From the NCBI GenBank assembly GCA_021157815.1, contig JAGGVT010000059.1, positions 1 to 60,348 of the forward strand: a stretch of DNA of 60,348 bases, given 5' to 3'. Within the stretch, counting starts at the first letter, position 1; each line of letters starts with the position of its first letter. Position numbers and translations under genes: made by a program. Below are positions 1 to 60,348 of the stretch, one piece after another. The notes under the pieces were generated by a model, which was given only the letters and a program-made list of their open reading frames with translations, ran no database searches and was not told the origin of the DNA. This DNA comes from a bacterium. Lineage in GTDB: Bacteria; JAJVIF01; JAGGVT01.

Positions 1-153
1 CTGCAGGTGTATACTGTGGATGAGTACGGCGTTCCGGGCATTGAATGGAATAACTTTGCACATTTTGGGAATTTGCAGATGCGTTTAAGGAGACGGACAC
101 CTTTTACATTAACCATGAATACTGGCTTTGTGCTGTGTATAAACGCAAATTGA
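1..153 (+). CDS. 3' end of an unrecognised gene, cut by the window edge
   Basis: The first forward frame is open from the window edge to a TGA at 151-153. The first 28 or so codons look protein-like and are rich in aromatic and acidic residues. From about base 87 the frame runs through a dispersed repeat that is also found at 10381-10548, so the last 20 codons are repeat-derived and the original C terminus was probably replaced. I do not recognise the protein. The call rests only on the open frame and the change of sequence character at 87. Confidence 0.3.
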   Translation: MQVYTVDEYGVPGIEWNNFAHFGNLQMRLRRRTPFTLTMNTGFVLCINAN

Positions 154-252
154 AAACACCGACTTCGCGAGTCGGTGTTGTTTATTTCGTGCTGTATTTT
201 TCGCCTGTATCCCCTACTTGATTATGTTTACCAAGTTGAAGATAGGCAGGTA
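87..252. repeat. Copy of the pilC/gspF 3' end with its terminator
   Basis: This stretch is a diverged direct copy of 10381-10548. It carries the same GGAGAC/GGGGAC lead motif, the same terminator hairpin and the last 13 or so codons of the pilC/gspF gene (214-252, minus strand), then stops abruptly. It is a segmental copy that brought a gene tail along, and it now lies just downstream of the dprA-like gene. Confidence 0.75.
155..186. terminator. Hairpin terminator, likely for the dprA-like gene
   Basis: A 9-bp stem (ACACCGACT paired with AGTCGGTGT) with a 5-base loop is followed by T-rich sequence on both strands. The same hairpin ends the pilC/gspF gene at 10444-10484. Here it lies about 100 bp beyond the stop of the minus-strand dprA-like gene. 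Confidence 0.5.
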
Positions 253-282
253 TAAAGGGACTGGTCACAAGATAATTCAATC

Positions 283-1287
283 TTAGTTATCCAGATTGAG
301 GGTCATTTGTTCTGGTTTTGGTATCTTTGATGCTGAGGCTTTTCGACTAGCAGACTCAAGGAATTCTGTAAGGCCGCTGTCGAAATCGTTGTTGATTGGA
401 ATTGCGCCCTTTTTAATTAAAGCGGTATTGCCGTCGGGTACAGTTTCACCATCGCGGACAATAACCGGGCAAAGGTTTTTATTAATTGCCTCAACCGCAC
501 CGGACCATGTTCCGCCTGATCCCTTTGCCGATGACACGACCATCGCATGATCAGCCAACGAATAAATATACTTATTGCGCGCCATTGCACCTGCAATAGA
601 AAATCCCGCCCCCGGATGTAATACCGTTATAACAGTAAGGCGGCCATCCACAATCAGTTCCCGTGTGTTCTTTGCTTTAATGAACCGTTGAAGGGAATCA
701 GCCAGGACACCAACCGACTGTCCGCCGTTTTCCACTGCAGCCACCATGGCAGTTTGATCAACACCGCGCGCAGCACCGGAAAGAACAGTGATTCCAAGCT
801 GTGCACACATTACGCCAATACGTTTCGTGAATTCCTGTCCCTGTGAATCGACATCACGTGATCCGACAATCGCAAGACCGCCGTCATTCAGCCTGGATAT
901 ATCACCGGCGCCGAAAATCACTGGAGGTTTTCTATCATCAAGTTTGTCGGCTAATCGCTCAGGATAACTGTCTTCATATTCAGTCAAAACCCAGATTCCC
1001 TGCTGCGACAAATTCTCCAACTCGAGCGCCAGATTTCCACCCAGTTTCAACAGTTCCATTATTCGATAAGCGATTTCAGTTTCAATGTTTAATTCCCGCT
1101 CCAGTTCAGTCTGGTCGCGGAATTCGAGCAGCCCTGACGGCTCTATATGCTTCTCATCCAAACGTTCTTTCAGCATAGACCATTCACGCACTGTAAGTGA
1201 TCGGATCGATTCGCTGCTGCCGGCCATCAAGCGCGAACAGAGCAAAACTACAACCTGTGAATTATGTGATAAAGCATCGATTGCCAT
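283..1287 (-). CDS. DprA/Smf-family protein paired with RecQ-PRTase
   Basis: A 334-residue DprA-like protein. Residues 1-120 form a helical N-terminal part without clear identity. Residues 121-300 are the Rossmann-like DNA-processing domain: the VGSR loop (141-144), SGAARGVDQTA (170-180), and ARNKYIYSLAD (236-246), the counterpart of the RNR/RNK motif. GSGGTW (257-261) follows. DprA proteins bind single-stranded DNA and load RecA in transformation, but this one sits one base downstream of a helicase-phosphoribosyltransferase gene and no competence genes are near. DprA-like ShosA is the antitoxin partner of the phosphoribosyltransferase ShosT, so a regulatory or antitoxin role in a defence pair is plausible. 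That role is inferred. Translation is probably coupled to the upstream gene. Confidence 0.85.
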   Translation of the reverse strand: MAIDALSHNSQVVVLLCSRLMAGSSESIRSLTVREWSMLKERLDEKHIEPSGLLEFRDQTELERELNIETEIAYRIMELLKLGGNLALELENLSQQGIWVLTEYEDSYPERLADKLDDRKPPVIFGAGDISRLNDGGLAIVGSRDVDSQGQEFTKRIGVMCAQLGITVLSGAARGVDQTAMVAAVENGGQSVGVLADSLQRFIKAKNTRELIVDGRLTVITVLHPGAGFSIAGAMARNKYIYSLADHAMVVSSAKGSGGTWSGAVEAINKNLCPVIVRDGETVPDGNTALIKKGAIPINNDFDSGLTEFLESASRKASASKIPKPEQMTLNLDN

Positions 1288-1288
1288 T

Positions 1289-3361
1289 TTAATAATTTCC
1301 CTTTGTCGGCGCTGCGGCTAAGGTGAATGGAAAAACCTCTTCACTGCCAGCGTCCCTTAATATTGTACCAATAACAGTGAGTGTCCATCCAGAATCAACG
1401 ATATCATCAATAAGGAGGACTGGTCCAGGAAGAAGAGTACTGCAGATTTCGAAGCAATTCAAAACGTTCCTGCACTGTTTATAGCTGTTTTGCATTTCTT
1501 TCTGTTCTTTCGTCTCGGATGTCTTTGCAATTACCATTTTAAAAGGAATATTCAATTTCGCGGCTATTCTCCGGGCGAAATCGGGTACCAGATCTCCGCT
1601 GCGATTCGATGGAATGGCGGTAACCCACTGGGGAGCAGGATCAGGGCGCCAGTTTGACAAGATCAATTCCACCGATGCATCAACAAGTTTTTCACTGTAT
1701 TCCTTTAATTTATATTTACACTTGGCAACTTCCATCCCCCAACCTGAATCTCCATAATAACAAAGTGAACAGCCCTTATTGTGCAGATGGCTCGGATTGA
1801 TTTTCTTACGCATCGCAGGAACAACAATTCCCGCAGGCCACATTTTTTTTGGCTCAAATGTGTAATAATCGCCCTTAAGATATTTTATCGCGCGATGTAT
1901 GCTGTCATCAGATGGTTTTTCTGGAAGTAATGCGCCGATACAACCTGCACAATTACCACAAGGGTGTGCGTCAATGTCATCCAGCTCCTTGCATAAAAAC
2001 TCCATTAAACAACCGCTATGGTTCATATACTCGTTCATTTTTTTTAGTTCATGATATCGCTGTTGAGTTACTTTTTCTATCCTTTCAGTATCGTGAGTCC
2101 ACTGCTTTAAAGTTCGACTGTATAAAGGCTTTTCATAAGAGATGAAACCATCTATTAATAAATGCTTTAACGCTTTCTCTATTTGTTTGTACGATGCATT
2201 AACAGATTTTTGTATCTGACCCTGGGTCAACCCCTCATCCGAATTTTCCAGTATGCCAATAATCTGTTTAATATTATCAACCTTTGGAAAGGCGGTGCTG
2301 ATAAAATAATCGATGATTTGGTCATCCTCCTCTCCACTCAGCAATACGCCATAAGCCTTTTCCAACGCGCGTCCGGCACGTCCGACCTGCTGGTAATAAG
2401 CAATAACTGATCCCGGTTTCTGATAGTGTATGACAAATCCAATATCCGGCTTATCGAAACCCATACCCAAAGCGACAGTTGCCACAAGCACTTTCACCCG
2501 GTTGTTTATCAGATCATCTTCAAGGTTTTCCCTGCTCTCTCTCAATCCGGCATGATAGGCTTTTGCATTAATGTTATTTTGCCTTAGGAAACCTGTAACC
2601 CTTTCCGTGTCTCTTTGAGTGAGGCAATAGACAATTCCTGAACCTTCCAGGCCGGGGATTACCTCCGACAACCATGCTAATCGTTCAGCCTGATTTTTCA
2701 TTATTATATTTTGAAGATACAAACTCTTCCGAGCCAGTTTTCCTCGCAGAATAACTACATCCTTTCCAACCTGCTCCTGAATATCGGCGATCACTCGATT
2801 GTTGGCTGTTGCTGTTGTGCCAAGTACAGGAACATTTTGAGTCAGAAGATTTAGTATCCTGACAATTCGACGATAGTCGGGCCTAAAATCGTGCCCCCAG
2901 TCAGAGATACAGTGAGCTTCATCTATGATGAACAGCCCTATTCCACCACTCAGTGATGGGAGAATATTCTGCCTGAACTTCTCGTTGGCAAGCCTCTCAG
3001 GCGAAATAAGCAGTACATCAATTTCATTCCGAATGATTCTTTCTGAGATTAAGTCCCATTCCTCCTTGTTGGAGCTGTCCAGCCTTGCGCATTGAACAAT
3101 ACCGGCTTTCTGCGCCATTTCCACCTGGTTTCTCATCAGTGAAAGGAGTGGGCTGATTAAAAGGGCGGGACCGGAACCTCGTTCGCGAAGCATCCGTGTA
3201 GCAATGAAATATACAATACTTTTACCCCAGCCAGTCCTCTGTACAAGTAATGCTTTCGATCTTTTTTCGACAATTTGGGTAATTGCTTCCAGCTGTCCTG
3301 TGCGAAATTGTGCATCAGTCCCGATCATGCTTTTCAGCATTGTAAGTGCGTCCGTAAACAT
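1289..3361 (-). CDS. RecQ-family helicase fused to a C-terminal phosphoribosyltransferase domain
   Basis: A 690-residue fusion. Residues 1-345 are the SF2 helicase core: Walker A TGWGKS (43-48; the usual second glycine is tryptophan), DEAH (147-150), and QQVGRAGR (324-331). A RecQ zinc-binding segment follows with Cys451, 457, 468, 471 and 474. A second Cys cluster (531, 534, 548) precedes a phosphoribosyltransferase domain at about 560-690, whose PRPP loop is IDDIVDSGWT (651-660). PRTase domains with this loop bind phosphoribosyl pyrophosphate. The start has a strong GGAGG site and an extended -10 promoter about 60 bp upstream. The dprA-like gene follows after one base, so the two form an operon. 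RecQ coupled to PRTase and DprA suggests DNA-damage or phage sensing rather than housekeeping recombination; this is inference. Confidence 0.88.
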   Translation of the reverse strand: MFTDALTMLKSMIGTDAQFRTGQLEAITQIVEKRSKALLVQRTGWGKSIVYFIATRMLRERGSGPALLISPLLSLMRNQVEMAQKAGIVQCARLDSSNKEEWDLISERIIRNEIDVLLISPERLANEKFRQNILPSLSGGIGLFIIDEAHCISDWGHDFRPDYRRIVRILNLLTQNVPVLGTTATANNRVIADIQEQVGKDVVILRGKLARKSLYLQNIIMKNQAERLAWLSEVIPGLEGSGIVYCLTQRDTERVTGFLRQNNINAKAYHAGLRESRENLEDDLINNRVKVLVATVALGMGFDKPDIGFVIHYQKPGSVIAYYQQVGRAGRALEKAYGVLLSGEEDDQIIDYFISTAFPKVDNIKQIIGILENSDEGLTQGQIQKSVNASYKQIEKALKHLLIDGFISYEKPLYSRTLKQWTHDTERIEKVTQQRYHELKKMNEYMNHSGCLMEFLCKELDDIDAHPCGNCAGCIGALLPEKPSDDSIHRAIKYLKGDYYTFEPKKMWPAGIVVPAMRKKINPSHLHNKGCSLCYYGDSGWGMEVAKCKYKLKEYSEKLVDASVELILSNWRPDPAPQWVTAIPSNRSGDLVPDFARRIAAKLNIPFKMVIAKTSETKEQKEMQNSYKQCRNVLNCFEICSTLLPGPVLLIDDIVDSGWTLTVIGTILRDAGSEEVFPFTLAAAPTKGNY

Positions 3362-3418
3362 GTTTAACCTCCATTAAACCAGTTTTAGAATTCCACCAAT
3401 TAAAGCTAATTAACGAGG

Positions 3419-3427
3419 ATTATAGCA
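3419..3427 (-). promoter_or_regulatory. Extended -10 promoter of the RecQ-PRTase/DprA operon
   Basis: Read on the minus strand, TGC lies directly before a perfect TATAAT, giving the extended -10 form, about 58 bp upstream of the start codon. There is no good -35 box, which fits an extended -10 promoter. Confidence 0.5.
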
Positions 3428-3556
3428 AAGATATATCGCTAATGCACTACATTTTCGATTAGTTTTTTTCTGTGTGGTTTTCCACCAAACATCCACGCGG
3501 CACAGCGCCATTGGGATCAGGATAAAGGGAACGGACACCTTTTAGATGTGGTATAA

Positions 3557-3866
3557 CACTACTGTCCGGTTAAATTTATACAAAAGCAAAAAAGACATAG
3601 AATGTTCCGCAAAGGTAGTAAAAAGGGGACTGTCCCAACAAAGCGAATAAACTCAGTATAAATGCGGGTTCGCGGTGTAGTTCATTGATAACGTCAGATT
3701 TGAAGCCTTATGTGGACGTACCCCATGATTGGGGAATGCCCCTTTTTACGGATAGAACAATTCGGTATTCACTTACGATTCATGTCTGATAAATACCAAT
3801 AAGCGGGTATATTCTTTATTAATCAGTAATACGGTAATAGGTCTCTAACTTAACCGGACAGTAGTG
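3557..3866. mobile_element. MITE-like element, family A copy 1
   Basis: A 310-bp non-coding element bounded by perfect 17-bp inverted ends (CACTACTGTCCGGTTAA and its complement). Inside is the GGGGACTGTCCC core also found in family C. It carries no transposase and was probably moved by one supplied in trans. I see no target duplication here, so this copy may be old. It interrupts or borders the remnant of an SBBP gene at 3868-4005. Confidence 0.75.
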
Positions 3867-3867
3867 A

Positions 3868-4005
3868 CATTCAGTTATAGTCGATAATTCCGGGGATGTG
3901 TACGTTTCAGGGTCTTTTAAAGGAACTGTAAATTTCGGTGATGGCAACCCTATTCAGTCTAACGGTGGGGATGACGCTTATCTGTCGAAGTTCAGCATTG
4001 AGTAA
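3868..4005 (+). pseudogene. C-terminal remnant of an SBBP-repeat protein
   Basis: After the right end of the MITE-like element, 45 codons in one frame encode the last blade of an SBBP-type beta-propeller: VYVSG, then GTVNFGDG, then DDAYLSKFS, ending in TAA at 4003-4005. These match the style of the SBBP proteins at 7224-10259 and 34413-35921. No start and no upstream part remain on the other side of the element, so the gene is truncated. Confidence 0.65.
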
Positions 4006-4144
4006 AGAAAGCGACGATTGCCGGGATACTTTGAACTACCGATAAGACTCATTATGTTCTTGATAAAGGTAACTGGCCACAATATCAATATCACAATATC
4101 CGATTCATATGGTTGGGACTATCCCTTTTTTTCATAAAAATATC

Positions 4145-4173
4145 TTGACAAATGCCCTCCCATGCGTTTTAAT
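4145..4173 (+). promoter_or_regulatory. Sigma-70-type promoter before the two lipoprotein genes
   Basis: A perfect TTGACA at 4145-4150, a 17-bp spacer, and TTTAAT at 4168-4173. It would give a long leader of about 230 nt before the lipoprotein at 4417 and would also cover the small ORF at 4265. Confidence 0.5.
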
Positions 4174-4264
4174 AAACTTAATATCTAAACGAGTATTAAT
4201 TTATTTTAATTCGGAAATAGATTGTACGGAAAACTGATTTACCTTTTCAGAATGGGAGCGAAAA

Positions 4265-4357
4265 ATGAAGGGCTGTTTTCTGTTGATATTTAATCCACAC
4301 TCCACGCGTAGCACAACTTCACACAATTCGATGAAGCCGGCTTTTATTTTCGTTTAA
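4265..4357 (+). CDS. Possible 30-residue small protein or leader peptide
   Basis: A short ORF with a good GGGAG site five bases before its ATG, placed between a consensus promoter and the first lipoprotein gene. It starts MKGCFLLIF and then becomes hydrophilic. It may be a small exported peptide, a leader, or chance. Position and ribosome binding site are the only support. Confidence 0.3.
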   Translation: MKGCFLLIFNPHSTRSTTSHNSMKPAFIFV

Positions 4358-4416
4358 GGGGGCTTTCGCACAAACTGGTTTTTAATTTAAGCTTCACATA
4401 ACGGGAGGTGCAGTAA

Positions 4417-5793
4417 ATGCACTACTTAATTCGTGCCGTAAGTGGCATTCTGTTGCTTTTGTTGTTAATCGGATGTTCGGGTATTGGTCAACCAGCCGCA
4501 CCTGATGTGGGTGGTGGATTGCCAGACCAATATGAAGGCGGTGATGAGGAAGGTATTTTTAGATACCTCGCAGCTGTTGAGGACCGCCATGCGTCTTTTC
4601 TGGTATGGCAGGGAGCATACCAGAATGAAGGAAATTCTGCTCTGGAATCAAAGTTAGTTGACTGTATCGCTGCAACATGTTGGGAAGTTCCCGATGGAGA
4701 TGAAGACTACTTTAATTACATTTTAGTCTGTGACAGCAAACGAAGGTGGGACAATCCAAGTTCAAACACGCACACTACTATAATTAGAATTGGCCCACAT
4801 TTTAGACCTTTGATACCTTCAAAAACGGAATATGATATATCCAGTAGTTACTTCATAGAAAATCCCGATGCGTGTACATTGGCAGTCCATAACGACTTCT
4901 TATGGGTTTTTGTTTATGATGCGGATGATCATGAAATTTCCGGTTGGAGATGGGCAATAAGTACTAATCCTTTAACACTCGGTCATCTGGTAAATCCTGT
5001 AAGGTTACCCAATTTTCAAGAGTTTGACTGCGATGATGGCGCCCTTGATTACGTATCAGGAATGGCGTGGGTTCCTTTGGACGAAGATGGTGATGAGTGG
5101 CACCTGATTTGCTGTGATCCGGTTGCTAATCAAATCGTTGTTATTGATGACAATGGCAGTGTTGACACGACAGATGACAACAACTATGGTAATGATCACC
5201 CCATAGACGCCTGTGTTGTCTGGATTGATGACAATGAATGGGATAAATGGATCGTCTATATAGCTGTTCAGGAATCATCGAACAGGAACCAGGACTATCT
5301 ATACAGCTATTACCACAACAGCGTCGGTTATGGATCGCCGGTGCAGGTTACATGTAATACAGGTGGTAATTACTTCCCATTTGTCCTGGGTCTCGATGTT
5401 CGTGCATTTGATGATCTTGATCAGGACGATGATCAATGCATAGCTGTACTGATGCGTGACATTGATGATATGGATGGATACAGGATTAGACAGGGATACT
5501 GCGGACGGACATCCGGTACAATGGATGATTGGATCTCGGAACTTGATACTGATAGCTTTGAAAATCCCAGTTCTTATCCCAACAGTACGATAAATCATGG
5601 TGAATCGTTTGCAATGTGCAAGATGTCAAAGGGAACTGACACAAGCAATTGCTGGGAATGGGGAAATTATTACATTATCGGTGATCGCGATCCGATTCTT
5701 GTTGACGATGATGAAGAAGATTCCGGCGAGAACGCGTTGGATGGCAATAATGTTAAAATATTTAAGAATTTTGATACTATTATTTGTCAATAA
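4417..5793 (+). CDS. Secreted lipoprotein of unknown function
   Basis: A 458-residue protein with a lipoprotein signal peptide (hydrophobic stretch 7-18, lipobox LIGC with lipidated Cys20). The mature part is rich in Asp, Tyr and Trp, with repeated D-x-D-x-D/N stretches that could bind calcium and fold as a beta-propeller; I recognise no family. The start follows a GGGAGGTG site. It resembles the next gene in overall plan (lipobox, then short strands such as WHLICCDP and WIVYIAVQ here, matched by WHLLVLDN and WWFVYVAAK there), so the two are probably tandem paralogues. The operon runs from the promoter at 4145 to the terminator at 7179. Confidence 0.8.
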   Translation: MHYLIRAVSGILLLLLLIGCSGIGQPAAPDVGGGLPDQYEGGDEEGIFRYLAAVEDRHASFLVWQGAYQNEGNSALESKLVDCIAATCWEVPDGDEDYFNYILVCDSKRRWDNPSSNTHTTIIRIGPHFRPLIPSKTEYDISSSYFIENPDACTLAVHNDFLWVFVYDADDHEISGWRWAISTNPLTLGHLVNPVRLPNFQEFDCDDGALDYVSGMAWVPLDEDGDEWHLICCDPVANQIVVIDDNGSVDTTDDNNYGNDHPIDACVVWIDDNEWDKWIVYIAVQESSNRNQDYLYSYYHNSVGYGSPVQVTCNTGGNYFPFVLGLDVRAFDDLDQDDDQCIAVLMRDIDDMDGYRIRQGYCGRTSGTMDDWISELDTDSFENPSSYPNSTINHGESFAMCKMSKGTDTSNCWEWGNYYIIGDRDPILVDDDEEDSGENALDGNNVKIFKNFDTIICQ

Positions 5794-5825
5794 TTTTTTT
5801 AATTACCTTACCTAAGGAGGTTAAA

Positions 5826-7151
5826 ATGAGTATATCTAAAATCAGAATATTTTGTTTCTTTTGTATTATCTTACTGTTGGTTGGTTGTTCTAAAGGAAAA
5901 CAGGGACAATCACCAACTTCATCCGAAATAACCCTTGATGATGATATCACATTAATTGAGGAATCAGCAGTGAATAGGGAACTTCAGGAATATAGTGACC
6001 CACCAGAGGAAACCGCACTTCGCTCATTCGGTGAACAGGGGTATACCGGCAATGATTACCACATGCTGGTCGAGTGTGTTGCCACAACTGTGTATGCTGA
6101 GGATGGGGGGTGTGGTGCATATAATTACACACTGGTGTGTGATAAGAATGATAAAATAGACGATACAGAAAGGGTATGTTGTAAAATCTGGAAATGCGGC
6201 TGTGGGCAAAATCCCTCAATGCCAACTCATGAAATTTCTATTCTAACCACTGCATCACCTCCTGTAACTGATCCGGGGGCATGTGAGATAATTGCAATTC
6301 GTGATGAGCTATATGCCTACATTTACGACAGGGCATCTGGATACATAAATGAGTATATATGGGATATTGATCAGGATCCATGTGGCGATCTAACCCTTTC
6401 TTCTGATATACAGTTTTATGATTACGGTGATTTTGAAGATGTAGTTGATATGTGTGTTGTGACGACTAACCGTTATGATACTACCTGGCATCTGCTGGTT
6501 CTCGATAATGGCAGTTCACCTGTTATAAAAGTATATAATCAATCACGTACTTATCTATCGAGTTTAAATATCACAGATTTTGAAGATGTTACCACATACA
6601 AACCTGTTGCACTGTGTGCTGCTAAATGGAATGATGGCACCCCTTGGTGGTTTGTCTATGTTGCCGCAAAACACCCAACTGATGCATCATATGATAGAGT
6701 CCTGTGCTATAGATGGGACGGTTCTGATTATTCAACTAATGCTCGACTGGCGATTAAGCATTCAGGCGAAGGCGATGATTATTTCGATAATATAATCGGT
6801 CTTGATGTAGCAAAAGTTGGTCTTGAATCAGATCGTGGAGATCCAAAAGATAGTCACAAAGAAGGGACAGTGTGTGTTTATATGGCTGATGAGAATTTTA
6901 GGGGTTGGAGAGCAAGACAAGTTCAATTTACTCATTTATTCGAACCTCCGGGGCGGCAATACTATGAATTCATTCAAGACTTTGATGAAACAGAAATGGC
7001 GGATGGTGAAATATGGGTTGAAGACTTTTCGATGGGTTTTAGAAGCTGGCCTGATGATCAAATCGGTTTTCTCTATTTCACTGCGGATAGGAATCCGGAT
7101 ATAGTATCGGGACACGATAACATAAGAATGTATACAAATGATGATACATAG
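5826..7151 (+). CDS. Secreted lipoprotein, tandem paralogue of the preceding one
   Basis: A 441-residue lipoprotein. I chose the ATG at 5826, which follows a strong AAGGAGG, over an upstream in-frame ATG at 5784 that overlaps the previous gene and lacks a site. The signal peptide ends in LLLVGC. The mature protein has many aspartates and aromatic residues with repeated short beta-strand motifs, similar in plan to its neighbour and likely propeller-like at the outer membrane. There is no recognisable enzyme motif. The stop lies 32 bp after the previous gene's start-linked operon arrangement continues without a promoter, and the gene ends about 28 bp before a clear intrinsic terminator. Confidence 0.8.
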   Translation: MSISKIRIFCFFCIILLLVGCSKGKQGQSPTSSEITLDDDITLIEESAVNRELQEYSDPPEETALRSFGEQGYTGNDYHMLVECVATTVYAEDGGCGAYNYTLVCDKNDKIDDTERVCCKIWKCGCGQNPSMPTHEISILTTASPPVTDPGACEIIAIRDELYAYIYDRASGYINEYIWDIDQDPCGDLTLSSDIQFYDYGDFEDVVDMCVVTTNRYDTTWHLLVLDNGSSPVIKVYNQSRTYLSSLNITDFEDVTTYKPVALCAAKWNDGTPWWFVYVAAKHPTDASYDRVLCYRWDGSDYSTNARLAIKHSGEGDDYFDNIIGLDVAKVGLESDRGDPKDSHKEGTVCVYMADENFRGWRARQVQFTHLFEPPGRQYYEFIQDFDETEMADGEIWVEDFSMGFRSWPDDQIGFLYFTADRNPDIVSGHDNIRMYTNDDT

Positions 7152-7178
7152 TACTTAACGTTTACAATGTAAATAAAC

Positions 7179-7212
7179 AAGCTGGTGATTAAATCACCAG
7201 CTTATTTTTTTT
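7179..7212 (+). terminator. Intrinsic terminator after the two lipoprotein genes
   Basis: A stem AAGCTGGTGATT paired with AATCACCAGCTT, followed by a run of T broken by one A. It ends the plus-strand operon and lies just before the stop of the convergent SBBP gene. Confidence 0.8.
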
Positions 7213-7223
7213 CAGTATCGAGA

Positions 7224-10200
7224 TTACAATTTATTTAGAAATGCATCCACACCGCTATTTGAAGTATGATAGTCATGCCAATATGAACTCGGATCAAAAT
7301 CCACCGTACCGGAAAACCAACCGGTAACATAAACGTCATCAAGCTGCGACACAGAAACCTTTTCACCATAGGTAACATCATCATTCTCAGAACCCCATAT
7401 TCTCGTCCCCAAATATGAACCACCCCTGTCAAATTTAACAAGAAAACAGTTCCTATGAAATTCGAACAAAGGATTAGTTGAGAATAAATCAGTGCCAGTA
7501 CCCGGATCGAAATCTACTTCACCTGTAAAATATCCTGTGATAAAGATACTTCCATTTGAACTAATGGAAATACCCTTTCCATAATTTGTCCAATTTCCAC
7601 TAATTCTATGGCCCCAAAGATAATTTCCATTATAATCAAATGTACTTAAAAAAGTTTCAGGATGATCATCATATATTGCCGGTTTGAAATCAACACCAGG
7701 GCCCGGATCAAGATCAACATCACCCCTCAAATGTCCCGTTACGCTGACAAAGCCAAGTTCGCTGGTTTCAATATCTTCGCTTATCGACCCTCCCTCTGAT
7801 CCACCCCATGAATGACCCCATAAATAATTACCAAACTGATCGCACTTTAAAAGGAAAATGGTATAGCCATATTCAGGTGCATGCCAGTCTTCAAAGACAG
7901 GATCAGGGTCCAAATCAATATCCCCGAGAAACCTGCCAGTCGCATAAAAGCAGTTTTCATTATCCACTGTTATTGAATTGCCCTTATCGCAATTATCACT
8001 ACCAATCGTTATGACTCCTAAAAACTCGCCTGATTCACTGAATTTGGAAACGAAAACATCGTCATCCCAAAGTCCTCCATGAGCATAACGAATATCTCCC
8101 TCACCCCATGGATCAAAGTCAGTAAGCCCGCGAAATTTTCCAATTATAAAAACATTGTTATTTGAATCCAACGCGATATCATTGCTTAGGCACCAAACAT
8201 CGCGGATAATATCGTCTCCACCAAAATTATTTACCCAAATAAAATTACCATTTGGATCAAGTTTTAAAACATAAACATCTTCACCCCATATTGGATCTCG
8301 AATTTCCCAACCTGGACCCGGATCGAAATCGCATATACGATTGAAATCACCTGTAATGTAGATGTTGCCAGAATCATCACACTCGACTCCATTAGCTGAA
8401 TCTATATGACCACCACCCCAGGATACCGCCCATTCGAAGTCACCATTTGAATTGAACTTGGATAAAAAAGCGTCGTCCCTGCCATTACTTGAACGAATGG
8501 ACTCTCCGGGACCGGGGTCAAAATCAACATCAGCATTGAAAGTTCCGCAAACGAAAATATTACCATTCGTATCATTCGTGATATTCATACCGCGCTCTCT
8601 ACTTATGCCCCCCCACGTACGCGCCCACCTGTCAGATGAAAGCGGGTAAATGGTGATTGTTTCGGCGCCGATTGTTGATTTCGGAGGATACCCGTCATCG
8701 GTTACGCGCATTGCCACCTGTTGTGTAATCTGGCCGAATTCATGATTTTCAAAAGGAGGCGATGTTACCGGGGCGCCTGTCGTGTTCGACGCATCCGGTG
8801 TAAAGTAGTGTCCGTAGTAAGCGAAATCGTATTCGTACAAGACGATGCTTCCATCGGGATCGTCGGTTGCGGGTCCGGGCCACATCTGGATCGGCATCCC
8901 CGAATCTATAAAATAGTCCGATACGTCAAGGTCGGCGAAAGGAGGATCGTTGCTCCAAACTTCCGCAGTAAAAATTTGGTAAGTGGCGAATTCGGGCATG
9001 GAGTAGAAATCGAGCGTGACGCCATCGGGGACATCGATAATCGAATCGGTCTGGCCATCGAATGGCGCTTGCGGTGGTACGCGACTGTCCAGGACCTTAA
9101 CGTAACCCTGATAATATCCGCCCGGTAGAAAATTCTCGTTCGCGATCGGCACTGTGAAAATCAGCGGATCATCCGGCATTCCTGTGTGTGAGCCTGTCGG
9201 CGCCGTTACGATTTGCAGCTCGTTTGTCATCATGTTGATTTCAACACCGACACCGACAATATCCGATTGAGAGTAAATATCGGATGGGTCATCGAGGTTC
9301 GGATCGACTGTCGCGCCGATCTGCCAGTCGTAAACTTCCACAATGACATCGCGGGTTTCAGTCTCATCATAAGGAGGCCATCCCTGAGCGGGAGGAATGA
9401 CATTCACTTTCCACGGCGCTTTGCGGTTGAACTCGGGATTGAAGTAGGTTGGAGCCAGACGGTTTTCGAATGTCGTGCTGGCCCCGTAACCGAACGTGAG
9501 ATAGAGTTCGAACCGTCCACCAGCGAACCAGGCGTCGAAAGTATGATCTTTAGTGCCCATTTCGAACCTGTTGAATGTTGCGATGCCTGTGTCGCTGTTG
9601 TCAACCACAAGGAAATACGGGCAGGCGAATTCGTTGCCGATGACCTCGGAAAGTTCACGAGTGTAGCCATCGGGATATCCGCACGATTCAGAATAGATAT
9701 CGATATCGATCAGATGCGGCTCCGTGGGTTCGTCCTCAAGCGGAAATACAACCAGCGCGAGATCGAAGATATCCAAATCGAGCCTGTTCTTTGGTGATGG
9801 CGGTTCCGACAGATTCCCTTTCTCAAATGGATGGCTTGCATAAAATGTCGCCTTGATGTAGGGATCGTCATAATCGAGATTTTTCAGCTTAAGGCAATCC
9901 TGGCACGGCGTGATCGTGAAAAACGATGTCCCGCTGACAATAAAACTCTCGCCGATCATGGATGTACGTTTTGGAATGAGCTCACCTGATTTCGTATCTG
10001 GATTTATTACGAGGTCATAAGCGCCGAGGATGCCTGTTGCGGTGAAAGTATCGCGAAAAGATTCCAGCGCGATGATAGGGAGTGAGTCCGTCAGGTCAGT
10101 TTGATTGATGCCGGATATGATCGGCGATTTAGAGGACGAGCATCCGGTGAGAATTATAAGAAACAACAAACCGAAAACTATATCCCTTAATCCTCTCCTC

Positions 10201-10259
10201 AATAGGCAATAGAATCCCATACCCCTGGAATGATGGAGTGAGTGATTAACCAAGTTCAT
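7224..10259 (-). CDS. Large SBBP beta-propeller lipoprotein
   Basis: A 1011-residue lipoprotein. The start has an excellent GGGAGGAAG site, so the long n-region before the hydrophobic stretch (28-40) seems real; the lipobox is LTGC. Residues 50-260 share a domain with the 850-residue lipoprotein at 14087-16639, including a CxxC (CQDC) and a HPF motif. A middle segment of about 300 residues has Ig-like or PKD-like character. From about residue 545 the protein holds at least eight SBBP repeats, each with GNIFV-x-G and D-F-D-P-G-P-G signatures, forming a beta-propeller. Surface exposure is likely. SBBP propellers commonly mediate binding, but no ligand can be read here. A TATAAT lies about 78 bp upstream. 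Confidence 0.85.
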   Translation of the reverse strand: MNLVNHSLHHSRGMGFYCLLRRGLRDIVFGLLFLIILTGCSSSKSPIISGINQTDLTDSLPIIALESFRDTFTATGILGAYDLVINPDTKSGELIPKRTSMIGESFIVSGTSFFTITPCQDCLKLKNLDYDDPYIKATFYASHPFEKGNLSEPPSPKNRLDLDIFDLALVVFPLEDEPTEPHLIDIDIYSESCGYPDGYTRELSEVIGNEFACPYFLVVDNSDTGIATFNRFEMGTKDHTFDAWFAGGRFELYLTFGYGASTTFENRLAPTYFNPEFNRKAPWKVNVIPPAQGWPPYDETETRDVIVEVYDWQIGATVDPNLDDPSDIYSQSDIVGVGVEINMMTNELQIVTAPTGSHTGMPDDPLIFTVPIANENFLPGGYYQGYVKVLDSRVPPQAPFDGQTDSIIDVPDGVTLDFYSMPEFATYQIFTAEVWSNDPPFADLDVSDYFIDSGMPIQMWPGPATDDPDGSIVLYEYDFAYYGHYFTPDASNTTGAPVTSPPFENHEFGQITQQVAMRVTDDGYPPKSTIGAETITIYPLSSDRWARTWGGISRERGMNITNDTNGNIFVCGTFNADVDFDPGPGESIRSSNGRDDAFLSKFNSNGDFEWAVSWGGGHIDSANGVECDDSGNIYITGDFNRICDFDPGPGWEIRDPIWGEDVYVLKLDPNGNFIWVNNFGGDDIIRDVWCLSNDIALDSNNNVFIIGKFRGLTDFDPWGEGDIRYAHGGLWDDDVFVSKFSESGEFLGVITIGSDNCDKGNSITVDNENCFYATGRFLGDIDLDPDPVFEDWHAPEYGYTIFLLKCDQFGNYLWGHSWGGSEGGSISEDIETSELGFVSVTGHLRGDVDLDPGPGVDFKPAIYDDHPETFLSTFDYNGNYLWGHRISGNWTNYGKGISISSNGSIFITGYFTGEVDFDPGTGTDLFSTNPLFEFHRNCFLVKFDRGGSYLGTRIWGSENDDVTYGEKVSVSQLDDVYVTGWFSGTVDFDPSSYWHDYHTSNSGVDAFLNKL

Positions 10260-10336
10260 AGCTTCCTCCCACCATTTTCGTATTCGGAAACAAACTGTTA
10301 TCGCTGAAACTGATTTAAACTATCCAATCTACTAAC

Positions 10337-10342
10337 ATTATA
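10337..10342 (-). promoter_or_regulatory. Candidate -10 box for the SBBP lipoprotein
   Basis: A perfect TATAAT on the minus strand about 78 bp upstream of the start. The matching -35 (TTGTAC, 18-bp spacer) is poor. Confidence 0.35.
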
Positions 10343-10443
10343 CACGAAAATCCGTTGTTAGTACAATTTTGCATAGGATAAAGGGGACAGAGACCTTTTA
10401 GATTAACCATGAATACTGGCTTTGGGATGTGTATAAACGCAAA

Positions 10444-10484
10444 ATAAAAACACCGGCTTCGCGAGTCGGTGTTGTTATTTTTCG
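10444..10484 (-). terminator. Intrinsic terminator of pilC/gspF
   Basis: On the minus strand the stem ACACCGACT/AGCCGGTGT is followed by a T-rich run, some 25-65 bp beyond the stop. A diverged copy sits at 155-186. Confidence 0.7.
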
Positions 10485-10509
10485 TGCTGTATTTTTCCGC
10501 CTGTATCCC

Positions 10510-11733
10510 CTACTTGATGATGTTTACCAGGTTGAAGATAGGCAGGTAGAGGCTGATTACGATTGTACCGATGATTGCACCGATGACGATAATCAGCAGC
10601 GGCTCGATAAGGCTTGCAAGGCCGCGGATTGTGGAGTCGATTTCGACATCGTAGAAGTCCGACAGTTTCTCGAGCATCTCCTCGAGATTTCCCGCCTCCT
10701 CGCCGACGGATATCAGGTTGGTGACCATTGGGGGGAACATTTTCGTTCGTTTCATGGGAGCGGAAATTGTTTCACCCTCGCGAATTCTCTCACGTGTGTA
10801 ATCGATTGCGTTCGCGATTACGACATTATGCGAGGTGTCGCGGGTAACCTCAAGCGCCTCAATAAGAGGCACACCGGATTTCTGAAGCGTTCCAAGCGTG
10901 CGGCAAAATCGCGTAATCGCTACTTTTCTGGAAAGCGGGCCGAAGATGGGTATGTATAGAACCGGAAGGTCGAAAACCTTGTGTCCCCATTTGGTGCCGC
11001 GGAATTTCCAAAATGCGACAAACACAATCGCTGGAATAACCGTGTAGTAATACCAGTGATACCTGAATTCCTCCGAGATTTTAAGCATCTTTTGAGTTAG
11101 CTCGGGAAGTTCAGCCTCGCCGCCGGAGAAGTCCTTGTAGAATTCAGCGAACTGCGGAATGATGTACATGAACATGAACAGGATAATTACAATTGAGATT
11201 ATTAAGACCAGTGACGGATAAACCATCGCGGATTTAATCTTGGTTCTCAGATCAAGCTCGTTTTCATAGAACGATGCGACTCGTTCGAGGATGCCATCCA
11301 GAACACCACCGATCTCGCCGGCGTGAACCATAGCGACAAAGAAATTTGAAAACGCGCTGGGGTGTTTTTTCATCGCGCGAGCGAGAGGAATACCGGACTG
11401 GACATCCATTCTGACAACGTGAAGGATTTTCTGGTATTTACGGTTTGCTGTCTGTTCCTCCACTGTATCAAGTGTCTCAGCAAGTGTCAGGCCAGCGTTA
11501 ATCAGAAGCGCCATCTGGCGTGATGAAACTGCCAGCAGTTTCAATCCGACCTTTGTGAATTTGTCAATGATATCCCACGGATTCCATGCGAAAGCCCGTC
11601 TTTCGGATATCTTGACTACATAAAAGCCTTCCTTGGTTAGGGTTTGCACAACCGAGTGCTGCGTATCAGCCTGAACGGTGTTTTTAATCATGTTGCCAGA
11701 CTGGTCGCGGGCGATATATACGTAGGTTTTCAT
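10510..11733 (-). CDS. PilC/GspF-family inner-membrane platform protein
   Basis: A 407-residue protein of the usual family length. It has an N-terminal ARDQSGN-type segment, two GspF domains (about 75-195 and 275-398) each with the typical L-x-x-G-x-x-L pattern and GE-x-x-G-x-L motifs (HAGEIGGVLD, SVGEEAGNLEEML), and three membrane segments near 170-195, 225-245 and 375-400. Members form the inner-membrane platform for assembly of type IV pili or type II secretion pseudopili. None of the usual partners (PilB/GspE, PilT, pilins) is near, so it is an orphan; the rest of the machine must be elsewhere. Its 3' end and terminator have been copied to 87-252. Confidence 0.92.
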   Translation of the reverse strand: MKTYVYIARDQSGNMIKNTVQADTQHSVVQTLTKEGFYVVKISERRAFAWNPWDIIDKFTKVGLKLLAVSSRQMALLINAGLTLAETLDTVEEQTANRKYQKILHVVRMDVQSGIPLARAMKKHPSAFSNFFVAMVHAGEIGGVLDGILERVASFYENELDLRTKIKSAMVYPSLVLIISIVIILFMFMYIIPQFAEFYKDFSGGEAELPELTQKMLKISEEFRYHWYYYTVIPAIVFVAFWKFRGTKWGHKVFDLPVLYIPIFGPLSRKVAITRFCRTLGTLQKSGVPLIEALEVTRDTSHNVVIANAIDYTRERIREGETISAPMKRTKMFPPMVTNLISVGEEAGNLEEMLEKLSDFYDVEIDSTIRGLASLIEPLLIIVIGAIIGTIVISLYLPIFNLVNIIK

Positions 11734-12090
11734 CCTATCACCAATAAATTTATGAATGATAAATCAAATAAATGACATACTTTACCCATTCCTCCACTCA
11801 GATTATACATCAATTAAGCCTTGATGCAAACTCCTGTCCTTCAATTTAAGAAAGATAGTGTCTGATTGCCCTTTAGAATATCGGAAGAAATCGCGGGTTA
11901 TAGATAGTTTTAGGCTGTTGAAAAGAGATTTGAAATACTTAGTATAGATGCTTTCATACAGTGGATAAATATATTTACCGGAGTCAGACTCCTTGATAAT
12001 GGTGTTGTCAAGGTGGCTTGCATTGGAGCATTAAACCTATGCAACTAACACTTGTTGTATTTTTAATATGATACATATTTTATATTATCC
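11734..12090. other. Intergenic stretch with no gene seen
   Basis: AT-rich sequence between the divergent pilC/gspF and RNA-binding-protein regions. Every frame is broken, and I recognise no RNA or motif. It probably holds the pilC/gspF promoter. Confidence 0.4.
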
Positions 12091-12094
12091 AGAA

Positions 12095-12200
12095 AATAGG
12101 GACAGTTACCTGTTTTATGTCGCCGATAAACACTGGCAACTGAATTTGGCTTAACCATGCGGGTTATAAAACAGGTAACTGTCCCTATTTTCCCTCGCGT
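12095..12200. repeat. Palindromic repeat with AATAGGGACAGTTACCTG ends
   Basis: Two perfect inverted arms of about 25 bp (each containing AGGGACAGTTACCTGTTTTA or its complement) flank a 50-bp spacer. It belongs to the wider group of GGGGAC/GGGACAG elements in this window and appears to have truncated the LysE-like gene that follows. Confidence 0.65.
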
Positions 12201-12373
12201 TAATTATCCCCACCGCCGGATGGTTTTCGTTTTTGTATCTTTTCACATCAAAGGGTTCTGAGAAATTGTCATCAAAAAATTTTCACAAGGTGATTAATCT
12301 GGTATGCGGAATCGTGCTGATTGGGTTCGGAGTTTGGTTTCTAGTTAAAGAAACAGGGACAGCAGCTATCTGA
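12191..12373 (+). pseudogene. C-terminal remnant of a LysE/RhtB-like transporter
   Basis: One frame from the edge of the palindromic repeat to a TGA at 12371-12373 encodes a membrane segment, a basic loop (HKVINL) and a final helix with the pattern VCGIVLIGFGVW. That pattern is typical of the C terminus of LysE-family amino-acid exporters. The other roughly 150 residues are missing, so it is a fragment left next to a repeat. Confidence 0.5.
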
Positions 12374-12472
12374 AATAAAAAAAAGCAAAAAAAGGTTTCA
12401 ATTTGCGAATAATCAGTATATCATATTAGCTTACTTTTTATATGTCGATAGATTTAGGATGAGAAAGACGAT

Positions 12473-12772
12473 ATGAACATCTATGTAGGCAACCTTTCGT
12501 TTGATTACTCCGACGAAGAACTCAACGACCTCTTTGCAACTCATGGGGAAATTGAATCCGCAAGGATTATTACTGATCGAGACTCCGGACGTTCCAAGGG
12601 ATTTGGATTTGTTGAGATGCCCGATCGTGACCAGGCAATGGCAGCGATTGAAGCGATTAACGGAACTGAAGTTGGCGGAAGAGCAATTACTGTCAATGAA
12701 GCCCGACCCAAACCCGATCGCGGAGATCGTCGAGGCGGAAGAGGCGGCGGCGGCGGACGCGGCCGTTATTAA
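12473..12772 (+). CDS. RRM-domain RNA-binding protein with glycine-rich tail
   Basis: A 99-residue protein with one RNA-recognition motif: RNP2 IYVGNL (3-8) and RNP1 KGFGFVEM (43-50), followed by a basic Arg/Gly tail from about residue 80. This is the layout of the small cyanobacterial-type RNA-binding proteins, which are often cold-induced and bind RNA in the cytoplasm. The start fits an AGGATGAG-containing leader of moderate strength. It stands alone, with an intrinsic terminator about 110 bp downstream. Cold induction is family knowledge, not visible here. Confidence 0.95.
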   Translation: MNIYVGNLSFDYSDEELNDLFATHGEIESARIITDRDSGRSKGFGFVEMPDRDQAMAAIEAINGTEVGGRAITVNEARPKPDRGDRRGGRGGGGGRGRY

Positions 12773-12879
12773 TTCTCCCGAATAATCCATTTTGTGTTCA
12801 GGATTATGGCTGGTCGAAACCGGTGTGTCGGTGTATGTGTAATGAATATGCATTGCACGAACAGGAGATGAACTCACAA

Positions 12880-12911
12880 AGCAGAGGGTTTTAACCCTCT
12901 GCTTTTTTTAT
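12880..12911 (+). terminator. Intrinsic terminator after the RRM gene
   Basis: A GCAGAGGGTT/AACCCTCTGC stem followed by seven T. The same AGCAGAGGGTT hairpin recurs at 13948 and 60151, so it doubles as a dispersed repeat. Confidence 0.75.
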
Positions 12912-13094
12912 TTATATTTATAATTCAATCTTCAATTTTTCCTCACACTTTTCTGAATCTTTCACACGTTACGATGTTTTATCTAGTGAAAAATTCTTTT
13001 TCCAAACGTTTTTCATATTTAGCTGTCTAACTTACTGTAATAACACATTTATATAAAATTTATACTATATTTTTTAATCGTAAGAAGAACCCAA

Positions 13095-13845
13095 AATAAA
13101 AAAATCATACTTTGGATTGTCGGCATTATTATTATCATTGGAGTCATTGTCTGGATAGCAACACCTCAACTCTTGAATTCGAAAAGATCATGCAGCAACA
13201 TTATTTCCGGTAGTTCTGATTCAGCAGGTTCATACGGATATGGTGGCAGCCCTCCCCCATCCAGTGTTCAAAAGCATGGCTATGTGAATCAAAGCGACGG
13301 AAATATCGCTCGATAACAGGAAACCCGCGAATATGGTTTTCGTTGTTGATGTCTCAGTCTCCATGCGTATAGAAGACAGGCTTGAGCAGGTGAAAATCAG
13401 TTTGAGAAAACTGGCAGAGAATCTCAAGGAGGATGACACAGTCGATGCGGGTGAGGTCGGCGCGGGTCAGAGTGTAACCGCGCTTTATGAGATCAGAATC
13501 AAGGACGACGCGATTCGCAAGCCGTCCGATAAAATCGCGACGGTTAGAATCAGGTACAAGAATGTCGATACAGATCAAATCGAAACCAATGAGAAAAACG
13601 TATATGCAAAAGACATGAATCGTAAATTCGAGAAAGAATCGCCGACGTTTAGATTCACGGCGTCTGTCGCTGAGTTCGCTGAGATACTCAAAAAGAGTTA
13701 CTGGGCAAAGGAAAGCAATCTGGCAGAAGTGAACAAAGTTGCAAAAAGCGCTGTCGCTGATATGAAGGGCGACAATACAAATCTGGATGATTTCACCGAT
13801 TTTATCGAACTGGTCAACAAGGCGATTAAGGTTGAGGATAAGTAA
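13095..13845 (+). pseudogene. Decayed VWA-domain protein (YfbK-like) with large internal deletions
   Basis: Three collinear pieces of a YfbK-type protein survive. First comes a membrane anchor and Gly/Ser-rich linker (13095-13316, ending in TAA). In another frame, the start of the VWA domain follows with an intact MIDAS motif DVSVS. After EDDTV it jumps directly to the C-terminal part of the family (DAGEVGAGQSVTALYEI) and runs to 13845. The middle of the VWA domain and most of the region before it are missing, and no clear start codon remains. The 170-residue ORF at 13333-13845 is therefore unlikely to be functional. No partner genes of VWA-MoxR systems are adjacent. Confidence 0.7.
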
Positions 13846-13856
13846 AAATTGATATT

Positions 13857-13921
13857 ATTGGATGGACACCTGTTTCGTAATGCCGATAAACTCTGGCTTT
13901 CAAAAAGGTGTCCGTCCCCTT
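13857..13921. repeat. REP-like GGACACC/GGTGTCC palindrome
   Basis: A short inverted repeat (GGACACCTGTTT ... AAAAGGTGTCCGTCCCC) around a spacer containing CGATAAACTCTGGC, the same spacer type as in the 12095-12200 element. It belongs to the same family of dispersed elements. Confidence 0.5.
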
Positions 13922-13947
13922 TATTTCACCGGCGTGGGTGTATAGGA

Positions 13948-13980
13948 ATAGCAGAGGGTTAAAACCCTCTGCTATTTTTA
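13948..13980. terminator. AGCAGAGGGTT hairpin with T run
   Basis: A perfect 11-bp stem, then TATTTTTA. It could end any transcript from the decayed VWA gene, and is also one of the repeated hairpins. Confidence 0.5.
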
Positions 13981-14029
13981 ATCGTGTCCTAAAGGTTATA
14001 TACCTGAAGGTTAAGTGCATGTTTATTAA

Positions 14030-14088
14030 AAGACAATGGGCTGAAGCCCATTGCTTTCCGGCAAGGGTGCCGAAGCTCCCGGCTTATC
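14030..14088. repeat. Paired hairpins with CGGCAAGGGTGCCG
   Basis: An AATGGGCTGAAGCCCATT hairpin is followed by CCGGCAAGGGTGCCGAAGCT. The second part recurs almost unchanged at 29631-29659. It lies just beyond the stop of the 850-residue lipoprotein and could slow transcription. Confidence 0.5.
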
Positions 14089-16639
14089 AAAACAGAATGA
14101 ACACGGTAACTCGCGGTGTTGTGCCGTCTAAATGCGTTACGTGAACCGTGAAACTTGTGTTGCCGATGTCGAGATGCTTAGGGTCGCCTGAAATGCTGCC
14201 ATCTGATGCGCCGTCCAATGTTTGTATTATCTGGCCCGTAACTGTATCGATGAATTCGATTGTTTTGTTATCGGTCAGGCATACGGCGATTGGCGCGGTT
14301 TGCTCAATGCCATTGATGATTCTGGTATAAGTGTCATCATACGGAAGGATTTCCATGTCAATTACACTGCCCGAATAGATAGGAATACCGCCGATTGTGG
14401 GATTCCCGTCCGGGTCTGCGCCATCAAGGCCAACAAGCAGGCTGTCATATCCCCATGCGGCGAGTGTGTCCGCGCCGGAGAAAGCGTAATAGACATAACC
14501 GGTGTCTGTTCTGTCCACGCCCTTGATATCATTGGATGGAATTCCTGATAATGAAACAGAGAAGAGAGGATCAGCAGTAGGCGGGTCAGCCGGATCAATG
14601 GGATAATCGAAATCCGTTCCAAAATAGAGAGTGTCATAAAGGCCGTTGCCCATGTTGGTGTATTTCGTTGTTTCCCAAACACAGCCAATGTTATTGTCGA
14701 AATCCTCCCAAATGTCGATTGGCAGCGGATCTTCCTCCTCATACTCGCTGACAGCGGGTCTCTGGTCATCATCGGAATCTGTCATCAGATACATGGCAAA
14801 TAAATCAAGCGGGTAGATTGTATCGTACGGCGGCTCAGGCGGCGGTATTACACAGTATGACAAAAAGAAAATATTACCCGCCGGCAGTACTGGCAGATCG
14901 GGATGAAAGGGCCAGAATGTTTCGTTGGCGTCAAGATAACCAACTCCGGTAACACCCTTCTCGCTGGCGTCAAGACGTCGAATCGCCATCGCCGTGTCAG
15001 GATGCGGATGATCTCCCGTATTGTCAATGGGAAGCCGTCCGGGAGCGTGGAATACAGCATCAGAATAATCGAATTTGTATCTGGTGATTTGGTTGTACGC
15101 ATCCGGCATGTAAACACCGGCAATGTTTATGTTGTCGTTCTCCACAACAGCGAGATCAAGTTCAACTGAATCGGATGTCGGCTGTGTGATATCGGTAACG
15201 AGGTCAAGATTCGTCCTGTGCGGGTCAGCCTGGAAAACGCCCTCAAGACCCGGTATTTCAATTTCGAATGTTTGATATGTCGCGAAATCCCTTATGTCGG
15301 ATGTTTGCGAATCCTGATCTACACCAAACGGCGGTGTTGTGCCGTCGAGAAGAGCACAGATTTCATCGCGCACGCAAACCAAGCCGTAGTAATCACCGGG
15401 ATTCGCGGATAACTCGTTTGTAAAATCAATAATCCATGTGTAGGGGTCGGAATCGCTGCCGGCACCCGTGGAGTGCGACAGATTTTGATCTATTGCGTCA
15501 GCCAGAATTCCGGGGATGTCGAAAACGAGACTTCCCACATCTGATGCGTGGCGGATATCATCGAAAGCCGCATCCTCGCTGAAATCACCGCTGGGAGTAA
15601 CTCCAGCCTGCCAGTCGCAGGCGGTTATTTGAAACTGCGCGGTGGATGCTGAATCGTAGGGCGCGAGATTGTTGTCGAGCAGTTCAACCTCAAGTTTCCA
15701 TACTTCCTTGCGGTTAAACTCGGGGACAAAAAATTTGGGACTGTCGCGCGATCCCGGTTCACCTGGGTTGTCATAGGTGTTTCGGAAAGTCGCGGCGTGG
15801 CCGTAGGAGCAATCGAGAATGAAAATGAAACTGATTGTCGTATCGAGTCCGCCGTTAATGACATAAAGCTGCGACGCTCCGGGGTCAGTGAATTTCGTTC
15901 CCTGAGCGAATACGTTATGTCCTCTCGGCTGATTTACATTGTTCACACCGTTAGGATGAGCGGGATTAAAATTTCCCTGAGTCGGGTCAACGAAAAACAG
16001 TTTGTATGGATTAAGATTTCCCGGAATGTCCAAACCGAGAAAACTTTCTGTTACAAGATCGAAGAAAGTTGTGTAGCCATCCGCGTTGAGAAGGAAATTT
16101 ATATCAGCCGCGGCTGGTGTGTCAACAGTGCCGTCCGAATCCATGTCAGCGAGAATGTTGTAGAAAACAGTAAGGTCGGGAGTTTTATTTACCAGAATGC
16201 CCCTGACATCAAAGACAGGCAAATCGAGACGGTCACCCGCATTATCAAACGGATGCATAGCCTCGAATTCAACCTCAAGATTCGCATCCTCATCAATACG
16301 GATATCCCCTATTCTCAGGCAGTTACCACACGGGATGCCATCCAGGAAATATGTTATGTCAACCTGGAAGGAATCTCCGATTGTGCCAGCCTGGCGTAAA
16401 GGCGTGAAATGATATTCAAGAGTATCAGTGTTGATTACACCCTCAAACGCACTGATAATCGCGTTTCCTGTGATGCCTGATGAATCGTGCGGAAACAGCG
16501 CCTGTGAAAGGCTGTAGTCAACATCAGTCCGATTGGATGCACCAGTTGATTCGGGGGGAGCAATCGGGTTGGTGCTGGATGAACATCCAGCTAAAAGAAT
16601 AACAAGTCCCAGTATTAGTAGTATTAAGGGTCTGCGCAT
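14087..16639 (-). CDS. Secreted lipoprotein with the shared N-terminal domain
   Basis: An 850-residue lipoprotein with a signal peptide ending LLAGC (Cys19) and a strong AAGGAG start site. Residues 40-330 hold the domain shared with the SBBP lipoprotein at 7224-10259 and with the fragment at 55409-55692: GV-I/F-N-x-D-x-L, a CxxC (CGNC), HPFDNAGDRLDLPVFD, and PEFNRKEVWKLEV. The C-terminal half lacks SBBP repeats and is Asp/Pro-rich with beta-strand character, perhaps propeller-like. No enzymatic motif is seen. It is single, with no terminator except a hairpin repeat at 14035-14087. The family looks like lineage-specific surface proteins. Confidence 0.85.
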   Translation of the reverse strand: MRRPLILLILGLVILLAGCSSSTNPIAPPESTGASNRTDVDYSLSQALFPHDSSGITGNAIISAFEGVINTDTLEYHFTPLRQAGTIGDSFQVDITYFLDGIPCGNCLRIGDIRIDEDANLEVEFEAMHPFDNAGDRLDLPVFDVRGILVNKTPDLTVFYNILADMDSDGTVDTPAAADINFLLNADGYTTFFDLVTESFLGLDIPGNLNPYKLFFVDPTQGNFNPAHPNGVNNVNQPRGHNVFAQGTKFTDPGASQLYVINGGLDTTISFIFILDCSYGHAATFRNTYDNPGEPGSRDSPKFFVPEFNRKEVWKLEVELLDNNLAPYDSASTAQFQITACDWQAGVTPSGDFSEDAAFDDIRHASDVGSLVFDIPGILADAIDQNLSHSTGAGSDSDPYTWIIDFTNELSANPGDYYGLVCVRDEICALLDGTTPPFGVDQDSQTSDIRDFATYQTFEIEIPGLEGVFQADPHRTNLDLVTDITQPTSDSVELDLAVVENDNINIAGVYMPDAYNQITRYKFDYSDAVFHAPGRLPIDNTGDHPHPDTAMAIRRLDASEKGVTGVGYLDANETFWPFHPDLPVLPAGNIFFLSYCVIPPPEPPYDTIYPLDLFAMYLMTDSDDDQRPAVSEYEEEDPLPIDIWEDFDNNIGCVWETTKYTNMGNGLYDTLYFGTDFDYPIDPADPPTADPLFSVSLSGIPSNDIKGVDRTDTGYVYYAFSGADTLAAWGYDSLLVGLDGADPDGNPTIGGIPIYSGSVIDMEILPYDDTYTRIINGIEQTAPIAVCLTDNKTIEFIDTVTGQIIQTLDGASDGSISGDPKHLDIGNTSFTVHVTHLDGTTPRVTVFILF

Positions 16640-16784
16640 AATAATCTCCTTGGTATGATTTGTTAATACATTAAGTCCCAGTCGATTTATCGGATTTAAT
16701 TGTATCAGATTAATGCGATTAAATGAAGAAATGGCTGTGTTGTAGTGCAGGAAGGATTGGTCTGTTGAAAAAGGGGTGTTTCCA

Positions 16785-16968
16785 CCGTAACCCGGTCATG
16801 CCGTCCCGAACTAAAGAAACAATTATCTATAAGGTGAATCAGGCATGCCGGGGTATCGCATAAATAGCCACATCCCCGGCACATCGGCAGGCTCAGTACA
16901 GGCATGCCTGATTTACATTATAGAAAATTGTCAACTGCGCACGGGACGGCATGACCGGGTTACGGTTC
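16785..16968. repeat. Inverted repeat with 65-bp arms (CCGTAACCCGGTCATGCC)
   Basis: Left arm 16785-16850 and right arm 16904-16968 are near-complements of each other, including the terminal CCGTAACCCGGTCATGCCGT. A single related arm lies at 57585-57671. It is non-coding, with no transposase. Confidence 0.65.
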
Positions 16969-17047
16969 ATCATCTTTTTTTCTGCCTTTTTCAACAGCCC
17001 CAGGATCTCGACTTTCGACATTTTATGATGCCGAAATACTATTAAAC

Positions 17048-17150
17048 CGGGTTCCGCCCATACAGCCGTCCCGGTTTTATGGGTGTTTACCGCGAAGTTA
17101 CGCATTTCACCCACAAATCACAAAAAGACGTGATGTGTGGGCGGCACCCG
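17048..17150. repeat. GGGTGCCGCCCATACA palindrome, copy 1
   Basis: Outer arms GGGTTCCGCCCATACA/TGTGGGCGGCACCC enclose an inner hairpin of TCACAAAAAGACGTGA. Related copies lie at 20580-20659, 30392-30497 and 34070-34116. Confidence 0.65.
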
Positions 17151-17317
17151 AGGTTTATAAATTCGGTTTCTTGTTGTTTTACTACACTCAAGTAAAAACA
17201 TAGTCGAATTTAAAGTCGCTTCTTTTACACTGGACACATCATATTCCCTTGAGCCACAAAAAACAGAAAATATGAAAATGTCAAAAATCGAGAGAATGCC
17301 CGCACCACAGATTTAGA

Positions 17318-17352
17318 AAAGAAAAAGCGGGACTCGAACGTCCCGCTGTGTT
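17318..17352 (-). terminator. Intrinsic terminator of the He_PIG lipoprotein
   Basis: On the minus strand an AGCGGGACG/CGTCCCGCT-type stem is followed by TTTTTCTTTT, about 25 bp beyond the stop. Confidence 0.8.
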
Positions 17353-17376
17353 TATCGTTAAAAGCTATTAATGAGG

Positions 17377-19815
17377 TTATACGCCACCCTCAACATTGAT
17401 TTCGCATGTGTCGGTTGCATTGTCAATCGGTATGGCCATATCACTATTCAATACGTTAACTGTAATTACAGGCGTAAATGGAGTTGTCGCACCCTCATTG
17501 ATATTGTTCATTCTTATGTTGCAGAAGATACCGGTCATGTTAATCGGCATTCCAAAATACGTGATTGTTATTGAGCTTGTATCAATTACAGCACTAAACC
17601 CAGGAATATCCTCGACAATGGGACCTGGCGAGACGCCAAGTATAGAAACCAGGGTTTCATCGTAAGTTAAAACAACCTCAATATCCGCCGGAAACTGCAA
17701 GGACAACGGCGGCTGAACCAGATAAAGGGGAACGTCTTCCATGCCGGCATACGGGATTAAATCCGGGCAGTCGAGGCAGAATGTATGCACCTCAACCGGT
17801 GTTTCAAGACATCGGCTAAGCGGGTCAACAACCAGAGTGAATGAGAATTCATCTGTCTGCGGAGTGCAGCAGCTGTCGGTAGCCTGGATAGTCAGAGGAT
17901 AATCGCCTTCAGTACCGGCGTCCGGGATTCCCATAATCCTTCCACCGATAAATTGAATATTACTAGGCAGAGTTCCACTTGTAAGTTCCCAGGTTATATC
18001 ACCAAAACCACCTGTGTAAACAAACATGTACATTAACATCTGGCTGACCATAGCGTCTGGGACTACCTGGTAATCGTCGATATCGAGCAGAGTGCAGCTC
18101 TGGGCAGCAACATAAAGCGTGAAATCAGCTTCATCATACTGTACCGGGTCACATGAGTCTGTAGCTCGAACAGTAATGGGGAAATCACCTGTTTGGCCAC
18201 AATCGATGTTACCGGATATTACACCATCCGTGCCTAACGCGAGTGATGTCGGCAGTGTTCCTGCTTCAAGTGTCCATGTAAGTGGAAGTTCCCCGTCATC
18301 AGCTGCAAATATGAAACTGTATCCGATCTGGCCTTCGGTGCCTGCATCAAGTTCGTCAGTTGTGATTACAGGAGGGTCGGCACAAACTGGAGCAGCTTCC
18401 TCAATGAGAAGTGTGTAAATTTCAGTATCTGACTGCACTTCCGGACAGGAATCCAAAACGGTGATATAGAGGCCTTCAAAAGTACCAAATTCTGTCGGAG
18501 TTCCGCTTAGAACGCCAGCAGCAGAGAATTCAAGGCCTGCGGGAAGAGTCCCGTCAAGTTCCCATGTAAGAGCTCCGTGACCGTCTGTCGCTGTCATTGT
18601 AACCTCATACGGATCACCCTGAACGCCGTCAGCGAGACCTTCAGTTGTGATTACAGGAGCGGGGTCGCATACAAACGCTGCTTCCTCAATTGTCATCTCA
18701 AGTGAGATTGTATCGGTTTGAGGAGTTTCGCAAGCGTCTGTAACCAGGAAAGAAACTGGATATACTCCAGCTGTTCCCGTACCGGGAGTTCCTGCTATTT
18801 CACCAGTCGCGGAATCGAGAGTAATGCCATCCGGCAATGCGCCCATTGTGATAGTAAATGTCACAGCGCCTTCGCCGGGAACAGACAATACTAACGTATG
18901 CCCATCATAAACCTCACCCTCAGTGCCATCCGGAAGAATCTGTTCAGGATCAAATTCCGGAGGTGCCGCACAAACAGGCTCCTGCGGGAAAATGGTGAAT
19001 GGGAAGACAGCGTTGTCGCTTCTTTCGCCTTCGGGGCAGGAATCGGTTACCCAGACATCGAGATCGAGCTGGAGGTTAGTTCCTTTGTAGTCTCCCTGAA
19101 CAACAGGGGTACCGGTGAGGATACCGTACGGTGTCAGGCTGATGCCTGTAACCATTTCATTGTTTATTTCTGTACCGAGTGACCATGTAAGGTCGCCGTA
19201 GCCGTCAGTCGCTTCGAAAGTGAAGTTGTATGCCAGTTCATCGGTGGCATCATCGACAGCCTCAGTGATAATGGCTGGCGGGTCGCCGCATATACTACCG
19301 CCACCGCCAAGAGAAATTACAAATTCCTCTGACATTTCAACATCCATTGGCGGGTCTGTGCATGGGTCATCGCTCGCGTGGAAAACTCTCACGCGGAGAA
19401 TGCAGCTGTCCGCATTTGCACCGACGCCAAGGTCTCGGTCAACATCCCAGTGGAAAATAGCTTCCTGAGTAGATGGTGCCTCCAGGAATGTGAAATAATC
19501 ACCGGGATTGCCAGCTGTATTGTGGCAAAGTTGATATCTTACACCGCTGTTCGTGGAGTATTCGACAAGCGAATAGACATCCCCGAAACCCGGGGCAAGC
19601 GGAACTGAACCCGGTTTGTTTGTTGTGACGCTGACATAGTAATTGATGTCAATGACATTACTTGTGTAGGTGCCGCCCATCGTTGCGATAGCAGCGTTGT
19701 AGCTGTACGCTCCAGGAGTTGAATCCCCGCCTCCGCAACTTCCTCCCCAGAACAGAACAAGGGAAAAAATCGCCATGACAAAAATCATGGAACGTTGAAC
19801 ATTTGAAAATTTCAT
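17377..19815 (-). CDS. Multi-Ig (He_PIG) lipoprotein, probably surface exposed
   Basis: An 812-residue protein with an export signal ending near GGSC (a poor but possible lipobox, Cys27). After an N-terminal domain of about 155 residues come at least five tandem putative-Ig repeats of the He_PIG type. Each has a pattern like LPxGLxL/LDxxTGxIxGTP followed by ATDSC and begins with a CxxPPVITT-like strand. The last 110 residues (LQFPADIEVVLTYDETLVSILGV and on) resemble a cohesin-like or other beta-sandwich domain; that match is by eye only. A paired Cys in each repeat suggests disulfides outside the cytoplasm. The likely role is adhesion or scaffolding. The start site GGAGG lies 11 bases before the ATG. 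Confidence 0.82.
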   Translation of the reverse strand: MKFSNVQRSMIFVMAIFSLVLFWGGSCGGGDSTPGAYSYNAAIATMGGTYTSNVIDINYYVSVTTNKPGSVPLAPGFGDVYSLVEYSTNSGVRYQLCHNTAGNPGDYFTFLEAPSTQEAIFHWDVDRDLGVGANADSCILRVRVFHASDDPCTDPPMDVEMSEEFVISLGGGGSICGDPPAIITEAVDDATDELAYNFTFEATDGYGDLTWSLGTEINNEMVTGISLTPYGILTGTPVVQGDYKGTNLQLDLDVWVTDSCPEGERSDNAVFPFTIFPQEPVCAAPPEFDPEQILPDGTEGEVYDGHTLVLSVPGEGAVTFTITMGALPDGITLDSATGEIAGTPGTGTAGVYPVSFLVTDACETPQTDTISLEMTIEEAAFVCDPAPVITTEGLADGVQGDPYEVTMTATDGHGALTWELDGTLPAGLEFSAAGVLSGTPTEFGTFEGLYITVLDSCPEVQSDTEIYTLLIEEAAPVCADPPVITTDELDAGTEGQIGYSFIFAADDGELPLTWTLEAGTLPTSLALGTDGVISGNIDCGQTGDFPITVRATDSCDPVQYDEADFTLYVAAQSCTLLDIDDYQVVPDAMVSQMLMYMFVYTGGFGDITWELTSGTLPSNIQFIGGRIMGIPDAGTEGDYPLTIQATDSCCTPQTDEFSFTLVVDPLSRCLETPVEVHTFCLDCPDLIPYAGMEDVPLYLVQPPLSLQFPADIEVVLTYDETLVSILGVSPGPIVEDIPGFSAVIDTSSITITYFGMPINMTGIFCNIRMNNINEGATTPFTPVITVNVLNSDMAIPIDNATDTCEINVEGGV

Positions 19816-20021
19816 ATCTGTTATTTCCTCCAGGAAATTGAGAAAATTAAATCACTAAAAATTCTATCGGATAAAGTTTAATCTTATTAAGCCTTAAAAT
19901 CAACCGATTATTAGCATACAATGATTATAAATTGGGATATTTACAGGAAACTTTGTTGCCAAATCGAAGTCAGATTAGTGTATATTTCCATCATGCGCTT
20001 TTCCTGACAGGAGATAGAAAG

Positions 20022-20525
20022 ATGCCAGATAGAGAAATCGCCGGAGTAACAGTGGAAAAAGCATTTATGAGCGCTCTTATGGTTATAATCGGGCTTGGAT
20101 TAATCGCACTGGGTATCATCATGCCTGACGCGCCATCAGACTCGGCAGTGCTGTGGGGATTGAGAATCTCGTTGTTCTTTTTTGGATTAATCTCCATCAT
20201 TATGTGTCCGCGTTATCGAATCAGTTTCCGAAGCGATGCCGTTGTCATTAACGTTGGTTTTCTCAACTTAATCAAAGTTCGCCTCGACAGGAACAAGATA
20301 ACTCATGTTGGACCAAAGGAATGGAATCCGACAAAACATTTCGGCGGGTCTGGAATAAAGGGCGGTTTTGGTGAATTTAAAGGATACATGTGCTTCAATA
20401 TTTTATCCGGTTCAGGAATTGAGATTAAGACAACCGAGAAGAATTACGTTATCGAGATGAACGAATTCGACAGGACACGGGTGTTGTCGATAATTGGGGA
20501 GTATGGAAGGGGTGTTGAGCAGTAA
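20022..20525 (+). CDS. Small membrane protein with bacterial PH-like domain
   Basis: A 167-residue protein starting at the ATG after AGGAGA; an upstream in-frame start at 19932 has no site. Two membrane segments (about 14-36 and 42-62) are followed by a beta-rich domain with CPRYRISFRSDAVVI, LNLIKVRL and YVIEMNEFDRTRVL. This is the pattern of bacterial PH-like (bPH2/YdbS-type) proteins, which sit in the inner membrane with the domain in the cytoplasm. Function is unknown. It stands alone before repeat-rich sequence. Confidence 0.65.
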   Translation: MPDREIAGVTVEKAFMSALMVIIGLGLIALGIIMPDAPSDSAVLWGLRISLFFFGLISIIMCPRYRISFRSDAVVINVGFLNLIKVRLDRNKITHVGPKEWNPTKHFGGSGIKGGFGEFKGYMCFNILSGSGIEIKTTEKNYVIEMNEFDRTRVLSIIGEYGRGVEQ

Positions 20526-20579
20526 ATCGTATAATTTGTACCGGGTACATAATTAAATGGCATCAATTAATTCACTCCA

Positions 20580-20659
20580 GGCTTTATGGATGAAATGTTG
20601 CGAATGTGCACATTTCATCCACAAATCACAAAAAGACGTGATGTATGGGCGGCACACGG
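20580..20659. repeat. GGGTGCCGCCCATACA-type palindrome, copy 2
   Basis: The right half (CACAAATCACAAAAAGACGT then ATGGGCGGCAC) matches copies at 17048, 30392 and 34070. The left half has diverged. Confidence 0.55.
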
Positions 20660-20682
20660 GATACCGAAAAAACTACAAAAAT

Positions 20683-20755
20683 AACCGAGCCCCGAACGTT
20701 AGTGAGGGGTATCTGGTAATCGTTACTACCCCTCACTAACGTTCAAGGCTCGGTT
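20683..20755. repeat. Long 29-bp inverted repeat between genes
   Basis: Arms 20683-20711 and 20727-20755 pair over 29 positions with two adjacent mismatches and a 15-base loop (CGAACGTTAGTGAGGGGTA is part of the left arm). The right side ends in CGGTTTTC. It may end transcription from the PH-like gene, but it looks more like a mobile palindrome. Confidence 0.6.
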
Positions 20756-20998
20756 TTCAAAACTAGAGTTGGCAATTACCCCCATTTGATAAACTCTTTT
20801 CGCTCTGATAAAATCCATCTCGCATAATATTGTACTGGATTGTTGATACCGGTTAATACGATTCGGTATCATTTTGTTATCGGTGTGGATTTGGGATTAA
20901 ATTCACGCTTACCGATAAATAAGATATGTGTTTTATTATTTCACTGGATAAGATTTATGCAGGCTTGATTGTGAAAGCAATCGATTTGAGGTGTCGCG

Positions 20999-23590
20999 AT
21001 GAGCGAACATGAATATTCCTTCGAGAAAGTTGAGTCGAAGTGGCAGGAATACTGGCGCGCAAATGGAACTTTCCGGGTTAAAGAGGAAACTGAAAAAGAG
21101 AAATTCTATTTGCTGGAGATGTACCCATATCCCTCCGGTGAGGGGCTTCACATGGGACAGACCAGGGTTTACTCAATCGGGGATGTCATCGCGAAATACC
21201 AGAGGCTTAAAGGGAAATGCGTAATGAAGCCGATGGGATTCGACTCATTTGGCCTGCCTGCTGAAAATGCGGCAATCGAGCGCAATATTCATCCGAATGA
21301 ATGGACAACACAAAACATAGTAAAAATGCGCTCCCAGATGGAAAAACTCGGGTTGGCGTACGACTGGGACAGACAGGTTATCACAAGCGATCCTGATTAT
21401 TACAAATGGACTCAATACCTTTTCCTCAAGTTCTTTGAAAATGATCTCGCGTTCAAGAAAAAGACGTGGGTGAATTACTGCCCTTCATGCAAGACCACAC
21501 TTGCGAATGAGCAGGTCATGGCGGATGGCTCCTGTGAGCGATGCCATGGGCAAGTAATAAAAAAAGATATGAGCCAGTGGTTTTTCAGGATTACAAAATA
21601 TGTCGAGGAACTTCTTGAATACCATGAGAAACTAACAGGCTGGCCTGAGCCGGTTAAAATCCTACAGCGTAACTGGATTGGGAAATCGTATGGAACATCA
21701 ATTAAGTTCCCGATTGTCGGACGTGATGAAACGCTCGATGTTTTCACAACCAGACCGGATACAATCTATGGCGTAACCTACATGGTGCTGGCGGTGGAGC
21801 ATCCGCTTGTGGATGAGCTGATGGAGCAGAAAAAGGTCGATGATGATTTTGTTAAATTTGTAAATGAAACACGAATGAAAAAAGAGTTCGAGCGAACCAG
21901 CGAGGATTCCCCAAAAGTCGGGAAAGTCACTCCGCTTAAGTGCGTAAACCCGATGACTGGCGAGGAGATTCCAATACTAATCGCGAATTACGTTCTCATG
22001 GAATATGGCTCCGGTGCGGTTATGGCTGTTCCAGCGCATGACCAGCGCGATTTTATGTTCTCGAAAGAATACGATCTTCCGATACAGGTGGTTATCCAGC
22101 CTGAGGGTGAAAATCTCACTAGTGAGAATCTTAATGTTGATACGATGGAGCATGCGTATGAGGACGTTGGGGTGATGGTGAATTCCGGTGAGTTTGACGG
22201 TATGAACTCGAAGGATTTCATCGCGAAGGTTACTGATGTAATGGAGGAAAAAGGAATCGGAGAACGCCAGGTGAATTATCGCCTTCGCGATTGGGGAATA
22301 AGCCGCCAGCGATACTGGGGAGCGCCAATTCCGATTGTGTATTGCGATAAATGCGGAACAGTCGGTGAAAAATACGAAAACCTTCCAGTGCTTCTTCCCG
22401 AAAAAGTGGATTTCACCGCCGGTGAATTGAGTCCGCTTGCGACAAGCGAGGAATTTGTAAATTGCAAATGCCCAAAGTGCGGCGGTGATGCGAGACGTGA
22501 AACGGAAACACTCGATACTTTTGTGTGCTCAAGCTGGTACTACCTTCGCTACTGCGATCCGCATAACAAGGAAATTCCGTTCAGCAAGGAGAAAGTCGAT
22601 TACTGGACTCCGGTTGACCAGTACATAGGCGGAATCGAACACGCGATTATGCACTTGATGTATTTCAGGTTCTTCGGAAAAGCGCTTCGTGACATGGGGC
22701 TTGTTTCGTTTGATGAGCCGACATACAACCTTCTCGCTCAGGGAATGGTTACCTGGGGCGGGATTAAGATGTCGAAATCGAAAGGCAATACCGCTGACCC
22801 GATGGATATAATCAACAAGTTCGGCGCTGACGCCACACGGCTTTTCATATTATTTGCCGCGCCCCCGGAGGCTGATATCGACTGGGACGACCATATCGAG
22901 TGGGTTGAGGGAAAAAATCTTGATAACTCTCCCAGTCCGGTTTTCGGAAAGGATTATCACGCCAAGAATGTCGATGGGCTTTACAGGTTTATAATGAGAA
23001 TTTGGCGTCTCGCTTGTTCACGTGAAAGTGAGTTGAAATCTCACAGCGATTCCATGAATTTAGTGAAGATTGAAATTAAAAATGATGAACTATCGCAGAA
23101 AGTCCACGCGGCGATAAAGGAAGTTGACCTTGATATCGGAAAGAGGAAACGCATGAACACGGCGATAAGCCGTCTAATGGAAATAACGAATACACTCTAT
23201 GCCTTTGACAAAAAGGAACTCGCTAATGGCAGTGAGGATATGAAACGCGATTTCGCAATCGCTTTTGGTGTGTTGGTTAGAATGTTAAGCCCGTTCGCGC
23301 CGCATATTGCGGAAGAGGTATGGGAACTGACAGGACATAAGGAAAGCATTTTTGATGTTCCGTTTCCTGAATATGATGAGAAAGTCCTATCAGCAAGAAA
23401 AGCAACGATGGTGATTCAGGTTAACGGAAAAGTGCGGGATACGGTTCAGGTTGAACCATCGATTGACGAGGACGGCATGCTTGCGGTCGCGAAAACTGAA
23501 AAAGTGGTTAAGCATTTCGGCGGCAAGGAACCTGTGAAAACGATAGTGCGTCCGCCATCGCTGGTTAATTTTGTCGTGCCTAAAAAGTAG
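20999..23590 (+). CDS. leuS: Leucyl-tRNA synthetase
   Basis: An 863-residue class I synthetase that charges tRNA-Leu in the cytoplasm. The HIGH motif is HMGQ (51-54), preceded by the typical MYPYPSGEGL. The CP1 editing domain (about 225-415) has TTRPDT and GSGAVMAVPAHDQRD. A zinc-ribbon segment with CPSC and CERCHG is present, and KMSKS is at 590-594. The C-terminal domain with VNGKVRD completes the bacterial form. Length is normal. The start follows GAGGT eight bases upstream. A small membrane-protein gene follows at once and may be coupled. Confidence 0.98.
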   Translation: MSEHEYSFEKVESKWQEYWRANGTFRVKEETEKEKFYLLEMYPYPSGEGLHMGQTRVYSIGDVIAKYQRLKGKCVMKPMGFDSFGLPAENAAIERNIHPNEWTTQNIVKMRSQMEKLGLAYDWDRQVITSDPDYYKWTQYLFLKFFENDLAFKKKTWVNYCPSCKTTLANEQVMADGSCERCHGQVIKKDMSQWFFRITKYVEELLEYHEKLTGWPEPVKILQRNWIGKSYGTSIKFPIVGRDETLDVFTTRPDTIYGVTYMVLAVEHPLVDELMEQKKVDDDFVKFVNETRMKKEFERTSEDSPKVGKVTPLKCVNPMTGEEIPILIANYVLMEYGSGAVMAVPAHDQRDFMFSKEYDLPIQVVIQPEGENLTSENLNVDTMEHAYEDVGVMVNSGEFDGMNSKDFIAKVTDVMEEKGIGERQVNYRLRDWGISRQRYWGAPIPIVYCDKCGTVGEKYENLPVLLPEKVDFTAGELSPLATSEEFVNCKCPKCGGDARRETETLDTFVCSSWYYLRYCDPHNKEIPFSKEKVDYWTPVDQYIGGIEHAIMHLMYFRFFGKALRDMGLVSFDEPTYNLLAQGMVTWGGIKMSKSKGNTADPMDIINKFGADATRLFILFAAPPEADIDWDDHIEWVEGKNLDNSPSPVFGKDYHAKNVDGLYRFIMRIWRLACSRESELKSHSDSMNLVKIEIKNDELSQKVHAAIKEVDLDIGKRKRMNTAISRLMEITNTLYAFDKKELANGSEDMKRDFAIAFGVLVRMLSPFAPHIAEEVWELTGHKESIFDVPFPEYDEKVLSARKATMVIQVNGKVRDTVQVEPSIDEDGMLAVAKTEKVVKHFGGKEPVKTIVRPPSLVNFVVPKK

Positions 23591-23591
23591 A

Positions 23592-23846
23592 ATGGAAACA
23601 AACGATTACGAAAAAAAAAGATATTCGATTAGCGAACCCAGGAGCAATCCTGAAAGGTTGCCGCATGTTAAGAGGCAAACGCCGCATCCTAAGGTTACAG
23701 ATGTTAAAAACCGCGAACTGCTTCTGTTTTTGCTGGTGATAGTTATCATGATTGTTTTAGTGATTGGTGGAGTGGTTTTGTATAACGGATTAACAGGTGA
23801 TGATTCGCCGGGTAATTCATCAAGTACCCGGCAGGTAATCCGGTAG
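23592..23846 (+). CDS. Small single-pass membrane protein
   Basis: An 84-residue protein with a hydrophilic, basic N terminus, one strong membrane helix (about 49-70, LLLFLLVIVIMIVLVIGGVV) and a short Ser-rich tail. It starts one base after the leuS stop codon, with little ribosome binding site of its own, so translation is probably coupled. I recognise no family. It could be a topology N-in small accessory protein; expression is uncertain. Confidence 0.5.
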   Translation: METNDYEKKRYSISEPRSNPERLPHVKRQTPHPKVTDVKNRELLLFLLVIVIMIVLVIGGVVLYNGLTGDDSPGNSSSTRQVIR

Positions 23847-23894
23847 GGACGCAACGCGGAAGCTGTCTCAGAACCCTGATTTAAACAGGATACA

Positions 23895-24329
23895 TTGTCA
23901 TTCTGAGCGCAGCGAAGAATCTATATGCGACTGTGTTAATGATTATATTTGATGAGAATTATTTACTTCATCGCGAATAGATTCTTCACTTCGTTCAGAA
24001 TGACAGGGAATCACTACTGTCCGGTTAAAATAGAACGAAAACAGAAATAGCTGAGAATATTCGACAATGGTAGTAAAAAGGGAATGTCCCAACAATGTGA
24101 ATAAATATAGTATAAATTAGGGTTTACAGCATAGTATATTGATAACGTCAGGATTGAAGCCTTATGTGGACGTACCCCATGATTGGGGAATGCCCCTTTT
24201 TACGGATAGAACGATTCGATATTCACTTTCAATTCATGTCTGATAAATATCAACAAGCTGGTATATTCTCTATTAATCAGCAATACGGTTATTGGTCTCT
24301 AACTTAACCGGACACTAATGACAGGGAAT
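23895..24329. repeat. GTCATTCTGAGCG inverted repeat split by an inserted MITE
   Basis: The arms TTGTCATTCTGAGCGCAGCG and its near complement (ending CAGAATGACAGGG) enclose about 60 bp, forming a common genomic palindrome type. The element at 24012-24317 inserted just after the right arm and duplicated ATGACAGGGAAT on both sides. Confidence 0.7.
24012..24317. mobile_element. MITE-like element, family A copy 2, with 12-bp target duplication
   Basis: A 306-bp element with ends CACTACTGTCCGGTTAA and TTAACCGGACACTA, closely similar to copy 1 at 3557-3866 throughout. It is flanked by perfect copies of ATGACAGGGAAT (24000-24011 and 24318-24329). A 12-bp duplication suits IS4-type transposases, whose elements make duplications of roughly 9-13 bp. 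It has no coding capacity. The intact duplication suggests a fairly recent insertion. Confidence 0.85.
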
Positions 24330-24344
24330 ATCTATTATGACACA

Positions 24345-24480
24345 GCCTCGAAGCAAGGAGGATGGTCGGAATCCCTTTAAAAATCGTTGAAACTCACGGC
24401 TACTGGTAAGCGAAAAGAAGAAAGGGATTTCTGAGGGCAGACTAAAGAACCGACCATCCGCTTCGCGAATGTCGGAATAA
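24345..24480. repeat. GGATGGTCGGAAT inverted pair
   Basis: CGAAGCAAGGAGGATGGTCGG and the opposed CCGACCATCCGCTTCG lie about 80 bp apart, the same motif as the palindrome at 36291-36342. It occupies the space just before rsmI, which has no visible ribosome binding site. Confidence 0.5.
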
Positions 24481-24508
24481 CAGGTTTCGATATTTGTAGA
24501 AAAAACCA

Positions 24509-25384
24509 ATGGACAATAAAAAGACAAAACAAAAAAACGGAATCCTGTATCTGATTGCAACCCCGATAGGTAATCTGGGTGATATGACACCGCGGGCGAT
24601 TGAGGTCATGAAAAATGTCGGCCTGCTTCTGGCTGAGGATACGCGGGTAACTCGAAAGCTTCTGACACATTTTGAAATCAAAGTTCCAATACGTTCGTAT
24701 CATGGATTCAACGAGCGTAAAAAACTGGGTTCAATAATTGAATTGCTTCATGACGGCAAATCAATTGCTCTTGTGAGCGATGCCGGCATGCCGGGAATAT
24801 CCGATCCCGGTTCGATTATGGTTACAGCGTGTCGTGATGAGGGAATTGATGTGATTGTCCTGCCGGGAGCATCGGCGGGTATTACAGCTCTTGTTGCCAG
24901 CGGATTTGAAATTCGAGGGCATCTCTTTGAGGGATTCCTGCCCAAAAAGAAAAAGGAGCTTGATCAAAAACTCCAAATGCTGCACGCATTTCCGGGCGCG
25001 ATTGTGATTTATGAAGCGCCAAGTAGAATTCAGAAACTGATTGAGAAAATCGCCTCGCTTATGCCGAATCGGATGATTCACATTGCACGTGAGATGACCA
25101 AAATTCATGAGGAGCATTTTCAGGATACGGCATCAGAGATTTCAAAACGGATAAATGAAACGAAACCACGCGGTGAATATGTTATAATTCTTGCACCGCT
25201 TCCTCCATCAAAGAGGGAGCGATTTGAGCTGGATGAAACAGGCATTTTGGATTTTCTGGCGCAGTGTGTTGAATCCGGTATAAGTGTTAAGGACGCGTCG
25301 CGCCTGTATTGTGCCGTGAGCGGTGAAAATCGCAGCGAGGTTTACCGTGTGATGAACCGCTCATTGAAACACAACCGGGAATAA
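24509..25384 (+). CDS. rsmI: 16S rRNA (cytidine(1402)-2'-O)-methyltransferase
   Basis: A 291-residue tetrapyrrole-methylase-fold enzyme that 2'-O-methylates C1402 in the ribosomal decoding centre using S-adenosylmethionine. It has LYLIATPIGNLGDMT (10-24), AEDTRVTRKLL and SDAGMPGISDPG, and ends with the usual small helical C-terminal domain. The length is normal. No clear Shine-Dalgarno precedes the ATG, possibly because repeats have replaced the upstream sequence. It is 24 bp before the propeller lipoprotein gene and could share its transcript. Confidence 0.96.
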   Translation: MDNKKTKQKNGILYLIATPIGNLGDMTPRAIEVMKNVGLLLAEDTRVTRKLLTHFEIKVPIRSYHGFNERKKLGSIIELLHDGKSIALVSDAGMPGISDPGSIMVTACRDEGIDVIVLPGASAGITALVASGFEIRGHLFEGFLPKKKKELDQKLQMLHAFPGAIVIYEAPSRIQKLIEKIASLMPNRMIHIAREMTKIHEEHFQDTASEISKRINETKPRGEYVIILAPLPPSKRERFELDETGILDFLAQCVESGISVKDASRLYCAVSGENRSEVYRVMNRSLKHNRE

Positions 25385-25408
25385 CAGCTTTTACGGGAAG
25401 TACAGCGT

Positions 25409-26461
25409 ATGTATCGATGCTTTTTCAAAACAACTCTGATTATCGCGCTTGTTATTGCCGCGACAATGTCAGGCTGCATCAAGCCGGATGACATTCTCTC
25501 AAAAGGGCTTGAGGGTGTTGATGATCAAATAATTTTTGCAACAAGCGCTCCGGACAACATCTTGATTTATTCAGTCGGACAGGCGAGAATGCTTCACACA
25601 CTTCCCGCCGATGAACGGCTTAACGACATGGTCGTAAACAAAGCCGGGACAATCGCCTATGCTGTCACAAAAAACGGCTGGCTGAATGTATTTAATCTGC
25701 ATCGAGGCGACAGGATAGCTCGAGTAAGGATTGGAACAATCCTTCAGTCTGTCGCGCTTAGTCCGGATGAAGAGTTTATCGCTGTCGGGGTTGGTTCGGA
25801 AGAGGATTACAACGCTCACGATATTTCATTCCGTTCAACAAGCAACGTATATCAGGAAATCCTACGTCTGCCGCTCAGGGGGGATATTCAGGACCTGGTT
25901 TCGAATCCGAATCCGGCATATCCTGAACTTTATATTGTAAACACAAACGCGGACAAGGTGAGGGTTTTTAATTTTAACTCGATGGAGCTCACGGGGATAA
26001 TCACACTTGGGGGAAGCCCATCCACTTTAAGCGTAACTCCTGACGGCAGGAAAGTTTACGCGACACTGAACGCCCGCAACGCTGTGCTTGTGATCGATTC
26101 ACAGACACGCGAGATAATAGCCCGCCATGAACTCACCGGAGCCGCGCCTCATTATGTCGCTTTCTCGAAGGATGGCTCCACTGCGGCGGTAACCGACCGT
26201 GAAATGTTCAGGATTTATTTCATCGATAATTCAGCGGATGAAATCATCGGATATAAGTTATTTCCAGTGAATCTTGCGTACACTATTTATCCTGAAATAA
26301 TCGCCTTCTCAGGGAATGCTGATTATCTTTATGTTATTTCCGGGCATAACTCAAACCTGAGAGTGATTGATATCCGAACGATGGAGATGGTGCAGAGTTA
26401 CAGCCTTTCCAAAGCGCCGGGCGCCATGCATGTTATCTGGGGAAGCGGAAAAGAGGCGTAG
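25409..26461 (+). CDS. YVTN beta-propeller lipoprotein
   Basis: A 350-residue lipoprotein (signal peptide with lipobox MSGC, Cys23). The mature part holds repeated blades with the YVTN pattern: PSTLSVTPDGRKVYATL, NAVLVIDSQTREI and APHYVAFSKDGSTAAV. Such propellers are secreted or periplasmic and often accompany cytochromes or metal-handling proteins. It follows rsmI by 24 bp (GGGAAG site) and is the first of three lipoprotein genes ending with the predicted selenocysteine tetrahaem protein, so a shared role at the cell envelope is likely. That grouping is inference. Confidence 0.85.
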   Translation: MYRCFFKTTLIIALVIAATMSGCIKPDDILSKGLEGVDDQIIFATSAPDNILIYSVGQARMLHTLPADERLNDMVVNKAGTIAYAVTKNGWLNVFNLHRGDRIARVRIGTILQSVALSPDEEFIAVGVGSEEDYNAHDISFRSTSNVYQEILRLPLRGDIQDLVSNPNPAYPELYIVNTNADKVRVFNFNSMELTGIITLGGSPSTLSVTPDGRKVYATLNARNAVLVIDSQTREIIARHELTGAAPHYVAFSKDGSTAAVTDREMFRIYFIDNSADEIIGYKLFPVNLAYTIYPEIIAFSGNADYLYVISGHNSNLRVIDIRTMEMVQSYSLSKAPGAMHVIWGSGKEA

Positions 26462-26542
26462 CTTTTGAAAGCGTAGGTTTATTTAGAAGCGTGGGGTTAA
26501 AACCACATATTAATAGATAAGAAAAAATATGAGGTATTTCAA

Positions 26543-27475
26543 ATGGCAGTGAAGGGGATTGTAAATATCCTTTTTATATCCCTTGCTTTGGTTGTTATGT
26601 CAGGATGCGCTCCGCAGGGCGGGATTTCATCATCAACAAGGATTCTCATAGGCGGAAACATTCAGGGGCAGATTTACCCGTCACAGGAGAAAAGAGGCTT
26701 TGTGCAAGGCACGTTAGCCAGGCTTGGCGGAATGATAGACCATATGAACAAGGAAAAGCCCAAGCCTGTCGCATTGATACAGGCTGGAAATTCCATATCC
26801 ATTGAAAACGAAAAGCAGGCAAAAACAGCGGAACTTCTTGCCAAAGGAGCGCAAATCATAGGGTTTGGAGCTAATCTGGCATCTACATACGAATTCAACG
26901 ATACACCTGAGTATGCGAAAAAACGAGCGAAAACAGGCTGGAAACAGGTAGTTAGCAATGTTAAACCACTGGATGGCGTTGAACCGCCAATAGCATTTAA
27001 GGAATATCACAGGGCTGATCCTGGAAACGGTCGATTTGTTTATTTTCTGAATATAATAGCAAAAAATTACTACAACGATTCTTCGCTTCTAAATGAACAC
27101 TACGAATGGATTGAACCTACTGAGGTATTAATACAGTTTGTGAGGACAATACGCTCAAACGATATTCTCGTCGTTTATTACCAGACTGATGCTCCAAATA
27201 CTTTAAACACGCTTTATAGTATTCAGGAATCGGAAATTATCACCCTTCTGGTTCTGAATGACAAAGTCTTTCAGAGAGTGGACAAAAGAAGGCCGGATAA
27301 GCTCGAGGGTGTGAACATCGCAAGCGTGCCGAAAAATGTATCAACGTTGAATTCAGTGGATATCTGGTGGGATCCCCTGCGGGAAGAATGGAAGATTGAG
27401 ACTCAATCGTTTATGGCAGGATTAAATTACAAGGAAAACAAGGAAATTAAAAAACTGCTTGAGAAAAAGAAATAA
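26543..27475 (+). CDS. UshA-like lipoprotein without the CGU motif
   Basis: A 310-residue lipoprotein (lipobox MSGC, Cys22; GAGGT site). After the signal it reads ILIGGNIQGQIYP and then TLARLGGMIDHM and LIQAGNSIS, the order of the N-terminal part of metallophosphatase/UshA-like proteins (GD-x-H/Q-G, then LGG-x-A, then D/G-G-N). The usual metal ligands are largely lost, so catalysis is doubtful. It aligns with the next gene over the same segment, but where that protein has C-G-TGA-H this one has no cysteine. It is probably a degenerate paralogue acting with it. Confidence 0.65.
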   Translation: MAVKGIVNILFISLALVVMSGCAPQGGISSSTRILIGGNIQGQIYPSQEKRGFVQGTLARLGGMIDHMNKEKPKPVALIQAGNSISIENEKQAKTAELLAKGAQIIGFGANLASTYEFNDTPEYAKKRAKTGWKQVVSNVKPLDGVEPPIAFKEYHRADPGNGRFVYFLNIIAKNYYNDSSLLNEHYEWIEPTEVLIQFVRTIRSNDILVVYYQTDAPNTLNTLYSIQESEIITLLVLNDKVFQRVDKRRPDKLEGVNIASVPKNVSTLNSVDIWWDPLREEWKIETQSFMAGLNYKENKEIKKLLEKKK

Positions 27476-27570
27476 AATTGAACGCATAGGATAGGATTAT
27501 ATGTCGTATAAAAGAAATCGGAATCGGAAATAACAGATGTTAAATCTTATGATAAACGGGAACTGAAACA

Positions 27571-29547
27571 ATGAGAAGAACTGGATTGGTTGTTTTATTT
27601 GGCATGCTGTTGTTCCTTGTGGGATGCACAACGGCAGACAGGCCTGTGGAATTCAGATTATTATTAAGCTCGGAATTAAACAACAGGCTTGGGGCATGCG
27701 GATGACATGGTAACGGCAACGGTGGTCTCGCCCGTCGGGCGTGGGTTTATCAGCAATATGAAAAACAGAATGGCTCTCTGCCGTTCCTGTTTGAGCTTGG
27801 CAATACGACATCCAACACATCGGAATATTACACATACACAATGACGCAGATGTATCCAATGCTTAAAACACTGGGCGTTCAAGCCAACCTGCTTCAGGAT
27901 TTCGAGATGAGGGACAAGGAGGAGGGATTTCTGAAACGTTTGAACATGGATATTCCCAACGTTCTTTCAAATGTTTATCCCAAGGACCCATCCACGGATT
28001 TCAACAAGCTGCAGCAATTCTATACAACCAGCCTGCCCGGTGGGATTAACTTGTATATCATCAATCTTTTTGATGTAGAGAATGTCAAGAGGTTTAAATC
28101 CATTAATGTGAATTATGAAGCCATTCCGCCAATTGAATTCCTGGAGAGTTTTATCAATCAGATTGACCCGGCGGATGTTCTTATCGCAAGGATAAATATC
28201 AAGGATACCATGAGAATTACCGATGTTCTTGAATCTGACGCCGCAAAGAGAATAGACCTTGTGTTATTGCCACATGGGGTAAGCAAAGACTTTGTAACCT
28301 CAGAAGAGAGAAGTTTGTCGAAGTTGAACACAGGCTGGCGTAAATCGACAATAACTCCGTACCATGAAGCACAGGAAAAGAAGGCAAAAGAAGATCGAAT
28401 AAAGAAATACATGGATGATAAAAAGGCAAAGCTACAGGAGGAAACTGAAAAGGATAATAATGGCGCGAAAGGGAAAAATACATCACTGAAAAATCCAGAT
28501 GACGGTTCAGATGAAATAATAATCCCGGGAAAGAATCCTAACGGTATATTACCTGATTCAACTGATGAAAAGCTTGTAACAGGTGATGAACAGCCTGATT
28601 TGAATCAGGAAGCAAAAGCTAATGTTCCACCTCTACCTGCTGAGTTGACAAACGAGCCAATAAGCCGAGGAAAAGACTCAAAAGGAAAGGAGAAATTATC
28701 AGCGAAAGATGTTGATTTAACTGTGGAATCACGTGAATTCATGGATATTCTAAATGAATATCATGCGGTTCCCGAGCCAAGGTCAGCCGAGTACCTCAGA
28801 GAGATTTATTTCCAGCGCACTATTGATGGGGAATACACAATCAAGGTATCTGATATTCTAATCGACAAGAGATATCCAGAGGATGGGGCAATCAAGGGTC
28901 TGGTTGATGACTGTGAAAAAGTCGTTGCCTTGATGAAAACAAAAGAAAGCGTCAAACGCCAGATTACATACACGGAACGAAAAGTCAGCAGCACAGGTGA
29001 GAATCCGTATGTAGGGCCTCAAACATGCAAAGAATGCCATGAGGAAGCATATGATATATGGGCATCATCAAAACACGCCCACACTCTCGAACTGCTGGAG
29101 AATAGAGGACAACAGGATGATGAACGCTGCCTTAAGTGCCATCTGACAGAATGGACAAAACCGGCATATTATGTGAAGGAATGGACATTCGATAAATTCG
29201 CGCCTGAACTCGGCTGTGAAACATGCCACGGACCCGGCGCCGCGCATGTCAGGATTATTGATTACGCTCTGCAGGGCAATCGCAAAGAATACTGGGACAT
29301 AATCAAAACCGAGAAACCGAATCTGTTCCTGAGAGATTTAAGGGCTGAGGCAAAGACAGTCTGCACACAGTGCCATGACAAGATGAATTCACCCGATTTC
29401 GATTTCATCGAGTACTGGTCGATGATTGAACATCCCAGCCCGGTTTTGGAAGACCCGTTGGACAAGATTATTAAGATACGGAGCAAGAAGCAGAGAAAAG
29501 AAACAGAGAATCTTAGGGAAAAAGCCAAGGAAGCTGATGGGAAGTAA
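27571..29547 (+). CDS. Probable selenoprotein: UshA-like lipoprotein with four haem c motifs
   Basis: If the TGA at 27703-27705 is read as selenocysteine, this is one 658-residue lipoprotein. The signal peptide has lipobox LVGC (Cys18). The UshA-like segment then reads LGACG-Sec-HGNGNGGLARRA with Sec45, in the place where related proteins have CGC. The frame continues unbroken upstream and downstream of the TGA with conserved family signatures on both sides. A GC hairpin 23-36 bases beyond it suits a bacterial SECIS. A charged linker (about 260-385) leads to a cytochrome part with CKECH (486-490), CLKCH (520-524), CETCH (549-553) and CTQCH (598-602), as in c554-type proteins. It is probably periplasmic and redox-active. 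No sel genes are in the window. The alternative is a nonsense mutation with re-start at 27841. Confidence 0.75.
27703..27741 (+). promoter_or_regulatory. In-frame TGA and candidate bacterial SECIS hairpin
   Basis: After TGA (27703-27705) the mRNA can form CGCCC-GTC-GGGCG at 27729-27741, a perfect 5-bp GC stem whose loop begins with G about 28 bases from the TGA. Further C-G and T-G pairs are possible beyond a mismatch. Bacterial SECIS elements have an apical loop with an early G roughly 16-37 bases after the codon. The fit is by eye. Confidence 0.55.
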
Positions 29548-29577
29548 TGGTATGGTGTTGAAACTCAAGTTATAAGT

Positions 29578-29604
29578 ACGGCAGGTTAAAAGCCTGCCGT
29601 TTTT
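29578..29604 (+). terminator. Intrinsic terminator of the lipoprotein cluster
   Basis: An ACGGCAGG/CCTGCCGT stem with a TTAAAAG loop and five T, 31 bp beyond the stop of the cytochrome gene. Confidence 0.8.
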
Positions 29605-29630
29605 GACAGAGGTGCTGAAGCACCCATCTT

Positions 29631-29672
29631 TCCGGCAAGGGTGCCGAAGCTCCCGGCTGAAGTTCCCGGGTG
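29631..29672. repeat. CGGCAAGGGTGCCG hairpin, second copy
   Basis: CCGGCAAGGGTGCCGAAGCT followed by CCCGGCT is almost identical to 14058-14086. It lies between the convergent cytochrome and fumarase genes. Confidence 0.5.
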
Positions 29673-29703
29673 GATATGGGATTAAGTTACGGGTCAAGGT
29701 TTT

Positions 29704-30264
29704 TTAGCCGGTTTTATATTTTGCGATTTCCGAGGAGAATAAATCTCCACCGTGGCAGTCGTTTACCACTATCGCGGGGAAGTCTTTTACTTCAAGGCGG
29801 CGTATAGCCTCAGGACCAAGGTCATCGTAGGCAATTACATCAGCTTTAACGATTGATTTCGCGATAAGCGCAGCGGCGCCTCCGGTTGACTGGAAATAGA
29901 CTCCGCTGAATTTCTTCATGGCATCAAGCACCTCAGGGCTTCTGTTGCCTTTTCCAATCATTCCGCGCAATCCCTGCTCCATAAGGATTGTGGCATACGG
30001 GTCCATGCGGTAGCTGGTTGTAGGGCCGGCGCTTCCAATAACTTTTCCCGGCGGTGTTGGAGAGGGGCCAACGTAATAGATGATGGAATCTTTTAGATCA
30101 AACGGAAGTTCCTCTCCGGCCTGAAGTGAATCAACAAGGCGTTTGTGAGCTAAATCTCGCCCAGTGTAGATGATTCCGGTGATATATATGATATCACCGG
30201 CGTGAAGGCTTTCCGCTTTTTCAGCGGTAAAAGGTGTTTCTAGTGATTTTTTTTGTTCTGGCAT
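29704..30264 (-). CDS. Fumarate hydratase class I, beta subunit
   Basis: A 186-residue subunit of the Fe-S hydro-lyase that interconverts fumarate and malate in the citric acid cycle (the tartrate dehydratase family is related). It has AGDIIYITGIIYTGRDLAHKR, GPSPTPPGKVIGSAGPTTSYRMD and GKGNRS, all typical of the C-terminal half of class I enzymes. It is at the normal length for a separate subunit. The alpha gene lies upstream on the same strand, but a zinc-ribbon gene and repeats separate the two, so they may not be on one transcript. Confidence 0.92.
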   Translation of the reverse strand: MPEQKKSLETPFTAEKAESLHAGDIIYITGIIYTGRDLAHKRLVDSLQAGEELPFDLKDSIIYYVGPSPTPPGKVIGSAGPTTSYRMDPYATILMEQGLRGMIGKGNRSPEVLDAMKKFSGVYFQSTGGAAALIAKSIVKADVIAYDDLGPEAIRRLEVKDFPAIVVNDCHGGDLFSSEIAKYKTG

Positions 30265-30299
30265 GAGTCATCTCGCTATACATAATTTACGTTTTACCC

Positions 30300-30325
30300 C
30301 GGTGAAGGGACACCGGGTTACATTT
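30300..30325. repeat. GGTGAAGGGACACCGGGTTAC element
   Basis: A small palindromic element (CCCGGTGAAGGGACACCGGG) repeated at 31050-31076 and 31092-31112, with relatives near 48195 and 56775. Confidence 0.45.
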
Positions 30326-30391
30326 TAGCAGAAGGTTATGGAGCGTGTCGGGAAAGGCAATTTTTCTTGGTTTCCCTCATCTTAATCCAAG

Positions 30392-30497
30392 TCGGGTGCC
30401 GCCCATACAGCCGTCTCGGCTTTATGGGTGAAGTCGCATGACTTCGCAATAATCAACCACAAATCACAAAAAGACGTGATGTGTGGGCGGCACCCGA
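30392..30497. repeat. GGGTGCCGCCCATACA palindrome, copy 3
   Basis: The most complete copy: arms CGGGTGCCGCCCATACA and TGTGTGGGCGGCACCCG, an inner GAAGTCGCATGACTTC hairpin, and the TCACAAAAAGACGTGA hairpin. The whole can fold into a branched structure. Confidence 0.7.
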
Positions 30498-30608
30498 AAG
30501 TTATCAGGAAAATGGTATGTTTGAAAATCAACATACTTTACCAACAGGCTCTTTAACCCTCTGCTGTATCAACAACCCTTTGCTTTTACATATCAAAATA
30601 TAAAAAAA

Positions 30609-31013
30609 CTACATTTCATCCAGCATGCTTAAATACCGGTTGAGTTCAGTTTCGCTCCATTTTTTATACTCACCGAGTGCGGTAATCGCATCTTTGGCTT
30701 TCGATGCCGGCACCATCACTTTTATTCTAGTAAATGAAAATCCCGATGGTGTCGCTATACCTAAAACACTAGTCATGCCGCCCTCGCTGACAACACAGGG
30801 GATACCGGCATCCTCAATCTGGGTTTTTATAAGCTGCGCTTCCATTAAGTCATTCAGTTTGAAAAGCGAGATGAGGTCATCCGATTCGCGAGTCATGTCG
30901 GGCATCAGCATATCCGCCGCTTTGAGTTCTAGTTTGCAGGACGGGCATCTTGTTTCATCATCGGAAGCAATTTCCGCTCCGCATGCCGGGCAAAATATTT
31001 TTTCTTCTGTCAT
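30609..31013 (-). CDS. Zinc-ribbon protein with DUF2007-like domain
   Basis: A 134-residue protein with a zinc ribbon at its N terminus (CPACG at 8-12 and CPSCK at 28-32) and a DUF2007-like domain (LNDLMEAQLIKTQIEDAGIPCVVSEGG), a small family proposed to act in signalling. No membrane segment, so it is cytoplasmic. It lies between the fumarase alpha and beta genes on the same strand, but flanking repeats argue against tight coupling. The binding partner is unknown. Confidence 0.75.
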   Translation of the reverse strand: MTEEKIFCPACGAEIASDDETRCPSCKLELKAADMLMPDMTRESDDLISLFKLNDLMEAQLIKTQIEDAGIPCVVSEGGMTSVLGIATPSGFSFTRIKVMVPASKAKDAITALGEYKKWSETELNRYLSMLDEM

Positions 31014-31049
31014 GGTTTTTGTCTCGCTGTTATTTTCTATTCTCGCTTA

Positions 31050-31112
31050 CCCCAGTGAAGGGACACCGGGTTACGGGTTTAATTCACATTTTCCCCGGTG
31101 AAGGGACACCGT
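31050..31112. repeat. Two GGTGAAGGGACACCG elements
   Basis: Two tandem copies of the element at 30300-30325, between the zinc-ribbon and fumarase alpha genes. Confidence 0.5.
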
Positions 31113-31121
31113 ACGGGTTTA

Positions 31122-31979
31122 TTAAAGTTCCACCTCTCGGTGCCGCTGCGCATGGCAGTTGATATTCAACGCCACGGGCATTGATGCTATATGGCACGGT
31201 GCGTAATTAATAAATACCTCAAGCGACGTTGTGCTGCCGCCAAGTCCCTGAGGGCCAACTCCGGTTTTATTTACCTCTTCGAGAATTTCCTCTTCGAGTG
31301 CCGCGATGTCCGGGTCGGGATGGCGTTCTCCAATGTTTCTAAACAGCGCTTCTTTCGCCATAATAGCCGCTTTTTCGAAATTCCCCCCTATTCCAATTCC
31401 AAGCACGGTTGGCGGGCACGGATTCGCTCCCGCTATTGTAACAGCCTCGACAATCCACTTTTTTATTCCCTCACGGCCATCAGCGGGTTTCATCATGTTG
31501 ACCTTGCTCATGTTCTCACTGCCGCCGCCTTTGGACGTGAATTTGATTTTGAGCTTGTCTCCGGCAACCGGTTTATAGTAAATAATCGCTGGAGTATTAT
31601 CCTTTGTATTAACTCGTTTATATGGATGTTCCACGACACTTTTTCGTAAATAGCCTTCCTCATATCCCTGCCGTGTTCCCTCGTTGATATATTCCTCAAG
31701 TTTGTGAAGACCACCGTCGATTTCAATATCGCTGCCTATTTCGACAAAGAAAATCGCAAGGCCTGTGTCCTGGCAGGTGGGCATATTTTCATCTTTTCCG
31801 ATACGGGCATTCTCAATGATTTGATCGAGCGTTTCCCTTCCGATAGGCGATTTCTCAGTCTCTCTGAATTTTTTGAAAACGTCCAGCATGTCGTCCGGCA
31901 CGATGCAGTTTGCTTCAATGCACATTTTTTTTACAACGTTGATAATTTCATCTTTTGCGATTACGCGTTTTTGAGTCAT
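31122..31979 (-). CDS. Fumarate hydratase class I, alpha subunit
   Basis: A 285-residue subunit carrying the Fe-S cluster ligands. Cys69 (PTCQDTG), Cys188 (ANPCPPTVLG) and Cys275 (NINCHAQRH) sit at the conserved places, and GGGSENMS (151-158) and GPQGLGGSTTSLE (242-254) are family motifs. With the beta subunit at 29704-30264 it forms the oxygen-sensitive [4Fe-4S] fumarase, suggesting an anaerobic or microaerophilic life. The start follows an AGGT site. Confidence 0.93.
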   Translation of the reverse strand: MTQKRVIAKDEIINVVKKMCIEANCIVPDDMLDVFKKFRETEKSPIGRETLDQIIENARIGKDENMPTCQDTGLAIFFVEIGSDIEIDGGLHKLEEYINEGTRQGYEEGYLRKSVVEHPYKRVNTKDNTPAIIYYKPVAGDKLKIKFTSKGGGSENMSKVNMMKPADGREGIKKWIVEAVTIAGANPCPPTVLGIGIGGNFEKAAIMAKEALFRNIGERHPDPDIAALEEEILEEVNKTGVGPQGLGGSTTSLEVFINYAPCHIASMPVALNINCHAQRHREVEL

Positions 31980-32164
31980 GTTTGAATACCTGTTTTAAAT
32001 GATTTCAACAAGGGGAGTTAAGCCCTTGCCTGTTGCCTAAGAGATAAATTCGAGCCAGTGAACATGGTTATTATACGCTCTAAATGCCATGAGTCAATTA
32101 TTGAGCAAACAAAAATCCCGGCTCGGGTGGAGTCGGGGTTTGGTTTGTGTATGTTTATTTTCAG

Positions 32165-32375
32165 GGCGCTTCAATAAACTGTGTGGGTTGAGTTTCGATT
32201 GAGTAAAAAAAGGGGATTGTCCCAACCAAGTAAATAAACACAGTATAAATAAGGGATTACAGCATAGTATATTGATAACATCAGATTTGAAGCCTCATGT
32301 GGACGTACCCCGTTATCGGGGAATGCCCCTTTTTTTACGGGGGGATAAATAACCCACACAGTTTATTGAAGCGCC
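32165..32375. mobile_element. MITE-like element, family C copy 1
   Basis: A 211-bp element with perfect 25-bp inverted ends (GGCGCTTCAATAAACTGTGT then GGGTT, and the complement). The inside, from AAAAAGGGGATTGTCCCAAC to GAATGCCCCTTTTTTTACGG, is the same core as in family A, although the ends are unrelated. No ORF. Other copies: 58783-58974, and half an element at 55330-55407. Confidence 0.8.
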
Positions 32376-32387
32376 ACTTATTATATT

Positions 32388-32902
32388 GTAGCCCGGCTTC
32401 TCATGAGGCTGTCTCATAACGCCTGTAAAAACATTTATTTCAACCAGCGAAGAATTTCCGTCATTCCCGCGAAAGCGGGAATCCATTTTATCCTTTGGTG
32501 GATTTACCAATCATTCTGTGAAACTCACATCGTTACTTTGTTTACTGGATACCAATTTCTTCTGATTATTTCATCATCCCATACAATGGTTTCCCGCTTT
32601 CGCGGGAATGACGGGCAATGTTAGTTTGGGTGATGTTTTGAGACAGTCTCCTCATTAGCCGGGAAAACACGGTAATATCCACGCATTACCCCGGTTAATG
32701 AGGAAGGTGTCTCAGAACCCGTCTTTTTCTGTCATCCTGAGCGAAGCGAAGGCTCTATTCTCGATAGCGTGGATTAATTTCACCAGGTTTAATCATCAAC
32801 ACAGCAACTTATAGATTCTTCGCTGCGCTCAGAATGACAATGTTTCGTGCATAATTCTATGTTCTGAGACAGCCTCATGAGAAACCGGGCTACAATATAA
32901 TG
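32388..32902. repeat. Nested inverted repeats around GTAGCCCGG ends
   Basis: The outer arms (TTATATTGTAGCCCGGCTTC with TCATGAGGCTGTCTCA, and the complement at 32862-32902) enclose a GTCATTCCCGCGAAAGCGGG pair (32458-32615) and a GTCATCCTGAGCGAAGCG pair (32733-32842). These are three different palindrome families nested in 0.5 kb. No gene is supported here; the small frame at 32900-33094 is not convincing. Confidence 0.6.
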
Positions 32903-33177
32903 CCTTTTTTCAGAGGTCTCTCATTTGAATATCCAAAGCAATCCTACGTACTCGCGCTTTCGCTTTCCGCTTACGATATAACTTTCGCCAACGGTCGAGG
33001 TACGTTTCGCAACAAGGTCAGCAGTCATTTTGTTTGGGGATTTGCCTGTGTCGGTTTGTTCATGCAAATAAACACTATGCAATTCACATTTTAATTATTT
33101 GACCTTGACAATCGAAATCTCCTGAAGCACCATAACAAACTCGAAATTTATTTTATGCAAGGAGAATAGAAAATCAA

Positions 33178-33987
33178 ATGACAGAACAGAAAGCGGAAAT
33201 AGGAATTTTTGGGGGAAGCGGATTCTACGAGTTCCTTGATAAAACAGAAGAGATTGTTGTTGAGACGCCGTACGGCGCTCCGAGTTCACCGGTAACACTG
33301 GGAGAAATCGAGGGCAGGAAAGTCGCGTTTCTTCCAAGGCATGGCAAGGCGCACCAGTATCCACCACAGGCGATTAATTACAGGGCGAACGCATGGGCGA
33401 TGAATGACCTTGGCGTCAGGATGGTTATTGGGCCTTGTGCGTCCGGGTCACTTCAGCCAAATATAAAACCCGGTGACTTTTTAATCTGCGACCAGTTTGT
33501 CGATAGAACCACGGGACGAAAGGACACTTTCTATAATGGGCCTATCACGACCCACCTTTCGATGTCTGATCCGTACTGTCCCGAACTTCGCAAAGTGGCG
33601 ATTGAAGTTTCCAAAGAGCAGGGAATTGTCGTGCATGATAGCGGAACTGTGGTTGTTATTCAGGGTCCCAGATTCTCCACACGCTCGGAATCGAAATGGT
33701 TTTCCTCGATGGGCTGGGAGGTAATCAACATGACACAGTACCCGGAGGTTTATCTCTGCCGTGAACTCGACATGTGCTATTTGAACATAAGCCTGATAAC
33801 CGATTACGATGTCGGCCTTGATGGTGATCCGAATATCAAGCCTGTTACGCATGAGGAAGTTATTCGTGTGTTTACCGAAAACAACGAGAAACTTAAAAAA
33901 CTGCTGTTTGGCATCGTGCCAAGAATGCCGAAGGTTGAGGATTTGACTTGCAACTGCCAGGATTTGGTGTCGAAGAGCAGGTTTTGA
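33178..33987 (+). CDS. mtnP: S-methyl-5'-thioadenosine phosphorylase
   Basis: A 269-residue enzyme that splits methylthioadenosine with phosphate into adenine and methylthioribose-1-phosphate for methionine salvage. The motifs are GIFGGSGFYEF (9-19), PRHGKAHQYPPQAINYRANAW and the GPRFSTRSE loop, as in the family, with NMTQYPEVYL near residue 190. It has the normal length, an AGGAG site, and stops at TGA, which helps show TGA is a stop codon in this organism. It stands alone. A related specificity (methylthioinosine or purine nucleosides) is possible but less likely. Confidence 0.93.
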   Translation: MTEQKAEIGIFGGSGFYEFLDKTEEIVVETPYGAPSSPVTLGEIEGRKVAFLPRHGKAHQYPPQAINYRANAWAMNDLGVRMVIGPCASGSLQPNIKPGDFLICDQFVDRTTGRKDTFYNGPITTHLSMSDPYCPELRKVAIEVSKEQGIVVHDSGTVVVIQGPRFSTRSESKWFSSMGWEVINMTQYPEVYLCRELDMCYLNISLITDYDVGLDGDPNIKPVTHEEVIRVFTENNEKLKKLLFGIVPRMPKVEDLTCNCQDLVSKSRF

Positions 33988-34069
33988 GATAGTTTTTTTT
34001 ATTTGCGCGGAATAGCAGAAGAAACGTGAAATAGCAGAGGATTAAAGAGCCTGTCGGAAAAAACACCGC

Positions 34070-34116
34070 ATTTCACCCACAAATCACAAAAAGACGTGAT
34101 GTGTGGGCGGCACCCG
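34070..34116. repeat. GGGTGCCGCCCATACA-type palindrome, copy 4 (right half)
   Basis: Contains CACAAATCACAAAAAGACGT and GTGTGGGCGGCACCCG like the other copies; the left arm is absent. It lies 11 bp from the 8-bp array that follows. Confidence 0.6.
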
Positions 34117-34127
34117 AGCTATTTTTT

Positions 34128-34366
34128 CCTGCCAACTTACCAACCTGCCAACTTACCAACCTACTAACCTGCCAACTTACCAACCTGCCAACTTACCAAC
34201 CTGCCAACTTACCAACCTACTAACCTGCTAACTTACTAACCTGCCAACTTACTAACCTGCTAACCTACTAACCTGCTAACTTACTAACCTGCCAACTTAC
34301 TAACCTGCTAACTTACTAACCTGCCAACTTACTAACCTGCTAACCTACTAACCTGCTAACTTATTA
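34128..34366. repeat. 8-bp tandem array, about 30 units (CTGCCAAC/TTACCAAC/CTAACTTA)
   Basis: A run of 8-base units of the form C-T-R-C-Y-A-A-C and T-T-A-C-Y-A-A-C, alternating with slight drift from CCAAC at the left to CTAAC at the right. It abuts the SBBP protein gene and would sit in its promoter or leader. Three other arrays occur at 36400, 40703 and 43901. Confidence 0.9.
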
Positions 34367-34412
34367 AATATGGTAAAATAAAGTATCAGTGTGAATTAGG
34401 ATGGACAAAAAG

Positions 34413-35921
34413 ATGAAAGGAAAAACATCAGCAGAGATTTTTATTATTGCGGTATTCATTTGCATTTTCTCATCATCTACGCTAACCGCAAACCCAATAA
34501 CGCTGGAGGAATCAGTACAAAGAGGCTGGGTTCGAACAACGGGAAATTCCGGTTTTGATACGGCGTTTGATGTTGCTCTTGATAACAATGGCAATGTGTA
34601 TGTGGTTGGTAATATTGGCAAACAGGTTTCCATACCAGATGAAATCATTGTGAATGGCTATAAAACATCCTATATAAACGGTCATGACGCCTTTATTGCG
34701 AAATATGATTCGAAGGGTGAACATCGGTGGACTAAAATGCTGGATGGTGATTTTATATCCGCCAGCCAGATTTCAATTGATAAATCAGGCAATCTTTATG
34801 TTGCTGGAACATTCAGGGGGACATGCGATTTTAACCCGGATGATGAAGTTGAAAACAGGACATCGCATAAATTCAAAAGCGCTGATGCTGTTGATATTTT
34901 CGTAGTCAAGTTAAATTCGATGGGGCAGTTTATCTGGGCAACCACATTTGGCGGTGATAATTCCATTGTTAAAAGCTATATTTCGATGGATATTGACCGT
35001 TCATCAAATGTGTATATCGGCGGATATGCAGCGGGAGGTATGGAATTCAATCTTGAATCCGGTCTTGAACAGTATCCAGCCAGCTCTCGAGATGACATAT
35101 TCATTTGTAAAATCAACTCATTGGGAAATATCAATTGGGCAAAAAGATGGGGAAGCAAATGTGAGGATATCGCGGTTGCAAGTGACGGCATGTTGTACGT
35201 TACCGGATGTGCGCACGGTATTTCCACGCTCAATAAAGAGAACGGCTCAATTGAAATCAACGAGGATGGCAAAAGGCGGGTTTATTTATGGGGGTTGAAT
35301 CCTGACGGGGAATTTGACTCACAGTGGTTGTGGGACACACAGGATTTCACCAGTTGGTGCCGCCTTTTCCTTGATAAAAAAGACAATCTATATTTGTCGG
35401 CTGGTTTTAAAGGCCAATTCGATGTAAATCCAAATGGTGGGGAAAAGTTAATTACAGCAACAGGTTCTAATGACATATTCCTGGCTATGTTTGACAAACA
35501 GGGTGATTTCCAGTGGGTTAAGACATTCGGTGGCGATGATAAGAATACTACAATGGATATCTCCGTGGATAGAACGGGATTTGTCTTCATCGCGGGATTG
35601 TATGGAGGTAACGGCGATTTCAATCCCGGCAATGGAACCGCTGAAATGACAGCTGTTCATAAAACAGATCCTTTCCTATCCAAATTCACTCGTGATGGCG
35701 ATTACAAGTGGAGCAGGTCATGGAAAGGCGATGGTAAAGTAACTGTTTTTTCAATCACGACTGATCCAAACGGGAACGTTTACATGTCTGGGCGATATAC
35801 AAAAACAATTGATTTCGCGCCGGGACCAACCAATGATACTCAAACAGCAGTCGGCAAGTCAGATGCTTTCCTGCTTAAACTGACACCGCAGGGTAAATAT
35901 CTGGGGTGGATGGATTTTTGA
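34413..35921 (+). CDS. Secreted SBBP beta-propeller protein
   Basis: A 502-residue protein. I prefer the ATG at 34413 because an AGGATGG lies eight bases before it; the ATG at 34401 has no spaced site. A signal peptide (about 1-27, ending TLTANP) lacks a lipobox cysteine, so the protein is probably secreted or periplasmic. The rest is SBBP repeats: GNVYVVG, GNLYVAGTF, DFNPDDE, VYIGGYA, NPGNGTAEM and DAFLLKLTPQGKYL. It is related to the C-terminal half of the protein at 7224-10259. The 8-bp array directly upstream means its promoter is either in or before the array. Confidence 0.85.
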   Translation: MKGKTSAEIFIIAVFICIFSSSTLTANPITLEESVQRGWVRTTGNSGFDTAFDVALDNNGNVYVVGNIGKQVSIPDEIIVNGYKTSYINGHDAFIAKYDSKGEHRWTKMLDGDFISASQISIDKSGNLYVAGTFRGTCDFNPDDEVENRTSHKFKSADAVDIFVVKLNSMGQFIWATTFGGDNSIVKSYISMDIDRSSNVYIGGYAAGGMEFNLESGLEQYPASSRDDIFICKINSLGNINWAKRWGSKCEDIAVASDGMLYVTGCAHGISTLNKENGSIEINEDGKRRVYLWGLNPDGEFDSQWLWDTQDFTSWCRLFLDKKDNLYLSAGFKGQFDVNPNGGEKLITATGSNDIFLAMFDKQGDFQWVKTFGGDDKNTTMDISVDRTGFVFIAGLYGGNGDFNPGNGTAEMTAVHKTDPFLSKFTRDGDYKWSRSWKGDGKVTVFSITTDPNGNVYMSGRYTKTIDFAPGPTNDTQTAVGKSDAFLLKLTPQGKYLGWMDF

Positions 35922-36045
35922 AAAACTTGTTTTAGTAAATATGAAAAAGCAGCAGAGGGTTAAAACGCTTCCTTGAATGCTGCAGAATCTGTGTCAGGTT
36001 GAATAACCTACCAATCAAGTCGAATAACCTACCAAGTCGAATAAC

Positions 36046-36172
36046 CCGTCATTCCCGCGAAAGCGGGAATCTATTTTATTCTGATTCAAATATGAAGCAA
36101 TGAAAGGAAAGACCTGTACGGAAGGCTGATTTAAAGAATAAATTGGATTCCCGCTTTCGCGGGAATGACGTA
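36046..36172. repeat. GTCATTCCCGCGAAAGCGGGAAT inverted pair
   Basis: Two opposed copies of CATTCCCGCGAAAGCGGGAA about 80 bp apart, the same family as 32458-32615. Smaller fragments continue to 36230. Confidence 0.6.
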
Positions 36173-36290
36173 ATCGTGCTTTCGCAGGAATGACGGAATT
36201 TTGTTCTCGTGGGAATAACAAAATTGGGGTCTGCAAATTTCAAAATGGATTCTGCAAATGAGAAGTCGGGAAAAAAGTAGCAGGAAAAAC

Positions 36291-36342
36291 GTCATTCCGA
36301 CATCCTACGAGCGAAGCGAGGAGGATGGTCGGAATGACGTCC
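36291..36342. repeat. GTCATTCCGACATCC palindrome
   Basis: Arms CGTCATTCCGACATCCT and AGGATGGTCGGAATGACG around a 17-base centre with AGCGAAGCGAGG. It is related to the pair at 24345-24480. Confidence 0.55.
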
Positions 36343-36399
36343 TTATTATGTTCTTAGACGACTTCCAAACGGCACCCCTACAGAATATGATGCTTTTTC

Positions 36400-36484
36400 C
36401 TACTTAACCGACTTAACCTACTAACTTACTAACCTGCTAACTTACTAACATGCTAACATGCTAACTTACTAACCTTTTAACCAA
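36400..36484. repeat. 8-bp array, about 10 units, abutting a gene end
   Basis: CTAACTTA/CTAACCTG/CTAACATG units ending three bases from the stop codon of the minus-strand gene at 36488. It is shorter and more degenerate than the other arrays. Confidence 0.85.
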
Positions 36485-36487
36485 TTA

Positions 36488-38083
36488 TCAATACCCGCTT
36501 TGAACAACAATTAAGACTTTATCGATTTTACCGTCCGGCTCCTCTTTAACAGTTCCTTCTTCTATCAGAAGGTCGTTGTTGATTTTATCCGCCTGGTTGC
36601 CTTCGGCGCCAAATCCCATGAGTTCGTATTTGATAACTTTCACATTTTCATCATCAAAAATGGGAATATACATGAAATTGCCCGGAGTGCCGGGGAATCC
36701 GCATTCAACCATGGGAGCATCTGTATATGGGTTAATCGGAAATGCAGACATATAGCCCTTTGTTATGAGTTGTTCAGCATCATCGGGATACTGTCCAGCG
36801 TAGTCGACAGCATATCTTTCAATCGCGATTTGAATACTATGTGTGTTGCTTTTAACTTCTGCCTCCTTTGCCTTGAACATATATTTCATATTTTCCTTTA
36901 AGCCCATAATCATTCCCTCAATGCTTACATGGTAAATAAGCGAATAGATGGAACGATTCATCCTGCAGAATAAGCGTACACCATCGGAAGTATGAGAACT
37001 TTCAAAACGAACAATTCCCAAATCTTCGTTTTCAATCAGTTCCCTTATTTTGCCTTTGTGAAGGTCATCACCAGTCATCATTGTCATCGCTGAGAAAGCA
37101 TCATCGGGAATTATTGCCATGAATTTGTCAACGTTAAATGTAATCATCGCGTTCATGACAGGCGGCATTACCGATGAATACGCTGTTCGTTTTGGATTCA
37201 GCACATGATCAGCAATCTGCTCAAGCGTTTCCGGATCTGTCGCCATGACAAAGTAGTATTTATCGATGATGAAACTCGGCTCGATATCACCCGGGATGCC
37301 TAAATCGGTATATGTTACGACATCAAAGCTGTGCCATTTCGATTTCTTTTTAGTAGCTTTGTTTTCCTCAATGAAAATGTTGTCCATGATTCCGGCGAGC
37401 ATATCCATGTCCTTCTGGGTTATATTCTCCGCCATGGAGAAAATCAAACCGCCTTTGATTACGGGTTCGCCCATCATGGGCATTTCCAAATCGCTGATGA
37501 TAAGGTTCATTTCATCGCCAATTAGCTTTTCAGCTTTTTCAGAAACACCGTGGAAAAATTTGTATTTACCGCATTCTTTCTTCTTTTCACCAGGGTTGCA
37601 CTGTTCCATGAATCTGTGAATCAAGTTGATTGCATCACCCGGTTCCATTACAGTCGCCCACGCGAGAGTTTCCTGCTCGGGAATAAGCGTTCTCACCATC
37701 GACATTCGCGACTGCGGCTGAACGAAATCATTTATCGCTCCGCGTTCCGAGAGCGAATCCTTAAATCTGACCAGCGCCTTACCCAAAACCCATTCCCTCT
37801 CAAATTGGCAATCGAGAGTAACATCCTCCAAATCGCAAAGCCCTGAGCTCAGCAGTTTCTGATAAATCTTCTCAATTTCAGCAGTCTGATCTTTGCTCAT
37901 GCCGCTTGTGTCAAAGATTCTATCAACGTAGGATTTGATTACACTCAAATCCATTTTCAGATGATATGAGTATTCAAGAATGGGGTCATCAAGTTCCTGC
38001 GCCTGTGCATTGGCGGGAAACAATGGCAGGATAAAAATGAGCATAAGCAGTAGTGATTGTAGAATTCTCTTTGTTAAAAACAT
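36488..38083 (-). CDS. Secreted protein with a GspG-like C-terminal domain
   Basis: A 531-residue protein with a signal peptide cleaved near ANAQA (about 27) and a GAGGTGA start site. The first 390 residues look like a large periplasmic alpha/beta domain with no family I can name; they are rich in Met and Asp and contain HRFMEQCNPGEKKKECGKYKF-like Cys positions. Residues about 395-500 resemble the globular part of type II secretion pseudopilin GspG (SIQIAIERYAVDYAGQYPDD, then YMSAFPINPYT and a following loop) but without the N-terminal pilin helix. A GspG-like domain fused to another secreted domain is unusual; function is unknown. Confidence 0.7.
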   Translation of the reverse strand: MFLTKRILQSLLLMLIFILPLFPANAQAQELDDPILEYSYHLKMDLSVIKSYVDRIFDTSGMSKDQTAEIEKIYQKLLSSGLCDLEDVTLDCQFEREWVLGKALVRFKDSLSERGAINDFVQPQSRMSMVRTLIPEQETLAWATVMEPGDAINLIHRFMEQCNPGEKKKECGKYKFFHGVSEKAEKLIGDEMNLIISDLEMPMMGEPVIKGGLIFSMAENITQKDMDMLAGIMDNIFIEENKATKKKSKWHSFDVVTYTDLGIPGDIEPSFIIDKYYFVMATDPETLEQIADHVLNPKRTAYSSVMPPVMNAMITFNVDKFMAIIPDDAFSAMTMMTGDDLHKGKIRELIENEDLGIVRFESSHTSDGVRLFCRMNRSIYSLIYHVSIEGMIMGLKENMKYMFKAKEAEVKSNTHSIQIAIERYAVDYAGQYPDDAEQLITKGYMSAFPINPYTDAPMVECGFPGTPGNFMYIPIFDDENVKVIKYELMGFGAEGNQADKINNDLLIEEGTVKEEPDGKIDKVLIVVQSGY

Positions 38084-38243
38084 GGCAGTTCACCTCTTTC
38101 GGAATATTAAATCGCGTTAAGTTTGGCAAAGAGACAAATTTATGTCAAGCGCGGGGTTTTTCTTGAACCGTCATCGCGTTATAATATCTTTCCTTTAAGA
38201 AAAAGGATTGTTATTTGGATTTCTAATATTCAGGAGTATGACA

Positions 38244-39587
38244 ATGGCAAAGATATTCCCGTTCAGAGGCGTTCATTACAACGTGAGCACCATAGGCGAT
38301 TTAAGCGATGTTGTAACGCAGCCGTATGACCAAATCGATAAAGAGCTTCGCGAGAAATATTACGAGCAAAGCACTTTCAATTTTGTGAGAATTGTCATGG
38401 GCAGACCGGAACCCATTACCGAGACTGAAAATGTTTACACGCGCGCGGGTGATTATCTGAGCGAGTGGATGAGGGACGGTGTTCTTATTCGCAATGACAA
38501 ACCCGCTCTTTATGTATATCATCAGGAATACATGATTGAAGGAGAATCCGAACCCCGCGTGAGAAAGGGATTCATCCCGCTTGTCGAATTGCAGGAATAC
38601 GGGGAAAAAATACAGGCACATGAAAGAACTCTTGAAGCTCCAAAACTGGACAGGTTCAATTTGATGCTCACAACTGAGGCTAACACCGGAATGATTTTCA
38701 TGCTCTACAGTGAACCTGAACGTGAAATAAACAAAGCTCTTGATGAACAGATAAAAGGCAGGGAACCTGACCTTCTCGCGACTGATGAAATGGGCAATCT
38801 CCATAAGGTATGGGCTGTTACCGATGAGGCGACAATCAAGCGAGTTCAGACATTGATGGAACCGTTGGGGTTATTTATCGCTGATGGGCATCACCGCTAT
38901 GAAACCGCGGTCAATTACAAGAAGCACATGCTGAAAGAAGAAAGAACGTTTCCTCAGAACGCCTCGGAGAATTTTCATAACTGCATGTTGACTCTTGTTA
39001 ATGTTGATGAACCCGGGCTTACAGTCCTGCCGACACATCGCCTTGTGCATGATGTCCCGCCGGAACTGATGGAGAACCTTGTATCAAAAGCGATGGAGTA
39101 TTTCTCCATCGAGCATTTTCCGCTTTCCGTGGGTGATGATGTCGCTGTGCAAAGCGTACTGGATGCCATGAAAGCGCGAAAGCACGATGAACATCTCTTT
39201 GCAATGTATATCAGAGGCGATGATGAAATCAAATTGCTGTCGCTGAAAGATGAATCAGTGATGAACGAGATGGTCAGCGACTTTTCCGATGACTGGAAGA
39301 AACTCGATATCGCGATTCTACATACAATACTACTGGATAAACTGCTTGGCATTAATGCACAAAAACTGGCAGACAAAACCAATGTTGATTATCTCCGTTC
39401 AGCGTATGACACGCTGAAGAAAGTCAAAGAGGATAAAAAATACCAGTGCATGTTTCTTGTTAATGAGACAGGAGTCAAGGAAGTGGAAAAAGTCGCGCTG
39501 CATGGTGAGAAGATGCCGCAGAAATCGACTGACTTCTTCCCGAAACTTCTCAGCGGCATGGTAATGAATAAAATGATTCTTGATTAA
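38244..39587 (+). CDS. DUF1015-family protein
   Basis: A 447-residue cytoplasmic protein; I chose the ATG at 38244 after AGGAG, not the upstream 38208. The family hallmarks are FPFRGVHYN at the start, VTQPYDQI (about 23-30), DGHHRYETAVNYKKH (about 215-229) and the LHTILLDKLLG region. DUF1015 proteins are often called HTH-containing or serine kinase-like, but their role is not established; the HHRYE motif suggests an enzyme. Length is usual. It is single, and the space before it contains a TATAAT. Confidence 0.85.
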   Translation: MAKIFPFRGVHYNVSTIGDLSDVVTQPYDQIDKELREKYYEQSTFNFVRIVMGRPEPITETENVYTRAGDYLSEWMRDGVLIRNDKPALYVYHQEYMIEGESEPRVRKGFIPLVELQEYGEKIQAHERTLEAPKLDRFNLMLTTEANTGMIFMLYSEPEREINKALDEQIKGREPDLLATDEMGNLHKVWAVTDEATIKRVQTLMEPLGLFIADGHHRYETAVNYKKHMLKEERTFPQNASENFHNCMLTLVNVDEPGLTVLPTHRLVHDVPPELMENLVSKAMEYFSIEHFPLSVGDDVAVQSVLDAMKARKHDEHLFAMYIRGDDEIKLLSLKDESVMNEMVSDFSDDWKKLDIAILHTILLDKLLGINAQKLADKTNVDYLRSAYDTLKKVKEDKKYQCMFLVNETGVKEVEKVALHGEKMPQKSTDFFPKLLSGMVMNKMILD

Positions 39588-39608
39588 TTATGCAGCAGCA
39601 AATAAATA

Positions 39609-39706
39609 GTAGCCCGGTTTCTCATTAACCGTGGTAATGCGTGAATGTTACATATGCTTTCCCGGGAAATGGATTCCCGGGCTACAATAAAAAGAATCTT
39701 TTTCAG
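39609..39706. repeat. GTAGCCCGG/CCCGGGCTAC repeat
   Basis: GTAGCCCGGTTTCTCATTAA and a CCCGGGAAATGGATTCCCGGGCTAC hairpin with an intervening spacer, the same outer ends as the nested repeat at 32388-32902. It lies in the leader of the following gene, where its in-frame ATG at 39641 is probably not the true start. Confidence 0.55.
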
Positions 39707-39724
39707 AGGTCTCCTTTATTAATT

Positions 39725-40591
39725 ATGAAGCAGGATTTTCCTCAGATTAGTAAAATGGTAATTGACAGCATCCTGCTTGTCGGACGGCATTACTATCTCT
39801 ATTTCATACCGTTGATTTATTTATTCATCGCAACCATTGTATTTACAATAATAGGATTCGTGGGGATATCCTTCGTAATGGGCATTACCGTTTCGAGTTT
39901 GGTTACAACTGGAAGTCTCCCACAGGCAATCACCGTTCTGTTTTCAGGATATGGCTTCGTGTTTTTGCTTGTATTAATCCTGATCGGCGGATTTTTTACC
40001 GGCTATATCGGCGGGTTGGGGCAGATGCTCAAAGGCTTGTTGACAACCGATAGAATCAGTACATCGGAGTTTATCAACGGAATATTCAGGCATGGCCCAA
40101 GGTTGCTTTTGGGGCTTGTGTTTTTTTCCATCATAATCCTGCTGCCGTTTATCTGGGGAATTGACAGGCTGTTAAACATGTACGGAATATTCGATTTCGC
40201 CACGATGGAAAGCGGGTGGAACCACTGTTTGCGTGAGTCAATCGGACAGGCGCACTCCGGGATTGTGTTTTGGACATACGTGATGCAGATTATTATCGCT
40301 TACATTCTCAGCCTCTGGTGGGTTATTTCAATTTCCGAAACTCGGCATTTTATTTCGAGTTATATAAAAAGCGTCGTATTTGTATTTAAGAATCCGGTTG
40401 GCAGTATAGTTGTCATTCCCGGATGTGTGATTGCGTTAACGGTCGCGGCATTTATATTCTCGAACCTGTTTGGCGCAATGGGATTATCGTATGAACTGGG
40501 CTGGCTTGTCGGACTTTATCTTGTGTTGCCGCTTGTGTTTATAATCATTCTCCAGTTTTATGATCCGAGATATATTCCCGCTGAGAAATGA
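39725..40591 (+). CDS. Polytopic membrane protein of unknown function
   Basis: A 288-residue protein with about six membrane helices (near 22-45, 55-80, 84-110, 125-150, 185-215 and 235-280). I place the start at the ATG in ATTATGAAGCAG; an ATG at 39641 lies inside a repeat. I recognise no exact family; the plan of hydrophobic segments joined by Gly-rich loops (YGGLGQMLKG) resembles DUF4013-type membrane proteins, but this is weak. A large palindrome starts two bases after the stop. Confidence 0.7.
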   Translation: MKQDFPQISKMVIDSILLVGRHYYLYFIPLIYLFIATIVFTIIGFVGISFVMGITVSSLVTTGSLPQAITVLFSGYGFVFLLVLILIGGFFTGYIGGLGQMLKGLLTTDRISTSEFINGIFRHGPRLLLGLVFFSIIILLPFIWGIDRLLNMYGIFDFATMESGWNHCLRESIGQAHSGIVFWTYVMQIIIAYILSLWWVISISETRHFISSYIKSVVFVFKNPVGSIVVIPGCVIALTVAAFIFSNLFGAMGLSYELGWLVGLYLVLPLVFIIILQFYDPRYIPAEK

Positions 40592-40592
40592 A

Positions 40593-40690
40593 CCTGGGAG
40601 CGCTGGACTCTGGCCGGCGCATAGGCGCGAAAGCGCCTTCAAAAAAGGCGTGAACGCCTTTTGCGCCGGCCAGAGTCCAGCGCTCCCAGG
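40593..40690. repeat. Branched palindrome with a perfect 29-bp outer stem
   Basis: Arms 40593-40621 and 40662-40690 are perfect complements (CCTGGGAGCGCTGGACTCTG begins the left arm). Between them are two further hairpins, GGCGCGAAAGCGCC and AAAAGGCGTGAACGCCTTTT, so one strand can fold into a long stem with two side arms. It follows the membrane-protein gene by two bases and is followed by an 8-bp array. Confidence 0.8.
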
Positions 40691-40702
40691 GGGAAACATC
40701 TT

Positions 40703-40852
40703 TTAACTTACTAACCTGCTAACTTGCTAACTTACTAACCTGCTAACTTGCTAACCTACTAACCTGCTAACTTACTAACCTGCTAACTTGCTAACTTACT
40801 AACCTGCTAACCTGCTAACCTACTAACTTACTAACCTGCTAACTTTCTAACT
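40703..40852. repeat. 8-bp array, about 19 units, abutting a gene end
   Basis: CTAACTTA, CTAACCTG and CTAACTTG units running right up to the stop codon (40853-40855) of the 972-residue lipoprotein gene. With the inverted array at 43901 it brackets that gene. Confidence 0.9.
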
Positions 40853-43771
40853 CTAATATATTACGATCGCTATCTCATCAATACGAGCGGTTGTGCCGGT
40901 TGGTTCGTCGAGGTGGAGAAATTGGATTGCTATGTATGAGTCTAACGGGTCGCCGTCGAGGTTTAAATCGCCGCCCCAGAGGTAAGTATGCGGGTCGGAG
41001 GAGAATCGCCATGAGTTGTTTCCCGTGGGGACATCATCGAAAAATGTTCGGATATCCTCGCTGTCTAAATTGTAGGCGGTGAAATCTCCGGTTGATTCGA
41101 CTGATGACCATTCCAGTTCCGATGGTGTAACCCAGCCGTACGTTGGCTGTGTTGAGCAGGTGCCGAAAAACATTTCATCCTGAAAACCATCCTCGACATC
41201 GAAATAGATTGAACATTCGAGGTGGCGGACATCCGAATCGGGGACATCCCAGGTTTGTTTCGTAATGCCAATCCAGCGATTTGTGTAGCCGTCATAGTCG
41301 GGGAGTCGCAGGTGTTTGTCACCGTGCGCTGTTTCGGTTGATGTTTCCACATAAAAGCGGTGATCGTAGTTGGCGACATTTCGCTCGCAGTTACCGAACC
41401 AGCCCTCGCCGTCGTTGTCCTCATCGGTTAGCGTTTCAAATCCGTTGATTGCGATAAACGCCGGCTCGCAGGTGTCATATTCGGATGCGGGATTATCAAT
41501 TTCCGAACGCGCGCGAATTTCATAAGTCAATCCCTCGATAAAATGATTCGATGGCAGATGCTCTGCGGGAACGGTGAATTCGAGTTCCGTTGTGGCATCG
41601 ACAAACTGCATGTCGTTTTGTAATCCGTCGGTGGGGTCGATGTCGTAATAGATTGCGTATTGCACCGCAGATTGTTCAGGACCCCAGACCAGAGTCCATG
41701 GGCCTGATTCATCGAATGGGTAACCGTAATCGTTGGGGATGTCGCGGTTTACGGTGAGTTTAAGATTGCCGAATATTCCAAGGCAGTCCTCGATTATCAC
41801 ATTACAGGTAGCGAAAATCGTGTTGTTAGGCGGATTGCAGACATCGACCGCTCGAAACGCGACTGTGTATGTGTATGGGTCAGTGGATGGGCAATTCGGA
41901 TTTGTGAAAACGACATCCTCGAAAATGCCGTCCGTGTTGAAAGCATCGACAATGAAAAGACCGTCATAATCCCAGTCAGCCTGGTAAGATACGATTGGAT
42001 TGCCGCCGTTGTCGCTGGTTGCTGTGACAGTGAAATCAACCGACTGCCCGTTATAAATGCCTGTTACGGGGCATGATGGCGCAACGATTTCTCCCGTGAT
42101 TGGTCCGCAGCAGGTATCTACATTAATATCGCAGGTCGCGAACACGGTTACATTCGGCGGATTGCAGCTGTCGGTCGCGCGGAATGCGACTGTGTATGTT
42201 ACGGGAATATTTTCAGGGCAGTTCGGATTATCGAAACTAATATTCTCGAACTCGCCGTTGTAATTGGCGTCGTCAACATCGAAAGTTTCGCCGTCGTAAT
42301 CCCAGTCAGCCTCGTACCACGTTATCGGGTCGCCGTGATTCGCGCTGGATGCTGTTACGAGAAAATCGTACGGGTTTCCGCTTACTATCCCATCCGCTGG
42401 ACATGATGGTTGCAGCACCGAGCCTGTGATTAATCCACAGCAGGAATCTACAACTATTTCACAGGTCGCGAAAATCTCCACGTTCGGCGGGTCGTTGGCG
42501 TCGGTCGCGCGAAATGCCACAAAGTAGAAAACAGGTATTGGATCAGGGCAATTCGGATTTGCATAAGGGCCGCAACCGTTGAAAATGCCGTCCGTGTTTT
42601 CAGCATCGACATCAAATGTTTCGCCATCGTAGTCCATGTCGATTTCATAAAGGACAATCGGTTCCCCTCCGGGCAGGTTGGATGCTGTTACAGTGAAGTC
42701 CTGTGTTTCGCCATCGACAAATCCGGTTACCGGACATTCAGGTGACAAGACCTCACCCGTTATTTCACCGAAACCGGTTGATGATTTGACTACGATTGAG
42801 AATTCTCCGTAAAGTGTTGTTGTGCCTGAACCCTCTGACGTTGCCAGGATGTAGGCGATATAATTCCCCGCTGTCGCGCCGGTGTTGTTCACTAGAGTAT
42901 AAGTCCATGATGGCGCGGTTGCTTCAGTAAATGAAACGAGAATTTCGTCTGTAATTGATGGGCAGTACATCTGGACTGAATTGACATCCTGCTGCCAGTC
43001 GTAAACATCGACGCTGAGTGTACATTCTGAACCAACCGTTTCGAACAGGTCTTTGCTCTGCTTGAAATTTTTTATCGCAAACGGCTCATCGCAGTTTGAT
43101 GGATATGAGGCATCAATCGCAAATTCAATATCAGTAAACCCATCTGGGAAAAACAATTGGAATCTCTGGGTGTGCTCGCTTAATCCCTCAAAGATACGAT
43201 TTACACCGGTGTTTGAATACGCCTTAAACGGGTTAACGTCCGCGCCGCCTGGAATGTCATACAGCCCTGTCCAGTTATCCGCGTTTTTCAATCGACTGCC
43301 AAGATTATCGGTAAAGACAATAATGCGGATATCGTAGGCGTCGAAATCGTATGTGTTTGTGATTGCCGTATCGACATCGAGAATCGCGGTGAGCGGGTCA
43401 AAATTTATCACTGTATAAACAGGCGCGGGAATATAGGGGGTTACATTCCAGTGAAGCTGAATTTCACGGTTGGGGATTGTGGTTAATTCCAGCGTTTCGG
43501 GATTGAATTCCAATGTCCACGCGCCAAGCATGACATGGCTGGTTTGGTTATTCTCCCCGGAAACAATCGGAAGCGTTTCATCGGGAACAGGTTCGTTTGG
43601 TGTAACAGAAGTCGCGCTGTTAGAGGAACATCCGACTGAAATAACCGCCGATATAAAAATAAGAAAAAGGCAAATCCATGGGCACTTCAGGACATGCTGT
43701 GGGTTGTTTGTATTCCGCAAAAAAGGGGACAGTCCACAACAGGCTTCAAATCTGATATTTTCAATAGACAT
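40853..43771 (-). CDS. 972-residue surface lipoprotein with tandem Ig/PKD-like repeats
   Basis: A lipoprotein whose signal peptide lies unusually deep. Residues 1-22 precede the hydrophobic stretch, and the lipobox is VGC near residue 47. The GGGAGA site, the ATG and the first codons come from a family-C-like repeat core (43724-43835), so the start appears to have been acquired by repeat insertion. The N-terminal 250 residues are weakly related to the lipoproteins at 14087 and 7224. Three tandem units of about 100 residues follow (each with ITG-x-V/I-x-x-P-x-CP, then DWDYDGETFDVD and TVAFRATD-x-C-NPPN), Ig- or PKD-like and with conserved Cys, and then a beta-rich C terminus with WxDED/EDN patches. 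Probably an adhesin or structural protein. Confidence 0.82.
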   Translation of the reverse strand: MSIENIRFEACCGLSPFLRNTNNPQHVLKCPWICLFLIFISAVISVGCSSNSATSVTPNEPVPDETLPIVSGENNQTSHVMLGAWTLEFNPETLELTTIPNREIQLHWNVTPYIPAPVYTVINFDPLTAILDVDTAITNTYDFDAYDIRIIVFTDNLGSRLKNADNWTGLYDIPGGADVNPFKAYSNTGVNRIFEGLSEHTQRFQLFFPDGFTDIEFAIDASYPSNCDEPFAIKNFKQSKDLFETVGSECTLSVDVYDWQQDVNSVQMYCPSITDEILVSFTEATAPSWTYTLVNNTGATAGNYIAYILATSEGSGTTTLYGEFSIVVKSSTGFGEITGEVLSPECPVTGFVDGETQDFTVTASNLPGGEPIVLYEIDMDYDGETFDVDAENTDGIFNGCGPYANPNCPDPIPVFYFVAFRATDANDPPNVEIFATCEIVVDSCCGLITGSVLQPSCPADGIVSGNPYDFLVTASSANHGDPITWYEADWDYDGETFDVDDANYNGEFENISFDNPNCPENIPVTYTVAFRATDSCNPPNVTVFATCDINVDTCCGPITGEIVAPSCPVTGIYNGQSVDFTVTATSDNGGNPIVSYQADWDYDGLFIVDAFNTDGIFEDVVFTNPNCPSTDPYTYTVAFRAVDVCNPPNNTIFATCNVIIEDCLGIFGNLKLTVNRDIPNDYGYPFDESGPWTLVWGPEQSAVQYAIYYDIDPTDGLQNDMQFVDATTELEFTVPAEHLPSNHFIEGLTYEIRARSEIDNPASEYDTCEPAFIAINGFETLTDEDNDGEGWFGNCERNVANYDHRFYVETSTETAHGDKHLRLPDYDGYTNRWIGITKQTWDVPDSDVRHLECSIYFDVEDGFQDEMFFGTCSTQPTYGWVTPSELEWSSVESTGDFTAYNLDSEDIRTFFDDVPTGNNSWRFSSDPHTYLWGGDLNLDGDPLDSYIAIQFLHLDEPTGTTARIDEIAIVIY

Positions 43772-43835
43772 TATTCATTCTCCCAGTGTTTATCGCATTT
43801 ATAAACGTTATTGGGACAGTCCCCTTTTTTGCTCA
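43724..43835. repeat. Family A/C core repeat supplying a gene start
   Basis: A reversed, incomplete copy of the GGGGACAGTCC core: GTCCACAACAGGCTTCAAAT matches the core complement, and the right side ends in TTGGGACAGTCCCCTTTT. It lacks the terminal repeats of family C. The lipoprotein's start codon (43769-43771) and its GGGAGA lie inside it. Confidence 0.65.
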
Positions 43836-43900
43836 CGTTTTTACATGGGTATATCATATACTTAATAAGATTTAAAGAACAAATAGTATTATAGCAGATA

Positions 43901-44055
43901 AACGGTTAGCAGGTTAGTAAGTTAGCAAGTTAGCAAGTTAACAGGTTAGTAAGTTAGCAAGTTAGCAAGTTAGCAGGTTAGTAAGTTAGCAAGTTAACAG
44001 GTTAAGAGGTTAATAAGTTAATAAGTTAACAGGTTAGTAAGTTAATAAGTTGGCA
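43901..44055. repeat. 8-bp array in inverted orientation
   Basis: Units GTTAGCAG, GTTAGTAA and GTTAGCAA, the reverse complement of the arrays at 34128, 36400 and 40703. About 18 units lie upstream of the 972-residue lipoprotein gene and 92 bp beyond the end of the phosphatase-like gene. Confidence 0.9.
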
Positions 44056-44147
44056 AGATGTATAAGTTTGGGGCGTTAAAGTTGGTAAAACTGTGGCGTG
44101 AATAAGGCTGTTTGCGTTTAACTTGTCAATGTTGCGAGAGGAAATAA

Positions 44148-46373
44148 TTAATTGCCCTCGACATTCGCGCCTCCACCGCCGTCGATGTAGCCTAATCCCT
44201 TCAGCTGTTCAAGCGCGGATGGGTCGAGTCTTTGAGTTACGCCTTTTTTGGCTTCCGCTTTGTCGTATGTCGGAATCGTTTTTACCGGGTGCTTTTCAAC
44301 AAAGTTTTCATCATACAGGTCAAACCAGATTTTACCGACCATGTCTTCGCCAATCGGCAATCCCATCAGGTAAAGAATATTGCGTGTGACATCCTTGACT
44401 GATTTTTTTTCAGCCATGTTTTTTGAATAATCGCTGCGGCTTTCAGGTTTGACAGGTCCGCCCCAAATAGCGTAAACGCCCTCAATTCGATGAACACCCC
44501 ATAAGACCTGCTTGCCGGTTCCCGCCTGGAAACCGTGATCGCTGAGAATCATGATGACGTCCCTCGATGGATTTGTTTTTTTCATCAGATCGCCAAGCCA
44601 CTTGTCAGCGCTGATATAGGCTTCATCGATTGCGTCAACAGCTTCCTGCTTTATCAAATCAGCGTTGTATAATCCTGCAAGATGGTCCTCCGACGCATTG
44701 CCGTACTTAAAAAGCCAGGTTGGATGCTGCAGGCGGTCGGTTAAACTGTAAACCTGAATATATAAATCCCATTCTCTTTCATCGAACAGGAACTTCCCTA
44801 CTCTCGATTTTACCTTCTCAGTATCAACAAGAAGTTCCTTGACAGCGGGAAGGAGGATCACCTCACGAACCGCCATCCAGGTTACCTCGACAATATACTG
44901 CCCGAACAGCTTAGTTAGTTCTGTCGCTAGAGCATCCGGGAAAGTGAAACTAATAGAGGGATTATCTGAATCGGTGAAAAACGGCGTGATATAAATTATC
45001 ACGTTTTCTTCCTCAAGCCGGATAGCTTTAAATTTCGCAAGGCCGACCACGCCGGGCGCGAGTTGCACGGGGATAAAATCGCTCCAGTCGTTTTCATATA
45101 AAGTGGCAAGCGGAGTTTCTTTTCCCAAAAGCGGAAGAATATCGAAACGCCTGTCATCCTCATAATACCTAAAACGAGCGACCTCAATATCCTCGCCGTA
45201 AATATTATTCAAATCCGACTGGAGTGCAGTCTCAAGCCATTTGTGTTTATAGATTTTACCTGCTGTCTTTTCGTTGTATTTTTCCGCGAGAACATCCGAA
45301 ACAACCATTTTACCCTTGAAGCTGCCATCCTCATCGAGTTTCAAAACCAGCGGTTCGTACGGTGTCAGCATAGTATCCATCGGCTCGGTGTTTAGAATCC
45401 AGCCGTAATTGTTAATTGTCTGGTTGGGAATTGGAAATCCGCTTATTTCCTTGCCGAGAAACTCATCGGGTGGAAACGTACCCGGAATGTTTATGACAGT
45501 TGAGCGAAGGTTATATTCACCAAGAATGTTCCAGAGAGCTTTTACGAGTCGATTAACAGAGTAGCTGATATTCCAGTCGCTAATTCCATGTTCCTTGGGC
45601 AGCTTGCCAGTGAACATCGTTGTCCATATTACAGGCGAACGCATGGGATGTATGCTTTCAAGCGTACCCCATCTCCCCTGCTGCATGATTTTTTTCAGAT
45701 TCGGCAGTTTGCCTTGTTCCAAAAGAGGGTCGATTACCTGCCAGTCAGCGCCATCGACGCCAAAAACCATGACGTTGTACAGTGGTTTTACATCCTGCTC
45801 CCTTTCGACATAACCGCGATAGCTGGTTTGCTTCTTGAGCATTTCCGGCTGCGCGGCACGGTTTTTGCCAAACATCGGATAAAGCACTCCAACACTCAGA
45901 ATGATTATCAGGAGGTTTGCCATTGCGATTTTAATTGGAGATTTAGCTGGCACTCCAATTTGAGGTTCGGATTTTTTTAGTCGGAAGAAAATATTGTAAA
46001 ACCCCAGAAGAATAAGTCCTATCGCGGCTGATGACAGCAGGCCGGCAAAGATGTACAGCACGTAAACAACCAGTCTGGGAAGAACAATTAAATATCGTAT
46101 CCCCTGATTTGCGATTTGATAAACATAGAAAGGAGTAATCGTGAAAAAGCCGAGCCAGAATCCAAGTTTGAAAACTTTGTTTAATTTGGGGAAAATCAGT
46201 GAGATAAGAAACTCGCCAACGATAAAAGCAATCACGTTAGGAATAACAAGCAGTTTGAAAAGGTTAATCAGGCTGTCCTGGTCTATGCTGTAGTAGTATG
46301 CCCACGCGGCTGTTCCAAGAAGCGGCATTAGCAACAATATGCAAAAACTACTCATGTTTTTTTTCGCCGACAT
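44148..46373 (-). CDS. Membrane-bound alkaline-phosphatase-superfamily protein
   Basis: A 741-residue protein. Residues 1-170 contain about five membrane helices. From about 200 the protein is a type I phosphodiesterase/nucleotide pyrophosphatase-like domain: MVFGVDGADWQVID (metal Asp), RSPVIWTTMFTGKLP (the catalytic Thr/Ser site, with Trp) and ILSDHGFQAG followed by HRIEGVYAIWGG near the C terminus (metal Asp-His). Such enzymes act on phosphoesters or phospholipid head groups outside the membrane. The substrate cannot be read here. The start follows a GGTGAT site. Confidence 0.85.
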   Translation of the reverse strand: MSAKKNMSSFCILLLMPLLGTAAWAYYYSIDQDSLINLFKLLVIPNVIAFIVGEFLISLIFPKLNKVFKLGFWLGFFTITPFYVYQIANQGIRYLIVLPRLVVYVLYIFAGLLSSAAIGLILLGFYNIFFRLKKSEPQIGVPAKSPIKIAMANLLIIILSVGVLYPMFGKNRAAQPEMLKKQTSYRGYVEREQDVKPLYNVMVFGVDGADWQVIDPLLEQGKLPNLKKIMQQGRWGTLESIHPMRSPVIWTTMFTGKLPKEHGISDWNISYSVNRLVKALWNILGEYNLRSTVINIPGTFPPDEFLGKEISGFPIPNQTINNYGWILNTEPMDTMLTPYEPLVLKLDEDGSFKGKMVVSDVLAEKYNEKTAGKIYKHKWLETALQSDLNNIYGEDIEVARFRYYEDDRRFDILPLLGKETPLATLYENDWSDFIPVQLAPGVVGLAKFKAIRLEEENVIIYITPFFTDSDNPSISFTFPDALATELTKLFGQYIVEVTWMAVREVILLPAVKELLVDTEKVKSRVGKFLFDEREWDLYIQVYSLTDRLQHPTWLFKYGNASEDHLAGLYNADLIKQEAVDAIDEAYISADKWLGDLMKKTNPSRDVIMILSDHGFQAGTGKQVLWGVHRIEGVYAIWGGPVKPESRSDYSKNMAEKKSVKDVTRNILYLMGLPIGEDMVGKIWFDLYDENFVEKHPVKTIPTYDKAEAKKGVTQRLDPSALEQLKGLGYIDGGGGANVEGN

Positions 46374-46761
46374 ACATCACCTTTGCTGGTAATCGAAAAC
46401 GCTCATTATATCCCCACTGAATATACTACATTAATATCGTTTAATTTTCAGATATGGATACAAAATTCAAAATTGCATCATCGTAGCGCTGGTGTCCCGG
46501 GGGTGTTGAAAAAGCGCCGGTTATGGGGATAACCCATTATATGTAGGGGCGAACCTTGTGTTCGCCCAGAAGGTTAGGCATAAATACAGGGCAACCCACT
46601 AGTGGGCGAACACAAGGAAACTGTCTTATAACTAATAAACATCTAGTAAATATCCTGTGAATATCTAACAATTTTGTGCTGCTGTTTGTGCTGCGGGCAT
46701 ATTGGGGCTGTTGAGAAACCCTGTTTTAATTTTATCTTCCCTCAAAAATGGCAAATTGTCA
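46374..46761. other. Repeat-rich intergenic stretch without a gene
   Basis: Contains GGGCGAACCTTGTGTTCGCC (46547-46567) and an opposed GGGCGAACACAAGG (46603-46616), plus the beginning of the GTCATTCTGAAC repeat. No coding frame is supported. Confidence 0.5.
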
Positions 46762-47208
46762 TTCTGAACTTGATTCAGAATCCACGTCTTCCAGGCTTGA
46801 AGATGGATTCCGGGTCAAGCCCGGAATGACATTAAATATACTTGATGGTTTTATTATGATTTTCTGGTCTATTAAACCTTTTTCAACAGCCCCATCCTGC
46901 CTGCATCTTTTAAAATCTTAAGTTACCACTGGTGTCCGGTTAAGTTATTGACCAATTACCGGATTGATGATTAATAGAAGATATACCGGCTTATTGGGAT
47001 TTTCAGACATGAACCGAAAGTGAACACCGAATCGTTCTATCCGTTCTGAACTTGATTCAGAATCCACGTCTTCCAGGCTTGAAGATGGATTCCGGATCAA
47101 GCCCGGAATGACATTAAATATACTTGATGGTTTTATTATGATTTTCTGGTCTATTAAACCTTTTTCAACAACCCCATCCTGCCTGCATCTTTTAAAATCT
47201 TAAGTTAC
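46762..47208. repeat. 165-bp direct repeat flanking a truncated family A element
   Basis: Two nearly identical 165-bp copies (46762-46926 and 47044-47208), each with TTCTGAACTTGATTCAGAAT, GGATTCCGG and a spacer ending in CTTAAGTTAC. Between them, 46927-47043 is the right part of a family A element in inverse orientation, starting with GTGTCCGGTTAAG and stopping abruptly at TTCTATCC. The duplication probably arose when the element was broken. Confidence 0.75.
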
Positions 47209-47372
47209 ATTAAAAAATGCAGACAGTATCCCTGCAGCACAAAATTACTGTTTATTTGCACATTTCAATTAGTTCTGAGACAGTCTCCAAGGTTCGCCCC
47301 TACGGTTTGCGCCCAAAGGAGGTTTTTCAACAGCCTCGGGACACCAACGCTACGAAACATCGCTGGATTGCG

Positions 47373-48137
47373 CTATGTATAAAGTTTGTCCTTGTCAACC
47401 TCATCGCGAAGAACTCGAAGTTCCTCGGATGTTGGAGGTTCGTTCTGTTCCAATGGTTCAGCCCAGAGAAGCTCAAATCCCGTGTTTTCTATGACCTGCT
47501 CTTTTGTTATTCCCGGATTCAGAGCAAGTACTTTCATGCGCTTGGTTTCATCATCGAAGCCGATTACACAGAGATTTGTAATTACACGATAGGGCCCTGA
47601 ACCAGGGGGAAGTCCGGCATCCTCACGCGCGCCCGGACCCGACAGGTAACCGGGGGTTGTGATGAAATCCACTTTGGGAATGAATTTTTTCGTGTCCTGA
47701 GGCATGATGTAGATGGTACGCCAGCATGCTGAACCGATATCGTTCGCGCCGCCTGAACCCGGAAGACGGACTTTCGGATTCGGCTGCTCGCCTATAACAG
47801 TTGTGTTCAGGTTGCCGTACATATCCACCTGCGCACCGCCGACAAAGCCATACTCAATTAATCCGCACGCTGCCATGTCCATGACATCCGCAATACTCAA
47901 CGCAGCGAGCGCACGGTAGAATGTTCTTGAACCACCGACCGCAAGCGGGAGATCCTCCAGAATCGGGCCCACGCCGCCGAATTCGAAGACTGTCATCAGG
48001 TCGGGGGTGTAAAGTTTACGCGCCAACGATGCCGCCAGCATCGGGATTCCGGTGCCCACAAACGCGCTTGTGTTGTCCTCCATCTGGCGAGCCGCCAGGC
48101 AGATTAGAAGTTCATTCGGGTTGTATTCATCAGCCAT
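47373..48137 (-). CDS. CoA-transferase subunit B (glutaconate/3-oxoacid type)
   Basis: A 254-residue subunit of a two-subunit family I CoA-transferase, which moves coenzyme A between acyl groups through a glutamyl-CoA intermediate. The GctB-like pattern is ANDIGSACWRT with GPGAREDAGLPPGSGPYRVITN, and the region VFEFGGVGP near 60-65 lies where the catalytic glutamate is expected. It lacks a fused A half. The A subunit lies upstream on the same strand (48314-49285), 176 bp away across a repeat. The acid substrate is unknown. Confidence 0.85.
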   Translation of the reverse strand: MADEYNPNELLICLAARQMEDNTSAFVGTGIPMLAASLARKLYTPDLMTVFEFGGVGPILEDLPLAVGGSRTFYRALAALSIADVMDMAACGLIEYGFVGGAQVDMYGNLNTTVIGEQPNPKVRLPGSGGANDIGSACWRTIYIMPQDTKKFIPKVDFITTPGYLSGPGAREDAGLPPGSGPYRVITNLCVIGFDDETKRMKVLALNPGITKEQVIENTGFELLWAEPLEQNEPPTSEELRVLRDEVDKDKLYT

Positions 48138-48313
48138 TTTTTGTTTTCCTGTTTTTATTATTAAGAAACCTTTAAAAAATATAAATTCTCATTGTAACCC
48201 GGCGTCCCTTCGCCGGGGTTTTTCTACCATACCCCGGGAAAGGGATCCCGGGTTACAAACTTAGAACCATTTTCCCCGGTTAATGAGAAACCGGGCTACA
48301 GGCAAATAGCGCT
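48138..48313. repeat. CCCGGG and GGTGAAGGGACGCCGGG repeat cluster
   Basis: Short palindromes (ACCCGGCGTCCCTTCGCCGGGG, CCCCGGGAAAGGGATCCCGGG and the CGGGCTAC end) between the CoA-transferase genes, related to 30300, 39609 and 56775. Confidence 0.5.
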
Positions 48314-49285
48314 CTAACGTCCCTTGCAAATATCCTTCAGATTCTGAAGTTTGTCTCGTCCGATTAAATCAAGATATTCATCATTGTTCTTTACGCCGTA
48401 AACGTACTTGTTCATGTATTCCTGTGTTGTTTCCTCATTCTTTTGAGCGGTAATCCAATCGCTGATAGATTCCTCATCGCGCCAGTAAATGTAGTTCATT
48501 TCACCCGGATGCGAGCCAAAAGGCGCATGAACAATGGCATCTACGAAGAAATAAGGAATCACTGTCCTGTCCGGATATTTACGGATTTCATCTGTACTGA
48601 TTATCTCCTCGGTACTGATAATGAGTTTTTTCGATGCTTTCGCCATTTCAGGCGCGAATCCTTTGATGCCATCAATCTGGCAGTTGCCGAATTCATCGCA
48701 GCGGTGAACGTGAATGATGCCGACATCGAGCACCGACGCTGGAAGCAGGCAAACCTTGTTTCCGGTGAACGGGTCTTTGACAACTTTCGCGGCTGAATAC
48801 TTGAAAGTATCAGTTCCCAGCATGCTCCTGACAGCGATAAACGGCTGCCCCATTGCCGCCGCGCGCATACGCCATACTAAAGCGGCGTTAGACCACTCGG
48901 AAACTTTGATTCGACCGCTCTCGACAGCGCGCCTTAAAATGCTTGAAATGCCATGAACCTCATAACCGATGTAGGTCTGGTCAAGAACGTCAACCAAATC
49001 AGCGGCGATAAGAACATCGATTTCATTAATTCCCTGCCCTACCATCCTGAGATTACCGATTTTCTGCCGCGCGATTTCACGCGCGATGGACATCGAGCAT
49101 CGAACCGAGCCGTACAATTCGAATCCGATATAATCGCCGGGTTTGATGAATTTCGAAACAGCGTCATGCTCGCTCATCACTTTCGATTTAAGCGCCATGG
49201 ATTTGTTTTTGCGAAAGTAATCGCGTTGTCCGTTAGGGTCAACCGGACAGAATAGTTCGCCAATGCCTGATTCAACCACTTCCAT
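48314..49285 (-). CDS. CoA-transferase subunit A (glutaconate/3-oxoacid type)
   Basis: A 323-residue partner of the subunit at 47373-48137. It has the alpha subunit layout with an early KSKVMSEHDAVSKFIKPGDYIGFELYGS and the glycine-rich VHRCDEFGNCQIDG, then HAPFGSHPGEM. The start follows CGGAGCTG. In other organisms, such pairs serve glutaconate or other short-chain acid metabolism, but the neighbours here (repeats and a phosphatase-like gene) give no clue. Confidence 0.88.
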   Translation of the reverse strand: MEVVESGIGELFCPVDPNGQRDYFRKNKSMALKSKVMSEHDAVSKFIKPGDYIGFELYGSVRCSMSIAREIARQKIGNLRMVGQGINEIDVLIAADLVDVLDQTYIGYEVHGISSILRRAVESGRIKVSEWSNAALVWRMRAAAMGQPFIAVRSMLGTDTFKYSAAKVVKDPFTGNKVCLLPASVLDVGIIHVHRCDEFGNCQIDGIKGFAPEMAKASKKLIISTEEIISTDEIRKYPDRTVIPYFFVDAIVHAPFGSHPGEMNYIYWRDEESISDWITAQKNEETTQEYMNKYVYGVKNNDEYLDLIGRDKLQNLKDICKGR

Positions 49286-49412
49286 TTTTCAGCTCCGAGA
49301 TAAGGTTATTCAAGAGGGTTAATTTATCATGGATTTGTATAATTAGACAAGTGGAAATATTTTTAGTAAATGCCGGGAACGTCACATATATGAATCATTA
49401 TTCCATTCATAT

Positions 49413-49418
49413 TATAAT
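49413..49418 (+). promoter_or_regulatory. Possible -10 box upstream of the CbiX-like gene
   Basis: TATAAT within an ATGAAT...ATTCAT inverted repeat, some 150 bp before the start. There is no good -35. Confidence 0.25.
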
Positions 49419-49505
49419 GTACAACTTGATATGGGCTGTCACCGTGGCTGTCACCTTTTTCCATAAAAATTCTATCGAGTATCTTAGAAACATATTGCAT
49501 CCCAC

Positions 49506-49535
49506 AATAAGTTAGGTTATGCTAACTAACTTATT
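49506..49535. promoter_or_regulatory. 10-bp inverted repeat, possible metal-regulator site
   Basis: AATAAGTTAG and CTAACTTATT flank GTTATGCTAA; the inner part TTAGGTTATGCTAAC resembles the DtxR/IdeR consensus TTAGGTTAGSCTAACC. It ends 29 bp before the start codon of an exported chelatase-like gene. It may also be a relic of the 8-bp CTAACTTA arrays. Confidence 0.35.
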
Positions 49536-49564
49536 TGAATATAACTTTTAACAAGGTCACTGCA

Positions 49565-50473
49565 ATGAAAAAGGTTTCACTATATACTTTCAGCATGTTG
49601 TTTATCTCTCTCGTTGTTAATATTGCATCGTCACAGATTGCCCATGCTGACCCCGGACTTCTATTAATCGCGCATGGCTCTCCAATGCCACAATGGAATC
49701 AACCTGTGATTGAACTCGGCGAAAAAGTGGCAGCACAGGTTGAAAAGAATGGAAAGTTCAAAGCGGTTCGGACAGTGTTTCTTGAATTCACCCAACCGGA
49801 TATCGTGTGGGGTGTAACTGAACTCGAGAATGCCGGATGCGATAGAATCATCGCTGTCCCTCTTTTCATCACACCGTCATCACATACACACTTCGATGTC
49901 CCCGCTGTGCTTGGGATATACACATCTGATGAGATAAAAGCTGTAATCGCGAATGAGGGCGGACGAATCGCACAACCAAAAGTGCCGATAACACTCACTC
50001 ATACGCTGGATGGAAACGATTTGCTTCAACAATTCGCGCTGGATGAGGTAAGGTCATTGTCGGAAAATCCGGAACAGGAAGCCTTAATAATCATCATGCA
50101 CGGATGTGATGACCATTATAATCTGGTTATAAGAAAAGCGCTCCGAGTTGCATCCTTTTGCTGTGGGAATACAGGAATCGATTACGCTGATTGGGGATTT
50201 GCCGCATTTGGCCAGAGTTATTTCGAGAAATGTATTCCCGTGATTGTCGATGCCGCGAATGAGAAGGAAAAAGTAATCGTCCTAGGGCTTTATGTGTCGT
50301 CGAGCGCGGCTGATATTCATAATCGAGCAATGAACATGGCAAATGACAAATTTACAAAAATGATGAAGGAAACTCTGAAAGATAAAAATGTGGTATTTTC
50401 GACCAATGGCCTTGTAAATTATGCTCCAACTGTGCAGTGGATAATCGATACAGCCGAAAACGCGCTGGATTAG
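49565..50473 (+). CDS. Exported CbiX/CbiK-like chelatase-family protein
   Basis: A 302-residue protein with a signal peptide (cleaved near IAHA, about 28), placed at the ATG that follows AAGGTCACTGC; an ATG at 49535 is less likely. The mature part begins LLLIAHGSPMPQWNQPV and contains VPLFITPSSHTHFDVP, the metal-binding His positions of the sirohydrochlorin/CbiX chelatase fold, and a second similar half from about 160 (IIMHGCDDHY). Members insert cobalt, nickel or iron into tetrapyrroles. An exported form is unusual and could bind metal or haem in the periplasm, which suits the cytochrome in this window. A DtxR-like palindrome precedes it. Confidence 0.8.
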   Translation: MKKVSLYTFSMLFISLVVNIASSQIAHADPGLLLIAHGSPMPQWNQPVIELGEKVAAQVEKNGKFKAVRTVFLEFTQPDIVWGVTELENAGCDRIIAVPLFITPSSHTHFDVPAVLGIYTSDEIKAVIANEGGRIAQPKVPITLTHTLDGNDLLQQFALDEVRSLSENPEQEALIIIMHGCDDHYNLVIRKALRVASFCCGNTGIDYADWGFAAFGQSYFEKCIPVIVDAANEKEKVIVLGLYVSSSAADIHNRAMNMANDKFTKMMKETLKDKNVVFSTNGLVNYAPTVQWIIDTAENALD

Positions 50474-50643
50474 AATCCCCCATTGTTGTTAAGAACGAAT
50501 GCAGGTATAATATTTTCAAATCAGGCTAATGCAATTACTGTAATTGAGACTTCAGTAAATTGTATATTTGTGGCATGAAATGATACAATCAGATAGCTTT
50601 CAGGTTTTCTGAGCAGTTGAGTATAAAATAGGAAACAAACCAC

Positions 50644-51233
50644 GTGCCCAAAAAGATTCAGGCCATATGGGATGTGTTTTTAAGCCATTCACACGAGGAC
50701 GCGGAGAGTGTTGAATTTGTCGCAAAGCGCCTTGAGGATGATGGCAAGTTTCAGGTATGGCTGGACAAATGGGTGCTTATCCCCGGTAAAAGCTGGCAGC
50801 GGATATCATCAAAGGCCTAAATGAAACCAATTGCTGTGCGGTGTTTATAGGAGGGAAAACACCTGATGGCTGGTTCCGCATGGAAATTGAGCGCACACTG
50901 GACCGTCAGGCACTGGAAGATGGTTTCCGTGTTTTAGCAGTTCTTCTCCCGGGCGCTGATGAAAAATACGTTGATAAATTTCTTGGCCTAAGGTCATGGG
51001 TTGATTTCAAAGGCGGTCTTGACAATAAAAGGGAATTTCATCGCCTTTACAGCGCGATAAGAGATGTGGCTCCGGGTAGAGGGCCTGCTAAAAAAACCAT
51101 AACAAGTGAGCAGATGAATACTGTTAAAGAGGATCTGAGCAAGATTAAACAATTGCTCGATGATCGATTAATAGCGAAAGAAATCGCATATGAGTATCAA
51201 CGCAAACTACTGGATAGCTTAGTCTCGGTTTGA
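50644..51233 (+). pseudogene. TIR-domain protein gene with a one-base frameshift
   Basis: From GTG at 50644 (AGGAAA site) the frame reads IWDVFLSHSHEDAESVEFVAKRL and VWLDKWVLIPGKSWQ, then shifts at about 50800-50802 where GCGGAT would be GCGGGAT. In the next frame it continues DIIKGLNETNCCAVFIGG, WFRMEIERTL (likely catalytic Glu) and a C-terminal helix with a coiled-coil look, ending at 51233. Repaired, it would be about 196 residues. TIR proteins sense signals and often cleave NAD in phage defence. The break may be real decay, a phase-varying or programmed slip, or a sequencing error. The next gene's TTG overlaps its TGA. Confidence 0.7.
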
Positions 51234-53032
51234 CAAAACAAAAAACACCAAAATATGATATTTTTCTCAGTTACTCGAACCAGGATTATGAAGCAGTTGA
51301 GGAGATAGCGAACTGCATTGCGGATACAGGCATTCATGTCTGGTTCGACAGATGGGACATGGTTCCCGGCGGCAGTTCAACTCAATTAATTGAAACATTG
51401 GAAAATTCCGCGACGATTGCTTTTTGTATTGGACCCGAACAATCGACATCTGAACAGTTGTTGCAGATTGAAGATATAAAATCCGCGCATCGCTTAAATG
51501 TTATTCCCATACTGCTTCCCGATGCGGAAGAAAAACAAATCCCTGACGGCTTCAAAGGTTTGGACATTATAAACCTGTCAGAACAAATAACGGATGCCAC
51601 TGAACTCGGCAGGTTGATTGCTTTGGTTCTCGGCGCGAAAAAACCAACTGAATTTGAAAAAGAGCAATATATCGGTGATGCTCTCAAACAGATTGGCGAT
51701 ATCGACGGCGCGCTTGCACATTTTGAACGGGCATTGATAATTGCGGAAAACCTGCCTGATGATAATAGCACTCTTGTTTCTGAAACTCACGGTTTGATAG
51801 GCAGTATCCTTCGAGACCATGGGAAATGGGACATGGCGCTTGAGCATTTCAAAAAAGCGCTTGCCATTGATGAGCAGCATCCCGACAGTGAACCATCAAC
51901 TTTTGCCGACCATTTAAACAGCATCGGGGGAATCCACTATGACAAAGGCGAATATAAAAAGGCGCAGGAGTTCTTTGAAAAAGCGCTGTTAATAAATCGG
52001 AAAGCTGACAATAAAAATCAGGAAGCAATTGCCCTTAACAATATTGGATTAGTGATGAAAGCGCTAGGCGATCGAAAACGCGCGAATGAAATGTATAACA
52101 AGGCGCTCAAAATTGCTGAATCGGTGGAAGACAAGGCTCAGCAGGCGACAACATTAAACAATATTTCAATCATTCATTACTTGTTAGGTGATTTTCAAAA
52201 AGCGCTTGAGATAATCAATTCCGCATTACCCATCGCAAATGAAATTGGCAACAAGAGAATAATCGCCTCAAATCTCGGCAACCGCGCCTTAATCCTTCAA
52301 TCGCTTGGCAACCTTGAAAAGGCAATGGAGTTGACAAAAGAGCAGGAGAAAATCTCCCGTGAGATTGGCGATCCTGTCGGGCTGCAGCGTTCACTTGGCA
52401 ATCAGGGAATGATTAAATATATGGGCAACAAACTGGATGAAGCGTTGCTGCTATTGCAGGAACAGGAGGAAATCTGCCGTGAGCTTGGTGATCGTGTTGG
52501 CCTGAATAAAAGCCTTGGCAATCAGGCGTTAATCGAAAAGCGTCTTGATAATATGGACAAGGCTGTTTCTCTTCACAAAGAGGAAGAGAGCATCTGCCGT
52601 GAGATCAACGACCTTGATGGGCTTCAGCGGTCACTCGGCAATCAGGCGCATATTGCATATCGCAACGAGGATATTGACCGCACAATGGAACTTCTAAATG
52701 AACAGGAGGAGATCTGTCGCCATCTCAAGGATCCTGTTGGTCTGCTTAGATGTATTGGCGGACGTGCAATAATATTGGAGAATCAGGAAAATTTCGAAGA
52801 TGCGCTCAAGCTTATGAAAGAACAGGAAAAAATCGCTCGTAAACTGAGCATTCCAAGAAGCCTTGCGATATCACTGGCTAATCAGGCAAATGTTTTATTA
52901 AAGCAGGGAAAGCCAAAAGAGGCTCTTCCCAAATGTGAGGAATCAATCAATATGGCAAACGAACATGGTCTGGCTCGTTTGGCAAAGGAGATAACGGAAG
53001 TCCTTGATAGAATAAAATCGCAGATTGACTAA
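51230..53032 (+). CDS. TIR-TPR protein
   Basis: A 600-residue protein that starts at TTG overlapping the TGA of the TIR gene before it by four bases. Residues 8-145 form a TIR domain: YDIFLSYSNQDYEAVEEIA, VWFDRWDMVPGG and a conserved pattern to EQLLQIEDI, which holds the likely catalytic Glu. Residues 155-595 are at least ten TPR motifs (GDALKQIGDIDGALAHFERAL, LEHFKKALAI, ALRCIGGRAIILENQENFEDA and so on), which bind proteins or peptides. A TIR effector with a TPR sensor, next to a second TIR gene, looks like a signalling or defence pair. No other defence gene is adjacent. Mean charge and codon use seem like the rest. Confidence 0.88.
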   Translation: MTKQKTPKYDIFLSYSNQDYEAVEEIANCIADTGIHVWFDRWDMVPGGSSTQLIETLENSATIAFCIGPEQSTSEQLLQIEDIKSAHRLNVIPILLPDAEEKQIPDGFKGLDIINLSEQITDATELGRLIALVLGAKKPTEFEKEQYIGDALKQIGDIDGALAHFERALIIAENLPDDNSTLVSETHGLIGSILRDHGKWDMALEHFKKALAIDEQHPDSEPSTFADHLNSIGGIHYDKGEYKKAQEFFEKALLINRKADNKNQEAIALNNIGLVMKALGDRKRANEMYNKALKIAESVEDKAQQATTLNNISIIHYLLGDFQKALEIINSALPIANEIGNKRIIASNLGNRALILQSLGNLEKAMELTKEQEKISREIGDPVGLQRSLGNQGMIKYMGNKLDEALLLLQEQEEICRELGDRVGLNKSLGNQALIEKRLDNMDKAVSLHKEEESICREINDLDGLQRSLGNQAHIAYRNEDIDRTMELLNEQEEICRHLKDPVGLLRCIGGRAIILENQENFEDALKLMKEQEKIARKLSIPRSLAISLANQANVLLKQGKPKEALPKCEESINMANEHGLARLAKEITEVLDRIKSQID

Positions 53033-53075
53033 GAGTAAAGCAATAGTATTTAACCCTCCATCAGAGACCTCTGGA

Positions 53076-54155
53076 TTATTTAACCCGCACGTTTTCAAAT
53101 ATTTCCCTGAGGCTTGCGAGGATTTCCTCGCTTTTACATTCACGCTTAACAGTGCATGCCATCTTCCTGTAACGCTTTTGCCTGAATTCATCGTGGTCTC
53201 TTTTTATTCTATTCAGAAACAATTTAACATCATGAATATTTGCTTTGACAATCTCGATCCTCTCAAAATCAAACAACCCATTGAATTTGAGGTAATTAAC
53301 GCGGAGATTGTTTCTCTTTAGTGATGTGAGTTTGCTCATATCGCTGTCAAGAACAGCAGTTACATTATGTACATGCGGAATGACATTCGATGCCTTTTTA
53401 CAAATCCTGCAGGCATAATAGGACAGGTTTCGCAATTTGCTTGATTTGACATCCGGCAGTTTTGTTAATGCAAATCGAGTGAAGTGTTTTTTACACAATA
53501 GATTATCAGCATGTGGTTTTAATTCCCTGTTGATTTTAACAAGCGCCTTTTTTATTGCATCCTGCGTTTTAATATTTGTTGTTTCCAACCGTTCAACAAG
53601 TGGGTCAACGGGTCGTGAATCGCCCTCTTTTGCAAAAGCGATTAAATCATCATATCGTAATTGGGCGATTGCAACAGCAAGAGGCCCCTCCCCCAATTTT
53701 TCAAGCGCGATTAACGCGACCTTGCCAGCTTTATCGAATGAATCATTGAGGCGTTCGATAAGAGGTTCAACAGCGCGTTTGTCGCCAAGTTTGCCAAGCG
53801 CCTCGCACGCTGCGTGCCTGACCCATCTTTTTCCATCGCGGAGACATTCAATCAACGGCTCAACTGCACGATTATCGCCAAGTTTTCCCAACGCTACAAC
53901 CGCGTTAAATCGAACGAGATAAACAGAATCCTCAAGGCATTTGATCAATGGCTCAACGGTATTGATACTGCCAAGATTCCCAAGCGCCTTGCACGCGACC
54001 TTGCGCACTTCCTTTTCGGGATCATCCAGGAGTTTCATAACCGGCTCAACAGCGAGGGGATTGCCGATCTCACCCAGATTGATACAGGCATCGCGGCGTT
54101 CATCCGGATTCGGGGATTTCAGATTGCTTATCATATCATCGAAATCTGTAAACAT
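53076..54155 (-). CDS. HEAT-repeat protein with a Cys/His-rich C-terminal domain
   Basis: A 359-residue protein from the ATG at 54155, which has an AGGAGAG site; the upstream ATG at 54212 lacks one. Residues 1-190 are about six PBS-type HEAT repeats (AVEPLIECLRDG, VRHAACEALGKLGDKRA and similar). The C-terminal domain has CKKH and CRIC, suggesting a zinc site, and Lys/Arg-rich helices. Converging with the TIR-TPR gene (43 bp between stops). HEAT proteins are scaffolds; the C-terminal domain is not one I recognise. Confidence 0.82.
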   Translation of the reverse strand: MFTDFDDMISNLKSPNPDERRDACINLGEIGNPLAVEPVMKLLDDPEKEVRKVACKALGNLGSINTVEPLIKCLEDSVYLVRFNAVVALGKLGDNRAVEPLIECLRDGKRWVRHAACEALGKLGDKRAVEPLIERLNDSFDKAGKVALIALEKLGEGPLAVAIAQLRYDDLIAFAKEGDSRPVDPLVERLETTNIKTQDAIKKALVKINRELKPHADNLLCKKHFTRFALTKLPDVKSSKLRNLSYYACRICKKASNVIPHVHNVTAVLDSDMSKLTSLKRNNLRVNYLKFNGLFDFERIEIVKANIHDVKLFLNRIKRDHDEFRQKRYRKMACTVKRECKSEEILASLREIFENVRVK

Positions 54156-54310
54156 ATTCCGCACTCTCCTCTCTGGCCATTTCAGAGAGATTCCGTTACG
54201 TTGAGAACTCACTCATAATTATAAATGAATTGCCATAAAAAGGGAAAGCATGCCGTCGGAGGCTGTTGAAAAGCGTTATATATAGGAGATTGACTCCAAA
54301 CACCCCAAAA

Positions 54311-54371
54311 CCGGCATCACGAGAACGCATGTAAGGATTAATACATATTATTCATGCGTTCGAGATGCTGG
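54311..54371. repeat. Palindrome CCGGCATC...GATGCTGG
   Basis: Arms CCGGCATCACGAGAACGCATG and CATGCGTTCGAGATGCTGG around a 20-base spacer. It lies in a gene-poor stretch with no other signals. Confidence 0.45.
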
Positions 54372-54388
54372 TCTATTGTTTTCAGATA

Positions 54389-54766
54389 CTAATTAATTAT
54401 GTAAGAAAAATAATCGCTTAAAGAATCCAGATCAAACCACTTATCCATAATCAGATAGTCCTCTGGAGGAATCTCATCATAACTAAATCTCTTGCTCATT
54501 TCTGTAATTTCCTCCAATGGCAGATACGATGTTTCATCCGACAACGAAATTGCATCCCAAGCGAAAAGGAGACTGGCACCGTATGTATATTTATATTTTA
54601 TATAATAGCGGTTGTGAGCATGGTCTATGCCGAATTCAAAAACTGCTTTATTATAATTACCATGTGGAATTTTTCTCCAGCCTTCCTCGACTAGCTGGGA
54701 CTCACTGAACAGTTCTTTGCCATCCGTTGGCAGTCTTTCGTGTTTCTTGTAAAAATTACGTAATAA
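54389..54766 (-). pseudogene. Continuation of the next gene beyond an in-frame TGA
   Basis: Directly after the TGA that ends the lipoprotein at 54767-55294, the same frame stays open for 125 codons to TAG (54389-54391). The product, beginning LLRNFYKKHERLPTDGKEL, looks like a second copy of the preceding domain (NFYYCMERVPHDVDEL there). So the original protein was probably 301 residues with two similar domains, now cut by a CGA-to-TGA or TGG-to-TGA change. No start codon favours a separate gene. Confidence 0.6.
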
Positions 54767-55294
54767 TCACGGCATTAGCTCCATAAGGAACTGGATTTTT
54801 GAATCAGCGCAGTCTGCCTTTTCTGTATACATTCGCCTTTCCCAGACATCATCCTCCATTACAATGGTGTATTTAACAAGGTCATCTGATTTTTGTACGA
54901 TGAATTCATATGCATAAGATTTATCGCCCAAAGCAGAATAAGAGATTCCAGCAGGATCATTCTGTGAAACATCCTGGCAGAAAAAATAGTGTTTCGAATT
55001 ATAAGGCGATTTGGGGACAGCGAGAATTAGCCCGGATTCGAGTAATTCATCAACATCGTGTGGTACTCTTTCCATGCAGTAGTAAAAATTATCCACAGAT
55101 AGATCTATCAAATCATTCATCTGATAGAACGGTTTCTGGTCATATGTTTCATCGATTGGCGGAGATGCTACTATCTCCCGTTCAATTGTGATAGGATCAC
55201 TTGTTTTATCAGGTTTTACGGAGACATTGCTTGATGAACAACCCATCACGAAAACTGCGATAAGTATCAGGCTTGAAAATAATAACGATTTCAT
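54767..55294 (-). CDS. Lipoprotein, probably truncated by a nonsense codon
   Basis: A 175-residue lipoprotein with lipobox MGC (about Cys19) and an AAGGA site ten bases before the ATG at 55294; a GTG at 55303 is also possible. The mature protein is Asp/Glu-rich with FYYCMERVPHDVDELLESG and an FFCQDV segment, a pair of Cys residues that could bond. No family is recognised. The frame continues past its TGA (see 54389-54766), so the true product may be longer. Confidence 0.65.
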   Translation of the reverse strand: MKSLLFSSLILIAVFVMGCSSSNVSVKPDKTSDPITIEREIVASPPIDETYDQKPFYQMNDLIDLSVDNFYYCMERVPHDVDELLESGLILAVPKSPYNSKHYFFCQDVSQNDPAGISYSALGDKSYAYEFIVQKSDDLVKYTIVMEDDVWERRMYTEKADCADSKIQFLMELMP

Positions 55295-55329
55295 ATTAAT
55301 CACATCCTTTTATTTTTGTCTAATATTAT

Positions 55330-55407
55330 GCGCTTCAATAAACTGTGTGGGTTATTTGCACCCCCGTAAAAAAAGGGGCATTCCCCGATAACGGGGTACG
55401 TCCACTA
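55330..55407. mobile_element. Half of a family C MITE
   Basis: The GCGCTTCAATAAACTGTGTG end and the adjacent GTAAAAAAAGGGGCATTCCC part match the right half of 32165-32375 in the opposite sense, then break off at 55407. It truncates the lipoprotein fragment that follows. Confidence 0.75.
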
Positions 55408-55408
55408 G

Positions 55409-55692
55409 GAAATTGGTAATATCTACAACTTCAAGGACATCAGTCAGCGTTGCCTGACGGACTGGCGCCAGACTCGCGGTTACGTTTGACGGGTCGATGC
55501 TTAGATTAAACACCCCTAACATCCCGACTCCGCCTGCTGGTGAATTGTCAGGGAATCGGTCTGTCACGCCTACAGGAAATGATGTTTCACCGTCAATTTG
55601 CATTTCGGGTTGCGTGATTTGGGAATGATTCCCGGAACATCAGCCTAACAGTATAATAATTGTGATAGTTGCGATTGTTGAAATAAGTTTCA
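55409..55692 (-). pseudogene. Truncated lipoprotein with TGA at its lipobox
   Basis: From ATG 55692 the frame reads a signal-peptide core (KLISTIATITIIILLG), then TGA (55639-55641), then CSGNHS and about 70 codons related to the shared lipoprotein domain: GVFNLSIDPSNVTASLAPVR compares with GVINTDTLEYHFTPLR in the protein at 14087. It is cut at 55408 by a half MITE. Two lesions make it a pseudogene. Confidence 0.6.
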
Positions 55693-55780
55693 TACGTCAT
55701 CAACCTCACCAGAAATCAGGAGTACTAATTTTGAGCTATAATTTTATCATATTTGGTGCTGGGTTGCCGAATTGCATATT

Positions 55781-56224
55781 TCAATTGTACGATTCCATCA
55801 CATCACGACTCTCAGCCATGAGGTCGGGGACCAGGTCTTTCATGCCCGTTTGATCCCAGAATGGAAGTTTGCTGTGAGTTTCAAAGTATTTCAGCGGGAT
55901 GGGGTGAGTTCCCACAACCACCGGCAAGCCATAATGTTGTTCGATAAACGCCTTGAACTGGCGGATATGGGGGCAAGGGGGATAGCCAACTATCAGTCCT
56001 GTTGCGAGGTGAATGACATCGCATCCGTTTTTCAAAAACTCTGCCGGGACATACTCCACGTTTCCGCCCGGACATCCGCCACAGGTTGAATAACCGACAA
56101 TCTCCAACTGCTCGTTTCTGTCATAGCGTTCGAAGCCGCCTGTGCGCTCTCGCATCGACCGGAAGCATTTACCGCCACCGCAAGACTGGTATCTTCCACA
56201 GATAATAATCCCTATTCTTTTCAT
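55781..56224 (-). CDS. CGGC-domain protein
   Basis: A 147-residue protein from the ATG at 56224 (AGGAAGG site; an ATG 18 bases earlier is less likely). It has the CGGC family's cysteine-rich pattern: ICGRYQSCGGGKCFRSM, STCGGCPGGN and YPPCPHI, which probably bind iron-sulfur or zinc. It lacks a signal peptide and membrane segment. The family has been linked to anaerobic metabolism, but the function is not known. It follows the nucleotidyltransferase gene by 24 bp and may be in its operon. Confidence 0.88.
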   Translation of the reverse strand: MKRIGIIICGRYQSCGGGKCFRSMRERTGGFERYDRNEQLEIVGYSTCGGCPGGNVEYVPAEFLKNGCDVIHLATGLIVGYPPCPHIRQFKAFIEQHYGLPVVVGTHPIPLKYFETHSKLPFWDQTGMKDLVPDLMAESRDVMESYN

Positions 56225-56248
56225 TGTGCCTTCCTTTCCCACGCATAA

Positions 56249-56668
56249 TTACCTATTTCGTATAGAGCTCTGTTTGCTATTACATAGACTGTTCCGTCGG
56301 CGCCTATTGCTGGAAAAGGAGTCCGTCCCCTTTATCCATAAAGGTATTCCCGCACTTAACGCTGCGTCATAGATCTGCATCATGGACTCCTCGACAGCAT
56401 CGCGGAAATATGGATTTTTTATTGTGGACGCTTCGACAAGGTCAATCGGAACTCCAAAGAGCTCTTCAAGGCCTTCCAGCAATCCAAAGAAGTTGTCCGC
56501 ATGCTCGGATGGCTGCGTTGAATTGAATGTTACAAGGAAATCCAGATCGCTGGAATTCGATTCAAAAGTGTCTTTTGCAGCTGAACCAAATAATGCAAGC
56601 GTACGAACATTGCGTCTTGCGCAAATCTCCGTCAATTCCACCATCTTATCTTTGATCATGACATTCAT
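56249..56668 (-). CDS. MNT-type nucleotidyltransferase (orphan)
   Basis: A 139-residue minimal nucleotidyltransferase: FGSAAKDTFESNSSDLDFLV carries the GSxA-x(n)-DxD active site (about 28-47). Such proteins act as antitoxins that nucleotidylate or AMPylate HEPN toxins, but no HEPN gene is adjacent. The C-terminal tail from about residue 110 passes through GGAGTCCGTCCCC, a REP-like element (56315-56345), so its natural end is probably lost. The start follows AAGGAAT. Confidence 0.8.
   Translation of the reverse strand: MNVMIKDKMVELTEICARRNVRTLALFGSAAKDTFESNSSDLDFLVTFNSTQPSEHADNFFGLLEGLEELFGVPIDLVEASTIKNPYFRDAVEESMMQIYDAALSAGIPLWIKGTDSFSSNRRRRNSLCNSKQSSIRNR
56315..56345. repeat. REP-like GTCCGTCCCCTTTAT element inside a gene
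   Basis: The sequence AGTCCGTCCCCTTTATCCAT matches the palindrome ends at 3526, 13905 and 10381. It lies inside the 3' part of the MNT gene. Confidence 0.45.
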
Positions 56669-56771
56669 AGAATTATTCCTTATCTTCTATAATACACCAA
56701 CTATCCGACAATAAAAAAGGGGGTTTTATCTTTTTGGAAAAATATGTAACTCGGAAACCTTTTAACGCGAA

Positions 56772-56802
56772 AAACCCCAGCGAGGGGACGCCGGGTTACA
56801 GC
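56772..56802. repeat. CCCCAGCGAGGGGACGCCGGGTT element
   Basis: A small palindrome related to the GGTGAAGGGACACCGGG family at 30300 and 31050, between the SDR and MNT genes. Confidence 0.4.
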
Positions 56803-56814
56803 TAAAACCAATTA

Positions 56815-57558
56815 CTAAAATCTACGCACCCACCCACCCGTAACATCAAGATTCGCGCCGTTGATGTATGATGCTTTTTCGCTTAGGAGGAAACTGACAG
56901 CGTCAGCGACATCGTCGGGTTTGCCGAGACGTTTTAGCGGCACTTGATTCGCGAATTTTTCGATTGTGCCATCGCTGAATCCGCCGGTGTCTATCATCCC
57001 GGGTGAGATCATGTTCACACGGACGCCGTGTTCGGCTTCTGTTGCGCTGAGGGATTTCATCAGGACATGAAGTCCCGCTTTGGATGCCTCATAAAGCGGA
57101 TAATCGGGAGCGGGAATCGGATTCGCGATTGAGCCTGTCCCGATGAAAATTACATTTCCACCGGTTTTTCGCAGGTGCTCCATCGCGTGATTGAGAATAA
57201 AAATCGCGCTCGATAGATTGACATCAATTAGCCGTCGCCATTCATCCGGTGATATGTTGTCGATATTACTCATCGTGAAATATCCGGCGTTGAGTATGAC
57301 AGCGTCGATTCGTCCGTGGTTAGCCAGGCAGTCTGATACGATTTTGCCGCAGGTTTCGGAATCGGTGATGTCTCCACGGGTTGAACTCAGCGCAAATTTC
57401 TTTTGAGCGAGTTCAGCGCTTAGTTTGGTGAATTCATCCACGCTGTTGTGATATGCGATGTGCAGGGAGAAACCATCATCCGCAAGTTTCGATGATATCG
57501 CGGCGCCGATTCCTTTGGCTCCGCCGGTTATTATCGCTGTTTTTGTGTGTTTGGTCAT
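56815..57558 (-). CDS. SDR-family oxidoreductase
   Basis: A 247-residue short-chain dehydrogenase/reductase. The N-terminal part (TGGAKGIGAAIS, about 10-21) is the NAD(P)-binding loop, NAGYF marks the next motif, and YPLYEASKAG holds the catalytic Tyr-x3-Lys. The C-terminal IDTGGFSDGT and NGANLDVTGGW are typical of FabG-like members. I chose the ATG at 57558; an upstream ATG at 57612 lies in a repeat. The substrate is unclear; it could act in fatty acid or sugar metabolism. Confidence 0.92.
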   Translation of the reverse strand: MTKHTKTAIITGGAKGIGAAISSKLADDGFSLHIAYHNSVDEFTKLSAELAQKKFALSSTRGDITDSETCGKIVSDCLANHGRIDAVILNAGYFTMSNIDNISPDEWRRLIDVNLSSAIFILNHAMEHLRKTGGNVIFIGTGSIANPIPAPDYPLYEASKAGLHVLMKSLSATEAEHGVRVNMISPGMIDTGGFSDGTIEKFANQVPLKRLGKPDDVADAVSFLLSEKASYINGANLDVTGGWVRRF

Positions 57559-57584
57559 GTTGATTCCGTGGTGGCAGTTTCCCC

Positions 57585-57765
57585 GGCACATCGGCAAACT
57601 CAGTACAAGCATGCCTGATTCACCTTAAAGAAAATTGTTAACTTTATTCGGGACGGCATGACCGGGTTACAATTTGTGCTGCGTTTTGTGCTGCGGGCAT
57701 CCTGCCTGCATCTATTTACATCTTAAGTTACAACTCAGGATGCAGGCAGGATGCCTGCACCACAA
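57585..57765. repeat. Repeat cluster between SDR and nucleotidyltransferase genes
   Basis: An arm like that of 16785-16968 (GGGACGGCATGACCGGGTTA) is followed by GGGCATCCTGCCTGCATC and its complement GATGCAGGCAGGATGCC. The latter motif also occurs at 46895 and 47175. Confidence 0.55.
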
Positions 57766-57775
57766 CACGAAAACC

Positions 57776-58744
57776 TTATCTACCACCCTCAAAATCCAGC
57801 GCGTCGAAATGCAGGTGATATTGAGGAGTGATAAGTGAATTCTCTATTTCAACCAGATTACCCGGCTTGGCATCATCGAAGATAACACACCTTTCAATTT
57901 TTTTTGTTATATCGCTAATCTGGATATTTGAACCGATGACAGAATCAATAACCTCGCATCCGTCAGGAATAGTTGTGTTGGGACCAATCATATTTTTCTC
58001 GCCGCGTTTTTTCAATTCAATGTAGTTGCATACCAGAAGGTCCTCGGGAAAGGTAATGTTGATATCATCCTTGACCGACTCCGCGACAAACACGGGGTAG
58101 CCATCATCGATGAAAATCTGAATCGAGTCAGTGATTTCATATTCATCCCGCATCGCAGTTCGAGGCGTTCGACGGAGAGCATCAAAAAACGGGAGATCAA
58201 AAAGATATATGCCGCAGCCTTTCATGTCGTTTTTAACATACCTCGGCTTCTCAATTACACGTTTGACCTGCCCTTTGTCATCCAGAACCACCGAGAAATT
58301 CCTTTTAATCGCATCCGGATCTTTTTCATGTTTCACCGCAAGCACAGCACCGGCTTTTTTTTCAAAAAACATGCTAACCATATCATCCAGTTTATGGGGC
58401 AGGATGAAAATATCGCCAAGGAAAAGTAAAAACGGGCTTTTTAGATGCCTTTCAAGCATATAGACAGCGTGCGCGATTCCCAGCTGCGATTCCTGTTCGA
58501 GAAAGGTAAGTTTCAATCCAAGCCAGTCACCTGTTCCGAACTGCTCCTCAAAAGCGCTTTTCAGATGTCCGACCACAAGAAATACCTCTTCGATACCAAC
58601 TTCGCGCATGTATTCCAGCTGGTACTGCACAATCGGTTTATTGCATATCGGCAGAAGCGGTTTGGGATAATTCTCGCTGATTGGCATAAGGCGTGAACCA
58701 CGTCCAGCGGCGAGAATCGCTCCGGTAAGTTTGGTGTCAGTCAT
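57776..58744 (-). CDS. Sugar-phosphate nucleotidyltransferase
   Basis: A 322-residue enzyme, starting at ATG 58744 with GGAGAGCG before it; an ATG at 58858 lies in a family C MITE. The N-terminal NTP-transferase domain has GAILAAGRGSRLMPI (8-22) and YPKPLLPICNKP, with GDIF near 110. The C-terminal part shows the hexapeptide-like MIGPNTTIPDGCEVIDSVIG. Such enzymes make nucleotide sugars (UDP-glucose or dTDP-glucose type) for surface polysaccharides. The exact sugar cannot be told. Confidence 0.9.
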   Translation of the reverse strand: MTDTKLTGAILAAGRGSRLMPISENYPKPLLPICNKPIVQYQLEYMREVGIEEVFLVVGHLKSAFEEQFGTGDWLGLKLTFLEQESQLGIAHAVYMLERHLKSPFLLFLGDIFILPHKLDDMVSMFFEKKAGAVLAVKHEKDPDAIKRNFSVVLDDKGQVKRVIEKPRYVKNDMKGCGIYLFDLPFFDALRRTPRTAMRDEYEITDSIQIFIDDGYPVFVAESVKDDINITFPEDLLVCNYIELKKRGEKNMIGPNTTIPDGCEVIDSVIGSNIQISDITKKIERCVIFDDAKPGNLVEIENSLITPQYHLHFDALDFEGGR

Positions 58745-58782
58745 ATTCGCTCTCCATTCATAAATGGTTCTCTTAAAAAATA

Positions 58783-58974
58783 GGCGCTTCAATAAACTGT
58801 GTGGGTTATTTGTCCCACCGTAAAAAAAGGGGACAGTCCACATGAGGCTTCTAGTCAAGTGTTATCAATTAACTACGCTGCAAACCCGCATTTATACTAT
58901 ATTTATTCACTTGCTTGGGACAGTCCCCTTTTTTTACTCAATCTAAACTCAACCCACACGATTTATTGAAGACC
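58783..58974. mobile_element. MITE-like element, family C copy 2
   Basis: A 192-bp element in the opposite orientation: GGCGCTTCAATAAACTGTGT at one end and AACCCACACGATTTATTGAA at the other (slightly diverged), around the GGGGACAGTCC core. It lies just upstream of the nucleotidyltransferase start. Confidence 0.8.
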
Positions 58975-59402
58975 CAAAAAATAATGTCAACCGGAATGCA
59001 GTAAATCAAGTCCAATAAGATTAAATCATGAGATTGATATAAAATAAACCGGCTAAACGTTTCATCAATCTCTTTACTGCACACTAATAATATACTATCA
59101 TAGCCGGGATTTTTATATCGTCAATTAAATCAAATCTTAATGGAAATTAATTGATGTGACAAATTGGCGAAGGTGGAAAAAATGTCCCGTAGAACGAAAG
59201 TTGAATCAATCCGGGTTTGCCACCGCAAAAAGAAATCTGTAAATATTACCTAAATACGACTGCTTCCCATCAGGCATGGAAAGCAGACAGAAAGGAATCG
59301 GGAGAAATAGTAAGGTTGGCATTTAGCACTACATTTAATTTTGGCACATTATTTGGTGAATTATCCCTCGCTTTTAATTCAAAAAGGCTGAAGGGATGCA
59401 AA
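58975..59402. other. Long leader or intergenic stretch before the sigma factor
   Basis: AT-rich sequence without a convincing gene. A small basic ORF (59182-59253, AAGGTGG site) and a TTG-start extension of the sigma-factor frame (from 59217) are both possible but weak. The sigma-factor promoter probably lies here. Confidence 0.35.
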
Positions 59403-60110
59403 ATGACCAACCAATCAACCGATCAACTTTTTCGACAGCTTTCCAAAATACCATTATTAAAACCGGATGAAGAAAAACGATTATGGGCGGAGATGAAGAA
59501 TGATGATTCATTCGATGCGCGCCAGGAACTAATCGAACGTTATCAACCTCTGGTTTGCAGAATTATCGGAAAGCTCAGGCCACATGAGCAGGTGTATCTT
59601 GACCTATTCCAGGAGGGAATCGTAGGTTTAGTTGAAGCAGTAGAAAGGTTTGAACCCGAGCGCGGATATAAGTTTTCCACGTACGCAACATTCCGCATAC
59701 GAGGACGGGCGCTCACATATTTACAGAAAGCATCACGCCACAACCAGCAAATGCCTGAAATGGACAAACTTGCTTTGCTGACAGCAGGCAAGGAAAAAAT
59801 GCTCAAAGACCCGGATGACATCGCGCAGGACGCTTTCCTTCTTGAGCGAATCCATTACTGCATCCATGAACTTCCCCCCAAAGAGCGACGCGCGTTTGAA
59901 GCGGTCATTCTTGAGGAACGCGCGCCCAAGGATGTCTCTCAGGAACTTGGCATCTCGCGCAGCTATTTGTCCAGGCTGTTGAAAAAATCATGGCGACGAA
60001 TCAAGCTTATGATTGAGGACATTGAAGCTGACTATGAGGAAATGGTAGCGGAATCGGCGCAGAATTCTCCTTATGCGACTTCACAGTCACAAGAGCATGC
60101 AACGGTGTAA
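59403..60110 (+). CDS. Sigma-70-family RNA polymerase sigma factor
   Basis: A 235-residue alternative sigma factor. The ATG at 59403 follows GAAGGG; a TTG-start extension of 62 codons is unlikely. Region 2 has LDLFQEGIVGLVEAVERFEPERGYKFSTYATFRIRGRAL, and region 4 has LPPKERRAFEAVILEE with the helix-turn-helix of KDVSQELGISRSYLSRLLKKSWRRI. No region 1.1 or extended N-terminal part, so it belongs to a group 3-like class such as SigB/SigF/FliA. No anti-sigma gene is adjacent in the window. An intrinsic terminator follows. Confidence 0.92.
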   Translation: MTNQSTDQLFRQLSKIPLLKPDEEKRLWAEMKNDDSFDARQELIERYQPLVCRIIGKLRPHEQVYLDLFQEGIVGLVEAVERFEPERGYKFSTYATFRIRGRALTYLQKASRHNQQMPEMDKLALLTAGKEKMLKDPDDIAQDAFLLERIHYCIHELPPKERRAFEAVILEERAPKDVSQELGISRSYLSRLLKKSWRRIKLMIEDIEADYEEMVAESAQNSPYATSQSQEHATV

Positions 60111-60150
60111 CGCAATCAGAATTTAGAACGAGGATAATATTTAAAGCAAA

Positions 60151-60187
60151 AAAATAGCAGAGGGTTTTTACCCTCTGCTATTATTAT
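60151..60187. terminator. Terminator after the sigma factor
   Basis: AGCAGAGGGTTTTTACCCTCTGCT stem followed by ATTATTAT; same hairpin family as 12880 and 13948. Confidence 0.65.
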
Positions 60188-60248
60188 CATACTGAAAATG
60201 AAATGGAAACCCCGGCGAGAGTCCCTAAATCCGCGATTGAACTCGTTG

Positions 60249-60326
60249 TCATTCCGGGCTTGACCCGGAATCCATCTTGACAAGCGAAAAAGATATGGAT
60301 TCTGAATCAAGTTCAGAATGACAATT
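60249..60326. repeat. GTCATTCCGGGCTTGACCCGG inverted repeat
   Basis: Arms TTGTCATTCCGGGCTTGACC and GAATCAAGTTCAGAATGACAA around a short spacer, related to the repeat at 46762-47208. Confidence 0.55.
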
Positions 60327-60348
60327 TATCACCCAATTGGTGAATTCA

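Follow-up and report, generated by a model that had tools for sequence, protein, structure and literature searches.

UshA-like proteins with a CxU motif form a family (COG0737) for which the Global Ocean Sampling set yielded 76 selenoproteins and 92 Cys homologues (PMC2398784). UshA-like (seleno)proteins have been catalogued since 2008 and are included in reviews of 2022 and 2026 (PMC9312934, PMC13188914), and the passages found in the literature searched give the family no function and no biochemistry. An earlier sequence-only reading of the locus described here had suggested an unfamiliar redox role, which is in keeping with those passages, but the UshA-like CxU family itself was already on record.

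The locus lies in a 60,348-nucleotide stretch of bacterial DNA (the window, meaning the whole stretch that was analyzed) from a draft genome of 221 contigs, 90.9% complete with 0.34% contamination. We consider it very likely that an in-frame TGA in the gene at 27571..29547 (forward strand, as are all window features given below) is a selenocysteine (Sec) codon, and that the product is a divergent relative of the UshA-like (seleno)proteins.

An in-frame TGA and its homologous sites

The 27571..29547 frame reads MRRTGLVVLFGMLLFLVGC...LGACG-TGA-HGNGNGGLARRAW...TAA and, with Sec at residue 45, encodes 658 residues that match NCBIfam NF041198, UshA-like (seleno)protein, at E 1.7e-30. Its sole internal stop in 658 codons is the TGA of codon 45 (27703-27705). 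On the 5′ side of this codon lies a lipoprotein signal peptide (27571..27627, the opening MRRTGLVVLFGMLLFLVGC) with the lipobox LVGC (Cys19), and on the 3′ side a 613-residue tail with four CXXCH motifs; lipobox and haem motifs are all in one frame, so that the signal peptide and the UshA-like plus cytochrome part are separated by a single TGA, as the sequence-only reading had it. The Cys43-Gly44-Sec45 motif (27697..27705) aligns with the CGC or CGU of 109 other homologous sites, and its surroundings read ACGUHGNGNGGLARRA, that is, CG[U/C] followed by GG(L)ARR as in NF041198.

Because TGA terminates other genes of the window (5 of 26 long ORFs), the genetic code is standard here, and reassignment does not account for the codon. 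Looking across the window for TGA readthrough into a long downstream frame, we obtained three hits, two of them antisense to longer ORFs, leaving 27703-27705 as the only other. Since ordinary ORF calling cuts the gene at the TGA, yielding a 568-residue product that has neither signal peptide nor redox motif, a selenoprotein of this kind is easily missed.

Homologues were collected by an NF041198 search in 385 genomes and by a search of the genome collection with an alignment of family members, using the site pattern C-G-[U/C]-x(3-9)-G-G, in rare cases with S at position 1 or 2. Among 110 distinct homologous sites from diverse bacteria, the position of residue 45 is TGA in 54 and Cys in 56, a count in which the pattern itself demanded C or U, so that other residues were not measured; 9 of 80 named loci fell outside the pattern and were left out. 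Cys43 and position 45 are likewise invariant in a 29-sequence alignment (A2) selected by the same C-or-U pattern. A paralogue in the same genome (contig C182; VCGCKEKLGGLARR; 270 bits to NF041198) carries VCGC, and genomes of the same class carry Cys forms. The alignment of residue 45 that the sequence-only reading had proposed returned Cys or Sec, with C or U required by the pattern; that reading had expected a redox CGC at the place of Cys-Gly-TGA.

These data bear on the reading of the TGA as a true stop, under which the locus would be a pseudogene, or the ORF that begins downstream at ATG 27841 would be a gene of its own. TGA does serve as a stop in this genome, and an ATG-started ORF of 568 residues does exist downstream of it. 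A stop would, however, sever the in-frame C-G-U/C...GGLARR motif, which spans the TGA, from its signal peptide, and it would have to be reconciled with TGA at the same codon in 53 other sites, with 658 codons that hold no other stop, and with the Sec machinery encoded in the genome (see below). We regard a true stop as very improbable.

In a quick tree, at least 8 changes of the Sec/Cys label are needed (3 of them forced by starred branches) vs. 33 in shuffles, from which we conclude that the label is clustered yet repeatedly exchanged. The window protein sits on this tree at the end of a branch of 3.0 changes per column and has no reliable placement. When used directly to query the genome collection, it found no relative because it is too divergent, whereas an alignment of homologues succeeded; plasmid records contained no relative.

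Some homologues differ in architecture or in the motif. Locus L086 (genome G139, contig C62) is a UshA-like Sec homologue that has no haem motifs and reads PSGUGC at the site, Ser replacing the first Cys of CGU and a Cys following two residues past the Sec. In five Cys forms of roughly 900-1000 residues (L145, L150, L152, L183, and L184, from Latescibacterota, Gemmatimonadota, and others), the four haem motifs are followed by a long C-terminal extension. L160, from a record titled Thermoplasmata archaeon, is a Sec homologue of bacterial type that closely resembles deltaproteobacterial ones, which probably reflects misbinning or a recent transfer.

SECIS-like signal and selenocysteine machinery

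The GC hairpin that the sequence-only reading had placed about 28 bases past the TGA exists as CGCCC-GUC-GGGCG (27729..27741), a 5-bp stem whose loop follows the TGA after 28 nt, at +29. Its third-position pairs are conserved across Sec homologues, although its folding energy alone is unexceptional: the 63 nt from the TGA fold no better than shuffles (z +0.81), a result that we counted against the Sec reading. The minimum-energy fold includes a stem-loop in another register, GGUG-GUCU-CGCC (27721..27732), whose GUCU loop begins at the 20th nucleotide after the UGA. Both registers are seen family-wide, with a GUCU loop at about the 20th nucleotide or a 3-nt loop at about the 29th, and the window sequence is able to form both. 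As candidates for a bacterial SECIS element just downstream of the UGA, there are a GUCU loop at +20 and a hairpin with its loop at +29, conserved in Sec genes and depleted in Cys genes.

Because the coding of GGLARRA itself favors such hairpins, we limited the comparison of Sec and Cys genes to synonymous choices. Among genes encoding GGL, the GGTCT that gives the GGUCU loop is found in 25 of 46 Sec vs. 1 of 23 Cys genes (p 4e-5), and among those encoding GGLA[R/K] in 22 of 38 vs. 1 of 12 (p 0.003); in ARR-encoding genes that do not have GGTCT, both third-third pairs are present in 20/20 Sec vs. 3/9 Cys genes (p 2e-4), all of these p values being optimistically small since the sequences are related. 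The window has GGUCU, and the third-third pairs of the ARR-encoding Sec genes are of several pair types. A raw tally of hairpins (Sec 45/48 vs. Cys 8/26) was dropped as the main argument, as most Cys genes encoding GGxARR form hairpins too, and coding partly confounds the SECIS comparison for the same reason. The RNAalifold consensus on the Sec set has 3 pairs only, because the two registers are mixed. With the window left out of its training set, a covariance model, which captures coding conservation as well, matched the 60 kb at one place only, 27706-27751 (14.9 bits, E 0.024). From these comparisons, it is well supported that the synonymous sites downstream of the TGA carry a SECIS-like signal, and the putative stem-loop overlapping the GGLARRA codons would assist decoding.

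The same signal bears on the possibility that a Cys codon, TGC or TGT, was misread as TGA through a sequencing or assembly error. The assembly is a draft in 221 contigs and about half of the homologues have Cys, but such an error must have hit by chance the one codon that is TGA in 53 other sites, and it must have done so next to the Sec-specific GGUCU loop, carried by only 1 of 56 Cys sites. We consider such an error very improbable.

Of the machinery for which the sequence-only reading had proposed that the genome be checked, selA (525 bits) with selB (346 bits) adjoining is present on contig C211 and a tRNA-Sec on contig C190 (Rfam 65.5 bits; ARAGORN tRNA-SeC, anticodon tca), but a search of the assembly, 90.9% complete, turned up no selD, its best match being ThiL (274.5 bits to thiL). 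Three genomes of the same class gave no selA match and no selD above the cut-off. We counted against the Sec reading both the failure to find selD in the assembly and the lack of selA, and of selD above the cut-off, in these three genomes; on the simplest reading, selD would sit in the missing 9% of the genome. Contigs C27, C211, C190, and C37 are alike in composition (4-mer correlation with the window 0.94-0.96), which argues against foreign contigs. With machinery and homologues supporting the selenocysteine originally proposed, and selD alone not found, the TGA at codon 45 almost certainly encodes Sec. Judging from sequence, Sec would actually be inserted into the window protein, with SelA, SelB, and tRNA-Sec of the organism itself decoding UGA codon 45.

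The genome encodes another predicted selenoprotein on contig C37 (C37:15104-15853), where a formate dehydrogenase alpha-like gene has a TGA at its Sec site within ARIUHSSTVASLAATFGRGAMTS, which we take to be the canonical FdhA Sec context. This gene, too, counts in favor of Sec at codon 45. We call the gene FdhA-like because its matches fall under the FdhA cut-off.

Fold, neighboring genes, and proposed redox role

The description of the protein as UshA-like plus tetrahaem was right. A degenerate UshA/5′-nucleotidase (metallophosphatase) fold domain, with approximate boundaries, spans 27646..28370 and is followed by a long charged linker (28370..28740), the gap region of alignment A2, which is longer than in homologues and of low predicted confidence (pLDDT mostly <50 for residues about 245-404). 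The tetrahaem cytochrome c domain (29008..29376; Pfam Cytochrome_C554, 2.8e-11) has its CXXCH motifs at 29026, 29128, 29215, and 29362, corresponding to residues 486, 520, 549, and 598. Searched against the PDB, the family profile matched 5′-nucleotidases (E 1.5e-40) and SoxB (2e-22) with its N-domain, and cytochrome c554 with its C-domain. The AlphaFold2 model of the window protein has a mean pLDDT of 60.6, the N-domain being better, and Foldseek with this model again found 5′-nucleotidases (5h7w, E 2.1e-9; for a canonical Sec homologue, E 2e-22).

Across the family, most residues aligned with NDxH and GNHE have been replaced, and the window protein goes further in this respect: it reads SSELNN, FELGNT, and LQDFEM at the nucleotidase motifs and does not have the metal ligands and catalytic His of UshA/5′-nucleotidase enzymes. 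The CGU motif directly follows the former NDxH strand, beside the former metal site. These positions bear on whether the protein, with Sec inserted, could be an active phosphoesterase or thiosulfohydrolase of the UshA or SoxB type that uses CGU as a metal ligand. Its N-domain has the fold of a 5′-nucleotidase, and for two homologues, L089 and the paralogue on contig C182, the top NCBIfam hit is SoxB once the UshA-like (seleno)protein models are set aside. The replacement of the NDxH- and GNHE-aligned residues (SSELNN and LQDFEM in the window) speaks against hydrolysis, as does the fusion to four haem motifs, for which a hydrolase has no need, and we consider an active hydrolase unlikely.

Immediately upstream, at 26543..27475, lies a UshA-like lipoprotein paralogue that has SQE in place of CGU and no haem domain (blastp to the Sec protein, E 1.9e-9, 25% over 211 aa). 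Having lost the CGU motif, it is possibly a non-catalytic partner. Tandem UshA-like genes also occur, for example, on contigs C229, C62, and C106 of genomes G199, G139, and G038, respectively. Further upstream on the same strand, a beta-propeller lipoprotein (25409..26461; NCBIfam TIGR02276 beta-propeller repeat above cut-off) is a possible member of the operon. Elsewhere, a DsbA-like thioredoxin gene lies directly downstream of three Cys-form homologues (from Nitrospinaceae, Nitrospira, and a deltaproteobacterium); the sampled neighbors of Sec-form homologues include no obvious common partner, DsbA being found beside Cys forms only.

In the redox role that we favor over hydrolysis, the product would be a secreted lipoprotein with an N-terminal metallophosphatase fold, a long linker, and a C554-like tetrahaem cytochrome, in which NDxH and GNHE have been replaced and Cys-Gly-Sec stands beside the former metal site. 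The Cys43-Sec45 pair would form a redox center (selenenylsulfide/selenolthiol) that reacts outside the cytoplasm with a thiol (a small molecule or a protein), with sulfur, or with a similar substrate, and the four haems would carry electrons to or from other cytochromes. Supported by the four haem motifs and by the DsbA-like genes downstream of the three Cys-form homologues, such coupling of a Cys43-Sec45 center to haem electron transfer, with a thiol- or sulfur-like substrate, seems to us a reasonably likely mechanism. We suggest more tentatively that a metallophosphatase-fold site turned into a Cys-Sec redox site and wired to a tetrahaem domain may constitute a kind of oxidoreductase acting outside the cytoplasm that has yet to be described. 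It might, for instance, reduce disulfides, sulfur, or chalcogen oxyanions or oxidize thiols, and the neighboring paralogue that has no CGU motif might work with it, as might the beta-propeller lipoprotein.

Comparison with described families

The closest described family is NF041198, with which the window protein shares a UshA-like N-domain, a cytochrome c region, and Sec/Cys at the same CxU place. Its score (106.1 bits) is under the cut-off of 275, however, and the match covers mostly the cytochrome part (residues 424-612 on profile positions 350-518), the N-terminal stretch across the TGA contributing 18 bits; the linker is also longer and the N-domain more degenerate. We therefore file the protein beside NF041198 rather than inside it, the score cut-off having failed and the other tested features fitting. 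Family 2 of the UshA-like (seleno)proteins (NF049981, CxxU) has a UshA-like fold and Sec near the N-terminus as well, but its Sec motif is another one and the window match is very weak (15 bits, cut-off 140). The multiheme c-type cytochrome (seleno)protein ExtKL (NF040886) is also a Sec-containing multihaem cytochrome family, but the haem region alone matches it, weakly (20.8 bits, cut-off 250), and no UshA-like domain is included in the match. MccSep (PDB 9wt8/9wt9), a multihaem cytochrome of known structure that is described as a selenoprotein, with a U325A mutant, resembles the family profile in the haem part only (E 7.5e-7). SoxB thiosulfohydrolase and the UshA/CD73 5′-nucleotidases share the N-domain fold, but here the nucleotidase motifs have been lost, and CGU (CGC in Cys homologues) and a cytochrome are present.

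The window thus provides a very divergent example of the family, from a class whose three other searched genomes gave no selA match. With its one-codon split between Sec and Cys, its spread over many phyla, and a SECIS signal at synonymous sites, the family lends itself well to the study of Cys-Sec exchange and of the advantage that selenium brings to an active site wired to haems. The window protein is a divergent addition to the catalogued UshA-like (seleno)protein family and not categorically new; what is new in it is its divergence, its long linker, and its motif-less neighbor, and for the family as a whole the two-register SECIS pattern is new.
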